A stretch of 64,000 bases of DNA from Symbiodinium sp. CCMP2592 (lineage: Eukaryota; Sar; Dinophyceae; Suessiales; Symbiodiniaceae): positions 417,501-481,500 of the forward strand of contig CAJNDT010004924.1 in NCBI GenBank assembly GCA_905221615.1, written 5' to 3'. Below, one piece after another: positions 1 to 64,000 of this stretch (position 1 is the stretch's first letter; each line of letters opens with the position of its first letter). The notes under the pieces are model-generated. The model ran no database searches and had not been told where the DNA came from. It saw only the letters and a program-made list of their open reading frames with translations. The position numbers were made by a program, and so were the translations under genes.

Positions 1-187
1 TTTTGTCGTTGTCGCAGTCGTTGTCGTCGTCGTCGTTGTCGTCGTGGTGGTTGTTGTTGTAGGTGGTGGTGCTGCTGTTGGTGGTGGTGGTGTGTTGTTG
101 CTGTTGATTCTGTTGATGATGTTGTTGTTGCTGTTGCCGTTACTGACGCTGTTGTTGTTGGCGTCGTCGGGGTGGTTGTGGTTGTGG

Positions 188-240
<53 letters not shown>

Positions 241-300
241 GCTGTTTGTGGTGTCGGGGGCGACGGCGGCGGCGGCGTTGGTGTCGTTATTCCTCGGAAA
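1..300. repeat. GTT/GTC-rich simple sequence with a pure TTG run
   Basis: Imperfect GTT, GTC and GGT triplets, becoming an uninterrupted TTG/GTT run at about 187-242. Open frames through it translate as poly-Leu, poly-Val or poly-Cys and are composition artefacts. A G homopolymer follows at about 396-405. It is the first of several TTG tracts that punctuate the first 9 kb. Confidence 0.9.
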
Positions 301-486
301 CACACAACATCACACGAAATACATCTTAAAAAAACCCGCTGCAAATCATCCAAGCCCCCTACACCACAGGCACTGTGTTGGTGTTGTTGTTGTGGGGGGG
401 GGGGTAAAACAACATGACGTTTTCTCTACCTAATGTACAGACAAAAGCAGATATTTGGGTTGACGGGGCTGCAGTTGTTGTTTGTA

Positions 487-576
487 CCTTGTTCTTGTTC
501 TTGTTGTTGTTGTTGTTGTTGTTGTTGTTGCTGTTGTTGTTGTTGTTGTTGTTGCTTCTTCTGTTATTGTTGTTGT
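487..576. repeat. TTG microsatellite
   Basis: Nearly pure TTG/GTT triplets with a few TTC and GCT interruptions. It separates a short unassigned stretch (300-486) from the island at 577-1860. Same repeat type as at 1861-1925 and 7950-9150. Confidence 0.9.
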
Positions 577-1860
577 AACAGGATCGGCCAGCAACTAGAA
601 AACCTGCGTATGCAGCAGAGTGCTATGCCACGGTTCGGCAGGGCTCTCAGTGGAGTTACGCCCCTTCTGCCAGCTCTAACAGTGCAACAAGAGAGCTAGC
701 TACTCCAGAGAGCCCATCATTCAATTTTAAGCTTCACTCGAAGTGGACGCGGTGCACTTCTGATATTCATGTACTCAGCCAACATCTTGCGAGGGACATC
801 CCGTATGCCTCCAATGGCACACCCGTGGGCGTGGGATGGCGTGGGGAAGCAAGGGGGCACACATCGAACAGTGATACCATCGAGGACTCGGACTCACCTC
901 CAGTGGGCTCCGCCACTTAGGGCTGAAGGATCCTCCTCCTCCAACACCTACTATGACATCTGGACTTCCGGCCCCTACTCCCGCAGCGAGCGCAGCTGCA
1001 AAGACTAGTCCTTGTGAATGATTGGTGGAGTTACTCCCCAAACAACAAGCGTTGTGAACATCGGCGACGGAAAGACAGGTCCCGTGGTCTCCACATCGAG
1101 CGAGGAAGACCCGGCGATTCTCCCGGGCCAGCGGTTCCCACTTCTTCAAGTAAATGTCACCTTCGTTGACGCTGTTGACGCTGTTTCAACGTTGAACTGG
1201 TTGTGGGAACTGACCCAGCTTATCGACCTCCGCCGTCAACGAACCCCTGAGTTTCGCCGAAGACTCGGGCAGGGTCTTGCACCAGCAAGGCGGGTTAGCA
1301 TCTTCCGCCATGACGCCGTCAAAAAGATTGCTGACTCCTCCACCAGCAGCACGGCGAGGGCCAGAAGTGTTTGAGCTGAGGCCGTGGGAAGGCAGATCAG
1401 CATCTCCGACGAGAAGGCTAAAATCTCAGAAAATGCGGCCCGTAACCCTCAGACTTGAGGAGCGGGGTGTGTGATGGTGTGTGTGCAGGTGCAGCGCTCA
1501 GGCGTGGCCGGTCGCCAAAGTGGGGACGAGCAGTTTAGGCCCCCAAAGCCTGCCCGGTCCACGCCCTAGAACCAGACCGCTGCAAAGTTCGCTTGAGGAG
1601 AGGTGCTTCAACATGCGCCAAGTCCACAGACTTGCGAAGTTTTGTAGATTCCACGGATTTCCCGAGAAAAAATACAATGAAATCTCACAGCTGGTAGCAG
1701 TTTTCAGCAGCGTGCGGGCTGCTGAGTGAAGCAGTGTCGCGAAGCAAAGTGTTTTGACCCGAACTGGAACCTGCCAAACCGAGTCAGCCAAGAGTCGAAC
1801 ACTCGCAAAGCGAGGAGAAGTTTCACTCCCACAGACCGCCTCTTGCTGCGTGAGCACGAG
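577..1860 (+). other. Unassigned island between TTG tracts, possible gag/ORF1-like relic
   Basis: No recognised domain. Plus-strand pieces have coding-like composition: a proline-rich stretch around 925-1010 (DPPPPTPTMTSGLPAPTP) and a 38-codon stretch at 1612-1728 starting MRQVHRLAKFCRFHGF. Frames are broken by stops throughout. Proline-rich low-complexity segments are common in gag and LINE ORF1 proteins, and the island is bounded on both sides by TTG repeats like the LINE next to it, so an older degenerate insertion is possible. That is inference; no catalytic motif supports it. Confidence 0.25.
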
Positions 1861-1925
1861 ATGTTGTTGTGGTTGTTGTTGCGGTTGTTGTCCTTGTTGT
1901 TGTTGGCGATTGTATTGTTGTTGTA
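1861..1925. repeat. TTG-rich tract at the 5' edge of the LINE
   Basis: TTGTTG-rich sequence with GCG and TCC interruptions, ending in GTTGTTGTAG. Unique LINE 5' UTR-like sequence begins directly after it. The matching TTG tract at the other end of the element starts at about 7950, so the LINE interrupts or is bounded by the same repeat type. Confidence 0.75.
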
Positions 1926-2142
1926 GCCGCTATGGATCACAGCAGGCTGTGTAGCTTTGCTAACAAGGTTCTGGGTACCAACGCTAGAGGCTCGCAACGT
2001 GCCCCTTCTGCGAAGCTTAAGGGACCGTCCTCTTACTGAGCCATAGCTGTTCCCGGAGCCGCGTGTCGCTGTGATCTACCGGGTCCCAATTCCCGGGCCT
2101 CTGTCTGCAGTTATACAACCTTGGCATGAGGTAAGCGGTAGT

Positions 2143-2165
2143 GGTTTTCACCTTTTCCGCAGGGT
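2143..2165 (+). promoter_or_regulatory. Polypyrimidine tract and AG in the LINE 5' UTR (candidate splice or spliced-leader acceptor)
   Basis: TTTTCACCTTTTCCGCAG lies about 60 bases upstream of the ORF start at 2225. Dinoflagellate mRNAs receive a trans-spliced leader at such acceptors, so this could define the 5' end of the LINE mRNA. A GTAAGC 24-30 bases upstream would also allow a very short cis-intron. Functional use is inference. Confidence 0.3.
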
Positions 2166-2224
2166 GAAAGGAGTCGGTTCGAGTTCTCTCTTTCCGGCGA
2201 AACTAGCGGACGGCGCAATCGCCA

Positions 2225-5200
2225 ATGCACCAGCATTCATTTGAGAGCATTCGCAAGAAGGCCTTTCGCAAGGCTTGCAATAAGGTTCATAGAACACAAG
2301 AAAGCATCCCGTACCGGAATGGTACGTTGACGCCTGAACATCTGCGTCGCAGTGGACTCACCCCCCCCTCCCCTCCCCCCCTCCCAGTGCAGCCTAGCTC
2401 CACGATTTCTCCTTCAGGTCCCTCAGGTTTCTCCGCCAGTTTCCGCTCGCGCCCGAGAGGCGGTCGTGCCAGCAAGTCTCTTCGTGTTCTTTCCTGGAAT
2501 GCAGGGCACCTTGGCATGCAACAATGGGCAGAAGTGAAGACATGGCTTCGCACGGAGGCCAAGTCAGTCTGTGACATTCTTGTCCTTCAGGAAACCCACT
2601 GGAGTGAGACAGCAGAATTTGATGTCGAAGGCTGGCACTGCGTAAGCTCCGCCACAAAAGGGGCTGCTCGAGCACCTAAAGGTAAAGCCACTTCAGGGCA
2701 ACGCCCCAAGCAAGGCGCTGCCACGCAGCCGGCTGTTCACGACACAAGCCGAGCGGACGGCGTCATGGTTCTTCTCTCTCCGCAGATAGACAAGAAGAAG
2801 ATAAGATGGCGCGAGCAACGCCGGGGAAGGCTCATTCAGGTCATCTTCCCGTGGCTTGGGGCTCGTGTGCATGTACTAGCGGTTTACCAACATGCCTGGT
2901 CTTCTAAGAAGACTCCACAGCAGAACAAGGATGACCGCTCACACCTGCTCCGCGATCTGTCGGCTGCGATACGGGCCATTCCAGCGCGAGATACTTTTCT
3001 CTTGGCAGGAGACTTTAATGCTCGACTGACCCCGCAGGAGGGTCTGGTAGGTCAGTGTAGCACCAAGCCAGAGCAAACTCAGATGCAGGATGAATCGTTC
3101 CAAGCCTTAGTCTCCTCCCATCGGTTGGTAGCTCTTAACACATGGTCTAGTGGTGCAGGTCACACTTTCTTCCTGAATGGTCAGGGATCACAAATTGACT
3201 TCCTGCTCACTTCAGAAGCCTCGGCCAAGGGCCTGGCAAAGCAGTCTCGGCCGTGCAAGGATCTTCAGCTCGGCAAATGGAAGAGGGGCGGCCACCTTCC
3301 AGTCTTGGCTCAACTCAGACCCACCCAGCACTGGAATCTGCCAAAGCCTACTTGTCCTTCCACGACCTTTCATAAGGAAGCTCTAGAGACGGCTGTCCGT
3401 TCAGGTCTGCCAATAGCCGGTCGCATGCAAGACTGGGTGGGCCAGCGTCTGTCCTCTCGGACTCACACGCCTGATGAAGTTAATCAGGTACTGCTGGAGG
3501 CCTCTGCACTGTTTTTCCCCAAACCACGGCCTCAGCAAGCTCCTGAAACTGCTCAGCACCGTGCGACGCTGCGAATGTGGAGTCGAGTCGCTCATATTCG
3601 TTCTTTGCATGAGGACTCCATAACCACCTTATCCGACCTAGATCAGTCTTTGGAGGACCTGAATCGATGGCATAAGCAGGCTCTCTACTTAGCCAAGAAG
3701 GAACGACACCGAGCTTTCCAGGCTGAGGTCGATGAGGCGTGTGCCAGACACGATTCCTACATCGCACATAAGACCTTAAAGAAGCTCCGACCTTGGGAAC
3801 CCCAAACTAAGGCACAGCTTCAGGGACCGGATGGTCTGCTGTTGGACTCTACCTCCGAGCTCCGCCTGCTTAGAGACCACGTGGAACAGGTCTTTGCCAG
3901 ACATCCGCCACTCGCACACCAGGTGGACTCGCTGCCGGAAATCCCGGCTGGTCTGCTGGCCAAGCACATAGGCTCCATCAGACCGCACAAGGCGGTACCG
4001 CAAGGCTCTGCTCCGGCGGCTGCCTGGCGGCTCTGCTCGGCGGCTGCGGGAGAGGCGCTAGCAGCATCGCTGCAATCTCGGGGGCAACGCCCATTGCCGG
4101 CTGCTGAGGTACTTCAGCCGCCCTTAAAGGATGCTGACTTGTGTTTTATCCCAAAGCCTAACAAGCCGGCCACGAAGCCTGGCAATCTACGTCCCCTCGG
4201 CATCATTCGACCAGACGGCAAGGGCCTGGCGGGGGCTTGTAGAGATCAGCTGTCTCCCTACACGGCTGACTATCTTCGGGGTCTCCCACAATTTGCCTAC
4301 CAGCCACATCGCGGTCTTTCAGATGCCTTGAGCAGGGTCGTTGGTCATGTCACTCAGGTACGCAATAACTGCCAGGAGGCCCGACGAACCAGGCATCAGC
4401 TTCACTCGGGACGAACTCGTCCCCAGCTAGTAGGTGGCATCTGCTTTGCACTAGACTTGTCACAAGCCTTTGACATGGTGAGCAGAACAGACTTGCTTAG
4501 CACACTGCAGGAAGCGGGAGTCCCGCAAGACCTCATTGACCTAGTTGCCTCATTGCATGCTGGCAGTGCTTACACGTTTCGCACCCAGGGTGAAGAGGAC
4601 ACGGTCCAGTCCACTGCGGGCATTAAACAGGGGTGTAAGCTTGCCCCCACACTTTTTTCCATGCTTACGGGCACCATCTTCCGGGAGCTCATAGCTCTTG
4701 TTGGGGTTCGAGCCGTGGTGGACTACCTCACGGGCTACGCAGATGACCTTACGGTTCACCGTGACATCCACTCAATGGAGGACCTGGATCGCGCTCATGC
4801 TCTGATTGAGCAATTGTTGCAGTTGGTCCGTCGCCATGGATTTGCTGTCAACGGTGCAAAATGCACTGTTATGGTCAAACTCGAGGGCCAACAGGCGCAA
4901 CGCGCCATCTCCAAGCACACTTATTGGCGCACCGCGCCTGACGGAACCCGCCATAAGATGTGGAGACTGGGAGAGTCTAAGTCTCACGAGGGCTTTCCGC
5001 TGGTGACGTCCTTTAAGTATCTCGGCGTCATGCTCTCCTACTCCAACTTCGAGAAGGCTACTCTCAAGTTCCGGTTGCAGGAGGGCAATGTGAAATTGCA
5101 GCAGGTACGCCGCTTCGTTCACAACAGACGAACGGCGGGGCCTGCATCGCGGTTGCACATTTGGCATAGCACTGTCTGGGCCACAGTAGCCTCTGGATTG

Positions 5201-5644
5201 GTGGATGTGGGCTTGACCCTAGAGACAGCTAAACTGTTGCGGGCTTGGCACGCTCGCAAAATTCGAGCTGTCCTGAACAAGCCAGCGCACCTGACACACA
5301 TATCCACGGCTGACCTCTATGCCTCCCATGAGATCATGGACCCTGTCCGTAAGCTGCAGGCGCGACAGGCCAATCGTGTCAAGCGCTTAGGTGCTCGACG
5401 GCGGAAAACTCCTGCGGGGGACATCTCTTTAACCCAGCGCGCGCTTCTCCAGGCGGAGGCACTCTCTACTAGTTATGCAGACGTTCTGCAGCAACTTTCT
5501 AAGGACACATCACAGCAGGAGGCCCCCCCGTCCTTCGTGTGCCCGACGTGTGCTCAGGCCTTCGACACTGAGGTACAGGCAATTCCCTCAGATGAAGGGC
5601 TTAAAGGACCACTTGTTATCAGGTGCCTGCTCGGAGCCAGCTAG
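2225..5644 (+). CDS. LINE polyprotein: endonuclease and reverse transcriptase
   Basis: 1139 codons from an ATG. Residues about 85-365 form an apurinic-type endonuclease (EEP family) that nicks target DNA: N92 in LSWNAGHLG, E123 in LQETHW, D263 and N265 in AGDFNARL, D325 in SQIDFLLTS, and H357 in GGHLPV, where the usual SDH has a glycine for Asp. Residues about 630-900 are a reverse transcriptase for target-primed synthesis: FIPKPNKP and LRPLGI, then FALDLSQAFDMV (D744), GIKQGCKLAPTLFSML, and the catalytic YADD (838-841). The C-terminus enters a CPTC zinc finger at about 1105 and then runs out of frame to a stop at 5644; the rest of that finger is in the next frame. All catalytic boxes except the SDH variant look intact. 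Codon composition is GC-rich and even. No RNase H domain was seen. Confidence 0.93.
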   Translation: MHQHSFESIRKKAFRKACNKVHRTQESIPYRNGTLTPEHLRRSGLTPPSPPPLPVQPSSTISPSGPSGFSASFRSRPRGGRASKSLRVLSWNAGHLGMQQWAEVKTWLRTEAKSVCDILVLQETHWSETAEFDVEGWHCVSSATKGAARAPKGKATSGQRPKQGAATQPAVHDTSRADGVMVLLSPQIDKKKIRWREQRRGRLIQVIFPWLGARVHVLAVYQHAWSSKKTPQQNKDDRSHLLRDLSAAIRAIPARDTFLLAGDFNARLTPQEGLVGQCSTKPEQTQMQDESFQALVSSHRLVALNTWSSGAGHTFFLNGQGSQIDFLLTSEASAKGLAKQSRPCKDLQLGKWKRGGHLPVLAQLRPTQHWNLPKPTCPSTTFHKEALETAVRSGLPIAGRMQDWVGQRLSSRTHTPDEVNQVLLEASALFFPKPRPQQAPETAQHRATLRMWSRVAHIRSLHEDSITTLSDLDQSLEDLNRWHKQALYLAKKERHRAFQAEVDEACARHDSYIAHKTLKKLRPWEPQTKAQLQGPDGLLLDSTSELRLLRDHVEQVFARHPPLAHQVDSLPEIPAGLLAKHIGSIRPHKAVPQGSAPAAAWRLCSAAAGEALAASLQSRGQRPLPAAEVLQPPLKDADLCFIPKPNKPATKPGNLRPLGIIRPDGKGLAGACRDQLSPYTADYLRGLPQFAYQPHRGLSDALSRVVGHVTQVRNNCQEARRTRHQLHSGRTRPQLVGGICFALDLSQAFDMVSRTDLLSTLQEAGVPQDLIDLVASLHAGSAYTFRTQGEEDTVQSTAGIKQGCKLAPTLFSMLTGTIFRELIALVGVRAVVDYLTGYADDLTVHRDIHSMEDLDRAHALIEQLLQLVRRHGFAVNGAKCTVMVKLEGQQAQRAISKHTYWRTAPDGTRHKMWRLGESKSHEGFPLVTSFKYLGVMLSYSNFEKATLKFRLQEGNVKLQQVRRFVHNRRTAGPASRLHIWHSTVWATVASGLVDVGLTLETAKLLRAWHARKIRAVLNKPAHLTHISTADLYASHEIMDPVRKLQARQANRVKRLGARRRKTPAGDISLTQRALLQAEALSTSYADVLQQLSKDTSQQEAPPSFVCPTCAQAFDTEVQAIPSDEGLKGPLVIRCLLGAS

Positions 5645-7034
5645 GCTACAGGAGCTGGATGACGCGGCGCACCCTCCCTTGGATTCGCAGCATCAGCCCA
5701 GATTGCATCCCAGGCAGCAGCGCTTGCATGACACTCTGACAACACACACGGCTGTGGAGCTCGGACGATCTGATGAGTCTCAGGACCTTATGTCACATTG
5801 CTTGCTGTGTGGGTTCTGGACCCCGGACAATACCAAGCTCAAGTCTCACATCCGGCAGGCCCACAAACCTGAATGGGCGGCTCATGGCGCTACAGCTGCA
5901 ACTCAGAGCAGCAAATCAGGCCTGACCCTTGTCAAGGGCATGCCTTGCCCGTGCTGCCGCAAGCCTGTTACGGATAAGAGGCAGCATCCGGCACAATGTC
6001 CGATCCTTTTTCAGATTCTGTTTTATGACTTGGTTCATGCACTTTCCCGCTGCCAGGGCGGACCGTTACGCAGGTACATGCCAGCGGTTGGCACGACACA
6101 AGGCAACGCACCCACACGGGACGATACCACCGCTGTTGGAGCAACGCCCCAGACTCGCCAGGCAACGCCTGCAGGCCCCCTGCCACCGAAGTCAGGAACA
6201 GTAGAATCAAAGGACGGCGCGCTCGCTGCTCCTCGCTCGCTGCGCAACATCTCCAACTACTGCTATGTTAACTCAACGCTTTCGGCCCTGGTGCCGACGT
6301 GCATCTTGCTGGAGCACGGAGGGGCAAGCACCTCCCTCCATCAGGAAGTGGCTGATTCTGTCTCTGGTTCTCCTTTCACCCTGACTGCCTCTTTCACGCT
6401 TCGCCATCTTACTCCCGCTTGGCGCTATGATGGCCAACAACAAGATGCTTCGGAGTTTCTAGTGGCCTTATTTGCAGGCATTACCGCCTTTCCGATTGCA
6501 CGACCCTGGGAAGTCAGGGATGTAAACACTACTGAGGTCACCGATGCGGGAGGTCCGCTCGCTTTGCTGCCAGCTCCAACGACAGGTGGATCCCATGCAC
6601 TTCAGGAGCTGCTCTCTCGGTGGTCTGGCCAGCCGGTGCACACCGCCTTTCGAGGGCAGCAACGACTGGTGGTTCTCACAGTGGCGCGATTTGTTGAAGG
6701 CCGCAAGCTCAGCTATGCTGTCACTGGTCTGCACCACCCCCTTCAGCTCTCGCAGTGGGCCCCGACGGGCTCCGTACAACTAGAGAAAGGATGGGTTCAG
6801 TCCTGTATCTTCCACATAGGTGACACCCCGCACAGTGGACATTATCGCTCCCTCTGGAGGAGCAACCCCGATCAACCTTGGCTCAGCACGGACGATGGTC
6901 GTCCGTCGGTTCAGGCCTCAGATTCAGATCTCAGGCAGGCACGCCACGGCTGCTATGTGCTGTTCGTGCGACTTGGTTCAATACCGCACACAGCGGAGGC
7001 TGGCCCTATGCCAGTCCAAGTTTCAGATGATTAA
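5475..7034 (+). CDS. LINE C-terminal part: zinc fingers plus ubiquitin-specific protease (USP, peptidase C19) domain
   Basis: The frame is open from 5475, but real coding in it probably begins near 5580, where it completes the zinc finger started by the upstream ORF; the two are most likely one polyprotein split by a single-base change. In local numbering: a C2H2 finger at 109-130 (HCLLCGFW ... HIRQAH) and a C2HC finger at 158-175 (CPCC ... HPAQC). From 253 on it matches the USP family, cysteine proteases that remove ubiquitin: Cys box SLRNISNYCYVNSTLSAL with catalytic C263, GQQQDASEFL at 320-330, His box HSGHY with H456, and an Asp box STDDG at 471-475. Total domain length (about 250 residues) is short for a USP but all catalytic boxes are present. 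Substrate unknown; possible roles are protecting the element's RNP or acting on host ubiquitinated histones. No active-site loss is visible. Confidence 0.88.
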   Translation: MQTFCSNFLRTHHSRRPPRPSCARRVLRPSTLRYRQFPQMKGLKDHLLSGACSEPARLQELDDAAHPPLDSQHQPRLHPRQQRLHDTLTTHTAVELGRSDESQDLMSHCLLCGFWTPDNTKLKSHIRQAHKPEWAAHGATAATQSSKSGLTLVKGMPCPCCRKPVTDKRQHPAQCPILFQILFYDLVHALSRCQGGPLRRYMPAVGTTQGNAPTRDDTTAVGATPQTRQATPAGPLPPKSGTVESKDGALAAPRSLRNISNYCYVNSTLSALVPTCILLEHGGASTSLHQEVADSVSGSPFTLTASFTLRHLTPAWRYDGQQQDASEFLVALFAGITAFPIARPWEVRDVNTTEVTDAGGPLALLPAPTTGGSHALQELLSRWSGQPVHTAFRGQQRLVVLTVARFVEGRKLSYAVTGLHHPLQLSQWAPTGSVQLEKGWVQSCIFHIGDTPHSGHYRSLWRSNPDQPWLSTDDGRPSVQASDSDLRQARHGCYVLFVRLGSIPHTAEAGPMPVQVSDD

Positions 7035-7955
7035 GCTGAGGGTTCCCCTGAGGCCAGGGGCCCCTACTTCCCCTTGCAGGAAGGGGGCGACCTACTGGCT
7101 CTGTGGGACCGACCTGCCTACACGGCAGGGAGCAGGAACGCTGTTGTTCAGTTTTGCTGCTCAAGTCGTACAGCTGACGTAGCTCCACTACTCAGCGTTT
7201 GTGTGCAATAGCGGCCTATACCTGTCATGCTAGTCGGGCAACGCTCGCTGCTTTCCCAGAAAGGCAACGCCTGTCAGCAACACAGCTGACCAATGGCTGA
7301 AATCGGCTTTACAAACCCCCATTCTCGGCTCGAGAAGGGGGGTTTGTCCGAGGCCTAAAAATCAAGGTTTTGCAACCCCCCATTCTCGGCTCGAGAATGG
7401 GGGGTTGTCCGAGGCCCCCAAGCCATTGCCGGCAAGCCTGGCCTCTGGAGGGGAGTACGCCTCTTACGAATAAGGTTAGCCTTATTAGGCACAGTGTGCT
7501 TACCGCCAGGGTGTGCCACATCGTTCACCGATGCAATCTGCTTGCCCACAAAAGCGGAGCTGCCTCAGATAACAGCACTAGCAGCCGTTCCACATGCTCA
7601 TCACCTTTGCGACCTTACGGCCCATCGCCTTTGATTGAGAGTGACCATGAGTGGGACGCCACGCAACAGGCACTCTGAGTGACGGTCCCGAGGGGGTACG
7701 GCTCATCAATCATCGGTCCGTGGACATGGGACGCCATAGTCCACACTGAGGGTGACGGAGGGTTTCTCACCCACGCCTGAGACGCATGAACCGGCTTTTG
7801 AGGTAGCTTGTAGGGTAGCTCTCTTCACGGTAGCCTGTTTCAGCGCTTTCAGGCCCAGGCCCTTAGCATTTCTGCTCTCAGACCTTTGTTCAGGTGCAAA
7901 GGCAGTCTCACACGCCCGCAATGAGCAGAGCCCGCTCGCTCAGCGTCCAATAAAT
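7035..7955 (+). other. LINE 3' UTR
   Basis: No coding potential recognised. Begins with GC-rich self-complementary sequence (CCCTGAGGCCAGGGG near 7047), contains two tandem hairpins at 7311-7407, and ends with CCAATAAATAA before the TTG tract. In LINEs the 3' UTR is where the reverse transcriptase binds its template, so structure here fits that role by inference. Confidence 0.7.
7311..7407 (+). repeat. Two tandem stem-loops in the LINE 3' UTR
   Basis: First stem: 7311-7327 pairs with 7331-7347 (17 bp, one mismatch, loop GCT). Second: 7373-7388 pairs with 7392-7407 (16 bp, perfect, loop GCT). Both stems contain the ATTCTCG/CGAGAA core beside a C-run/G-run, and each is followed by TCCGAGGCC, so this is a 62 bp tandem duplication of one hairpin. 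Confidence 0.9.
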
Positions 7956-9150
7956 AATTGTTGTTGTTGTTGTTGTTGCTGATGTTGTCGTTGTTATAGC
8001 TATCTATTTGTTTCTGGTTCTGCTGGTGGCGGTGGTGGTGGTGGTGTTGCTGTTGGTGTTGTTGGTTTTCTTGTTGATGCTGGGGCTACGCTTGCGGTTG
8101 CGGTTGCTACTGCTGGTGTTGCTGTTGTTGGTTTGTGTTTGTGGTTAGCAGTTTGTTGTTGTCTGTTGTTGTTGGTCGTTGTTTGTTGTTGTTGCTCCTG
8201 CTGGTGGTGTTGTTGCCGTTGTCGTCGTGTGCTTTTTGGTGTTAGTTGTTGTTTGCTCTGTTTGTTTCTTTGTTCGTTTGTTTGTTTGTTTAAGCGTCAA
8301 AGTCAAAATGTTTGTTTGTTTGTGTGTCGTATCTGTTGTGTGTGTGTGTGTGTTGTGGGTCTGTGGGTATGGGTGTGTGTGTGTGTGTGTGTGTTGTTTG
8401 GTTGTTTGTTTGCGTGTTTGTTTGTTTCTTGCGTGGTTGTTTGTTGTTGGACATTGCTGGTTGTCGTTGGTTGTGGTTATTGTTCTTAGTTTTGGTATTG
8501 TTGTCGTTGTTTGTTGTTACGTGTTGGTGCTTGTTGTTTGCTGCTGGTTGTTGTTGTTTGTTGTTTTGTATGTGTGGCTCTGCATTTGCGTGTTGTTTGT
8601 TCGTTTGGTTCGTGTTTGCTTGGTGTTTGTTGTTTGGTTTTGGTTGTTGCTGTTGTTGTTGGTTTTTGTTGCCGGTTGTTCTTGTGTGTGTGGGGGGGGG
8701 GTTGTTTGGTGTTTTGCTGGTTATCATAGTTAATTGTTGGCAGTGGTTCTTGTTGGTGCGTCAGGTGCTATGTCTATGTTTTTGTTGTTTGTTGTGTGTT
8801 GTTGTTTGCTGTTGTTTGTCTTTTGTTGTTTGTTTGTTCGTTTCGTCGTTGTTGTTGTGATTGTTGATGATCCTGGTGCTGGTGCTGGTGCTGGTGCTGG
8901 TGCTGGTGCTGGTGCTGGTGCTGGTGGTAGCTGCCGCTGCTGCTTCTGCTGCTGTGGTTGGCGTTGGTGTGATGACTTGATGCATGTTTGTCGTTATTGA
9001 AGTTCTTGTTTGTGGTGCTTCGAGTCTTGTTGTTTGGTGTTTCTTGAATTGCTTGTTGATGTTCGCTGCTGGATAATATTGGCTCGTCGGTTGTGGTTTC
9101 GGTGCTTGTTGTTGTTGTTGGTGGTGGTGGTTGTCGTTCCCAGTGTCGAT
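7950..9150. repeat. Long TTG/TGTTTG-rich tract with a CTGGTG hexamer array
   Basis: Starts as pure TTG directly after the LINE, then grades into imperfect TTG, TGTTTG and TG runs (a TG run at about 8335-8395) and a nine-copy CTGGTG array at about 8873-8927. Long frames on both strands (poly-Leu/Val/Cys, or Asn/Gln on the minus strand) are artefacts of composition. No gene seen. Confidence 0.9.
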
Positions 9151-9600
9151 GTCAGTTTCAGACCACACATGCGAGCCTAGAACTTTCCCAGCCCGCGTCA
9201 GTCGGTCATGGATTGATTGGTGCTAGTTCCAGATATACTTGCTATGTTCTGCTGCTTCAGTCATTTTTACCCGGCTAGATTCCTGGATCCAGTCGCATGC
9301 ACACATGGCTGTGACAGGACATTGTCGGGGCGGCTCTGCAAGCCACAGAGAAGTGTATCAAGCAGTTCGGACCTCGGGATTGGAAAGATGCTTCAGCGGT
9401 CTTCAGCGCATGTAACTGTAGGGTTGGGACTGGGACCACTTGCCAAGGTGGCAGCAGCGCTGCCGTGCTTTGGCAGCGAAGTGCCAGGCGAGAGGGCTTT
9501 GTCTCAGATGGTTTGCAGCATCGCTTTGTTTTAGGATGCTGTCGCGTCGACCGTGGCTCTTGACATCCGTGACTGCACTACCGGTACTCGACACTGGGAT
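9151..9600 (+). other. Intergenic or intronic sequence
   Basis: Unique, moderately GC-rich sequence. No motif or domain recognised in either strand. It may be intron or upstream region of the candidate spliced gene that follows. Confidence 0.4.
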
Positions 9601-9607
9601 GCCATGA

Positions 9608-10649
9608 GAGGAGCTCCTGGCTCTCATCGAGGAGAGGCTGGCCACCCTTCCCAAAGGAAGCTATGCGGAGGAGAGGTCCGAACTCGGGGCACTGTGGGGA
9701 TCCGCAGGCTGCGTCCCTCGTTTTGCTGCCGCGCCCGTCAGATGCTTGAGCTGAGCACAAATGCTGAGATCGCTGCAGGAGCTTGCTGCTGCGCTGACAA
9801 AGCCCTGGCAGCCACGAGTTGCTGCCCTTCGCAGGCGACCCGCCACTTTTGTGCAGTAAGGCCCGCGTTTTGATGACAGGCACTTTGCAGTGCAGCAGTC
9901 GTAACTGATTCAAATTCCGCATCCACGATGCCACGCTCGGTGGCATGGCTCGTCGTAGTATCACAGGTTGCTGGACACAGTCGATGGAGCTGTGGAGGAG
10001 CGGCCGCTTTTAACACTCAAGTGACGGAGCGCAGCAACCCCTCCTAAAGTGCGGTCTCGGGTTTGATGACGGGCTGTTGGAAAAGAGGTACCTCGCTCTG
10101 CTGTTTTCTGATCAGTTCTCGGATTCAGCTGCTGGTGCTGCCCAGGAGCAGGATCGCTTGCGCGCTGGCCTCGCCGAAGCCTGCGCAGCCCTAGGCCAGG
10201 CGGGCTTCTTGGCATCTCGCCGAGAAGGGCCGCGGGGGATTGCATGGCATAATCCGGAGAATGCCCCGTCCGCGCACTGCACGAGCTGAGCTCACAATTA
10301 AGCCAATTTAGATGGCCATAGGCGCGACAAACGCCGAAGCCCTTGCGAGGCCTGGACCCCTCGGACGTCGCAGGCATGAGCCCCGAGGAGCTCAAGGCTG
10401 AGGCCTCGCTCTATCGATCTGTAAGCATTCGCCCCGTCTCAAAGGCGGATGTAGATGGTTTGAGTGCTTTTCGCTTCTGCATTTGAGAAGCTCGTAGCTC
10501 TAAACGTAAACGAACGCCTGCAGGGACCGGCTTGCACCATCGATTTACACCTCCGCGAGGCCGCACGGCGGGAGCTTGAGCTCAAGCACCGGTACGAGGA
10601 GACGCTCCGGGCCATGGGCCGCTTGGACGTTCATCAAGCAAATCAGTAG
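9608..10649 (+). CDS. Candidate spliced host gene, charged coiled-coil-like protein (3' part)
   Basis: Not one continuous frame; several short plus-strand blocks look like exons. Blocks: about 9608-9700 (LLALIEERLATLPKGSYAEE), about 9780-9856 (ELAAALTKPWQPRVAALR) followed by GTAAGG, about 10132-10230 (QEQDRLRAGLAEACAALGQ), about 10352-10420 (SDVAGMSPEELKAEASLYRS) followed by GTAAGC at 10421, and 10488-10649 (LHLREAARRELELKHRYEET) ending at a TAG. The last two join in phase 0 with an AG acceptor at 10486-10487 (or 10522-10523). The residues are rich in Glu, Arg, Leu and Ala as in a coiled coil. Function unknown. Upstream exon limits are guesses. Confidence 0.4.
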
Positions 10650-12900
10650 CAAAGTGGGCCCATGTTAAGAAAGCCGCTGCTTGTTTCCTGATTTTATTGG
10701 AGCATATTCGTATCCGAAATGTGGGTCGCGAAAGGCGTGCCAAACATTGTCTACATTCTACATGTTAATCGGCATGACTACAAGACACACATGTTACAGT
10801 GTTCACCCGTGTTGCACCCCCGTGAAACACATGTCTGGCTAGATGAATTTGCACAGCTTCCCAAACAGGTTGTTGCCCACAGTTTTAGAGCAACAAACGG
10901 GGCAGACAGGTGCGGTAAGCTCAGTTTGAAGCTACATGAGCCTGCATGTGCCAAATCTCAATGCCATCTGCATTGAAACCAAAGTGAGGTGTTTTCAAGA
11001 GTTGCGAAGTCTAGTCGCTAGTGGAGCCTTCCTAACGATTGATGCATGCCATCACAGTTTTCGCACCTTGGTGTTCTTTTTGCTTAGCGCGTCCTCATGA
11101 TGAATATGATGCCGGAGCTGCGGTATATAAGTGGTGCAACGCTTAAGCTTGTTTGCATACAACTTAAGTTTTCCTTCGGTCTATCATTTAATTCGCAGCT
11201 TTCCCATTGCATGCTCTCCTCTTGATGCGTCGTGTGCCCGTACATTCACTTCAGTTTTATGCTTTCCTTGCCACTTTGGCCGATCTGCCAAGGCTCCGGT
11301 GTTCCTCGACTTGTCAAGTCGTCATTTCAGCGAGAATGTTGCCTTGCTCTCGCTCGACTTCTCGTGTCCCTGTGGCTCTTTCTCGAATCGATTCGCGTCC
11401 CTTTGGGAGAGACTGTTTGCGCACACTCACTGCCAATGCCAAGTCTGCGCTGAGGTCTCGACCCCGAAGATTTTCCGATGGATGGGATGGACCTGGCCTC
11501 GATGGCCGCCAAGCTCAAGGCCCGTTGTAAGCCTAGTGCACAGCGGCTCTGAGAGCGAATGCGACAGGACATGGAGGCGAAGCTCGCAACACTTAGAGCT
11601 GCTCGTCTACGCCTTACGGCAGACAGTATCGCCGTTTTGGCATGCTGAGACTCAGGACTCCACTTTCGCGAATGCGCAGCGCGCCAAAGAGATTTGGGAG
11701 GCAAAGAATCGCAAGTCCCAGACTCTGGTTGCGTCGGGCTTGGTCGATTTTTTTGTGAATCTTTTGTAAACTTATTTAGTGGCTTCAGTCTCTTCGCAGA
11801 CTTTCACGATCTTTCACGTCTAGGTCTCCTTTTCGGAGGCAGCTACATATCATAGGCGGTGTCATCCCAACAAAATCCTAACATGCTCGCTGTCCCATCA
11901 AGCTTTGTTTCCGTTGATCTGCCCCAGCACTTTTCCTGACTGACGGGACAAGACATGAATGGCATGGCGTGTACACCACGGTTTTGTCTTCGCAGTGTTC
12001 TCGCGCGAAGCGCCTTTGCAGCATTTGACATGGATTTGAGCATTGAGATCCCCACGTCTGATAGGTAGTTGTGTCCTACTCAGTCAAGCATGCGACTTCC
12101 TGAAGCAGGTCGATGCTACAACAAGAAATCACAGGGTAAACCTGTTCCGGCAGTGAACGGTGCGGAAGGAGCTCCGCGAATCACCGGAGATGCCTCGAGA
12201 TGGCCAGGCGTGAACGACGGGTCAAAGCATCAGAAGCTGATTCCTTTGACGTGTGCACAAATTTTCTGCCGTGGGGTAGGCCGTGGCGGTGGCTGCCAAC
12301 CCGCAGCAAAGCGTCACTGCGGCAATCGCATGTGCGGTGGAAGCCAGTCTCCGGGCATGGGAGGTCCAACCTGCATGTGTTGCTTTCCCTGGACTCCCAT
12401 TGAAGGATGCAGTATGGAACGCTAGTCAAGCTCCATATGAAACCACAACCGGGCCGACAAAGTCAGATGCCAAGATGTTTGCTTTGCATTTAATTTCGTC
12501 AGCCTGCTACTGCATGGAAGATGTCGTCTCATGCTGTTGTCTTCCATCCAAACACCTCTGCAAGAACTCAGACATGTTCAATTTAATTCGCTTGCAGACC
12601 CCGCCTGCGTTCTTGCGCGACACTTGCAGAATTTCTCAAGACAAGACCGGGAGATTCGTCGTCGCACAGGGCGAGTTTTAATTGAAAGTTCTGCACACGA
12701 CACGTTTCTTTTGGCGAAAACGGTCCGGATCTAATCGAATAAAGCAGGTCACCCGCACCATGACGTGTCCCAGACGTCTATGCAGGGCCGAAGAGCCTGT
12801 CCTAGCCTCCGGTGGAATACTTCAGAAAAAACTGTGCCAGGCTCGGCATGCAGAGCGCAGGAAGGACGCGGCAACTTGGACGGCGTTCTGAAAGCCTTGC
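10650..12900. other. No clear gene; one short coding-like block near 11483-11650
   Basis: Plus-strand sequence near 11483-11650 reads MDGMDLASMAAKLKARCK then, after one stop, RMRQDMEAKLATLRAARLRL, a charged alanine-rich pattern that could be a decayed exon or small pseudogene. A TATATAAG is present at 11124-11131. Nothing else is recognised. Confidence 0.3.
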
Positions 12901-12904
12901 CACT

Positions 12905-13306
12905 GACCTTCGATGCATGGTCACTGCCACGGCTCTTGCCGGTTGGCATTCTCCAAGGAAGCCCTCCATGCAGCCATCCGTGGCCACAGCTCAGCCAAGG
13001 TCGCCGAGGTAGGCCAGCTTGTTCCTGACGAGGGTTGACCACTTCTTCTTGTTTTTGTCGGAGACACTGTGCTCGGCCACATTGTGAAGCGCCCTCAAGA
13101 GGACCCTCGCCGAAGGGAACCCGGAAAAGGAGGTTCCTGTCTTGGCATACACTGCAGCACTAGGAGGCGGCCTAGCGCAAGCACATGCATACATTACCCC
13201 GCTAGATTATCCCCTGGATGAACAGGGTGCGGCAGCTGCCCAAGATTTGTATCAGCGACGGTTGACATATCAATACGTTCTCCATTACACAGAATCTGCA
13301 GAATAA
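12905..13306 (+). CDS. Candidate terminal exons of an unidentified host gene
   Basis: Two plus-strand blocks. The first, about 12940-13009, reads LAFSKEALHAAIRGHSSAK and stops at a GTAGGC donor. The second, about 13090-13306, is open for about 71 codons with balanced composition (EGNPEKEVPVLAYTAALGGG, then LDYPLDEQGAAAAQDLYQRR) and ends in a TAA. The second block has no ATG and follows an in-frame stop just upstream, which fits an internal acceptor at GTGAAG. I do not recognise the protein. The intron between the two blocks would be about 80 bases. Moderately convincing as coding, not as to function. Confidence 0.4.
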
Positions 13307-13309
13307 TGA

Positions 13310-14460
13310 ATGCCGTTGGAAAATGCATGAAGCAGTACTCCAACGTGGTTCACACTGCCGAGGTTTCAGCAGCAAACACTCATCTGCCAGCAAGTCCCAC
13401 AAAGGCCCGTGGAAACCCAAAAGAAATCATGAATGAACATCTGCAGCAAGCGACCAGTCAAGGGTGCACCGTGGTGCACCACAGAGGGTGTGCTACGTGT
13501 ATCTACGTGTGACACTGGCTGACGCTTGTTCAGGACTTTCTGTCTTCCCATGCGGGTCTGCATGCAGCGGACCTCGAGGCTCTGACCTGCTGCAAGTTTT
13601 GAGAGTCGACATCTACAAGCTGCAGTTACATGCGGTCACGGCATGTGATGAGAGTAAGGACCACCAAGGCCCCGAATGCAAGCGTTTGAACCCGAGGTTT
13701 TATTGAAGTGTGCGTGATGACTGTTTTTGGCTCAACATCAGCACGCCCTCCAGACACCATGACCAGAAGCTGAGCGATGCGCACGCTGGCGCTATGGTGT
13801 CTCGTCGTCTGGCATTTGCCAAAGGCTATTGCAAATGCCAGTGGCGCAATGTCGCAGCAGCAGTGGCAAGAGTACCAGGATTGTCACAACAGAAGAAGGT
13901 CAAGAAGCATGTTAGTTGCACTTCATTGCTTTCCTGCAAGCCGGGAGGAGCATGCTTATGCCCTCATGGCGAGCATCGAGGCTCCTTCACGGCTCTCCTG
14001 ATCAAAGCATTCGGACAACAACTCACTCGCTCAGCCCAGGGCGACAGCCCGGCCATCGAAACCTTACGCCGACGCTTGCAAGCCCTCGCGCAGGCAGAGT
14101 GCGCACAATCGTGTGGACCCTTAGAAATGCCCATTTTCAGTAGGAAGGGCAAGTGCTGCCGGATGCGCTTGCATGTTGGGATGCGAACCTCTCCTGATGT
14201 CTTGTCGATGGCAATCTCACCTACAGTATACCACAGACCGCAAGTTGACCTAAGCTACACCTATTCTGCTACTTCTCCTGTTCCTGTTCCTGCTGCCACC
14301 TACTACTTACTACCCATTTCCTGTGACCCACTACGCGTCACCAACTACCTATTATCTGTACCATGTCGTGCTATCTGCCAACGACTGTCCACTATCGTCT
14401 GTCTACTATCTACTGCCTACTTATGTACTGTTGCCTACTGTCTACTGTCTGGAATCTACT
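13310..14460. other. Unassigned sequence
   Basis: A long plus-strand frame runs from about 13710 through the sequence and into the ACT repeats, but its first part has no recognised domain and its end is repeat translation. TTTTTGGCTCAA at 13724-13735 resembles the 3' part of the dinoflagellate spliced leader. Confidence 0.35.
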
Positions 14461-14886
14461 ATCTACGGTCCACTACTACTACTACTACTACTACTGCTAC
14501 TACTACTACTACCACCACCACTACCATTACCACCACCACCACCACTACTACTACTGCTGCTACGACGACGACTACTACAACTACTGCTGCTACCACGACT
14601 CCTCCTACTGCGACTGCAGCCCTGCGACTACTACTGCTAGCACTACTGCTGCTACTGCTCCTCCTGCTACTGCTACTGCTACTGGTTGTGCTACTGATGG
14701 TACTACTCCTCCTACAGCGACTGCGACTGCAGCCCTGCGACTGTACTACTACTCCTACTGCTACTGCTATTGGTTTTGCTACTGCGGCTGCTACTATCAC
14801 CACTACTACTCCTCCTCCTGCTGCTGTTAGGCGTGCCAGGTGGGTGACAAAACTACCGTTAGCAGTAGTAGTAGTAGTAGTAGTAG

Positions 14887-14924
<38 letters not shown>

Positions 14925-15075
14925 CTACTACGACGACAATGAGGATAGTATAGTATGTCCACCAGTGCCACCACCACCACCACCGCCACCACCACCACCA
15001 CCACGACTTCTTCTTCTGCTACTACTACTACTGCTACTACTGCTATTACTGCTACTGCTGCTCCTTCCTGCAACT
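14461..15075. repeat. ACT/CCA/TGC triplet microsatellites with an AGT-ACT palindrome
   Basis: Starts with pure ACT, then mixed ACC, GCT and CCT triplets. At 14864-14887 eight AGT units are followed directly by twelve ACT units (14888-14923), making a 24 bp perfect self-complementary arm. A CCA run lies near 14970-15003, then more ACT/TGC triplets. Long frames on both strands are repeat translation. Confidence 0.92.
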
Positions 15076-15109
15076 GCTACTGCTACTGCTGCCATAGCTG
15101 CTACAACAA

Positions 15110-16440
15110 TTGACCGTCAAGAAGAAACAGCTGGAGGAGGCTGAGACTACCAGCACAGCTCCCGGAGCCGCGGAACTCAACGAGGTGGAGGCACCGTCCG
15201 TGAATGTCTTCTGCAGGTAATTAAACAAGATCGAAGATGGAATATCGGTAATACTTGTCATCACTTTAATCCCCATCGTTTCAGGATCCAATCTCTGGTT
15301 CTCAATTGCAAGTGTCTTGGAGTGTCATTTACGCGCTGAGGCAGAGATGGGCGAAGAAGAAGAGGAGTTCACAGAGGCTCCCTTAGCACCAGCGCGCTTT
15401 CCACGAAGTCCGCTTCAAGTCCTGTCGAGGTTGACATTGGCTGCAGCTGGACTTTGACAGGTGGCGGGCTGGTTTTGCAGCTGCTGGTTCAGATGGCAAG
15501 TCAGCCTCCCCTGAACATCGAAGCTGTTGGACAGTTGGACCCTGACCCTGAGAGCTACTGCCACTGCATGCCACTGCAAAGATGTAGATGCACAGGGAGC
15601 GCCGAACAGCAGAAAAGTTCTACCGACGGCCTTCAACATCCTTGATCCTTTCACCGCATGTTTGCAGGTGCTCTCATCTTCGCCATGATCATTTTCTACT
15701 TCGTCAACTGGCCGGATGACGACATCAAGAGGTGCCCGTAAAGTGTGGGCACGTGTGGGCATACAATGTTTGTGCATAGCTGGACCGTGCTCGTTATGCT
15801 CGAGTATTCGTTTTGGTCCCCTTCGAAGCTGTGACTCAGTATAGCATCGCAATCCACCGAGTTCATGCCTGAGCAGCTGAGCAGCTGGGATAAGAGCTCG
15901 AGCTTTGAGGTACACGTGGTCGATCATCAACACCACGCTGTCCATTTTTGTGGCCGTGATGTCTTTTCAGGGCTGCGAGGCAGCTTGGCATACTCGGCAT
16001 TTGCAGCATAAGCAAACTCGATTCTGCCTCCAAAGAGAAACAGGAGTTCCAAGTCATGTTTGAGGATGGATTCTGCGATTCTTCCTGTTGCTGGATCAGG
16101 AAGTCCTGATAGAGTTCGTGATCCACCCTGTCCTGGGAGCATTCCCGACTGGCAGCGCAGAGATAGGCAGAGTTCTCTGTGGACTTTCAGCCGCAGCTAG
16201 AACAGCTAGAGCCTCACATGTTCCTACGTTGTGGCTCGCATGCGAACATCGTAGTAGAAGTATGAAAGGCGGATTGCACTCCCACGCAAGAAGCTTCGCC
16301 AAGCTATGCAGTAAGTCGTATCGATCCTGGAGAGAGAGATTTTGGCATCGCACACAGCCAAACAGCCGTCCACTTGACAGTGCCTAGGGTTTGGTGTCTT
16401 CCTCGGCTGGCTCGCCTTCGCGCATTTGGCAGCTTGGCAC
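15110..16440 (+). CDS. Candidate spliced gene, multi-pass membrane protein (5' part)
   Basis: Several plus-strand blocks look like exons. About 15113-15216 reads KKKQLEEAETTSTAPGAAEL and meets a GTAATT donor at 15217. About 15330-15415 is acidic (AEMGEEEEEFTEAPLAPARF). 15668-15731 encodes a hydrophobic helix (ALIFAMIIFYFVNWPDDDIK) between TTTGCAG and GTGCCC. 15910-15971 encodes a second (YTWSIINTTLSIFVAVMSFQ) after TTTGAG; the last two join in matching phase (AG + G). Further possible blocks are IEFVIHPVLGAFPTGSAEIG near 16110 and a hydrophobic one near 16390 (FGVFLGWLAFAHLAAWHYCA). Family not firmly identified; an integral membrane protein with a soluble acidic N-terminus. Phases between the first blocks do not all agree, so the chain is incomplete or decayed. 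Confidence 0.45.
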
Positions 16441-19400
16441 TATTGCGCAGTCCCGCGGAGGACTGCACGCACATGACCTGATGTGTTAGAGCTTGTGCAT
16501 TCACTGCAGCATCTCGGTCGAACTGGGCTAGGCTTGCTGGGCCACGCCAAAGATGCTCTTGAAGCGAGTTGCCCGACACCCTGCACCCCACTCCGCCAAG
16601 TCAAGGTTATTGCCTGGTTTGCTGGGCTTCTCTGCAACAGCGAGGCATGAATGTGAGTCGGGCTGTGGATTTGCTGCAGCGGTTTCATTATCGGTCTTCT
16701 GAACGTGGCGTGCCAGATTCCCATTTTCCGATCATGGCGATCAGCCACAGGTGTAGCCTGCATGAGCATGCAGAGTTACTACTGCGAAGTCGTTCAAAGA
16801 TCCACCAGCTATTGGTCGTTTCTGAATCACCCCAGCCACATCAGACATTTCAATCGGCCCGCCGTGCTGCGAGGATGCTTCTAAGCTGATGGAGAGGAAA
16901 TGGGTTGTGGCAGACTCTATGCGTGGCGATCATGGTGAGGCAGACGTTGATGCTTCATTGACATGTTCACATAGGTTCACATGATCAATGAAGCAGGTTG
17001 TGGTCAATCGCACGTTACCCGCGATGCGGAAGAACATGGAGATGTGCTGAAATCTGCGATGGTTCCGTGTGACATGATTCCGCTTCAGGAAGTGCCAATG
17101 GCGAATGTCATTCAAGGCCGTGGGCATCCAACGATATGCTCTGCATCCAGATTCCAGATTCTGCCGGCACGCCTGTGGCCGCATGACATGGCAACGTGGT
17201 AAAGTCAAGTCAACCCCAAACCAGGAACACGAACCTCAAGCATCCACTGTAACACTGTAGCTGCCGATTCCTTACATCAGACATCCGTATGGCAATCAAG
17301 CCGAGTGGTTTCCGAGTCGGGGACAAGGCTGCTTCAGGATTTTCGTGCCCGCTCGAAATTCACCCATTGGAGTCGTATGTCACTCGTGAATCCTTGCAGA
17401 GGACTAGATTCGAACACACAGCCCAGATTTAAGTTCTATGTTCAACATCGGCGATACTCGAGATTCAGGCTTCGAGAGCCATGCAGCATAATCGATGGAG
17501 GTCCCAAAGTCAAAGAGTTGGCCAGTGCGTGTGGAATTTCCGCACTGTCTAGCCGGAATTGAATCACAATGGGCACACTATGATGCATTGCGAGTATTCA
17601 TTCGCTAGAACTCTTGATTGATCGCAACTCTACGAAGCTCCCTTTCATTGTGTCCGCGATAGTCGATGGCGATGCCGGAATACATACGGTAAAGGTACAA
17701 TCACATCCGTAGGCACATGGCGGCGACGGCGACGGTGAGTGAGTGTTAGCCTATGACAGTGAAATTTGTACCATGTGTGCCACAGTGGTCAGGTCGGTCA
17801 CCCTCTTAAAGTTCAGCTTTTCGCTTTGTCGAAAAGGCAAAGGCTCCTAAAGTGAATGAACCAGGTTGGATGGTATCATTTTGCAAAGATGTGTCGTACT
17901 GTATACAGCGACAAAGAGACCGTCACAAGTTATATATACGGACACATTTATCTATGGACATTTATGTATATATGGTTTTGCAGTTACTCGTTTGTTCGTG
18001 GTTTTCTGCTTGTTTAGCCTGAAAATCCACAGACCCGGTTTCTCGCCTGGTCTCCAACAGGTACTGTGCCGCACAACTTCCATGCTTGTTAGCAGATTTG
18101 GATACAATGTGTTCAGACAAAAGCTACTTCCTGTCATGCACTGATGTTGCCACACGCGATGCAAGAGTCGTTGCTGAACATTGGCTGGATGACAGGTTGT
18201 ACCCAAAACCTACATAGGTCGCCATGGCGGATATGATGGCGGGTTGTGATCCACAAGTAGGCTTTGTACCTCCGACCTGAAGACCTGTACAGAGCGAATG
18301 TTTTGCCGGTTTTTAGCGGGAAGTTGGACCTCAAAGCTTGATAAACCCAAGAGCTTCCTGCAGCAAGAAACTCTGCAGGACATTACTCGAAAGGCATTGC
18401 GACTCTCAAGGGCGTCGAGGTCTTCGTCAGCAGCCGCGCAGTGTTGCATGAGGGCTACGAGAGGCCATTTGCATTTCTGCATGGCCTAGACTCAGACCTC
18501 CGGAAATGAAAATCTGGGTGCCAAAGCCAGGCAGCTCAGGATGACAACTTCAGGTGTTGTGCGTTTCAGAATCATTAGGCCACGTCAGTTTTCCGTTTCT
18601 GCCGAGTTTCTGTTCTGTTCCGTTCAGACCGTGTTCGAACTCGGCCGGTCGCCGTCGCCACAGTCGGCTTCGTCGGCTTTTGCGGAGGCGGACAAAGTGT
18701 TGGGCGATGCTGTTTGCACACATGGCCGGCTTCGCAATGATCAGTGCCGGCGGTCGGGCTCCTAGAAAGTGCAAGTGGATCTATGCCCTGGCCCAGCGTT
18801 GCTCTCCGACTTTTACCGGCTTCACTGGTCGAAGCCGCAACTTCATGTTGGGCCGGTGTTTGGCTCTGAATTGACGGGCATACCACATACCATGGAATCT
18901 CTCGCAACAGATGACACACACACACACAGAGAACAAGCATGTACTTGTTGCTTGAGGCGACCTGCAGCACTGGGATCCTTTCATGAGCAGCCCTGCGTAT
19001 AGCTGGCTGGCGGTGGTGACACATCTGCAAAAAAAGCATTTTTATAATTGAGTCAGGGCCTGTACACAGCAAGGCCTTCACCCAAGAACGGCTTCAGATC
19101 GCATCTGGAAAATCACATCCACGCTCGAGGCTGCAAGATGTGCATTTAGGCGACGGGCTTCTCATTCTATAATCTGGCTGAAAGCCAAGGTCATTTGTGC
19201 ACTCTTCCTGCTGCTCCTTTTCTCATTCACTGCACGCTGCCTGTACCAAGAAGGTGGGGAGCCGCGCCCCAAGTTTGCGAGGCCGCCGAGTATACTTTCG
19301 TTCCCGCTATAGCCGTGCCTCCTTGAGGTTTGCGGAAGCTAGGAAACTCTATAAGGAGGAGGGCCACTCGGTGGCATGTGGGTTCGAGGGTGATGAGCAG

Positions 19401-19690
19401 GAGCCATGTGCCATTCGGTTACCAGGTCAACTGAAGTATTGAACCGGTTGGCAAGCATCCCAAGTTTTTGTTGAACAAGAAAGGGGCTTCTACGGTCTTC
19501 CAGTGTGCTCCTGCAAACAACAAAGGGTTCTCCAGCGTGCAGAACTTCCCTGCTGGAGGAAAGGATGCCGAGGACGACATCTTTTGCCTGGCGGTGTCCT
19601 TCCTTTGCGTTCAGTCCCTGCGCTTCACCTTTTCAGGCACGAAAGGGATGGACAGGGTCCGTGGTGGTCCGGCCTTCCTCGGCGTCACTC
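16441..19690. other. Non-coding or intronic sequence
   Basis: No recognised domain. If the membrane-protein blocks at 15.1-16.4 kb and 27.3-28.2 kb belong to one gene, this would be part of a very long intron that also hosts Copia A. Short frames here lack consistent coding features. Confidence 0.35.
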
Positions 19691-19853
19691 GATACTCGGA
19701 CCACGTGCACTTGCGTTATGTCAGTAGTGATGTCCTCGCAGATGAAGAACAATGCGAACGTTTCACACGCACATGACGTTTGGCTCAGGACACAAAACAG
19801 TGTTTCGCACACTGTGTCTTGTTACACGTGTATACCACGTAAATAACTGGTTA
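19691..19853 (+). repeat. Dispersed repeat copy 1, candidate 5' LTR of Copia A
   Basis: About 160 bases shared with 25444-25594: both contain TCAGTAGTGATG, AGATGAAGAACA, GACACAAAACAG, a CAC...GTGTC stem and CACGTGTATACCACGTAAATAA. A TGGTTAACAGC follows immediately after copy 1, as a primer-binding site would. The pair brackets the decayed Copia, which is the reason to call them LTRs; termini lack clear TG...CA. Confidence 0.5.
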
Positions 19854-20816
19854 ACAGCCTCAGCTTCGTGGTCACTCTGTTCGGTTAGGCAAAGCCTCTC
19901 GACGCCATAGTGTCCCTCCGTATTCCATATCCGCACACCTGCCCTTAGGTCTTGCTTGAAATTGCGAAACAGGAGCCCCGGGCCCTGCCAGACAGAATCC
20001 GCACTGAAAGAGCCGGAGCCAGGCTCATCGTCATTTCACATCTTCGCCTGTCGCCGTTGGGTTTTCCACGTGACATTCCTTTTTTCGAAATACCTGCGCA
20101 TGCAACGCACAGAATCAGAGGAACACCCAACCACATTTCAGACACTTCGTTGGGTGTACTTTGATCTATCTTGCTGCCTTTGCCTGTGGTCTAGAATTGT
20201 AGCCCGGAACGAGAGGAGGCTGCGTATCCGCACAGGTGGCTGCGTAGAGTTCTGGTACATTCTGGTACGGTGTTTTCGCTTCGGGATTGTATCTTGCACC
20301 TACGCAACGCAGACTACGGTATCGATACTTCCGCCCTTGGTTCGTGGACGATCACACCGTTCCATGTATTATCCCTTGCCAGGTATTTCTGCTGTGCACA
20401 TCTCCACTTCCGAGTGTCGAGATGCATCCAGCAAGGGTCTTTAACTAAGCGGGCAACCACCCACATCCTCTTGGGAAATTCCACAGTCTTAGGTTCCAAA
20501 GATTACCTCGATTCAGGGTGTTCGGTTGAGTTCCTTCGCGGGTGACTCCCGGCCATCCCCAACTGCAAACGCAACGACAGACTTCCCTGTGCTGTACTGC
20601 ACCAACCATCCCAGTTCAGGGCCTTCGGAGGTTTGTCGAAACACCCCATTCTCTTCCCTTTGCGGCTCGGAGCAGCCGTTTCTTGCGCTGACCCAACTTT
20701 AGGTTAACGGGGGTATGGTTCTGGTCATTTTCGTGGGCCACGCCAGCCTTTTCTCGGCGCTAGGTATTCTGTTCCCCGGCCTCGCCAGCTTTTCTCGGCG
20801 CTAGTTTTGCAACGGC

Positions 20817-21890
20817 TTGCCACCAGTGCCTAGGCTTCAGGGGGTCAAGATCGGGTTCAGATTCCACGGATTTTGTCTTGGTCGGCCTCGCCAACCAAGT
20901 CTCAGCATTTGGCAGTCTGTGATTCGCGTGTCACGGCTTTTGGAATGCCATCGTGGAGCGAGTTCATTGCAGCTTTCGGGCGTGTTGATTCGGCAGAGCG
21001 TTTGTCCGCGAGAGTCTGCAAACCGGCATTCAGAGGCTCCAGCTGGCTCGTCGGATTATCGGAGACGCAAGTCTGGTGTTTTTGCAACCCTCCGTGCCAT
21101 CATACAGCTGACTATTGCACAAGAGGGCCCAGGACTTACACCCTATCCACGGCCAGTGCGGCTCCGGCTCCCAACTCGAACAATCACGCCGTTGCAGGCA
21201 ATGTTTGGCAAAACCGGTCTCCCAAAGCCCACAAGGTGCAGGCAGTGGCTCGCAACTACTGGGATGCTCTCCAGAAAAAGTCCGGAAGGCAATGCAGGAT
21301 GTTGGTGCGCAGGAGCCCAAGCCAAAGCCGCCTGCCGGCCTAAAGAGCCAGGGAAAGCAGAAGCCCCCAAAGCTGAAAGCGAAGGTCAAGAGAAAAGTCT
21401 GAGGGGTTGTGGAGTGATGCTCACCCCTCTGCAGTGCAGGTCCTACGGGCTCATGGATCGAACCCCCAGCCGATGTTGAGGTTGATGCAGATGAAGAGGA
21501 TAATAAGATCACCTTGGATACGGCGGTCACTATGCTGTACAAGTGCACGACCAAGCTCAGGAACCTTGTGAAAAGGAAATCAATCTGCAGGAAAAGTCGG
21601 ACAAGTTGAAGGCTGACTGTGAAAAGTCGCTGGAGGACCTTTCGGCAGTGTCGGCTGGCATCACGGAAGCGGGGCCAAAACTTTTCACGGCCTCTTGGGC
21701 AGGGGAGGATGGCATAGACGACACGGATTGGCAGACCTCCCCACCCCTGCAAGCCTGCGCTAACCAGGCCAATCGTTTGAGGTGTGACTTTCTGTCAGGC
21801 AGTTTCAAGTCACCCCGTCAAGGCCGGGTTGCACAGAAGCGGCGCAAGTCTAGGTCCGCCTCCCAACAGGCCTGCGAGTTCATCTCATCA
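20817..21890 (+). pseudogene. LINE ORF1-like remnant
   Basis: Broken frames with a Lys/Pro-rich basic segment near 21310-21400 (KPKPPAGLKSQGKQKPPKLK) and an acidic-to-charged segment near 21480-21660 (DADEEDNKITLDTAVTMLYK, then EKEINLQEKSDKLKADCEKS) that looks like a coiled coil. It runs directly into an endonuclease N-terminus at 21890, as ORF1 regions do in dinoflagellate LINEs. Assignment rests on position and composition only. Confidence 0.4.
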
Positions 21891-22020
21891 CGGCCAATGT
21901 GACTTCGTGGAGGAAGGAAGTTGCAACATGGCTTTTTGAAGTAAGGCCGGATGTGGCTGCTATCCAGGAAACTCACCTCACTGCTGAAGGAGTTCGGCTG
22001 GAACGAGGTTTCTTGGAGAC
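21887..22020 (+). pseudogene. LINE endonuclease N-terminal fragment
   Basis: Reads ANVTSWRKEVATWLFEVRPD then VAAIQETHLTAEG. These are the first two boxes of the LINE endonuclease fold (the Asn box and the QETH box with the catalytic Glu). The remainder of the endonuclease and the whole RT are missing; within about 20-40 codons the frame turns into proline-rich sequence leading into the Copia. A truncated LINE copy next to or nested in Copia A. Confidence 0.7.
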
Positions 22021-22049
22021 TTACACGTTGGAGCGCCTAGGTGAAGTTC

Positions 22050-22850
22050 AGGCATTGTATCCTCCTGCGCCGGAGCCTGCGAGCTCTACGCCGGAGGAGC
22101 TCGTTCGTTCTCGACCCCCACCTCGCAACGATCCAGCATTATAGAAGGGATAAGTCTGTTGTCGGCAGATAGCACCTTGCCTAGCGGAAGACTTAGCGTA
22201 GCTCCGCCTCAGCGCTATAGGATCATCAAATATGGTCCGACGCCCGGATGCAGGAGTTGCACCTAGAGAAGCTGAGCCCCGTGATTACGAGGATAGCTTG
22301 TACTCCCCCTCTGAAGCCAGAGCTGCCAACATCGTTCTCCGAACATCACCCAACAGCGAGTTCTTCAGCCGTGATCGCGAGATCCGCCGAGCGCCCGGGT
22401 CGCACATGAAGTCCAAACAGCTGGTTGACTATTGTTGCACCGGTTCTGATGATCTTGGAATAGCTGCACATGCTCATGACGTTAGCTGTCTTCGTGTAGG
22501 TGAATGCGCACTTGACTTGTCCAATTCGGATCATGTGCTTCAGATTGGAGGGCAACTTCGCCCTGAGGCACATGTGTGGTTCAGCCTTCCTTCGCTCTCC
22601 CAGAAATCCGCTAGTGCGAGCAAACAGGATCCGCAGCAAAGCTGGAGCCGCCAAGTGAAAGTGCAAAGCCAGCGAAGTCATCAAGCATGCGTTGCAAGTG
22701 GCTAAGCGTGTTATCTCCAGTGGTGGTCATGTGTCCTTTGTTTGGCCAGCTGACGATGCTGCGTGGAGCACTTCAGAATGGAGTCAGTTAGAGGATGGTT
22801 TCCGCTTGTTCGGTCGTACTTCCGAGGTCCTTTGGAAGGTAAGGAATCTT
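22050..22850 (+). pseudogene. Copia A proline-rich hinge and methyltransferase-like region
   Basis: Proline-rich linker (YPPAPEPASSTPEE) followed by frames at 22232-22705 and, shifted, 22680-22830. A Rossmann-type pattern is suggested: KQLVDYCCTGSDDLG, then CALDLSNSDHVLQ, HVWFSLPSLS where an S/A-x-PC box would be expected, and in the next frame ISSGGHVSFVWP. I read this as a decayed SAM-methyltransferase-like domain placed between integrase and RT, as seen in some dinoflagellate Copia polyproteins. The catalytic Cys position reads Ser. Weak without a profile search. Confidence 0.4.
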
Positions 22851-23069
22851 CCATGAGGCATCCTTGGGCCGCTTCAACCACCTCGCTTCGCACTCTGTAG
22901 TTGTTTGGACAACATGACATAGAGGGTGGCATACCCGGTGAAGCCCGAAGGCCCGCCTTGGATCCAATTCCGGATTCACTGCTAACTTCGCGAATCTTGT
23001 AATCGACTCTTATTTCATCGAAAGGTTCTACCGCAACATCCCCTTGTCACCCACAACTTCACCAGGTCC

Positions 23070-23870
23070 GAAGCCGCAAAGGCTGAGGCCACCGGACTAA
23101 GGGCGAATGACATATGGTCTCATGAGAGCTTTGAACCGCTTTGGATGTTAAAGCAACAAGCCGCTAAAGAGAATCGGCGTGTCACGATTGCACATCTTCA
23201 CACGCTCTGTGGGCTGTGGGCATAAGAACTTCGAATTAGGACCATCACATTACAAGTATAAAGCGCGAATGCTTCTTGGAGGTGACGATATCAGGGACGG
23301 CTTTGGGGCTCAGGTGATCCGCGTTGGCCAAGATACGGCCCAAATCCCAACGGGCCTAGTCGGCCTAGCGGCCACGCCTCGTCCAGGATGTTCAACTTCC
23401 TGCAGCGAAAAGGCATACCTGCAGGCTCCAATCGGAGATACCTGGTGCGTCATACCGGTCGAAGTATGGCTTCCGTCATGGCGCGAACAGTATCCGCCGA
23501 CCACAAAGTTAGTAGTTAGATTGAACGAGTCCCTGTATGGGCATCCTGAATCAAGACAGCGCTGGCAAAATCACATTCAAGAGCTACTCTGTGCCATCGG
23601 TGGGACCGAGAGCAACGAGTACCCTTCCGCATGGTTCTTCACTCGGGGTGGTCGTACCCTCGCACTAAGTGTGTACGTGGGCGATTTTACCCGTAGCGGG
23701 CCAACTGAACTTCGCGCACCGTTCTGGACACCGTTGCGTAAGAGCATAAAGTTGGATCCAGAAGTGTTTATCCAGGGGGTAAAGAAGGTTGTAGAATTCT
23801 TGGTAGGCACCACAGCTTCATGAGAGACCAGTTCGTTGCAAGATGCGAGTTTGACATGAGAAGCTATGCC
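23070..23870 (+). pseudogene. Copia A reverse transcriptase
   Basis: Copia-type RT in broken frames: EATGLRANDIWSHESFEPLW at about 23080, then in another frame KYKARMLLGGDDIRDGFG, AYLQAPIGDTWCVIPVEVWL, LNESLYGHPESRQRWQNHI, PSAWFFTRG and LSVYVGDFTRSG. The catalytic YVDD reads YVGD (23674-23685), so the first active Asp is Gly. A frame change occurs near 23170 and a stop at 23821. Inactive copy. Confidence 0.85.
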
Positions 23871-23889
23871 GAACATCTAGCTAGTTGAA

Positions 23890-24610
23890 TTCTACTGCGA
23901 GACTGCTGGAGTTTCGCCAGACAAGTTCAGCCGAGTTCCGTCCCCGGCAATACCCGAAAGGCAAGCCACCAACCCCGAACTTCAATCCGAGGGGTCTAGG
24001 GAGAACTTCACACTTCGGCATCGCGTGTGCTGATGCGGGCTCTCTGGCTCAGCCGGTTAGCACGTCCCGACATATCATTTATAGTCACCCGGCTGCGTCT
24101 AGGCTTAGTAAGAAGTTTGAAGATCGTCAGCTGTTCAGGCTCATGTCGTACCTTCACCACAGTAACCACTTGACACTCCAAGAGACAGTTTCGCAATCCG
24201 AGACCGACTGCTCACTGGAAGTCTTCATGGATGCTGATCTCGCAGCATGTCCGCACTCTGCTAAGTCGACATCGGGAACAAGCATCATGATCCGCACCGG
24301 AAAGTGCTTGTACCAGTACATTGGATGTCGAAGAAACAATTAAACATCCACTGCACGCTCAACCACAGGAGCAGAACTCATTGCCCTTGCTACGGCGATG
24401 TTGCCTTTGCGGTAGTTGAGAATCTTCAGGCGGTTCTTGAAAGCATTCTCGGAATAGACGTGCCTGTGCGGTACCGGCAGGATAACTCCACTCTCCTGGC
24501 TGTGCTGAAAAAAGGCTACAGTGCCAAACTCTGGCAAGCAAACAGAGTGCATCGAGTCAACGCCGCATCGGTTTGTGAGCGCCTTGCAGAGCCCAGAGTT
24601 TGAACGGCTG
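23890..24610 (+). pseudogene. Copia A RT C-terminal and RNase H region
   Basis: DRQLFRLMSYLHHSNHLTL and FMDADLAACPHSAKSTSGTS are the Copia RNase H start (DAD/A ... KSTSG). After a frame change near 24335, WMSKKQ, the equivalent of the SKKQ box, appears, and RQDNSTLLAVLKKGYSAKLW carries a later Asp box. The STAEAE stretch lies across the frame change. Decayed but recognisable. Confidence 0.8.
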
Positions 24611-24654
24611 ATTGCAGGACAGATGAACAATGCGTTAACGGTTTCACGAAAATC

Positions 24655-25370
24655 GTGTCACCACAGGAATGGCCAGCATCACTTGAACAAATGGGCGTTC
24701 TGCCTAACCTTGCCGCTGCATCAGCACCTGCTGCTGCTCAACCTGCTGACCCTGCCAGTTCCCAACCTGATGCAGAAGTGATCGCTGGCTCACTTCCAGA
24801 TCGCCTGTCAGAGGAGCACCTTCTTCGCCTCGTAGGCCATCTACCGAATGATGGTACAGTTCGCGGCCCACATCATAAAGAAGTGCACTGCTTTACCGTT
24901 GGCGCTCAATGCCACGGTGGAGGAATTGTTGGCATCCGGAATAACACTCACAGGTTTAGTAAGATTTCTAGTGTTCTAGTTCGCTTGGCCCGACAGAATG
25001 TCACGAACCATCACTTTGCAGCGATAGGATTGTATCAAGGTCAGTGCACCTCACTCCAAAGTGACCCTTGGAACGAGCCCGAATCCTACAACCTCGTGAT
25101 ACCTCTCACAAAGGTCACCAGAGGCGACATCTGGCTCGAGGATCCCGAAGGCACTGCCATATGCCAAAATCCTGACTGCAACAAGTGGAAAGATACTGGA
25201 GCTGCCCGCGAGCTTCCAGCCTTCAAAAAATCACTGCACAGTTCCATGGGCTGAGTGCCTCGGAACGAGAGTTGTGCTTGTGGGCTTCAGCCCCACGGGC
25301 TTGGAGAAGCTAACATGCCACGACCTGCGCTTGCTGAGGTCGCTGGGTTTTCTGCTGACGCGTACTGTAG
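24655..25370 (+). pseudogene. Copia A 2OG-Fe(II) oxygenase-like domain
   Basis: After an Ala/Pro linker, residues about 55-199 of the local frame match the domain in Copia C: HHFAAIGLYQG, NLVIPLTKVTRGDIWLEDPE (compare GGELWMEL in Copia C). The expected HxD is degenerate (TSLQSD). An AAAAAA run at 25225-25230 shifts the frame, after which HCTVPW (from 25232) and RVVLVGFSP match the distal His-x3-PW and the GERIVIVGA box, and LLRSLGF matches the C-terminus. Here the domain lies after RNase H, while in Copia C it lies between integrase and RT. Confidence 0.6.
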
Positions 25371-25443
25371 CTTTGGTATTTGAGGATACGATTAGTCCGA
25401 ATGTGTAATTAACATCTCACGCTGTCTTCAAGCAGGAGTTGAG

Positions 25444-25594
25444 AATACTCGAACCCCGTGCACTTTCGTTATGTCAGTAGTGATGACCGTGTAGATGAAG
25501 AACAGTGCGAACGTTTCTTTGGTTCAAGACACAAAACAGCGTTTCACACGCTGTGTCTCGTTACACGTTACACGTGTATACCACGTAAATAATT
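25444..25594 (+). repeat. Dispersed repeat copy 2, candidate 3' LTR of Copia A
   Basis: Copy of 19691-19853 with small differences, including a duplicated TTACACG. Internal hairpin: CAGCGT ... ACGCTG at 25537-25555. Ends near CACGTAAATAA, then unrelated sequence. Confidence 0.5.
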
Positions 25595-25599
25595 GTTTT

Positions 25600-27290
25600 G
25601 CATATTCGGGGTGGGGGTTGGGGTGATCATTACAGTTGGCAAGATTCTGTGATCGAGGCCATTGACGACTGGCTGTTGCAGCTCTTGCATGTTCCTTACT
25701 TTACTATGACTGCAGAAGAAATCATTGAAGAAAGCATGCGAGCCTTCAAGCAGGCAGCCTCCCGTCGAAACTGGGCTTTTACCACCATGTGGAGACTGAA
25801 GCACGACAAGCAACTCCCTTGTACCTCTCCGCCGTTGCAATGGTCGTAGCTTCTCGTCCGCACTCCGTGAACTTCGGAGTTTAGAAGTTTCGCAGTTTCG
25901 CGAAAGCGGGATGGTATTCCGCAGCCTTCCCCACCCGGCGTCCCGGCGCTTTCGCTGCTACAAACCATCAGCACTCAGTCGTGTCTGAGACTTCTCACAG
26001 CCCGAACTTGAGCATTTTCGAGTCCCTCAGGTGATGGTCGTCACTGCCCTATTCCTGCGAGGAGACTGCGCAACTTGTCGCCAAAGCTGACCACTTGCGT
26101 TCACTCAACTAATTTTCCCCGCCGTCAGCTGTCACAGCAGCATTCCCAATTTCAGACGGCACTCCTGAAGGTCGTTCAAGTAACCTGAGCTTCAATCTGC
26201 GGACTGGCCAAGCCAACGTTCATCATACTCAACAATATACTCAACCACAGCGTTTCGTCATCATGCAGTATCTTGTGCTTCCAAGACTGCGAGTGAACAA
26301 ATAGGTGTTGACAGCAAGGTGAATTCCCGACTGAAAGATCTCATCGTTGGCACTGCATCTATGGGTTTTGCTTGGTGTGCATCTTGCCTGCAATCGAGAT
26401 GCAAAGAGCGCATGATATGCAGGTGGCCTACGTAGTTTCCAGCGTCCAGGAGCTCTGAAGCTTCAGCTGAATCGTTCATGCAAATCGGCCTGTGTCGGGC
26501 CTGCTAAATTGTAGGTGGCAAGGCATTGTTCGCTGCAGGCTGCAGGAGGGCATCGTTTGGATTTGTCCAATGATGGCTAAGATTCATTTTTTTTGCCGCA
26601 GGCGGAAGGCCTCCGTGCTTCGCCGTTTCAGGTTCTTTTCGGCACCCGCGCGTTCTTTGACTCTTGGAGCTTCCTCGAGGTGGGTTAACTCCCACGAGAG
26701 ACAGACTAAGAGAGACTTGAACATATTTGACGGCTGCGGCTAATTCAGCAGTATTCGCCGCCAGGCAAAGAAAATAACACCTGCAACTTGACTCAATGAT
26801 TCTGAAAGACCATCGCTTGCACGGATGATGGAGGAACTCGGACTGTGAGATTTCATGAGCAAGAACTGAGCCCCCGCTGATTCGATGCTTCCTGTCTCGA
26901 ACACCTTGCGAAGACGAGGCCACGATTGAGGGACGAGTTCTGTTGGCAATGGCATCGTCCTTGTTCAGCTGAGCCTGGGAGATGTATTGGTTCATGTTCA
27001 TGGTTCATGGCCCATGGCGATGCAGGTGCCGGTGACTGCTGGTGCTTGCAAACAAACGTTGGAAGAGTCTTGAAGACTCTGAACGGTGAGTAATTAAACA
27101 GAAAGCAAGGGTCAGAAGTAACATCCTTTCAAGCGGTGTGGATTTCCTTCTGGTGCCCTGGCATGTAGCGAAAAGGTCATTCACAGACGCACCGCAGCAC
27201 GGTAGAACATATCTTCAATCTGCCCATATCGGCGATTGTTCGATGGTCATGATGGCGCCCAGTAGCTTCTCATGATATCCGAGACACCCG
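25600..27290. other. Unassigned sequence
   Basis: No recognised domain on either strand. A plus-strand block at 25640-25848 is open but shows no motif. Confidence 0.35.
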
Positions 27291-27294
27291 AGGC

Positions 27295-28230
27295 GCAGTG
27301 ATCGTTGTATTGGACAAAATCGAAGATGGCTTGCAGGCTTGGGATGCGCTCACAGACGGCACAGTAAGTTGCGGAAGTGTCGCGGATTGCCCTCCAAAGA
27401 CTCGGCTGGTGTTCGAATGTCACGAAGTCAAAGTCCTGTCTTGGAGAAAGACAGCCCTACAGTTGATGCAGCGGAAGTCTTTTCTGCACTCGCACACGCA
27501 TGCACGCACAGCTCGCTGGTCCAAGCTCGGTCACCATTCGTGCACACTCGAAGGAGTGCTCAAAACCGCCTTGTTTCAACGTGCTTCAACGAAATAACGT
27601 CTACGTGGAATCCCTACTATAAGTAGGGCGTGCGAGAGGATCGAATGAGGCTTGAATCGGTCCTTCATCCTGACAGATTTTTGCTAGCAGCAACTTAGTC
27701 TGGTGATACCCGCTGATGCCCGCCGAAGTTATGTTGGAAGAAACGATTTGTTCAAGCCTATACTGCGCTTGTTGCAATACCAGCTCCGTGATAAAGGACA
27801 CTTTGAAATCGCAGGACTCGGACGGAGAACAGCTCCACAAGTTGCTGAAGAACATCATCACTGGGCTGAGCATTTTAATCGGCTTCACCTGGGAGCACAC
27901 TTTCGACGGCTGTGTGGAGGCCCGCAGTCCAAAGCTTTGGAAGTGCAGCTGCGCCACAACAGCAGGCAATGTCTTCCCTGTGGTCGGACAAGCTGCTGGG
28001 CAAGCTCACCATGACACTCACCATTGTGGTCATCGTGGTTCCTGCATGGAGAAGATTCATCCTGGCCAAAGTTGCAGCTTGGCACTGAAACAGCCCGGGC
28101 CCGGGTGTTTACGGCATTTGCATGAGCGGTGCTGCAGGTCGACCTGCAGAAAATGCAGCATGAAAGAAAGGGAGCCCAGGCCAAGATCCAGGATCTGCGT
28201 GCAACGTCAGGGGATTCGAGTTCTTTAGCA
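27295..28230 (+). pseudogene. Membrane-protein exons, possibly the 3' part of the gene at 15.1-16.4 kb
   Basis: Coding-like blocks: 27298-27363 (VLDKIEDGLQAWDALTDGT) followed by GTAAGT; about 27796-27925 (LLKNIITGLSILIGFTWEHT, then FDGCVEA); after a one-base frame change near 27922, a hydrophobic helix LLGKLTMTLTIVVIVVPAWR at about 27990-28060; and a charged C-terminal block near 28150-28225 (MQHERKGAQAKIQDLRATSG). The hydrophobic and short-loop pattern resembles the candidate membrane gene upstream. The frame change within one block suggests a pseudogene or a sequencing error. Family unknown. Confidence 0.4.
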
Positions 28231-29320
28231 GGGCATCAGCCAGCACGCAGCGTGCAGGCTTTATGGATCCTTGCAGGGACAATCAATCATTAGAGCAATC
28301 ATGGATGGATAACCTCCAAGTCCCACAAAACTGAGCACCGAACTCTGCATTTGCATCCCTTGTCTTCCAGCCGGCCTGCAGAGAGAGTTTGGCATTGCAC
28401 CCTGGAGGACGGCTATGCGCAGCCGGCTGACGGCTCCTCCAGCGAGGAGGAGTCGACGGCGCGCCTGATGTGCTGAAATGTGTTATAGATCTGAAAAGGT
28501 CACCTGTATTGTTTGTCCAGGTGCCGCCCCCAAAACACTTGCGGGAGCTCGTGTGATAACGTAGCATTGATTCTTGAGCAAGCTCGAAGCTGCTCCGGCG
28601 TCTCGGGTACAAGTGCTTCTTGTGCCAGAGCACCCGCTAACTGCAACATGTACTGCGGCGATGAGCCCTGTCGTCCGAGAGAGCAGCAAGTTGATGAAAA
28701 AAAGTAGTTGCATGTCAGAGCGGAAGGTTGCAGCTCTTCCGAAAGTACCTGGCATCGCAGAAGTCAGTGCTCCGGGACTTGAACCTGTATAGTACGAATG
28801 TCTGTACGCAGGCACACACAGAGAGCGACAGACTCCAGACTTACAGCTTGGCGCGAAGATACAAGCGCAACCCCTGCTCAAGAATACTTCACTGATTGAT
28901 GAGTTGCTGCAACAAGAAAATGGTGCGACGCGACAACGTGAGCGAAATTCGGGTGAAGATGGTGATGAACGGCGAAAATGATATGAAGATGTGTTGGTAC
29001 CACAGATGCCAGGCACCAGGCATGGCATGCGGAAAACAAATGAATGATGCGTGGGGAGAGGGTCATGCTGTGGCGTGCCAAACAAGGAATGGGACACGAA
29101 GTGAAATGAGTGAGAAGTATCCGCCGGCTGGCAACGCTACGGCCCAGGGCTGATACGTGCATGTACATTTGCCTGAAGTGTGGAGTGGGAGTTTCCTTGG
29201 ACAGAGTCCTCCACACTCCTTCTGTCCCCTGCAGAGCATTGCCGAACGATGATGGTGAAGTGTGAAAGCCTTGGGGGTGACACCTTCACTACTTGAACCA
29301 GGACCCTCCACAGACTGACA
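28231..29320. other. Unassigned sequence
   Basis: No recognised coding motif; long minus-strand frames here have no supported domain. Confidence 0.35.
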
Positions 29321-29570
29321 CGCACACACTTACACACACACGCACACTTACTTACACACACTTACGCACACACACCCTCTCTCTCCCTCGCTCTCTTCCT
29401 CTTCCGCTCCTTGGCTCTCCCTCTCTCTGTCTCTCGCTGTCTCCCTCTCGCTCTCTCTCTCTCTCTCTCTCGCTCTGCCCCTCGCCCTCTTCCGCGCTCT
29501 CGCTGTCTCGCTCTCGTTTCCTCTCCCTCCCTCTCTCTCTCTCTCTCTCTGTGTCGCTCGCTCTGTTGAA
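29318..29570. repeat. CA then CT microsatellite at the 5' edge of Copia B
   Basis: ACAC-rich from 29318 to about 29374, then CT/CTCG repeats to about 29565. Copia B starts directly after, and a shorter CT tract (34626-34680) resumes directly beyond its 3' LTR. Confidence 0.9.
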
Positions 29571-29772
29571 TGTAACCATCATGAACCATCCTGAAATGCA
29601 CCCAATGAACATGATGCATGTATGAATGCCCTGGTTCCGAATGGCATCGGCTCAAGAGTGGACAGACCGGCTTGATGTTACAAAGGAATGTCTGCTTGAC
29701 TGTGTGAGGATCTGGGGAAACTGATTGATCTTGGTTGCTCGGTAAGTGTAGATTGTACAATGAAGTTTTGCA
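29571..29772 (+). repeat. Copia B 5' LTR
   Basis: TG...CA termini; shares extended but diverged sequence with 34423-34619. Confidence 0.75.
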
Positions 29773-29784
29773 TGGTAGCGGAGC
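29773..29784 (+). other. Copia B primer binding site (initiator-Met tRNA type)
   Basis: TGGTAGCGGAGC follows the LTR CA end without a gap. Many Copia elements have TGGTATCAGAGC or TGGTAGCAGAGC here, complementary to the 3' end of the initiator methionine tRNA. Confidence 0.6.
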
Positions 29785-30330
29785 ATTGGCTCTGGAGACA
29801 GGGAGAGAGTGGGCTTCGGAACAAGAGGGATTGGTGAAGAGATGAAACTGTTCCCTCCATCAGTGTATCATGGTGAGGTCGAGAAATTGGAAGACTGGTC
29901 ATGGCAGCTGGAGTGATATGTAGGACTGCACAAGCCATTGGCCAAACTGCTGAGGGATGATGTGGAAATTGTGGAAGGATCCAACCGAGTGGTTGATGAT
30001 GATTTGTGTGAAGCCTTTCATGCGCAACAAACCGGGACACAGAACAATCAACTGTCACTGTTCTCACGACAATTGGCATACATGTTGGTGCAAATCACTG
30101 ACGGCACGGGCAGGGCGATTGTTCGCAATCAGGAAACGGAAAATGGCTTCAAGATGTGTTCAAAAAGTTTGCACTGCCGGAGAGAGCGAGATCCATGCTG
30201 GCCTCTTGGTGACGTTGCGAAGGCAGAAGACTGTTGGTCCATTGCAGCAGCACTTGCACTTGAATGTTCGTAGTATCGACGCTTTCACTTAGGCTTTGGA
30301 GATTGTTAGAACAAGAGCAGACACCTGACG

Positions 30331-30573
30331 GTGCGTAGTGGTAGAGTGGATCACCAAGGCCAAGCCGACATGGATGTTAGAGCACTGACAATAAAGGAAG
30401 GACAACGGAAGGGCAAGGGATACAAAGGAGGTACAGCAAGGCAACAAGGAAAAGGAGACAAGGCCAAAGGAATGCACAAAGGTAACAGAAAGGGAAACTA
30501 CCGGGTTTCCACTTCCCCAGAAGTAAAAGCAAAGGGAAGAGCAAAGGATACAAAGGAAAAGGAAAAAGAATGA
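30331..30573 (+). pseudogene. Copia B Lys/Gly-rich gag-like stretch
   Basis: 81 codons rich in Lys, Gly and Arg (KGKGYKGGTARQQGKGDKAK). Basic low-complexity sequence is usual in the nucleic-acid-binding part of Gag. No zinc knuckle visible. Position before RT fits. Confidence 0.4.
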
Positions 30574-31004
30574 AAGGAAGAGGCAAAGGACAAGGATGTT
30601 CTTGTGTGGCGACCTAAGCCACTGGTGGTGTCTCGAGCTCACAAGCTAACGTCCCCCAGGACGCCGCCAAGAATGAACCACTACCCAACGTTTCAGCAGT
30701 GACTGTCGAACCTTCGGATCAGAGCGCGCCCCAGTTTTTGAAGACCGTCCGTGGTGCAAAGCCATGACATTGCAAATGCGGCGAGACGGCAGCGAGTTGT
30801 CTGCCAGAGGTAACGGCGGGGATGCACCAAGATCTGGGTGCCCTGAAGTTGCGTGGAGTGTCGGATGTGCATGACTGTTCGATCGACCACCTCTGCATCG
30901 GCGCCTTGATTGCCGCAGCTCCAGGAATGCAGGAATCTGACGGTTCCCGTTGGGGACATTTGTCATGCCGCACTACCGAGGAGTCAAGGGCCGAGTGAAG
31001 CCTC

Positions 31005-31859
31005 ATGTTGAACGTAAAGACATGGCACAAGCAAGGCCCAAGTGAAAGTGTGACGGCCCAAGAGCTGTTGGAGAATGACAGCACTGGTCGGGTCCCGGCC
31101 CCGATTGAGCATAAAGCTCCTGAGGCGAGTGGAGAAGCGCCCAGGAAGAGTGCCAGGATTGATCCTGATGCTCCAGCGAGTGAGCCATCTACCAAGCAAG
31201 TGAGGGTTTCTGCAGTTCATCACATGATTGCAGGAGTCATTCCAGCTTGCAAATGGCTTGCTTCGATTGTTGAAGTTGGCGAGGTTGTTGGAAAAGACAG
31301 CGTGCAGATTGATGTCGAAGTGAATGCCGAGGAAGGCGAACTCGACCAAGGATTGCGGCTCTCCGAGCCATTGCTCTGGGAGAGTGAGTTCCCGCTGGAG
31401 GAAGAAAAGAAAGGAATCGTGAAGGAGGTGAACTCAATGAACGTGTATGATGAGGTGAAGATACAGGACTGCATCCAGTTGCAGATAGATGAGGCCCTCG
31501 ACTGTAGAAGGGTCAAAGTTTGGAAGGATGAGAATGAGCTGGGGTGCAGGGTTGTCGTGCGTCGTTGTTTCCAGAATGTCGAGCAGAGTGAGGAGGACAA
31601 TCTGTTTAGATCAACACCTTCCCTTGTCGCAACGCGACTGCTAATGTTGCGCATGGCAATGGCAAGAAACTGGGGCATCACACTGGGTGATGTCAGCACT
31701 GCCTTCTTGTACGCAGCAATGTCAGGTGAAGGGTTCGTTTGCCCGCCGAAGGAAGGTTGTCGTGATGGCAAATGCCTGCGGCGGTTGAAGAAAGCAATGT
31801 ACGGATTGCTACGGGCACCCAAACGGTGGCCAGAACACTTTGCCGATATTGCAAGTTAG
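31005..31859 (+). pseudogene. Copia B reverse transcriptase, N-terminal part
   Basis: 284 codons. The first 130 are linker sequence with many charged residues; KGIVKEVNSMNVYDEVKI begins the Copia RT, followed by VVRRCFQNV, TPSLVATRLLMLRMAMARNW, GDVSTAFLYAAMSGEGFVC and LKKAMYGLLRAPKRWPEHF. These are the conserved fingers/palm boxes with the first catalytic Asp in GDVSTAF. A stop at 31857 breaks the frame before the active-site box, which continues downstream in another frame. Confidence 0.85.
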
Positions 31860-31889
31860 AAGGTGCAAGTCAGATCCGAATTTGTACCG

Positions 31890-32770
31890 TCACGAACCTG
31901 GGAAAATGCATGTCTGGGCATATGTCGATGCTCTGTTGGTCGTAGGGACTGACGAAATGAGGGAGTCGTTCATTCATGTCCCAGCTGTCTGAAGAAGTGT
32001 TGATCGAAGACTGGCCAGCTGGCGCCAGGGACTGAGCACACATTCCTTGGAAGGCGACTGCGACACAATGGTGACTCGATTGATGTGCGCACGTCACAAA
32101 CACACATTGATTCGATTCTGGATCTGTATGGCATGAAGAATGCCAGGCCCGTTGCATCGGCTGGGACCGCGACGATCGTCAAGACCGTTCTTGACACGTC
32201 ACTGAGCTCTGAAGAGCACTCGGTGCATACGGCTGCAGTTGGAAAGTTGTTGCGGTGGGCACTGGTACATTGCCTATGCGACAGAAGAGCTGAGTCGGGA
32301 TGTGACTGCCCTGACAATGCAGAGTCTCGCTCGGTGCTAGGTGCAAATACCTGTTGCGGCAACACACCCGTGGACTTTCATCACAAGGATGTCAGTCGCA
32401 CTCTCTTTGGCAAACGATGCGACTTCCATCGCACATGCCGATCTCCTTTGCTAAGGACCAATCGCTCGGCTTTCGTCATTGTGACCCAGCGGCTTTCAAT
32501 CACGCAAGCATTCGGACCATTCTGCTCTGGGAAAATGCCCAGTGACGACTTTCCTAGCCTGCTCAGTGGGCCATGTCTGCGCTAGTCTGGGCGGTCAAAT
32601 ATGCAGCCACTCATTCCACTAGCACACGTTCCGGCAACAGGATTGGGGCAGTGACCTCATCTCACTCGCGGCGGAACACCGCATCCGCCAGTCCAAGGCC
32701 TCCGCAGCCACTTTCTGCTCCGACGTCGTCAAATAGCGGTCCAGATCACTCCAGACTCTGGTGCTCTCAG
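31890..32770 (+). pseudogene. Copia B RT active-site box, connection and RNase H pieces
   Basis: In shifted frames: HVWAYVDALLVVGTDE at about 31908-31955, where YVDD reads YVDA; TEHTFLGRRLRHNGDSID; HIDSILDLYGMKNARPV; HSVHTAAVGKLLRWAL, the standard Copia YxxxVGKLLxxA box; and around 32573-32640 AVKYAATHSTSTRSGNR, resembling the RNase H ATHSTS region. Several frameshifts. Confidence 0.75.
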
Positions 32771-34422
32771 GCGTTCTGGTGATCACAGCGGCAATCTCGC
32801 AATCTCATCCTGCCGGCATTTTCCACAGGTGCAGCAGCAGGTGGCTGCGGCACAGAAGCAGCGGCAGCAGCTGATGATGCCAATGTCGGCATTCTTCTCA
32901 GCGCTGCTCGCATTCACATTCCAGCAGGCTGCGTCTCGACTTTCGCAGTCGGGCGAACAAAGGATTCACCCATTGCAAGTCGGCACAAATCCTCGCGTTC
33001 CTCTGGGATCTGGCCCACAGATGGATTGAGACCAAAAGTGGTCTGCACCCTTCAGTCCGGATCCTTTCCACAGTCCGGCCACGCAGTGCTGCCAAGCCAA
33101 TGGCAAGCTCATCTGCATCAATCGCCTCAAGCCTCTTACAGGGATGGGCCATCCTGCCTCATTGTTGCGACTTTCTTGGCGGCATTCTGAGGGGCCGTTG
33201 CTACAGTCGGGCGGCGAGGTCGCAGTCTAAGCTGCCGACAGTCAATCGCCACCAAGGGAAATTTTTACGGGGGAAACAGATTGATCTCAATCCGCAACGC
33301 AGTCCCTTGCATTGCAGTCTGTACATGCAGATCCCTCACCGTCTCTTGCCGCAAAACACTCTGGCAAATTCCATTCGGGTTTTTGCAAAATTAAAATCAC
33401 TCTGGCAATGTCGACAATCGGAGAAATTCGATTCTCACAGTCTCTCATCTTTGACTTTCCTTGGTTTTGGGGTTTCCGGGCAACCCCAAACATCACACAT
33501 GACAGTCACGAGAAGACAACTCCATTCACTTTACACTAGACTAGACAAGACGGCAGTATGACATGTTGTGCTCATTGGCTCAAGGACATGCGTTGCAGTC
33601 ACTGCGGCTCTCCTAGCCCGCGGCGTGGAAGTCAGTCCAATGCCTGCAACCCCGGGCCGGACGATGCTCATGCCTGGTCTTCTTGCCAGTCCCAAATCGG
33701 GTCGCCACGGATTTGCAAGCATAGAATCAGTGTGGGCAACCACGTTGACTATTTTCGCAGGCTTTGATTTTAACAGCATAAGCCGAAGGAACAGTACTTT
33801 AGACACTCCATTCGCATACAGCTCCGCTTCACCAGACGACAGCGAGCAGTGCTAACCATGCTTCACTTAAGGATATTCACAGTAGATCCACTGGTGCTCT
33901 TGCGCAGCCCAGCCCTTGCCAATGAGCCTGGCAACTGGACTGTATGAGGATGGCTGGTCGCTTCAATGCACTGTCCGCTCTGGGCAAGACTGCTCAATGG
34001 GCGAATCAAGAAGTGTTCGACTCGGAGCAGACTGCCGAGCCGATTGCATTCTGCATCTTCCGCAGAACGTGGAATGAGGCTGGATCCGCCGACCCATGAG
34101 TGGAATGTTGGGGGCAACCGCAATGGTCCTTGAATGCGGCTCGTTTGCCTCAGTGGGCATCGCACGAACACGCTTGAATGATCCAACGTGCCTCTCCAGC
34201 CCCGAATGCAAGGTTCAAGGCACTGCCCACATTGGACGACGCCTGTGAATGGGGCATCTCCGAGTGGAGCCAAAAGTGTCCAGAATGAGTTACAATGGCC
34301 TTCGCAGCTTTGAACGAAGTTGCTCGAATGTTTTCTTGATTGCTTCGCGAATGCCGCCGTGTATGATGGTTAGCTGTTCGAGTGGTCGTCGACAAGAATC
34401 AGGGTCAAGGGACACTATTACA

Positions 34423-34619
34423 TGTAACCATCCCAAGAATGCACCCAATGACCGTCATGCATTTATGATTGCTCCGATACCGAATGGCATGCATGGCATG
34501 GGCTCAAGACTGGACAGATCGGTTTGATGTCACAAAGGAATGCCTGCTTGGTTGTGTGGGGATCTAGTGATTGATCTTGGTTGCTCGGGTAAGTGCAGAT
34601 TGCTTTGCGAAGTTTTACA
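34423..34619 (+). repeat. Copia B 3' LTR
   Basis: TGTAACCATC...TTTTACA, diverged partner of 29571-29772. Followed by CACTCAG and a CT microsatellite. Confidence 0.75.
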
Positions 34620-34625
34620 CACTCA

Positions 34626-34680
34626 GTATCTCTCTCTCTCTCTCGCTCGCTGTCTCTCTCTCTGTCTTTCTCTCTCCCTA
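34626..34680. repeat. CT microsatellite at the 3' edge of Copia B
   Basis: CTCTCTCTCGCTCGCTGTCTCT type, same as 29376-29565. Confidence 0.9.
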
Positions 34681-35190
34681 TACTTGATTCCAGCCCAAAG
34701 TTGAGGCGTGCCGTCGCAAACTGCAGCAGCTACGCGAGGAATGCCGAAGGGCAGAAGCCCCGATGCGGCAGAAGCTGAGGTGCAGACTGGTTGTGCCTTG
34801 CGCATGCTGACATACCCGGTTCGGCCCGCATGATCTTACACATTGCACAGTTACGCACACGTCCCCAAGATCATACAGTTTACAGGCCAGAAGCACAGCT
34901 GATAAAAGCTCGCTGTCAGGCAGCTCTACACCCAAACTGGTCGTGCCTGGCCTTCCAGTTTGGAGCGATGGTTGTGTACCTGAAGCTGATGCGGCTTCAC
35001 TACCTACCAGTACGTACTGCGAGCTACATCTACTACGACATGCTCCGTACTACTATTACCATTGCGTTGGCTCGTATGATAGCTCTACCGCGATGTGAGG
35101 CCGTTATAAACTATTTTTGTGACGATTGCTGTTACAGATACCGTTACCATCCCAATCACTGGTCTTAGTACTGTTTCTATTTTTGACACC
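34681..35190. other. Unassigned sequence
   Basis: One plus-strand block near 34700-34775 (AQSRGVPSQTAAATRGM type frames) is not supported by any motif. No gene recognised. Confidence 0.35.
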
Positions 35191-35194
35191 GCTG

Positions 35195-35375
35195 CTATAT
35201 TGCTGCTACTACTACTACTACTACTACCACTACTACCACTACGACGACTACTACTATACTACGACTTCGACTACGACGACGACGACTACTACTACTACTC
35301 CTGCTACTACTACTGCTGCTACTATTACTATACTGCTACCGCTACTACTATCACTACTACCACTACGCCCCACCC
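35195..35375. repeat. ACT/ACG triplet microsatellite
   Basis: Mostly ACT with ACG and GCT interruptions; plus-strand frames read poly-Leu/Tyr/Thr. Confidence 0.9.
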
Positions 35376-35532
35376 CGACGGTTTGCCCACGCCTCGTTTG
35401 GAAAGGTGCAGGAAACGGGCCAATGTTTCCGGCATGATGTGAGTTCTCAGTACCGGCCGTTTTGCGAATGAGTTTTGTCCTAAAAAGACAACCCTCTGCG
35501 GACATCGCTGTGGCAAAAATGCTGCTGTTTGC

Positions 35533-35745
35533 TTGACGCTGACCTTTGTGGCCTGTGAGCGGCCACAAACACGCGCTGTCCGTTCAGCCAAAGATAGGCT
35601 GCAAAGCCACCTCTTGACATGGGCCTTGGACATGACTCGATGCGCATCAGACTGCAACACGACTCGATTGACGCTGATCTTTGTGGCCTGTGAGCGGCCA
35701 CAAACACGCGCTGTCCGTTCAGCCAAAGATAGGCTGCAAAGCCAC
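35533..35745 (+). repeat. Duplicated 78 bp cassette containing a 9 bp-stem hairpin
   Basis: Copies at 35533-35610 and 35668-35745 differ at one base (C/T) and are offset by 135. Each contains TTTGTGGCC-TGTGAGC-GGCCACAAA (35545-35569 and 35680-35704). Confidence 0.92.
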
Positions 35746-35800
35746 GTCTTGGAGCTGCGCGGGGTGTGGAATAAACATACAAAGTAGCTGTCCAAGACAT

Positions 35801-36113
35801 GCAGGCAATACTTAACATGATTATCTCGCTGTGCTTTGCATGAGGTAGGTGCGAAAGGCATGTAGGCAATGCTTAACATGATTATTCCGTTCGCATGCTT
35901 TCGGTCATGTAAGTGCGAAAAGCATGCAGGCAATACTTAACATGATTATTTCGGTTTTATGCTTTCGGTCATGTAGGTCCCAAATGGAAAAAAGGCAACA
36001 CTTAACAGGATTATTTCCGTTTGTGTGCTGTCGGTCATGTGGGTGAGCATGCAGGCAATACTTAACATGATTATTTCGGGGTTTATGCTTTCGGTCACGT
36101 GGGTGCGAACAAA
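35801..36113 (+). repeat. Minisatellite, about 62 bp unit, five copies
   Basis: Units start at 35801, 35862, 35926, 35992 and 36051 with GCAGGCAATACTTAACATGA or variants and carry TGCTTTCGGTCATGT. Unit length varies 59-66. Confidence 0.9.
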
Positions 36114-36179
36114 TAATGAATTCTGAAGCCCTGAACCCTGTTGACCTTTGCTGCTGTGGGCAAACGGCCTCGGTGGCAC

Positions 36180-36197
36180 GTACTACTACTCTACTAG

Positions 36198-36249
<52 letters not shown>

Positions 36250-36268
36250 GCTACTGCTACTGCTACTG

Positions 36269-36310
<42 letters not shown>

Positions 36311-36347
36311 GCACCACTGCTACTGCTACTGCTACTGCTGCTGCTAC

Positions 36348-36430
<83 letters not shown>

Positions 36431-36625
36431 CTATTCCTATTGCTATTGCTATGACTATGACTATGACTCTTACTATTACCATTCCTATTATTATTACTAT
36501 TACTATTACTATTACTATTACTTTTACTATTACTATTACTATTACTATTACTATTACTATTACTATTACGATTACGATTACTATTACTATTACTTTTACT
36601 ATTACTAGTACTAGTACTAGTACTA
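36180..36625. repeat. ACT then ATTACT microsatellite
   Basis: Pure ACT and GCTACT to 36428, then ATTCCT/ATGACT, then ATTACT to about 36600 and a short AGTACT end. Frames on both strands are poly-Ser/Leu/Thr or Val/Ile artefacts. Confidence 0.95.
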
Positions 36626-36684
36626 GGCCCCCCCGCTACCAACTACACTTGCTCTCAACCATGTTAAGACAACATCCAATTTAC

Positions 36685-37260
36685 TTGGTATTTACGGCAC
36701 TTTCGTCATGTGCGATCATCCTAAGAGGCCCAAAAATCGACTTGTCGAGTTTGCAAACTCGGGCTCTTGATTTTGGACTTGCTTCTGGGGGTGGGTGGGG
36801 GGGTGGGGGGGGGATGATGACGACAGTGTTACGCGAACACACCCAGCAGTATCACCACAAGAGCCGTTTCACTCGGTATTTACGGTACTTTCGTGATGTC
36901 AGACTTTGTTACATATTCTGAGCCCCTACTTCTCGACTATGCGTATTAAACTTTGCTCTTTGGAACTGTTTGCAAAAAAACTCGAAATTGGATGGGGGAA
37001 AGCTTCTTCGGGGATGATCACGACACTGTTTTGCGGACACCCTGAACAATATTTCCACACTCAAGCGCGCACGCACCACACACACCACTTCAAAAACAGA
37101 CCCTCCTACGCAGACGTTGGGCGGTAGGGGTGTTGGCGAGCGCCTCCCACGTACAGCTGGCATCTTTGTTTTTGATGTTCAGAAGATGTTGCGCTTCAGG
37201 TTTTAGAAACGTTAAACCCTTGTTGGCAGCACCTGGGTTTTGCACGGTATTTACAGCGTT
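36685..37260 (+). repeat. Diverged tandem duplications with a G-rich run
   Basis: GGTATTTACGGCACTTTCG (36688), GGTATTTACGGTACTTTCG (36874) and GGTATTTACAGCGTTCTCG (37238) mark repeated units; GGGATGATGACGACAGTGTT (36812) and GGGATGATCACGACACTGTT (37011) mark another shared block. 36787-36813 is four G-runs separated by single T. Confidence 0.6.
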
Positions 37261-37318
37261 CTCGTACTATCCGACCACCTGGGGTTTCTCAGTTTCTTCC
37301 GCGTCGAGCTTGCAACTC

Positions 37319-37463
37319 CAGCTGCTGTGACAGTTTTGGGGCCTGAGCCCCTGCAACTTCACCGGCTGTGACAGTTAAGGAAACTGAGCCTCTGCAACTT
37401 CTGCAGCTGTCACAGATAAGGAGCCTGAGCCCGTGCATCTTCTGCAACTATCGCAGTTAAGGC
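37319..37463 (+). repeat. Minisatellite, about 43 bp unit, 3-4 copies
   Basis: Repeated pattern GCTGTGACAGTTAAGGA, CCTGAGCCCCTGCAACTTCTGC with substitutions. Confidence 0.8.
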
Positions 37464-37529
37464 GCCCAGCAGCTACCGCTGCCCAGCCCGGATGGAACAA
37501 GTGTAGTTGGGAGGGGGGGGGTGGCTAGT

Positions 37530-38053
37530 GCTAGTACTAGTACTATTACTATTACTATCACTATTATTTTTATTATTACTATTACTATTACTATTACTAT
37601 TACTATTACTATTACTATTACTATTACTATTACTATTACCATTACTATTACTATTACTATTACCATTACCATTACCATTACCATTACTATTACTATTATT
37701 ATTACTATTACTATTACTATTACTATTACTATTACTATTACTATTACTATTACTATTACTATTACTATTACTATTACTATTACTATTACTATTACTATTA
37801 CTATTACTATTACTATTACTATTACTATTACGATTACTATTACTATTACTATTACTATTACTATTACTATTACTATTACTATTACTATTACTATTACTAT
37901 TACTATTACTATTACTAGTACTATTACTATTACTATTACTATTACTATTACTATTACTATTACTATTACTATTACTATTACTATTACTATTACTATTACT
38001 ATTACTATTACTATTACTATTACTATTACTATTACTATTACTATTATTATTAC
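37530..38053. repeat. ATTACT microsatellite, 5' arm interrupted by Copia C
   Basis: About 85 almost uninterrupted ATTACT hexamers on the plus strand, ending in ATTAC at 38053 where the Copia C LTR begins. The array resumes at 47217. Confidence 0.97.
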
Positions 38054-38361
38054 TAGGAAAAGCCAGAAGCAGCGATTGAGGTCGCATGCCGTGTGCAGTT
38101 GTTTGCGAGCTCTTGTTACGGCTGTTGCGTTGGTTTAAGGGGAAGGCTGCGGAACAAACACCCCTTGGCCATGTAAAGTGAGCACAGCCGAAGATCGTGC
38201 ACAAATCACGATGTGTACTGAACTGTCTGCAGTGAGATCACCAATTGTACAACTTAGATCTCGAAGTGCATACATGTTGCGTTGCGTGCAAAAGATTTCA
38301 AGTAGGTTCAGGCTGCAATGGACGAGCCTTCGGCTTCTACTGCGGTAAGACCTGTCCTTCA
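38054..38361 (+). repeat. Copia C 5' LTR
   Basis: Begins TAGGAAAAGCC, ends CCTGTCCTTCA. Differs from the 3' LTR at GCCGTGTG versus GCCGCGTG and AATTGTAC versus AATTGCAC. It contains the gag ATG (38318) and, 26 bases later, GGTAAGA, a good splice-donor match. Primer binding site after it is not clear (GGTTATGAGCGC). Confidence 0.95.
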
Positions 38362-39958
38362 GGTTATGAGCGCCCAAGCGGGAAGCGACGCTGGTGCTCC
38401 GCTACAGAATGGTGTGATGCCTGGAGCTCCTCGCGAAGAAGGAGTGGAGGCGGAAACCGGAGCTCGTGGCTCGGGTCAGACGAATCCCGTCGGATCCGAA
38501 CCCGGGCAAGAAGCGGGTCAAGGAGGAGGAAAGAGCGGTGGGGCTGCAGAGCAGGCACGGTCCTCACCAGCCGCTCCTACGTTGGCTGGCAACGATGTGA
38601 ACCAAGACGGAGGACGTGCGGAAGCCCCGGCTACAGGTGTCATCGAGCAGGGATTCGAGACTCGCGCCGACATTGGCGGCCAAGCCACCACAAGCGGAGG
38701 GGAATCAGCTGCTCGTGATTCTGGATTGCGGGGTGGAGCGCTTCCAAGAGATGGTAGTGGAGAAGTCTTGGCTGGAGATTACCATACGCCGAGATCAACG
38801 AGATCATTCGAACCGATTGGAAGCGGCCCGAGACCAGTGTTTCAAGGTCACCTACCTGGGTGGGTGACTCGCCTTGGAGAGTTTTTGAAGGCGCCAGCAG
38901 CGCAATGGATGCCGAGTCCTATGCCATCGCCCCCGAGACCGCGTCTACTGAATATGAATGTGGACGAACAGCATGTGGATGCTGCCGAGCTGCAGCGGCA
39001 GGGTGTTGGACCTGGAGCAAGAGAAGGGTTTTTTAGGGTTTATGGTAATTCTGTTTACCCTAACCAACATACACCGCCCAGCAGCAGCAGCATTCCGGCA
39101 GAGGCGATTCAGGCAGAAGTGCAGCGGCAACTTGGAGGGCTGCTGGACAAGTTGCAGACCATGGAGGGTGAAAATATCAGGCTGCATGAGCAGCTTGCCC
39201 AAGCGCACCGGGAACTTCAAGCTCAACCCCTTCGTGATGTTGCCCCTGTTCCTGAGCCTGTAAGAGAACCCCGAACAGATCCTCCTCGTCAGCAGGCTCG
39301 TGATTCGGAACCTCCTCGTGATCCACCGCGGGCGGCTGAAGGGCGTCCAGATCCGTGGAGAGATCCTCTCGGCGCATTGTGGGAGGAGCTGCAGTCTCGA
39401 AGGACTGCTCCATCAGCTGAAGTACAACCTGTACCACAACCTCAAGCAAGTGCCGAAGGGACCCCAGAAGACCCTACAACAGCAATTTTGGAAGCCTTGA
39501 CAAAGAACCTGACTAGTCTTCAAGAACTACAAGCCAAGTCCCTGAAAAGGGATGACTCGCCGGAGCAGGTCAAATCCAACGCCTCAGCTCTCCCGCCTCT
39601 TCCAGGGCCAGAGGGCACCAATGCGGGCATCGTCTTCCAGGACTGGTTGGCGCAAGTGGCTGTTCCGATGCAGGATTTGTCAGCTTCTTCGGGCACTTGG
39701 TGGGCTGGCGTTCTAAGCCTTGTCAGGGAAGCTTATGCTACGTGGTTGGCGGCAACACCCTTAGAAAGGCTTCAGCTTGAACCTGTGGGTCATGAAGTTT
39801 GGACTTCAGCTAAGTGGACGCGAGTAAACTCGAGAGCGTGCTCGCTGTGCTTTTTCGATTGCACACCTGCTATCAACCTGGTGGTGCGAACGAGCGCTCA
39901 GCAGTGCTTGGGAGTTTGCAGAGCCCTACGGCACCCACAACAGTGGATGAGGCTTTGA
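38318..39958 (+). CDS. Copia C Gag, first part
   Basis: 546 codons from an ATG inside the 5' LTR. The first 15 residues are LTR-encoded. Followed by a long low-complexity region rich in Gly, Glu, Ala and Pro, a stretch EGFFRVYGNSVYPNQHTPPS, a probable coiled coil near 268-300 (AEVQRQLGGLLDKLQTMEGE) and a Pro/Arg-rich segment. From about 425 it takes on the capsid-like part of Copia Gag (FQDWLAQVAVPMQDLSASSG, WWAGVLSLVREAYATWLAAT, KWTRVNSRA). The last 40 codons are probably out of frame, because the Gag pattern continues in the overlapping -1 frame (39814 onward). Gag packages the RNA into particles. Confidence 0.85.
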   Translation: MDEPSASTAVRPVLQVMSAQAGSDAGAPLQNGVMPGAPREEGVEAETGARGSGQTNPVGSEPGQEAGQGGGKSGGAAEQARSSPAAPTLAGNDVNQDGGRAEAPATGVIEQGFETRADIGGQATTSGGESAARDSGLRGGALPRDGSGEVLAGDYHTPRSTRSFEPIGSGPRPVFQGHLPGWVTRLGEFLKAPAAQWMPSPMPSPPRPRLLNMNVDEQHVDAAELQRQGVGPGAREGFFRVYGNSVYPNQHTPPSSSSIPAEAIQAEVQRQLGGLLDKLQTMEGENIRLHEQLAQAHRELQAQPLRDVAPVPEPVREPRTDPPRQQARDSEPPRDPPRAAEGRPDPWRDPLGALWEELQSRRTAPSAEVQPVPQPQASAEGTPEDPTTAILEALTKNLTSLQELQAKSLKRDDSPEQVKSNASALPPLPGPEGTNAGIVFQDWLAQVAVPMQDLSASSGTWWAGVLSLVREAYATWLAATPLERLQLEPVGHEVWTSAKWTRVNSRACSLCFFDCTPAINLVVRTSAQQCLGVCRALRHPQQWMRL

Positions 39959-42900
39959 CATGGTTGCGATCATGGCCGCGATGGCTTCAGAGATGCAAGG
40001 ATTTGAATATGATGGTTCCTGATGGGACGATCCTTGCGAGAGCTTTGACTATGGTGACTGCGAAGTTCGTGGCAGACAACGCTGACACACACTTCCGCAC
40101 GCAACTGTTGCGGTCAAGCCTGAGAATATATGGACAACCCAAGATCGCGGACGTCATCAAGTACCACCAGCACCTGCAGGCCGAGGTCGAGTCTATGATA
40201 GCAGCTAGGACGGTAGCGCCCACACCGGTGCCAGCAATCAAGGTTATGACTACCCCTACTACAAGCTCCTCAACCCCGTCAGGCAGTGCTTCAAAGCCCC
40301 CGTGCAAATATTTCCTGAAGCAGGGCGGTTGTCGGCGCGGCCAACGCTGCCCCTATGTGCACGACATGAACAGCGTGAGCAAGGCAGAACGAGCACGAAA
40401 ATGCCTAGTATGTGGAAGTGAAGAGCACCGACAAAAGGATTGCCCGACGAAGACCCCCAAGCACAGCGGACGACCCAGTGGAGGACAGGGATTCCAAGCG
40501 GCAGGTTCGACTTCACCTTCGACTACATCGCCAACGAATGCGCCAAAGGTCACAAGCGTGGAGCCGGAGGGAGAAACATCTCCTGTAGCTACCTCGCAGG
40601 TGATTGCGGGAGAGCCTGTCTGGACCTTGGAAACGTTGCTTCAGGCAGCGGCGAAGGTTGCTGGAGCGCAGCCTGCAAACCCTAAGGCTCCATCGGTCAA
40701 TGTGATGGCCTTGAAGAGGACGGTGGGGTCGTCTGATGAGTTGGCTATGTTTGCGTTGATTGACTCAGGTGCCACCCATGCGCTACGGAGATCCCTATCC
40801 CAGGAGGAGTGGGAAGAGGCAGAGCCCGTGACTGTGAATCTGGCGGGCGGCGAGTCTATTGGTCTTCGCATGAACGCTGCGGGCACGATCCTGGTGCCAA
40901 TCAATTCGAGGACTTCGGCGATGTCGACAGGGCCGATTGTGCCATTGGGAGCCCTGATCAATCAGTTGGGGTACACCATGACATGGGGGAAAACCAAGTG
41001 CAAGCTAGAGGGCAAGAACGGAGAGGTGATGGTTCTTCGTGTTCGTGAAGGTTGTCCCGAGGTCACCGAGCAGGAAGCCTTGAAGTTGATTTCTGAGTTG
41101 GAGGATGTAAGGCTACAGGAGCTCCGGGAAAACACTCGTGATACGCGGTCTAGAGTGAAGGCAGCGGCGCTTGCGATGGAGAGAACCTGGTTTGACTACT
41201 TGATCTCGTACATCGACGGCGGTCTCTCCTCGCAGGCCTTGAAAGCAGTGGAGAGCGCGCCTTTTCTCCAAGAGGTTCCGCGAGAGTGTAAGGCAGGCCT
41301 CGTGGATGCAGTGCCGGAAGCGAATGGATGGCAAGCCTTGAAGGGTTTGGAGCATCTGAATCGAAAAACCAGAAAGCGACTATGGACCTCAAGCAAGTGG
41401 TTGGTGCATTTGTATGCGGGAAAAAGGGAGCGGCGTGATTTGCAGCACTTGGAGGGCCACGGGTACACGATCCTGGAGTTGGACATCGAGAGGGGTCGAA
41501 CCCATGATGTGTTGAGATCAAGTACCTGGCGAGCGCTGGAGTGGGGAGCAAGGATGGGCAAGATCGGAGCAATCATTGGAGGACCACCACAGACCACATT
41601 CATGATTTCGCGACATGTTGTGGGAGGTCCCGAGCCAGTGCGGTCCAATGAGTATTTGTTCGGGAACTGGCCAGGCCAATCGGACAGTGACGTTTTCAAG
41701 GTCAACCGGGAGACGCAGCTGATTACGAGGATGGTGTATCTTCATGCTCTTGCTACCGCGGGAAGAACAAGGGCACACTATGATCCGACTGTCAGTCGGG
41801 AAGTTGCCTTTCTTCTAGAACATCCTCGTGATCCTCGTGGGTATTTGAAGTTTCAGGACCCGCTGTACCCGGATGTAGTGAGCTTGTGGAGGACGTCGTT
41901 GTGGTCAGAGTATGCATTGGAAGCAGGGTTGCATGCCTATAACTTCGACATGGCGGCTTTGGGAAAGGCATGGACGCGCCACACCACGATTGGCACCAAT
42001 CTACATCTTCGGCATCTGGATGGGCTTCGTCTACGGTGGCACTCGGATGGGCCGGTTCGAGAGCGAGCGCCGGCATGTGTGTGGCCACAGGAGTTTTATG
42101 AGCACCTGGTCATCGCGTTGCGGGACTGGGGAAAGATCCCCAGGATGCTGAAGATGAGTGCAGAGCAGTGGCGTGACCATGTACGACGGGGACATCTTCC
42201 TTTCCGAGCGGACTGCTCTGTATGTGTTCAGGCAGGCGGCACAGGCCGACGCCACTCAAGGGTTGAACACCCATCAGCCTTTGTACTGTCGGCTGATTTG
42301 TCTGGCGTGGTGAAGGTGGGCGGTGTTGACCCAGATGGACGAGGAGCCTTTCCCCGTCCTTTCAAGTACATCTTCGCTGCAAAGTTGCGGGTGCCGAAGT
42401 CCTTCGTGGAAGATGGTCGAGGTGTTTGGCTTGAATATGATCCTGGTGAAGTGAGCAAGGAGGACTATGAGGAGCAAGATGATGGGTTGGCTCCTGTTGA
42501 AGATGGCGTTGGAGCTCGTGTTCCAGAAGATCCACCAGCGGATGGAGGTGAAGATTGTGAACCTGAGCTCAAAGAGGTGCCGAGGCGAGATCCCGATGAG
42601 GACAGTGACCTTGGTGGCCCCGAGCTTGTGAACCTCATCTTCGCGTGCGGTCTGAAGGACGACAAAGCGCCCACTGTCCTGGAGGCCATTCAGGACGTGA
42701 TCCTCTATTGCCGAGCGCTGAATATACCAGTGCTTCGATTCCATACCGATAGAGGAATGGAGTTTCGGGCCAGAGCGACGAAGCAATGGCTCAAGGGAGA
42801 GGGCATCCGAGTGACTACTTCGGAGGCCGGGGTCCACCAGACCAATGGAACAGCGGAATCAACAATAAGATGGCTGAAGCAAAGGGCGAGGACGTTACTG

Positions 42901-43905
42901 CTATCTGCAGGACTACCGCAACGACTATGGCCGTCGGCTATCAGCGCGGCAGCGTCAATGCAAAGGGGCGACGTTCTTGGGTTTGAGCCGAAGCTTGCAG
43001 CCCCGTACGGTTCCAAAGTGCTGGTTCGTAAGCGTCATTTGGATGGACCAAAGCTAGATGATCTGGCACCAAGATGGCTTTCAGGAGTATATGTGGGACT
43101 TTCTGATAGTCTTAGCAAGGGCCACTTGGTGTACGTGAATGACAGTGAAGGAGAGCGCTTTGTACACACGTTGCATGTCCGAGCTGGCTTACACGATCCA
43201 GGACCCCCCGACGAGGAAGTCCACGCGGATCTACCTGAGCCTCCTGAGCGTCGTGTGCGAGGAAAGGCTTCTGGATCCGGGGATGTTGTTGCAGTTTCCA
43301 AAGCTCAGGTGATTGATGAAGCAGAGTTTCGGCAGAGGGCAGAGACTCTAGAGCAGAACTGGAGTTTGGATGCAGCGGAAACCCTGGTTCGGGATGTTGC
43401 GCGTCTACTTCCTGATGACGAGCGAGTCTATGGAATGTTCCGTCATGGAGGACGAATTGGCGTGACCAAGTCCACTGTGGAGAGGCCGTGGCTTGCTCGA
43501 GTTTTGAATCGGGTGATGTTGGAGAGAGCCCCTGATGCGGAGTACGCCGCAGTCTTTGTGTCCATCAATAACGAGCGCGAGGTGCACATTGATCGCAACA
43601 ATGCTCTTGGGGCTATGAATCACTTGCTCCCGATAAGCATGCCGAGACGAGGAGGGGAGCTATGGATGGAGCTGCGCGATGGCGACGTGGTCTCTGGAAA
43701 GGTGATTGAGTTGGTTTCCGGAGAAGGACGGGCCAGATATGGATGCGCATTTCCATTGCAAGAAGGGAGAGTGTTTTCCTTCGACCCTCACCGCCGTCAT
43801 GCTGTAATGCCTTGGAAAGGTGAGCGCATCGTCATTGTGGGCGCTACACTCCTGCCTTATTGTCCTCACTTACACGACTGGACCGGGAATTGTTGTGGGC
43901 TCTAA
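39814..43905 (+). CDS. Copia C Gag C-terminus, protease, MTase-like, integrase and 2OG-oxygenase polyprotein
   Basis: 1363 codons beginning with GTG, not ATG, so expression probably depends on a frame change from Gag (-1 relative). In order: Gag C-terminus (YQPGGANERSAVL); CCCH finger C-x8-C-x5-C-x3-H at 164-182; CCHC knuckle C-x2-C-x4-H-x4-C at 197-210; aspartic protease LIDSGATH near 315; a Rossmann region with LVHLYAGKRERRDL near 530, LELDIERG and IIGGPPQTTFMISR (589 onward), resembling cytosine methyltransferases but with Gln at the catalytic Cys; integrase with HHCC-like start near 789 and D829, D979, E1015 (exact D-x35-E); then a 2OG-Fe(II) oxygenase-like domain with VHIDRNN (H1258, D1260), GGELWMEL, distal H1329 and R1338 in HAVMPWKGER. 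The frame ends just before the final strand, which continues in the next ORF. Confidence 0.9.
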   Translation: MDASKLESVLAVLFRLHTCYQPGGANERSAVLGSLQSPTAPTTVDEALTWLRSWPRWLQRCKDLNMMVPDGTILARALTMVTAKFVADNADTHFRTQLLRSSLRIYGQPKIADVIKYHQHLQAEVESMIAARTVAPTPVPAIKVMTTPTTSSSTPSGSASKPPCKYFLKQGGCRRGQRCPYVHDMNSVSKAERARKCLVCGSEEHRQKDCPTKTPKHSGRPSGGQGFQAAGSTSPSTTSPTNAPKVTSVEPEGETSPVATSQVIAGEPVWTLETLLQAAAKVAGAQPANPKAPSVNVMALKRTVGSSDELAMFALIDSGATHALRRSLSQEEWEEAEPVTVNLAGGESIGLRMNAAGTILVPINSRTSAMSTGPIVPLGALINQLGYTMTWGKTKCKLEGKNGEVMVLRVREGCPEVTEQEALKLISELEDVRLQELRENTRDTRSRVKAAALAMERTWFDYLISYIDGGLSSQALKAVESAPFLQEVPRECKAGLVDAVPEANGWQALKGLEHLNRKTRKRLWTSSKWLVHLYAGKRERRDLQHLEGHGYTILELDIERGRTHDVLRSSTWRALEWGARMGKIGAIIGGPPQTTFMISRHVVGGPEPVRSNEYLFGNWPGQSDSDVFKVNRETQLITRMVYLHALATAGRTRAHYDPTVSREVAFLLEHPRDPRGYLKFQDPLYPDVVSLWRTSLWSEYALEAGLHAYNFDMAALGKAWTRHTTIGTNLHLRHLDGLRLRWHSDGPVRERAPACVWPQEFYEHLVIALRDWGKIPRMLKMSAEQWRDHVRRGHLPFRADCSVCVQAGGTGRRHSRVEHPSAFVLSADLSGVVKVGGVDPDGRGAFPRPFKYIFAAKLRVPKSFVEDGRGVWLEYDPGEVSKEDYEEQDDGLAPVEDGVGARVPEDPPADGGEDCEPELKEVPRRDPDEDSDLGGPELVNLIFACGLKDDKAPTVLEAIQDVILYCRALNIPVLRFHTDRGMEFRARATKQWLKGEGIRVTTSEAGVHQTNGTAESTIRWLKQRARTLLLSAGLPQRLWPSAISAAASMQRGDVLGFEPKLAAPYGSKVLVRKRHLDGPKLDDLAPRWLSGVYVGLSDSLSKGHLVYVNDSEGERFVHTLHVRAGLHDPGPPDEEVHADLPEPPERRVRGKASGSGDVVAVSKAQVIDEAEFRQRAETLEQNWSLDAAETLVRDVARLLPDDERVYGMFRHGGRIGVTKSTVERPWLARVLNRVMLERAPDAEYAAVFVSINNEREVHIDRNNALGAMNHLLPISMPRRGGELWMELRDGDVVSGKVIELVSGEGRARYGCAFPLQEGRVFSFDPHRRHAVMPWKGERIVIVGATLLPYCPHLHDWTGNCCGL

Positions 43906-46889
43906 GTTTTCCGTTGCCCTTGGTGGACGAAGATCATCCGGCTGAAATCTTCATCAACGCATTGTCGGTGTCTTCGGTGAAGCCGGAAAAAGAAATTGAA
44001 CGGGAAGCACGGCCCCTTCGAGGAGGAGGCTGGCAGGAAACAATACCCACGTCAGATGGCGACTACCTGTTCAAGTGCGACTTGTCAATAGCATCAAAGC
44101 CGGTGAGTGATCATGGCTCACTTGCTCCTCCTGGAGGCGGACAACAATGCGAGCACACCGTCGCCCGTGAAGAGCAGTGGGAGGACTGGGAGATGCATTT
44201 GGTGTTGGATGATACCAATGAGCCGGTAAGCACAGCAGCTTTGTCTTCGAGTCGCAGTGCGAGCCCATCTCTTCGGAAGGCGGAGGTCACCTACACTGAT
44301 GGCATCGAGGAGATCTTAGCGAACTTAAGCTCCCCTGTTTCCGCAGTGTACACGGTGAATCCGAAGGACGTGCTTGCTGTGTTTGAGAAGTGGATCCCGT
44401 CTTTGAAGAAGGAGGTTAACACGCTAGACCACGCAGTGGAAAAGGTGATGGGTGACGATTCTCAAGTTCGAGACGACTTGAACTCCGGAAGGGGACAGTT
44501 GATTCCTATGAAGGTCGTGTACACGATCAAGCCACCAGACCCTCCGACCGAGGAGGAGGCGCCCGCAGAGCTTTTCAAGCGCAAATCGCGCATTGTTATC
44601 TGTGGGAACATGGCGACGCATAGCCCGTCTGAGGTGTTCGCGAGCACTGCCCCTGCGGAAGTGGTTAGAGCAGCTATAGCATTGGCTCGTTTCTTCAACT
44701 GGAATCTTGGGGCGATTGACATCGTGGCGGCTTTCTTGCAGACCCCTTTGCGAGCAGTGAAGGGGGCGCCGCTAGTCTATGGAGTGCCACCCAAGGTGCT
44801 TGTGAGAGCTGGGTTAGCGAAGCCAGGCGAGTTGTGGAAGTTGACCCATGCAGTTTACGGCCTACAAGAGAGTCCGAAGCTTTGGGGCGCTTACCGAGAC
44901 ACTTTGCTGGCGCAAATCCAGTTGGTGTTCGATGGAAAGCGAGTGACCCTGATGCAAGGGCGTGTGGAGCCGTCGTGGTGGTCGATACTACAGGATGGCT
45001 CAGTGCTGATTGGCATCCTTGTCGTGTATGTAGACGACCTTCTTCTATGCGGGAGGACTGAGCTCATCAAGGAGTTGGCTGCCGCTATCAAGGCGGTATG
45101 GAGGACGAGTCCACTTCAGCTTGCAACAGATGGTGAGATCAGGTTCCTGGGCATTGAAATCTCGCTCACTAGCCAGGGTTTCGCGTTGTCCCAGAGAGCC
45201 TACATCGAGGAGCTTCTGCGAATCCATGAGATGACCCCGAAGCGCAAGGATTTAGTTCCTGTGGCTAAAGAGCTGGCAAGCTTCGTTGCGGCAGAGGACG
45301 AGGCGCCTGCCAATGAGGCCGAGATCCGTGCAGCTCAACAGATCGCCGGGGAGTTGTTGTGGATCAGCCAACGGACTAGGCCGGACATTGCTTTTGTATG
45401 CTCGTTGGTGGGATCGCTTGCAACACGGGCTCCAAGGCGTGCTGTGGAAATCGGGGAGAAGACCCTGGGATACCTTCAGAGGACCATAGGACGTCAGCTG
45501 CTATATGAAGGTGGCGTTCCTTATTTGACCGGGTTCGTGGACGCGTCGTTTGCCCCAGATGCTAGTCGGTCACACACGGGTTGGATTGTGTTGTTAGCCG
45601 GGAACGTGATCGCATGGAGATCGTCGAGGCAGTCTTGCATCAGTTTGAGTACAGCAGAAGCAGAGCTAGAAGCAGCAGTAGAGGGCCTTGTGGCGCTGCA
45701 AGGAGTTCAAGCTCTGTTACATGATATTGGGGTGACTTCGCTTCAGCTTCAAATGCACTCTGATAGCACTTCAGCCTTGGCGATTGCAAGGGGATCCTGC
45801 AGCTGGAGGACCAGACATCTGCGGTTGAAGAGTTCCTGGATTGGTGAACTTATTGCCAAAGGGACTGTGGAGTTCAACCATTGCAGTGGAGAAGTCCAAC
45901 CGGCGGATCTTTTGACCAAGCCATTGTCTTCAGCGAGAATGAAGGCGTTGAGTGGCCTTATCGGTTTGATTGAGGACCCGCGTCTACCTGGTGGCAACGA
46001 TTCGGAGGAAGTTCAGGGTGAAGTTCGCACCAGCATTCCAAGCAGCAGCAGCAGTCACACCCCTAGCCCCATCCCTAAAGTGTTAGTAGCTTTACTGGTG
46101 CTGGCGCAAGCAGTTTCTGGTGAGCGTGTTACTGATGAGTATGGAATAGTAGCTTATGGTAGCAGCGTGTCGGTCGACTATGGCTTGCTAACCTGGATGC
46201 TACTGTGGCTTTTGGTGTTGCTGGCTGTTATGTCTTGGGAAGCTTTGAAGTGGATTGCTTGGATTGTCTACGATAGGGCATCACCGGGTGCAAGTGCAAG
46301 GCGTTTGAGAAGGCTGCAGCGGCTAAGGGATGCTACGTCCGAGGCGATCCAGAGGGAAGTTTCTGTAAGGCTAGGGACGGGTCCCGAGCGGCGCGCTCGA
46401 GACGCTCGCCGAACTCCTGCAGAGCAGCAGGCTTCGCAACCAGGTGAGGAATCCAGACGATCGAGGAGCGATCCCCCGCGTGGTCAGGATCCGAATGCAG
46501 AGGAAAGGATGAATCTGCTGCGAAGATTGGCGCGTGGGACAAAAGAGCAGGTAGATGCCGCTGTTCAGACGGCAGCATTCTCGCCTGTGCAAGCTCCTGG
46601 AACGAGAGTGATCTTGCGCTATGTTCATGAGCCACCGGAGCAAGTGTTTGTGGTGCCTGACAATGAATGCTTTCACGTGTACGAGGATTGCTACGCCTTC
46701 CGGCATCGTGGAACTCAGGATCGAGTGCGGCACCGCAGACTGTGTCAGTTTTGCAGCAACAGAGCAGCAGATGATCCTGACAAGACACCGGACTATGGCC
46801 GTGACCTTGAGAGAGCGCAGGAGTATGAGAGAGTTTTCAATACTACTCTTCGAGTTTCTGGACAGAGCTCACGTGTGCCCTCCGACTGA
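43860..46889 (+). CDS. Copia C reverse transcriptase, RNase H and membrane/Cys-His tail
   Basis: 1009 codons starting with TTG; no early ATG, so probably reached by a -1 frame change from the upstream ORF. The first residues (DRELLWALSFPLPLVDE) look like the end of the 2OG domain. RT at about 165-490: RIVICGNMA, AIDIVAAFLQTPL with the first catalytic Asp, LTHAVYGLQESPKLW, and YVDDLLLCG (Y390-D393). RNase H about 490-700: QQIAGELLWISQRTRPDIAF, FVDASFAPDASRSHTGWIVL, STAEAELEAA, HSDSTSALAIARG. After it come two hydrophobic segments (VLVALLVLAQAVSG; then TWMLLWLLVLLAVMSWEALK), a basic stretch, and a C-terminal Cys/His cluster (CFHVYEDC ... RRLCQFC). A membrane segment after RNase H is unusual for Copia; function unknown. 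Confidence 0.92.
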   Translation: MSSLTRLDRELLWALSFPLPLVDEDHPAEIFINALSVSSVKPEKEIEREARPLRGGGWQETIPTSDGDYLFKCDLSIASKPVSDHGSLAPPGGGQQCEHTVAREEQWEDWEMHLVLDDTNEPVSTAALSSSRSASPSLRKAEVTYTDGIEEILANLSSPVSAVYTVNPKDVLAVFEKWIPSLKKEVNTLDHAVEKVMGDDSQVRDDLNSGRGQLIPMKVVYTIKPPDPPTEEEAPAELFKRKSRIVICGNMATHSPSEVFASTAPAEVVRAAIALARFFNWNLGAIDIVAAFLQTPLRAVKGAPLVYGVPPKVLVRAGLAKPGELWKLTHAVYGLQESPKLWGAYRDTLLAQIQLVFDGKRVTLMQGRVEPSWWSILQDGSVLIGILVVYVDDLLLCGRTELIKELAAAIKAVWRTSPLQLATDGEIRFLGIEISLTSQGFALSQRAYIEELLRIHEMTPKRKDLVPVAKELASFVAAEDEAPANEAEIRAAQQIAGELLWISQRTRPDIAFVCSLVGSLATRAPRRAVEIGEKTLGYLQRTIGRQLLYEGGVPYLTGFVDASFAPDASRSHTGWIVLLAGNVIAWRSSRQSCISLSTAEAELEAAVEGLVALQGVQALLHDIGVTSLQLQMHSDSTSALAIARGSCSWRTRHLRLKSSWIGELIAKGTVEFNHCSGEVQPADLLTKPLSSARMKALSGLIGLIEDPRLPGGNDSEEVQGEVRTSIPSSSSSHTPSPIPKVLVALLVLAQAVSGERVTDEYGIVAYGSSVSVDYGLLTWMLLWLLVLLAVMSWEALKWIAWIVYDRASPGASARRLRRLQRLRDATSEAIQREVSVRLGTGPERRARDARRTPAEQQASQPGEESRRSRSDPPRGQDPNAEERMNLLRRLARGTKEQVDAAVQTAAFSPVQAPGTRVILRYVHEPPEQVFVVPDNECFHVYEDCYAFRHRGTQDRVRHRRLCQFCSNRAADDPDKTPDYGRDLERAQEYERVFNTTLRVSGQSSRVPSD

Positions 46890-46899
46890 CGTCGAGGCC

Positions 46900-46908
46900 A
46901 AGGAGGAG
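46900..46908 (+). other. Copia C polypurine tract
   Basis: AAGGAGGAG directly before the 3' LTR; primes plus-strand DNA synthesis in LTR retroelements. Confidence 0.7.
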
Positions 46909-47216
46909 TAGGAAAAGCCAGAAGCAGCGATTGAGGTCGCATGCCGCGTGCAGTTGTTTGCGAGCTCTTGTTACGGCTGTTGCGTTGGTTTAAGGGGAAG
47001 GCTGCGGAACAAACACCCCTTGGCCATGTAAAGTGAGCACAGCCGAAGATCGTGCACAAATCACGATGTGTACTGAACTGTCTGCAGTGAGATCACCAAT
47101 TGCACAACTTAGATCTCGAAGTGCATACATGTTGCGTTGCGTGCAAAAGATTTCAAGTAGGTTCAGGCTGCAATGGACGAGCCTTCGGCTTCTACTGCGG
47201 TAAGACCTGTCCTTCA
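46909..47216 (+). repeat. Copia C 3' LTR
   Basis: 308 bp, two differences from the 5' LTR. Its internal ATG (47173) opens a frame that reads into the flanking ATTACT array. Confidence 0.95.
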
Positions 47217-47738
47217 ATTACTATTACTATTACTATTACTAGTACTATTACTATTACTATTACTATTACTATTACTATTACTATTACTATTACTATTATT
47301 ATTACTATTACTATTACTATTACTATTACTATTACTTATTACTATTATTACTATTACTATTACTATTACTATTACTATTACTATTACTATTACTATTACT
47401 ATTACTATTACTATTACTATTACTATTACTATTACTATACTACTATTACTATTACTATTACTATTACTATTACTATTACTATTACTATTACTATTACTAT
47501 TACTATTACTATTACTATTACTATTACTATTACTATTACTATTACTATTACTATTACTATTACTATTACTATTACTATTACTATTACTATTACTATTACT
47601 ATTACTATTACTATTACTATTACTATTACTATTACTATTACTGTTACTATTACCACTACTACGACGACTGCTACTGCTACTGCTACTGCTACTGCTACTG
47701 CTACTGCTACTGCTATTGCTACTACCACTATTACCACT

Positions 47739-47776
<38 letters not shown>

Positions 47777-48070
47777 GACTACTACTACTACTACTACTAT
47801 TACTCCTATTACTCCTATTCCTATTCCTATTCCTATTCCTATTCCTATTACTACTGCTATTGCTATTGCTATTGCTATGACTATGACTATGACTATGACT
47901 ATTACTATTACTATTACTATTACTATTACTGTCACTGTTACTGTTATTGTTACTGTTACTGTTACTGTTACTGCTACTGCTACTGTTACTGTTACTATTA
48001 CTATTGCTATTACTATTACCACTACTACGACGACGACGACTACTACTACTACTACTACTACTACTAGTAG
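47217..48070. repeat. ATTACT array (3' arm) passing into ACT, GCTACT and ATTCCT repeats
   Basis: ATTACT to about 47640, then ACC/ACT/GCT triplets, CCTATT and GTTACT hexamers, ACT and ACG triplets. Continuation of the array interrupted by Copia C. Confidence 0.96.
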
Positions 48071-48450
48071 CTGTACTCCTACTATTACTCGTTTTAAGCA
48101 AAGCCGTGCGACTGTTGTAATCACTATCAGTACTATTTATAACGTGAATGCTGTTGAAGTGCAGTTCTTCATCGCCAGTACCATTGCTTGACAATTGCTG
48201 AACAGCATTGTTACGAATTATTACAATTACCATGTACCGTCATTTTGAATCTTCTCTATCTATTCTTACTACAGCTACTATTGCGAGTACCAGTTCTAGT
48301 ACTGCCTACTAGTTTCTTAGCACCATTACCGTGACTACTGGTACTAATACTGTACTATTGATATTTGTTGTTGCTACTCGCAATTTTTTGCTCCTCCTCC
48401 TAGTACCACTACAACTACTACTGCTGCTACTACTCCTACTGCTACTCCCT
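48071..48450. other. Unassigned sequence ending in a triplet tract
   Basis: AT-rich unique sequence from 48071 to about 48400, then CTACTACTG-type triplets up to the start of the LINE ORF1 remnant. No gene seen. Confidence 0.5.
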
Positions 48451-48480
48451 GCGGAAAAGCGCGCCCGGACGGACGAGGCC

Positions 48481-49389
48481 ATGCAAGCCCCAGGGGGCGC
48501 TCCCTCGACCTGGACCTGGACGACATCCCCGCCCAAGGGCAAAGGCAAGGGCAAGAACAAGGGCAAGGCACAGGGCAAGGGCCACGGCCTGTCACGGAAC
48601 CGGCAACAGCCGGGTTGGAGCCAGGACCACTGGACCTCTGGATCAAACGGATGGGGTCCGTCGTGGACCCAGGACTACAATCTGCCGGACCTAGTTCAGA
48701 AGCTTTCCTCGATGGCTATCAAGCACGAATATGCCATCAACAGCATCATGCAGGACCACACGCTGTACCTCTTCGTGAAGCCGGGGGACGAGGGTCTGAT
48801 CCCGATCCTTTTTGCCACTTCGGACAAATGGCACAAGGTGAACCAGACAGACCCCTCATCCACGACCGAATCACTCCGCCTGGTGATGATGAAAGCGTTC
48901 CTGATAGAGCTCGGCCAACGGCTCAAGGCTACAATGGAGAATCAGCACGATTCCCTGAAACAGGCGAAGGACCTTGGCTGGCTCACGGACCAGGGTCTGT
49001 GGAAGACGCTAACATGGAACCCGGCCATCCAGGACCTACAGGAACAGCCGGGCGGACGCCTACACAAGACCGAAGATCTCATTGGGCAGACGGTGGAACT
49101 ACGGAAGTTAAATCACGGAGGAGAATCTGTTTCGCTTTCAATCTCTTCGAGGCTTATCGAAAGCACCACAGACAGCGTGGGTTCAGCTTGCCATCGAGAT
49201 CAGTACCAGGGACACGGGGAATCGGGTTTGGGAACTCCTTCATTCTTGGATCGGTTGCGCAGCGCTGCATACAATGGGTTGCAGACTTCGAAGGGAGCGG
49301 AGGCCTTTCTCAGCAAGCAAGAGCTCTACGAGGATGGTAGGACAGCTGGCCTGCAACTCGTCTCAGGCCAGATCGACTGTTCCTCCTAA
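48481..49389 (+). pseudogene. LINE ORF1-like protein with KGKGKG linker
   Basis: From the ATG at 48481: a Lys/Gly linker (PPKGKGKGKNKGKAQGKGHG), then a domain with LPDLVQKLSSMAIKHEYAIN, DHTLYLFVKPGDEGLIPIL, SLRLVMMKAFLIELGQRLKA, and ending near LNHGGESV. From about 49130 the pattern continues in another frame (VQLAIEISTRDTGNRVWELL), which indicates a frameshift; the original frame runs on to 49389 out of register. From memory of the family, dinoflagellate LINE ORF1-type proteins have this basic linker plus helical domain. A BLAST search is needed to confirm. Confidence 0.5.
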
Positions 49390-50209
49390 GCCCCACCCTA
49401 CCACCATAATGCCCGACCTCTCCCAATGGACTGTTCGAGACCAGGTGGAAGGACTCTCTCAGATTATGCAGTGCCTCTTATGGCCCTTCTGGAATCGTGA
49501 TTCCAGGTCCGAGTCTGAGCATGGTCTGCTTAAGCATCTCTGGCATAGGGTTAATAAGAACAGTAGTACCCCAATATCTTTGAGAGGCGATCTTCTTTGG
49601 TCATCCGTGGCCGGGGGCATACCTACTGCCGTGCGGGGCCCACCCTTGTGCAATCAACTCCAATACCTGCTGCAACAGCTCTCTGATGCCCCTCCAACAG
49701 GACTTTGGGAGTGGTATGCGGATACCGGGTTGAGCAACCTTCCACCAGTGGAGGCTCCTATGATTTTACCCATGCAGATCGTTAAGCGAGACACGCCTCC
49801 CTCCACTGTAGGCTGCTTGCGAGAATGGGGTGCTCACTCGCACAGGCCTGTCCTCCGGCAGGCACCTCACACTCTATATGCATATGCCTACACTGTCAGG
49901 CTACTGTTTGAGCTACATGGTGAGACGGATGTGGCATGGTTCGATAGCGACGGGGAGGCCTGCCCTCTTTGCATCCAACCCCTGGATGGTCCAGCATATG
50001 CCTGTCTGTACGAGGTTCGCTCCATCATACTGTGCTCTGCATCTGGCGATCGCTGCGGATACGACTCAGTGCATCGGAAAATGCCTGAGGATTCCATACT
50101 GCCTTTTGCTCCAGCATTGTCACAGCTCCTTGATGCAGATGCAAGACCTTGCATTGTGGCACTGCGTCGGTGCCCTGGCCAGGTCAGTGCTGGCCACCAT
50201 AACATCTGA
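49274..50209 (+). CDS. Second ORF of the LINE ORF1-type element, function unknown
   Basis: 311 codons from an ATG. Its first 40 residues continue the ORF1-like pattern; after an internal ATG at 49409 (MPDLSQWTVRDQVEGLSQIM) it has no domain I recognise. Features seen: LWRPFW-type aromatic residues, a single C-x2-C pair in EACPLCIQPLDGPAYACL, and a stop at 50207. It may encode the rest of a LINE ORF1 or a different element-encoded protein. Confidence 0.45.
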   Translation: MGCRLRRERRPFSASKSSTRMVGQLACNSSQARSTVPPKPHPTTIMPDLSQWTVRDQVEGLSQIMQCLLWPFWNRDSRSESEHGLLKHLWHRVNKNSSTPISLRGDLLWSSVAGGIPTAVRGPPLCNQLQYLLQQLSDAPPTGLWEWYADTGLSNLPPVEAPMILPMQIVKRDTPPSTVGCLREWGAHSHRPVLRQAPHTLYAYAYTVRLLFELHGETDVAWFDSDGEACPLCIQPLDGPAYACLYEVRSIILCSASGDRCGYDSVHRKMPEDSILPFAPALSQLLDADARPCIVALRRCPGQVSAGHHNI

Positions 50210-50378
50210 CTGTAGTGCGATGACGCCGATTGTTAACGTTTAGAGATATTGCGCATAAGTCGCATATCAGTTGCAACGCAAGTGCTGCGGCTTAAGGGCA
50301 CAGTACTGAGCTCCCTGAGAGCTCCGGCATGAGTCCGTGCTTCTCGCTAGGTGGACCGAACTCCGCTGCGTGTTGAAT

Positions 50379-50462
50379 GAATACTATTACTACTACTACT
50401 ATTATTATTACTACTACTACTACTTCTCCTACTCATTCTGCTAATGCTACTGCTACTTCTAC
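50379..50462. repeat. ACT/ATT triplet microsatellite
   Basis: TACTATTACTACTACT type tract directly beyond the LINE ORF1-type unit. Confidence 0.9.
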
Positions 50463-50499
50463 TTCTTGGTTGCTGCGCTTGCCACTTAATGCTTAGACG

Positions 50500-50905
50500 T
50501 AGGCTGCTCATTGACATGTTGCAATCATCCTCTTATCGGTGTAAGCTTTCTCAGTTGATTGTAATGGACGGAGATTGTTGTCAAGGTGATGTGCAGGAGC
50601 TGAACGACGTCTTCGCATGTGTTGAGGAGGCTTTGACAGCTGACCAGAGGAAGAAGCTCCTGGAGAAGGACTCGGAGTGCTCGAATTTTCGGGCTTGTGG
50701 AGCTGAGTTCAGGGTTCATTGTGGTTGCTTTCAGCACCGATTGACGAGTGCAGAAAGACGTCTCTTGTCGTTGATATTAGAGTCTGGTTCTGCAGGAGGT
50801 TTGAGCGTGACCGATTTGAGGACTCTCCCCTTCGAATTTTTTATTTTTCAACATGCTCCGGCTAGTTCTCGGCTAACACAGCCCCAAAACACTATGGCAA
50901 AATAG
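50500..50905 (+). CDS. Possible single-exon fragment, unknown
   Basis: The frame that begins in the triplet repeat continues as ordinary sequence: GDVQELNDVFACVEEALTAD then RKKLLEKDSECSNFRACGAE, ending in a TAG at 50903. Composition is coding-like, with several Cys, but no known motif. Could be an exon or a relic. Confidence 0.3.
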
Positions 50906-51640
50906 GGCGTGTACGCTGGAAATAAAGTATTACAGGGCCAGTGACGGCGTGAGGCGTCAGCAGCAGAAGTCTGCGGCGGTTGCGTGGCGCGTGCCGTGCT
51001 GTGGTGTGCAGTTCGCTCGAAGTGACTAAGGTCCTGGCAGGGCCACACTTCTCGGACATTGGGAGGAGTGTTGGAGTTTTGTGACTGGCCACGGGTGTGG
51101 AATGGGTGTGGACTTCTGCGCTGTCGCAGGTTAAGCTTATGAGCACCAACCCCTTTAGAATAGCGAGGCGTTCTCAGTGGCAGAAACGCCGATAAATGCA
51201 AACCAAATGCGTTTGGCAATTGTGTCTTTTTGCGCCGGGGCCAGGAGCCAGGACCAGGGCCAGGACAGTTGCATTGTCGGGACAGGGGTCCATGAGGAAA
51301 GTGCCAAAAATGCCATAAACATATTGTGATATTGTCAAATATGCGAAATAGAAGTGCGCCGCAAATCCACCTGGGCAGCCGCTATCTCCGTGATGCAGTT
51401 GCGACGAATTTTTCATTTTTGGGATCTGACGATGTCGGGTGTTTGATTCGAAGGAATTGGGGAACATAGCACCAAGCGTTTTCCGATTAATGCCATCGGC
51501 CTCGCTGCATAATGCCTGTCTGATAGAAGAACAAGGAATCTTTCGGGTGAATTTTCGAGCTGCAAACTGCCGGAGAGGAGCTGAGGCGCATGCAGGACTA
51601 CGCAGAATCAATAGATGATCCCCGGCTGATGTGACAGTTT
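50906..51640. other. Unassigned sequence
   Basis: No coding motif recognised on either strand. Confidence 0.4.
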
Positions 51641-51689
51641 CATGGGCAAGGCAGTCTGGAGGCTTACCGATCCGTTAACTAAAGGCTGC

Positions 51690-53358
51690 ATAGCCCCTGG
51701 ACTGCTCAGCTACAATGAGGTCATCCTCGGCCAGCGAGAGGAACTCCGGGCATTGGTCGTCGCCGGTGAGTGCTTCGAACGCCAAGCGCAGGCAGGCACA
51801 GGACACCCGTACAGAAGTGCAGGTTCAACAAGGTTATTCCCGTACAAGTGTCAAGAGATACACATATTTGTTTGTTCCTTGCTCAGGACGTTGGGTTGGG
51901 AATTCAAAGCACTTCCTCGAAGAGGAGAGACCGAGCTAGCACTTGGTGATTGAAAGAGTTTTTCTGCCTCCATCAGGTTTTGCAGTATCGCAGCAACTGG
52001 TCTCCACCATTGCATAGCGTTGTAGAACTTGGTGCTTGCTCCTGACCATCCAGCTGCTTAGGAAATTCCGACGGCGCAACCGGACAGCACTTTCAGATAA
52101 ATTGGTCTTCTCAAAGTCTCAAACACAGCTGTTGTGGTTGATGAGGTTGGAGAGTTGCAGACAGGAGATTTGTTCGAGAAGGTTCCATACCAATGCATGC
52201 CCTGCAATAGACTTCGGGAGGGTCGTACTTGGCCTCACGAACACTTAGGTTTCGTGCGTCAATATCCCGAGCTCCGGGACAAGCTGATCGATTCCATCAG
52301 TGACTGGGAGACAGCGTTTGGGCAATAAATTAAACAACGATTTGCACACGGAAGTCCGTGGCCATGCCAGAGCTAGGAAGGAAGACTCGTCAAGGCATCA
52401 GAGCTCAAAGCCAAGTTCCAAGGCTGAGGGAAAGACTTTCCTGCACAATGGCATTGCCTTGGGGGATCTTCGGCAGCAGAATTGAAGCTTGCTGTTGCCT
52501 ACCAGCCGAGCAAGCCATGTTTCGTCGTCACGGCTGAGCGGCTGTAACTTTCAGAAAAACATGAGAGGTGCAAGGGGCTTGTGAGGAAATTGCGATTACG
52601 TGGCGATTCAGTCGCACAGCTGTGACAGTGATGCGTGCTGATAACTCGGTGAGCGATTGTCATGTCCAATTCTCCCTGGCTCCTGCACCCCAATGCCTCT
52701 CACCGCACACCACCTGCCATCTATGGCTCAGGTAGATATGCCGAGGGCCTATACTATTTTGCTTTTGTGCCACTGAACGTCCCAATCCCAGGCCCGTCTC
52801 CGGGAAGCTCGGGACCATGGCGTGGCACTTGCCAGCGCACAGGAGGGGCGTCTGGAGGGTGAGTGCTTCAGGCGTTAGTGACTGTGGCTTGTGACTTCAG
52901 AGCGTGGATTTGGAGATTGCTGGGTCAACATGCTAAGGCTCAGGGAGATGCGAGAACCGGAAGAAGCCAGTCGCAGAGAGATACTAAGACAGTGCATCTT
53001 CTCGTATTATATAATCTGACTTTGGCCAATGCCTGCTGCAGGGTGACCTGAGCATCATGTCGGTTCTGCTGCAGCTGGGCTGCCGTCAATGTTTGGTCAG
53101 AGACTGCATTGAACGTTGAGCTTCGTGCTTGGTGCTTGAGAATATTGCAGCTTCGGAGTGGATTGCATAGCATGTGCTCGGATAGCTCACAACGCATTCA
53201 GTCCGGATCTGAGATCTTCTACATTCTACATGTTGAAGCGCACTCCAGGCACATCCTCGCTGTGACGGAAGAGCACCTCCCAAGTTCGCCGTCCGCCATA
53301 ACCTCAGAATTTCGGGATCTTGAAAAGGGAGCGACAATGACTCGGCGCATCAACCGGT
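51690..53358 (+). CDS. Candidate spliced host gene, unknown function
   Basis: Plus-strand coding-like blocks with splice signals: about 51705-51763 (NEVILGQREELRALVVA) before GTGAGTGCTTC; 52168-52328 (YQCMPCNRLREGRTWPHEHL, then QYPELRDKLIDSISDWETAF) ending in TAA, which would close one product; 52793-52859 (RLREARDHGVALASAQEGRL) between CCAG and GTGAGTGCTTC; about 52930-53000 (MLRLREMREPEEASRREILR); about 53043-53120 (DLSIMSVLLQLGCRQCLVRD) after CTGCAG; and 53192-53358 (SEIFYILHVEAHSRHILAVT) ending in TGA. Two donors share GTGAGTGCTTC. The blocks are charged and Leu-rich. It is not certain that all belong to one gene. Confidence 0.35.
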
Positions 53359-53359
53359 G

Positions 53360-56300
53360 AACTTCAGGGGAAAAGCAACGACTCCCCAACGCCGAAGTCA
53401 AAGACCGGCAACAAGCAAGAGGCACGGGCCGAGTCAGCTGCTGTGTGGCACGGTAGGGATCCATAAGAGCGGGACCCGTGCCGCCAGACCCCAGCATTCA
53501 AGCTTGCGCAAAAAATCGAGCCGCGTCTTTGTTGTCCGTTTGACACAATGGGTCCGTGATGACCTTGGCCTCATCATCTATAGAATCAAGGGACACATAA
53601 TTACTCACCTTGGCCTTTCTGAGGGAACTACGCTGACGCGAGCAAGCTCGGCTGTTTGGCCTGTTAGGTGGTGTTTCCGAGATTCGGGTCGAAATTGCTT
53701 ACTTCACAAGGCAAAAGAGCCTCTTCGGGCATGACAGGAGAAAGGTTCCTTGCCCAGTTGAATCCACAAGCTTGCCCTCAAATAAGGAAGCTGCCATTCG
53801 AAGATCGCCATCGCCCAAACGGAGAGGCGTCAAGCGACAGAAGCCACTTGTCAGGCTTGCCTCACGGCAGCTCACTATATGCGATAGTGATGGGAGGGAG
53901 GGTAAGAGCTTGTGCTTGCAAGTAGGTTACTCAACAAACTCACGGAACATGGCTGAGGTCGGCTACTGACTTGACTGTCAGACTTCCTCCGATCCGCAAG
54001 GTCTGATAAATGACGGATGGCTGCTGCTAGGATTCTTTTTTCGTGCTTCATGTATGCCAACATCGATCAACTCCACCTTCTGCAAGCCTCCGGGCGACGT
54101 GCTGTCGCAGCGCGAGTACCAAGTTGATGAGTAATTGTCCTGGAACTTGAGTTAGACCTTTTATCGCTGGCAGAGCCGCTTGAAGCTGTATGCTGGTGCG
54201 AGTCACCGAGTACACAGCACATGGACCACAAGGAGGCGGATTTAAGAAATGAGATTTCTTGCAGTCGGATAACGGGCGGGGGGGGGGGAGGTTTCAGAAA
54301 TATACTTGTGGGAAAAAACGGACGAATCCGAAAAAACTGACCGCTTTTGAATTTGAGGTGATGTGAGCGTTTCGAGCTTTGAGCGCATCTTAGTTACCCA
54401 AAATCATCTCCAGGTGTTTGCAGGCACGACAAACTTTCCCCACATGATCAGACATTTCAAGTGTTTCGAAGACCGTAAAACAAAGCCAGAATTTCAATGA
54501 ATGAGGCCTCCCTGGAAAATGCATCCAGCTTGGGGCTGCGGCAACCATAGCACTCTAACCGCGCGACATCGGGAGCTGCCGGGCAACAGAGCAGCAAAGA
54601 CCAGAGCGGCATCAGAGTACTGCAAGAAGACTGTATACTTCAGACACTATGCTGCCGTGCCGCGAGCACTTCTGTCAAGCAGCGACGTGATTCCTGCATA
54701 GTGCAGCTCGGAGATAGCACGAAACAGCCACCGGGCCAGAAAAGGCCAGAGAAGTTCTCTGCGGATCTGCAGAATGGACCTGCATTTGACCCTGACCTGG
54801 GACTGCTACGCACGCACAACAGAAAATCGACACTCCGGAGGAGGAGGACCGGACCAGGCCCAGGCCCAGACTGTTTGCAGAGAGCCTCTGGCCTTTTCCG
54901 TTCTCCTAGTCTAGATTCTGCGTACGTGCGTTGGGGCGGGCCACGAAGGCTTTATCGGAACGGTTCGGGACGGTTCGAAACCCGACAGATGGTAACAAAG
55001 GTGAACGTCGCAATCTCATGCGAAAAGGATTCTACCGGCGTGCATGTCCGCAATGTGCAAGGTCTGGAAAGGCAGCGCAGGCAAACTTTGCGACATCAAC
55101 TAGTCACTAGTCGAGGATTTTGCAAGGGTTTAGCTGATAAATTTGCATCATGGTTTTTTGGAATTACCGTGTGGTTTAATTGTATGAACAATATGTCGCG
55201 CAGCTTGTTAACGATTTCTTCGAACTTCAGAAGACTCGGCTGGGTTTTAGACAACAACAACAACAACAAGCAAGGACCATTTTCAGAAGCGGTCTGCCAC
55301 GCCTGTTCACGATAGCCCGTCGGGGAAGGCAAAGACTGGCTGACTGGCAGTTCGGCAGCCTGTAGCAGGGAACTTGCATCGTAGAGCCTAGCATACTCCT
55401 TGCCTTCGCGAGGCCAGTCTTTGTGCAAACGCTGCTGCCACAAGCTAGAGTTGGTTTTGGTCTATGGTGCAACCGACAGTGCAACATGCTACCTGTATTG
55501 GTTTTAGATGCTTTCGATTCTTGCCTCAAGCTCCAGTCGTGGCATCCTGCTGCTGTAGTGGGAGATGCACCTACACGGATTCCCCAGTTTCGCCTTGGGC
55601 AAAGTTTCACACAGAGACTTAATCAGAGCGGTGAGGGGGACTCCGTCAGCAGATGCAAGGGATCGGAGACGCATGCCGGAAACTTTTCTCTTATGGACTG
55701 TAGTCACCATTCTGCAGCCACTGCATGCCAGAAAAAGCGAAACTGCGCAGTTGGGTCAGAGACTGTTGTTCTCTCGACGTCCGCGAGTTGGACATAGTTG
55801 GATCATGATCGCCGCACTTGACTCTTGTCAGTTGAGTCCGAGATGATGCCCGCCGAGGAAGCTGCCCTCATGTCACATGGAGTGACCAGCACAACAGCTG
55901 CCGGATTCCTAGAGTGTGACACGCACTGCCCCAACAGGGACTGCAGACACACCGCTGAACTTCGGTTCCCAGACTAGCAAGGTGTCTCATTCATGTCACA
56001 ATGTGGGGGGAGCGTGGTGGGGGGGGGCCGTGTAAGAGCTCGGCGAAGCTGGGTCGAGGTGCTTATCCGCGACGAGCTCTCAAAAGAGTTCCCCGGCCCG
56101 AGCCTGGCGCTCAGCGTCTGACCGGATTGTGCGTTTGGCACTTGAGATTTCTTGAGACGTCGTGACATCTACAATCACACTTGACTCCTGTGGGCAGACA
56201 TGCCGCACACTCTCATCTTCGACTTCCCCTCGCCACGCCCTCGGTCGCCCTCAGTCCTCCGTCGATCTGCATGCCACACTACAATGAGACCGATCTGAGG

Positions 56301-58478
56301 CCCAGCCACAGCCATAAGCAACAATCGCAAGCATGTTAGGCAAGCTGCCTGCTACAGCATCACTCAGACAGTTGTTCAGCGGTGAATAGCTGGAAATAAT
56401 CAATCTTTGGTGTCGAAACTCATATCAACTCGCCCCTCACCCGATATCCCGCCGGCTCGACAGGGTCATGGATCTCACCGACTTCGTCCTGGAACGATCC
56501 GCCCGGTGATAACGTCCGCTTTGCCGTCACGGCACTTGCAACGAAATGACGTGGAACTGAAAAGCCTGAGAGACTTCACGTCGTCTTCAACCTCCCAGCC
56601 GACGTAAAGCCGGAGCGACGTGCAAGTGCTGTGATGAGCCTGATCCCAGCCGACTGATAGGCCACAAGACTCCTGAGGGGCCCGAGGCTCTCTTACGAGT
56701 ATCTTCCTTTCAGTGCATCAATTGGAGGAGCGATTCAACCAACAAAAATAAACCATGCAACTTGCTGGAGTATGCTCGCCGGCACTGCTGCTCTGCTCTG
56801 AGATGATGAAGATTGCGCTGCAGGAGTCCGATGTCTTGGGAAATCCGTTGCCACGGGCTCACAGGATGGTTGACTGTAGGCTTCGGGAGGTCGGTGTGCA
56901 GCTGCATCGCCTTGTTCCATTGCCGGTGCCACAGTGGAAGCTGAGCAGAATCCTACATCCACGTCGGAAGTTTCGTGGAGACGTACAGCAATCCCGGTTG
57001 GCCATCCCTCGCACACCCACACACACACCCTCACACGCATACACTTAAACCGCACGTTGACGGTTTGCTGGCTCGAGCTGCAGCGTTGTGGGACCACCTC
57101 TCCTGGGGATGCCGGCCCAGAGACGAGGCAGAAAGCATAAGTCCGTTGTTCTGTTGCTGTTGCCGGCAGATGTGAATGATTATGCTCAGTGTCTGGTCGT
57201 TATCCTCGTTTAATGCTTAATGATGTCGAGAGACTGCTTTTGTGCTGCCAGATGGACACCTTCGTCCGCGACACGCACCGCAGTCTTCACAAGACCAACC
57301 GAGGCAGGGTCGGAGATCCATTCGCCTGCATAAAGTACATAGGGGCCTGCCATAATTACTGTTTGCCCGATTCCAGCGACTGCTCAGCACTTTAGACAAG
57401 CTTCGGATTGTATTGCCCGTTCTCTCCAGTCACTCTTGCAGTTCAGCGTCACTATTGCATGAACCGGCCATGCTTCAAGCAAGGCTCCGGAACACTGCGG
57501 CGAGATCGCCTGAGCGACGATATGATGCGCGGCTTTGCTTCATGTGCGGCTTTGCACCACGTACTTCGAGTTTGACGATTTGGATGTCGATCGATTGAAA
57601 AGAGCTTCAATGTAAAGGGAGCTCTCTCAAAACTCGACTAAAGGCCGTGGGATGTCAAGCGTGCGGTTTGACATGTTCTATCGGAATGACTATACCGTCC
57701 TGCAACCAAAAACCAAGGGCGAACATTGATGGCAAGTGGCAGCTGTATGCTGTCTATGAGGACTGAGATGTTGGACTGCCGCGGCTCTCCAGAAATCAAA
57801 CACATCGAGTTTGCGTTTTTGCGGGCAAGTGCATTGGTTTAGGATGGTTTGAAGCACCCGTGCAGGAAGCCCAACGCTCGCGACACGCTGATTGAGAAGG
57901 AAAACCAGCTGCTGGTAAAGCGAATCATGACAGCAGCTCAGCTGCAGCCAAGGGCTCATTCTGAACTCACGCAGAGTCGTACATAAGTGTTGCGGGTTCG
58001 GTTGGGGTGTAGGCGATGAACCAATCAGAAGGGTTTTGGAGGGTCTCATGGGTCTGGGGTGGCGGGGGCGGGCTTGGGTTTCGAGGTGTACCAGTAGCTA
58101 GACGGTTTGTTTGGGTGGTCTGATGGGTTTCGGGAGAGGGAGGGCCTTGCGGTAGGCTCAACTAGAGTAACTAGAGGAGCGGTGTCATGCTGCTACAACT
58201 GATGTGGGAGCCGACCCCAGGCGGAGTGCGAAGCCTATTGCAAAAAGGGTTCCTTGTAACGGTTCCGGAAGGATACTGTACAGTGTTAAAGTTGGTTATG
58301 TGGTTTTTTAGGGTTCAGGGAGGGTGTGGGGCTTCAGAATTGGACAGTTTGGGATATCGAAGATGCCCTGCAGATCAAGCTAGAGGCCTTTTCTTCATAT
58401 CCTCTGGTAAGTTAAGATTGGCCATTAGCGACAGGGAGAAAGTAACGCAAAAGGATCCGCCGAGCAACCCATCAATAC
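53360..58478. other. Mostly non-coding sequence
   Basis: No domain recognised. Notable pieces: G-runs at 54279-54290 and near 56022, a short CAA tract near 55252-55270, a CACA tract at 57012-57040, and one coding-like plus-strand block from an ATG at 55565 (DLIRAVRGTPSADARDRRRM) of unknown identity. Confidence 0.35.
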
Positions 58479-60086
58479 ATGAAAGTCGTCGCCCAAAAAA
58501 TTGCGAGCAACAAGAGTAAGCCGCTGGAAAAGCGCATTAAAGACCCCGTCTACACAAAACCCAGTGCAACGTCAAAAAAATCCGTCGGTGAAGAAATCCT
58601 GCACGTGTCTTCCAGCCTGCCGCGAGGGGGATGCACTTAAAGGAGAATTCAGCAGTCTGGGAGTTAAACGAGAAACGGCCGACCGACCGCGAAGATCAAA
58701 GGCTACCGAAAGGATGTAGTGCCCGATCATCGGGCGACTCAGATACAGCCACCTGAGCTGGAGCCTTTACAAACTGAAAACACCGAGTCCGAGGTGAAGT
58801 CTGTTTTCGACCCCAACGGAAAGGACTTGGAGGAGTTCCGCACCCACCAGCGCAGGGTTCAAGTGATGCAGGAGCCTGGGGAGCTGACAGTGATCCGGCT
58901 TTCAGAAAATTCTGGGAATCCGACGACTCCAAGTCTGAAAGTGTGTCTTTCAATCTGTTGCTGTTGTCAGTGCCGCTGCAGATGGAAAAAGTCCCAGAGA
59001 TACCCAGAGTTCACACACCTTGGCAATTTATCACAACTCGGCGGTTACGTCCCACCGTCTGCCATCTTGCGAAAGGAGTTCAGAGGATCTGCATGTTCCT
59101 TGGCTGGAACTTGAGACCCGTCAGAATTCACGTCGAGAGTCCCACAGAGGCGCGCGGCCACCACCGCCGCCGGTGCCTGAACCCAAGCCCTCCAAGCCAA
59201 GGGTGGCTGCCAGCCTCTCATGCCGCATTTGTAAGCGATAGTAAACTTGGCCTTGAGGCTGTACGAGGATGCTTGAGGGTTTCCTGTTTGGAATCAAGGA
59301 CAGGACTCCGACAACTGCTTTGATTGCCATAGTCAACGCCTGCAAGCAAGTACTTAGTACTCGTAGGTCCATATGGTCCATGCTCTTTATTTAGCCCAAG
59401 AGAGTTTTTCGCGCAGCCCGCTCAGGCCTTTCAGACACGAATCTGCGGCACCTCAGTGCCTTGCTTTGTCCTTGGGACCTTCCGGCAAAGCGCGGACCAA
59501 CCGTCTGCCCGGCCTGTGCTTCTCAAGTTTTGTCAAAAGCCCATGGTCTTCGAAAGTGACTGATTTCCAGGCGCAGAGTCCTCAGCCTCAGCGGCAAGCA
59601 GACACAAGGTTGTTCGCCGATGCTCCATCAGAGGAGACTTGCAGACTTGCCATTGCCATTCCCACACAGCAACGACCTGCTCATGTTGCAAGGAGCCACA
59701 ACCTCAGGCACACCCTGCCGAGCCTGCCGAGCTCGCCACGAGCCCTCAGCCTCTCAGCTGCCCTTTGGGATTGGGAGCTGATACGCATTCTCTGCAGCCA
59801 AGGCCCTGGCATTTTGGGGAGGCCACAGCCGAGGCGAGCCCAAGCGGCCCAAGCGGCCCAAGCGGCCCGAGCCCAGAGCGGACGCAGACGCCCTTGCAGA
59901 GCGTAGCAGCGCCTCTCCCGTCCACCTCCCAGGCAGCGCCCCATCAGGCCCAAACCCAAACGCAACCCACGCAATCCGCCACGGAGCCTCGGAGCCACAC
60001 GGCAAGTCCGAGTCCGACGCAGCCTGCCCCCCCAAGCGGAAGCGTCTCCCAGGAGGCAGTTTGCACTGGTGCACGATGGGTTCTCG

Positions 60087-60124
<38 letters not shown>

Positions 60125-61682
60125 TATTTATTTATTCATTTATATATATATATATATGTATATGTACTTATATATATATATACATATATATAGGCCGCAA
60201 CGGCGTAGTGCCAAAAGATTCCGACTGTCGCGCAGCTGCCTGCGCCCGCAGGCCCAAGCTTCGAATACAGACCTCGCAGGCTCGGACCAAAGCTGTCATA
60301 ATCTGTCATATACAGAAAACGTCTGGAGTCGGATGTTCTCACACTTCGAGGACAGGTATGGAAAGTTGCCAGATCTGCAGCAGCTTTACGTGCCTGCAAG
60401 ATGTTTGCGATGCATCAACGTGCCTGCGAATGCTTCTTTTCCCAGGGCCTGCATCGATCACGGCCTCTCCTCCACAAGCGCAGGCTGCGCCAGCGCCAGC
60501 GCCAGGGCGGCTTAGTTGCAGCAGAGTTTTTGCAGCCAGACCTGACTACAAAGTTGATCTGGGTGCCTCACTACATGGCCACCCACATCAGTCACATCAG
60601 GACTCTGAGCAGCGAACGGCATGCAGATCCCTTTGGGGACTTGGACCTTTTCGGCAATCGCGGTGCAGGCACAAATTCCTCAATCCCGTACCTTTATCTC
60701 AGTGAAAGTGGGACATGCTGTTTCTTGCTGGGAAAGCTTTGCCAGGCAACGTTCCTGCAGCGGCTGCACCAGCGGCCTCGAACGAGTCGCTTGAGTGTTT
60801 TCGGATATGCTAGTCTGGAATTCGTTCAGCCCTTTTCGCAGCTAGTGATGCACTAGACGGATTTGGACGGAAGATGGTGGGTTTGATCAAGGCATGCAGA
60901 GTTTGTCACTGTAATGTCTAGTACTGTAAGGCATCCCTACGGCCTTCAAGAATGCGGCAGAGCCAAGGACGCCTCAGAGCCGCCCTGTCGACCCTTTCGG
61001 TGATCTAAACGATCATTTCGGCAATCGTGCAGGCCAGGGCCGCCAGCCGGGTTTAGCCTTCAGGGTCACACTAAGACTGCTCGCAGCACATTCGTGACAT
61101 GTCGTGGTGGCAGGCACAGATGCGAGGACTATAGAAGCGACGGTGTCACCGGCTGATCAAGAGGAGCCAAGCTTGACGAATGCAACGCCCCGTGGCTGAT
61201 TCGGCATTCCATCGATCACGATCACGAAATAACTCTCACGTGTGGCTTCGGCGACTCGCAACAACTATCAGGTTGCTATGAAACGGAGGCTACAAGTATT
61301 AAGCGATAGCAAGACTGCACTGTAGCCACTCCGAAACATGATGGCAGCACTGAGGACGACCCAGCCTGACAGGCATGCCGATCCTTTCGGCGAGCTGGAC
61401 ATTTTCGGTAACAGCCCCTCGGCAGAGAAATCTGTAGTCAGAAGATGTCAGTACTGTCTAGACTACACTCGAGCGCACTCCCTTTGGTTCCAAATCATGA
61501 AAAACATGGGCAGCTTCGAGGATCCATCCGTCCTCAAACGTTCAACGCATTTGCAGAAAACTCAAACACAAAGCAAGGAAGACATGGAAGACCGGAAGCC
61601 AAGAAGGCCCAAAGCGTCCGTTGCCAGAGGTGACACGAAGCCCGCTGAAGGTGGCGGTCGCCCGAGACGTCGCCGTGGCTAA
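58479..61682 (+). CDS. Candidate spliced gene with Pro/Gln-rich region and three DPF-motif exons
   Basis: Starts with a 53-codon block from ATG 58479 (MKVVAQKIASNKSKPLEKRI). Later blocks: about 58735-58940 (TESEVKSVFDPNGKDLEEFR, QEPGELTVIRLSENSG) before GTGTGT; about 59070-59230 (SHRGARPPPPPVPEPKPSKP) before GTAAGC; about 59575-60071, a Pro/Gln/Ser-rich region (PHQAQTQTQPTQSATEPRSH); AT repeats in the intron at 60092-60195; and three blocks at 60570-60670, 60970-61045 and 61338-61430 with HADPFGDLDLFGN, VDPFGDLNDHFGN and HADPFGELDIFGN. The last part is basic (KPRRPKASVARGDTK) and ends at a TAA at 61680. DPF motifs bind adaptor appendage domains in endocytic proteins of other eukaryotes, so an adaptor-like role is possible but not shown. 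Exon limits are approximate. Confidence 0.5.
60092..60195. repeat. AT/ATTT microsatellite
   Basis: TATATA runs separated by TTATTTATTTATT and GTATATGTACTTA. Confidence 0.95.
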
Positions 61683-63800
61683 GGGCGACTGGTTCCATGG
61701 TACGGAAACTGGCGCAAGATTTTCATAATGGGTACCATGTGCACATGACGATCTCTTTACCTACATGCACACTCTCTGCCGTCCGAAAGCAGGTGAAGCA
61801 GCCCTTGGTCATTTGACCCCTTCAGGTTTGCTCGTTTCACCGTTTCATGTGATGTCCGATCGGCAGCCTCCGGTTCGGTACTGTAGCACTTCGCATGAAC
61901 AGGTTGTTCGCTGCGTTGCATGTTGCATGTCCAAACAGCATTAAGCTCCGCAGCGCGAGCTGCCAGGCCAAAATTGCTATATCATTACACGAGCAGACCA
62001 ACCTCAGGCCAGCATCATGGTGCTTGCAGTTTTGTCACGGGGGCTGCCAATCCATCTCTCCAGGTGTAGAATGTGCGATGGATAGGATTTTTTTGCTGCT
62101 CGGCACTCTGAGTCAAGAACCCACTGAGCACAGAGCTGCACACAGTTTACCGGCAGGCACAGCAAGCCAATCGCAGCATTGTTGGTCTCGCAAAGCGACT
62201 CCATTCGTGAAGAAATCGTTTCAGGTAGCTTGGGCCAACGAGGTTTGGGTGTCGGGTTTTTCATATGATGCTCAACATACGGTGCTAGAGCACGTTGAGG
62301 AGATTCCTCGGAATGGCCGTGACCCGTGGACATCCCGTGGCCGTAGAAATTAGGATGGAGAGCTCATCTCCTTTTATGGCTGAGCCCCGAAAGGGGTCAA
62401 AGGCGCTGGCCGGCCGAGTTTCCAGGTCTGCCACAGGGAGACAGAGAGATGTGGTGTGTTTCTGTCGAACCAAACAGAAGCAGTATGACGAGGTTGGGCT
62501 GCGCGGCGGTTGAATTGGCCATCTGTTCAGCATGATGGCACATCGGATTTGTATATCGACTCTATGGTTCTGTAGCTCGTCAGGCTCGTAAGTGCCTTGT
62601 AGGAATTGGTGGCGTGGAGTTTATGTGACCAGCGTTATAGTACTTGGTAGCGGCCTGCCAGCATTAAATTACGATGTTGTCTAGCGGCTGGCGTGTGTGA
62701 TTGGTTTGCATTGTTGGCCTGCCTGTCGGGCACAGGTTGTTCCTGGATGCGGTGTGCGTGCACAAATACTGGCATTCGCCCGCAGCATAGTCAGTTACAA
62801 GGATCCAGCTGTATCTTGACCCAAGGCGTAATCATGACTATTTTGCCTTCGATTATGAGCACGTCACATCTGGCACAAGGCCGGGAGCCAAAAGTTCACT
62901 TGCAGCCTGAAATAAATCGGTTTCCTCAGCCACCGGGCTTTTACATGCAGGCCATGTTTATCACACCTCGTCTATGCCACCTCGAAGCCGAACCTTGTCC
63001 CCGCCAGCTCCACAGCTGTGGGGGGTTGTGGCACCATCGCCTTTCTAAAGAGCCCGACTGCTCCTGCAGCATTCGGCCTGCTTTAGCAGCTTTACTGGCC
63101 AGTTTAAGCAGTGAGCTGATGCAGCCGGCAGAGAACCTTTTGTCAGCTGTGCAGCCGCCACTTCGCCCTCCAAGCTTTCGGGCGGGTCCTCGGACCTTAG
63201 AGTTAGCTTGCGGCACCAAGGAAAGGGCTTCCCAGACACCCTTCACTGGAGCTCTCGCTGAGAGCTCAGCCAATTCGATTCGCCCAGTAATTACAGGCTT
63301 ACAGTACGAAAACTAGGACTTGGAAATCTCTTTTTCGTCTTGGCGAGTTGGAGATGAGAAGAAAGTTGTGCCGTTGGTGGGTGCCTGCTGGATCGAAATT
63401 AGTCATGAAATGTTCATGTTTATGTCTGGTGAAGTGCAACATACTGAGCCTGTCCCCCTGACCAAACTGCTCCACAGGACTCGCTCACGAACGAGGCAGG
63501 CTGGCTGTCTTCGTCGAACGCAGTTCTGCTTTTGGTAGTGGCAGCGTGCCCATGTCACAAAGCCTCTACGCCATCCTAAGTCAAGACACGTATGGACACG
63601 AGACATCGACCCTGGCTCCGTGAAGCGAGTAGCCTGATCATGAAAGTTTCATGGCACATTGCATGGGTCCACTTGGAATCAGGACCGAGTGGCTGGAGGC
63701 TCACCACGCCAAGAGTTCAGGCCGTTGCAACACTTTGGAATTCTGCTTTTCTGTTTAAGCGGCCATGAGAACTGATGACAGCAAGATGAGGTATGTACAT
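61683..63800. other. Unassigned sequence
   Basis: Two longer plus-strand frames (61895-62353 from ATG, and one ending at 63316 without ATG) show no domain; the second contains coding-like pieces (LAALLASLSSELMQPAENLL). Neither is annotated as a gene. Confidence 0.35.
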
Positions 63801-63907
63801 AGTACATATACAGACAGACAGACAGATATACATAAATACACGTATGTAACCTCCCTCATGTGCCTGGATTTCGTGCTTTATGTGCATGCATGTGTGTACA
63901 CACACAC

Positions 63908-63938
<31 letters not shown>

Positions 63939-63968
63939 CGTATATATATATATATATATGTACATATA
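63800..63968. repeat. ACAGAC, CA and AT microsatellites
   Basis: CAGACAGACAGA near 63812, CACACACA near 63897, TATATATA from 63910 to 63966. Confidence 0.95.
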
Positions 63969-64000
63969 GTGGCTGCCATGCAGTCACTTCACGGCATGGC

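Follow-up and report, generated by a model that had tools for sequence, protein, structure and literature searches.

Non-LTR retrotransposons of the LINE-1 type (APE) carry an endonuclease (EN) and a reverse transcriptase (RT) in one protein, and the NeSL and Utopia LINEs bear, in addition, an Ulp1-like cysteine protease (accessible part of PMC4640811). Domains of the OTU and Ulp1 families have been described in Ginger1 (C-terminal), Mutator and Helitron (OTU) elements, together with a Trichomonas transposase_11 protein that has a Peptidase C19 domain (sections of PMC2836005 at hand). Moreover, SymbioLINE-Dnmt and SymbioDIRS-Dnmt3 are Symbiodinium retrotransposons with a captured cellular enzyme kept under selection (excerpts of PMC5890265).

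The LINE analysed here lies in a 64,000-nt stretch of the Symbiodinium sp. CCMP2592 genome (hereafter, the window). Its family profile matched LINE-1 ORF2p PDB chains (E 1e-40), but, compared with LINE-1-type elements, it adds a block of four zinc fingers and a ubiquitin-specific protease (USP, family C19), it sits in (TTG)n, and some copies (L024-L027) have a second small downstream ORF. The NeSL and Utopia elements likewise combine target specificity with a ubiquitin/SUMO-kind protease on the LINE protein; however, in the part of PMC4640811 covered, their Ulp1 domain is N-terminal and accompanied by a restriction-like endonuclease, whereas the present protein has a C-terminal USP and an APE endonuclease. 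No Ulp1 domain was found in the protein of the window or of the intact copy L010, for which Pfam gave UCH and Exo_endo_phos, placing the element outside NeSL/Utopia. The Ginger1, Helitron and Trichomonas proteins show deubiquitinase-type domains on transposases as here on a LINE, that of Trichomonas being even a C19 domain, but they belong to DNA transposons and, save for the Trichomonas protein, to other protease families (PMC2836005, in part). In SymbioLINE-Dnmt the enzyme is a DNA methyltransferase encoded by an ORF upstream of the RT ORF, unlike the USP, which is within the RT protein (PMC5890265, in part).

A whole-word search of PMC5890265 returned none of the terms ubiquitin, protease, peptidase or USP, the portion available of PMC6338049, on accessory domains in retrotransposon proteins, leaves ubiquitin unmentioned, and the portions of PMC9412976, PMC7789003 and PMC11453091 contain nothing on USP-bearing LINEs. 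The titles and abstract openings listed, a scope with few subscription papers and preprints, likewise yielded no such element. Within the literature searched, the accessory enzyme of this LINE is new, and its C19 domain is the first on a retrotransposon that we could find.

Layout, copies and insertion target

The features of the window copy are given in Table 1. EN (PF03372) and RT (PF00078) were found by Pfam within one ORF in the window, in L010 and in two deeper families (L032 and L035, the EN of L035 being slightly below the cutoff).

Table 1. Features of the LINE copy in the window (positions are those of the window).
Feature	Position	Strand	Remarks
Whole LINE copy	1926..7953	+	Edges from comparison with other copies; (TTG)n-like DNA on either side
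First part of ORF: Met 2225, N-terminus, EN, RT, start of zinc finger 1	2225..5575	+	
Frame holding first part of ORF	2207-5644	+	Natural frame lost after ~5575
AP-type endonuclease	2489..3220	+	PF03372 (Exo_endo_phos), E 4e-13
Reverse transcriptase	4148..5032	+	PF00078 (RVT_1), E 4e-23; GYADD box 4733-4747
Remains of zinc finger 1 (C2H2) and zinc finger 2 (C2HC)	5540..5630	+	Joined through 113-nt loss
Zinc finger 3 (C2H2)	5799..5864	+	
Zinc finger 4 (C2HC)	5946..5999	+	
Ubiquitin-specific protease domain	6228..6977	+	Pfam UCH, predicted structure, alignment
USP residues	Asn 6246, Cys 6261, QQDASEFL 6438-6461, His 6840, Asp-Asp 6891	+	
3' UTR	7035..7953	+	Strong predicted RNA hairpin ~7311-7412
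(TTG)n at 3' flank	7954..8010	+	(TTG)n-like DNA before 1926 too

The window copy lacks 113 nt between positions 5574 and 5575, where all 28 other loci compared (24 distinct copies) have the longer stretch. As a result, what is left of zinc fingers 1 and 2 is fused and the frame shifts, which is why RT and USP of this copy lie in different frames. Splicing was rejected as its source, as the edges of the missing stretch are not splice-like by eye. When folded, positions 7300-7430 of the 3' UTR gave -71.8 kcal/mol (z -8.2), and the predicted hairpin might serve as an RNA signal that the RT recognises. The dinoflagellate spliced-leader motif (21 nt, with up to 3 substitutions) had no match in the window or in the loci compared, a result that is uninformative.

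A search of the assembly returned at least 87 match rows to the element, 68-100% identical, 80 of which were stop-free inside the match and 28 of which belonged to frames open over 1,635 aa or more; these counts are lower bounds, and at least 6 of the 87 rows are second pieces of copies already counted. Comparison of loci showed a multicopy element with common edges. In particular, EN, RT, zinc fingers and USP formed one uninterrupted frame of 1,635-1,690 aa in 17 of the 21 loci L009-L029, a non-random sample mostly chosen for a long frame in the assembly search. The four exceptions were L011 (N run in the frame), L022 (one stop), L028 (shortened USP) and L029 (broken frame). In addition, the very start of the ORF is lost in L019, and L010 and L015, whose flanks are identical, possibly represent a single insertion.

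Downstream of the USP ORF, L024-L027 present a second ORF of ~215 aa (L027:5297-6103), none being seen in the window subfamily. It gave a single Pfam row far below the cutoff, hence no known family, and a low-confidence structure model (pLDDT 63.8), and it was matched by two of the 106 database proteins described below, P0036 (S. microadriaticum) and P0068 (Symbiodinium CCMP2456).

Regarding the insertion sites, the adjoining 60 nt contained at least 30% of TTG units in 18 of the 19 distinct copies read at the 5' edge and in 14 of the 15 read at the 3' edge, and only 0.08% of 7,706 60-mers from the window (10001-64000) reached the same threshold. This count leaves aside L015 as the duplicate of L010, L001-L008, the 5' edges of L011 and L019 and the 3' edges of L024-L029. 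The exceptions were L014 (5' edge, 0.25) and L021 (3' edge, 0.10, but with 82% T+G). Immediately ahead of the 5' edge, a few near-constant bases could belong to the element, which is unlikely for the variable repeat beyond them. With both flanks being (TTG)n-like, a target-site duplication is indistinguishable from the repeat. Overall, the flanks point to a microsatellite-targeted LINE.

Conservation of the protease domain

The first-pass annotation had proposed that this LINE encodes a USP (C19) domain in a frame ending at 7034, with the catalytic Cys at codon 6261 followed by QQDASEFL, His and Asp boxes. The frame is real (5433-7034), the Cys is where it was claimed and the remaining boxes were all located; Pfam, structure prediction, the other copies, selection and the fusions found elsewhere agree on the domain. 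The frame matched Pfam UCH (PF00443) with E 3e-7 and 30.7 bits, above the curated cutoff of 23.9, and scores of 26.0, 72.8 and 63 bits were obtained for L010, L032 and L035, respectively. Among distant relatives, P0039 was above the cutoff, P0034, P0043, P0045 and P0022 were below it, and P0040 had no match. The USP fold was kept in the predicted structure.

The USP-type boxes (Cys, QQD, GHY, Asp and the oxyanion Asn) are present, with single exceptions in distant members. Across 13 aligned LINE proteins, C1390, Q1449, D1451 and G1582-H1583-Y1584 (L010 numbering) are invariant, as are the ligands of zinc finger 3 (C1236, C1239, H1252 and H1257) and C1285, C1288 and C1302 of zinc finger 4, whose H1298 is nearly so. 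The Cys appears in 21 out of 21 LINE-type rows and GHY in 19, the misses (P0013 and P0014) being damaged or cut models. The fold and catalytic boxes are common to the cellular USP30, USP12/46, USP35, USP21 and USP2; however, the LINE domain is short (~250 aa), only 13-24% identical to them in structural alignments and fused to an RT, and that of L010 lacks the CxxC pair by eye.

As to relatives in databases, the zinc-finger/USP query found 18 proteins, the RT query 30 and the family alignment 82, which together made 106 distinct proteins. The USP profile matched 42 of them and the RT query 93, with both matches in 31, so that fusions like the one first noticed in the window do occur elsewhere. 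The remaining 62 of the 93 RT-matching proteins had no USP, many being visibly cut gene models. P0041 and P0057 stop about where the USP would begin, and P0044 continues for ~300 aa beyond the RT match with neither zinc fingers nor USP. These three proteins, as well as P0042 and P0064, gave no USP match. It should be noted that the USP profile drew on 16 sequences, among them 13 database proteins that it then recovers, which is circular; a second profile made without P0034, P0039, P0040, P0043 and P0045 recovered all five of them (E 5e-37 to 8e-14, in a small database).

The USP-LINE proteins are 24-50% identical to L010 and retain zinc fingers followed by the USP. Four fingers precede the USP, by pattern, in 9 of 13 proteins, the exceptions being P0034 and P0021 (three), P0017 (partial, two) and P0045 (more than four). 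The family-alignment search scored the 7,995 candidates with the most common words, and P0040, P0043 and P0045, although members of the query, are absent from its rows; therefore, the score drop from 335 to 117 bits, below which 12 proteins had no USP, marks no clade edge. The seven named RT relatives are all from Symbiodinium (S. pilosum, S. microadriaticum, S. natans and strains CCMP2456 and KB8), with a partial USP in P0036 and P0068 and none in the other five; these relatives agree with a dinoflagellate origin of the window. RT and USP trees of 17 proteins were concordant on two close groups and left the deep nodes open. Judging from these alignments, the USP is kept across a deep divergence of the LINE clade.

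Selection was estimated by the Nei-Gojobori method in six between-subfamily pairs, which are non-independent, since L024, L025, L026 and L028 are close. The resulting w values are approximate because dS is near saturation, and ranged from 0.11 to 0.17 for the USP, from 0.03 to 0.05 for the RT and from 0.02 to 0.05 for the EN (where computable), and they were 0.16 and 0.20 for the spacer ahead of the USP in the two computable pairs. Between close copies, the USP gave 0.35 (L024/L025) and 0.50 (L024/L028, for part of the domain owing to the shortened USP of L028). These estimates indicate a constrained USP, under purifying selection between subfamilies, yet evolving faster than the polymerase, and the quicker evolution may be plain weak constraint. 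Many copies have the conserved Cys, His and Asp, and the purifying selection, proposed as a check on the initial observation.

Protease domains on other elements of the genome

Scanning the assembly for UCH yielded at least 148 matches, all stronger than the USP of the window, 15 of which were inspected. Two of them, L032 (C3768:200900-209100) and L035 (C578:109700-118200), combine Exo_endo_phos, RVT_1 and UCH (E 4e-20 and 4e-17, respectively) in single frames of 2,670 and 2,719 aa, and are deeper USP-LINE families with a long open stretch ahead of the endonuclease. Another two, L036 (C1007, the match also listed as L030) and L037 (C994, also L033), encode proteins (1,631 and 1,835 aa, respectively) in which a USP at the N-terminus (UCH 3e-24 and 5e-18) is combined with Helitron_like_N (6e-7 in L036; 3e-5 in L037, under the cutoff) and an AAA/Pif1-type helicase. 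By USP similarity alone, L043, L044, L045 and L046 were nearest to the LINE type and L031, L034 and L042 to the Helitron type; L038, L039 and L041 received no assignment to either, and L040 had no match.

The USP thus appears on two unrelated classes of mobile elements within one genome. In the USP tree, 17 LINE rows fell on one side (80/91) and five Helitron-type plus two other rows on the opposite one, with moderate support and long branches; three of the 17 LINE rows (L044-L046) and three of the five Helitron rows (L031, L034 and L042) were placed by USP similarity alone, and 'host' for L038 and L039 is a label rather than a finding. This tree is in keeping with separate acquisition of the LINE and Helitron USPs, though no proof of it. 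The frame break of the window copy, the (TTG)n target, the further USP-LINE families and the USP-Helitrons all go beyond the first-pass annotation.

Recurring frame lengths among the UCH matches listed suggest a multicopy USP-Helitron family. On contig C994 (24117-62957), pairs of UCH matches with frames of 593 and 1,837 aa, ~3 kb apart, occur at least three times, the one at 27078 being L037. The window also contains a Copia-type LTR retrotransposon (38054-47208) inside an AT-rich 12-nt tandem array, with terminal repeats of at least 300 nt that are 99% alike; a CCCH zinc finger shares one of its frames with a weak rve, and the following frame has RVT_2.

Possible roles of the protease

The USP is almost certainly an integral part of the LINE protein, and it is predicted, with good confidence, to be catalytically active. 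The preferred reading, to which we give a probability of roughly 0.55, is that of a target-specific LINE with one long EN-RT-4xZnF-USP protein, in which the USP would be a cis-acting deubiquitinase. Fused to the RT polypeptide, the USP would strip host-added ubiquitin off the protein or RNP of the element, which would thereby be spared proteasomal turnover or ubiquitin-dependent disassembly and would last for the time it needs to nick a (TTG)n tract and to prime reverse transcription at that site. That such protection in cis is the main role of the USP is put at somewhat short of even odds, and nothing in the sequence names a substrate. Both roles suggested by the first-pass annotation, evasion of ubiquitin-mediated turnover and activity at sites of insertion, would fit.

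A role in trans at the nick was ranked as a close second, nearly as likely as protection in cis, although unlikely when taken by itself: the USP would remove ubiquitin from chromatin proteins or from PCNA- or FANCD2-like factors of replication or repair, and would thereby let target-primed reverse transcription (TPRT) run to completion instead of being dismantled. Dinoflagellate chromatin is not known to be bulk-nucleosomal, which makes histones less attractive as the substrate. The Helitron parallel fits a role in DNA repair as well, and such a role was proposed for OTU and Ulp1 domains in transposons (PMC2836005, in part); however, the structural ranking showed no preference for USP1, and no direct link to any repair factor was found.

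It is improbable that the USP fold serves for binding instead of catalysis or acts on another modifier (SUMO, NEDD8 or ISG15-like), as loss of the Cys or His in some lineages would be expected of a domain used for binding alone, in contrast to the near-complete retention of both in the LINE-type rows. A chance-captured passenger with no function would agree with a USP evolving faster than the RT and with the higher w of close copies, but this reading was rejected as very improbable in view of the low w between subfamilies, the mostly stop-free match rows and the fingers and USP conserved in distant families. Finally, two neighbouring genes or a chimeric assembly, as the different frames of RT and USP in the window copy might suggest, were rejected as next to impossible given the single frames in copies on many contigs and the RT-USP fusions among database proteins, so the USP is no chance neighbouring host gene.

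Returning to the cis-acting deubiquitinase, the domain suggests that the element edits or resists the protein-tagging (ubiquitin) system of its host. Dinoflagellates have an unusual DNA packaging and large, repeat-rich genomes, and, to our knowledge, little is known about how they restrain mobile elements. The conserved LINE deubiquitinase and the Helitron parallel predict that transposition is limited by ubiquitin attached either to element proteins or to repair factors. The USP is well suited to testing this, being compact and having one catalytic Cys, and insertion into (TTG)n could readily be turned into an integration assay. More tentatively, ubiquitin editing might be something that transposition in these dinoflagellates generally requires, for which the LINE clade and the Helitron-type elements each took a USP. 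If true, there would be an undescribed ubiquitin-based host restriction of mobile elements, or a ubiquitin-gated repair step acting against them, and the faster-evolving USP domain would make an arms race visible.
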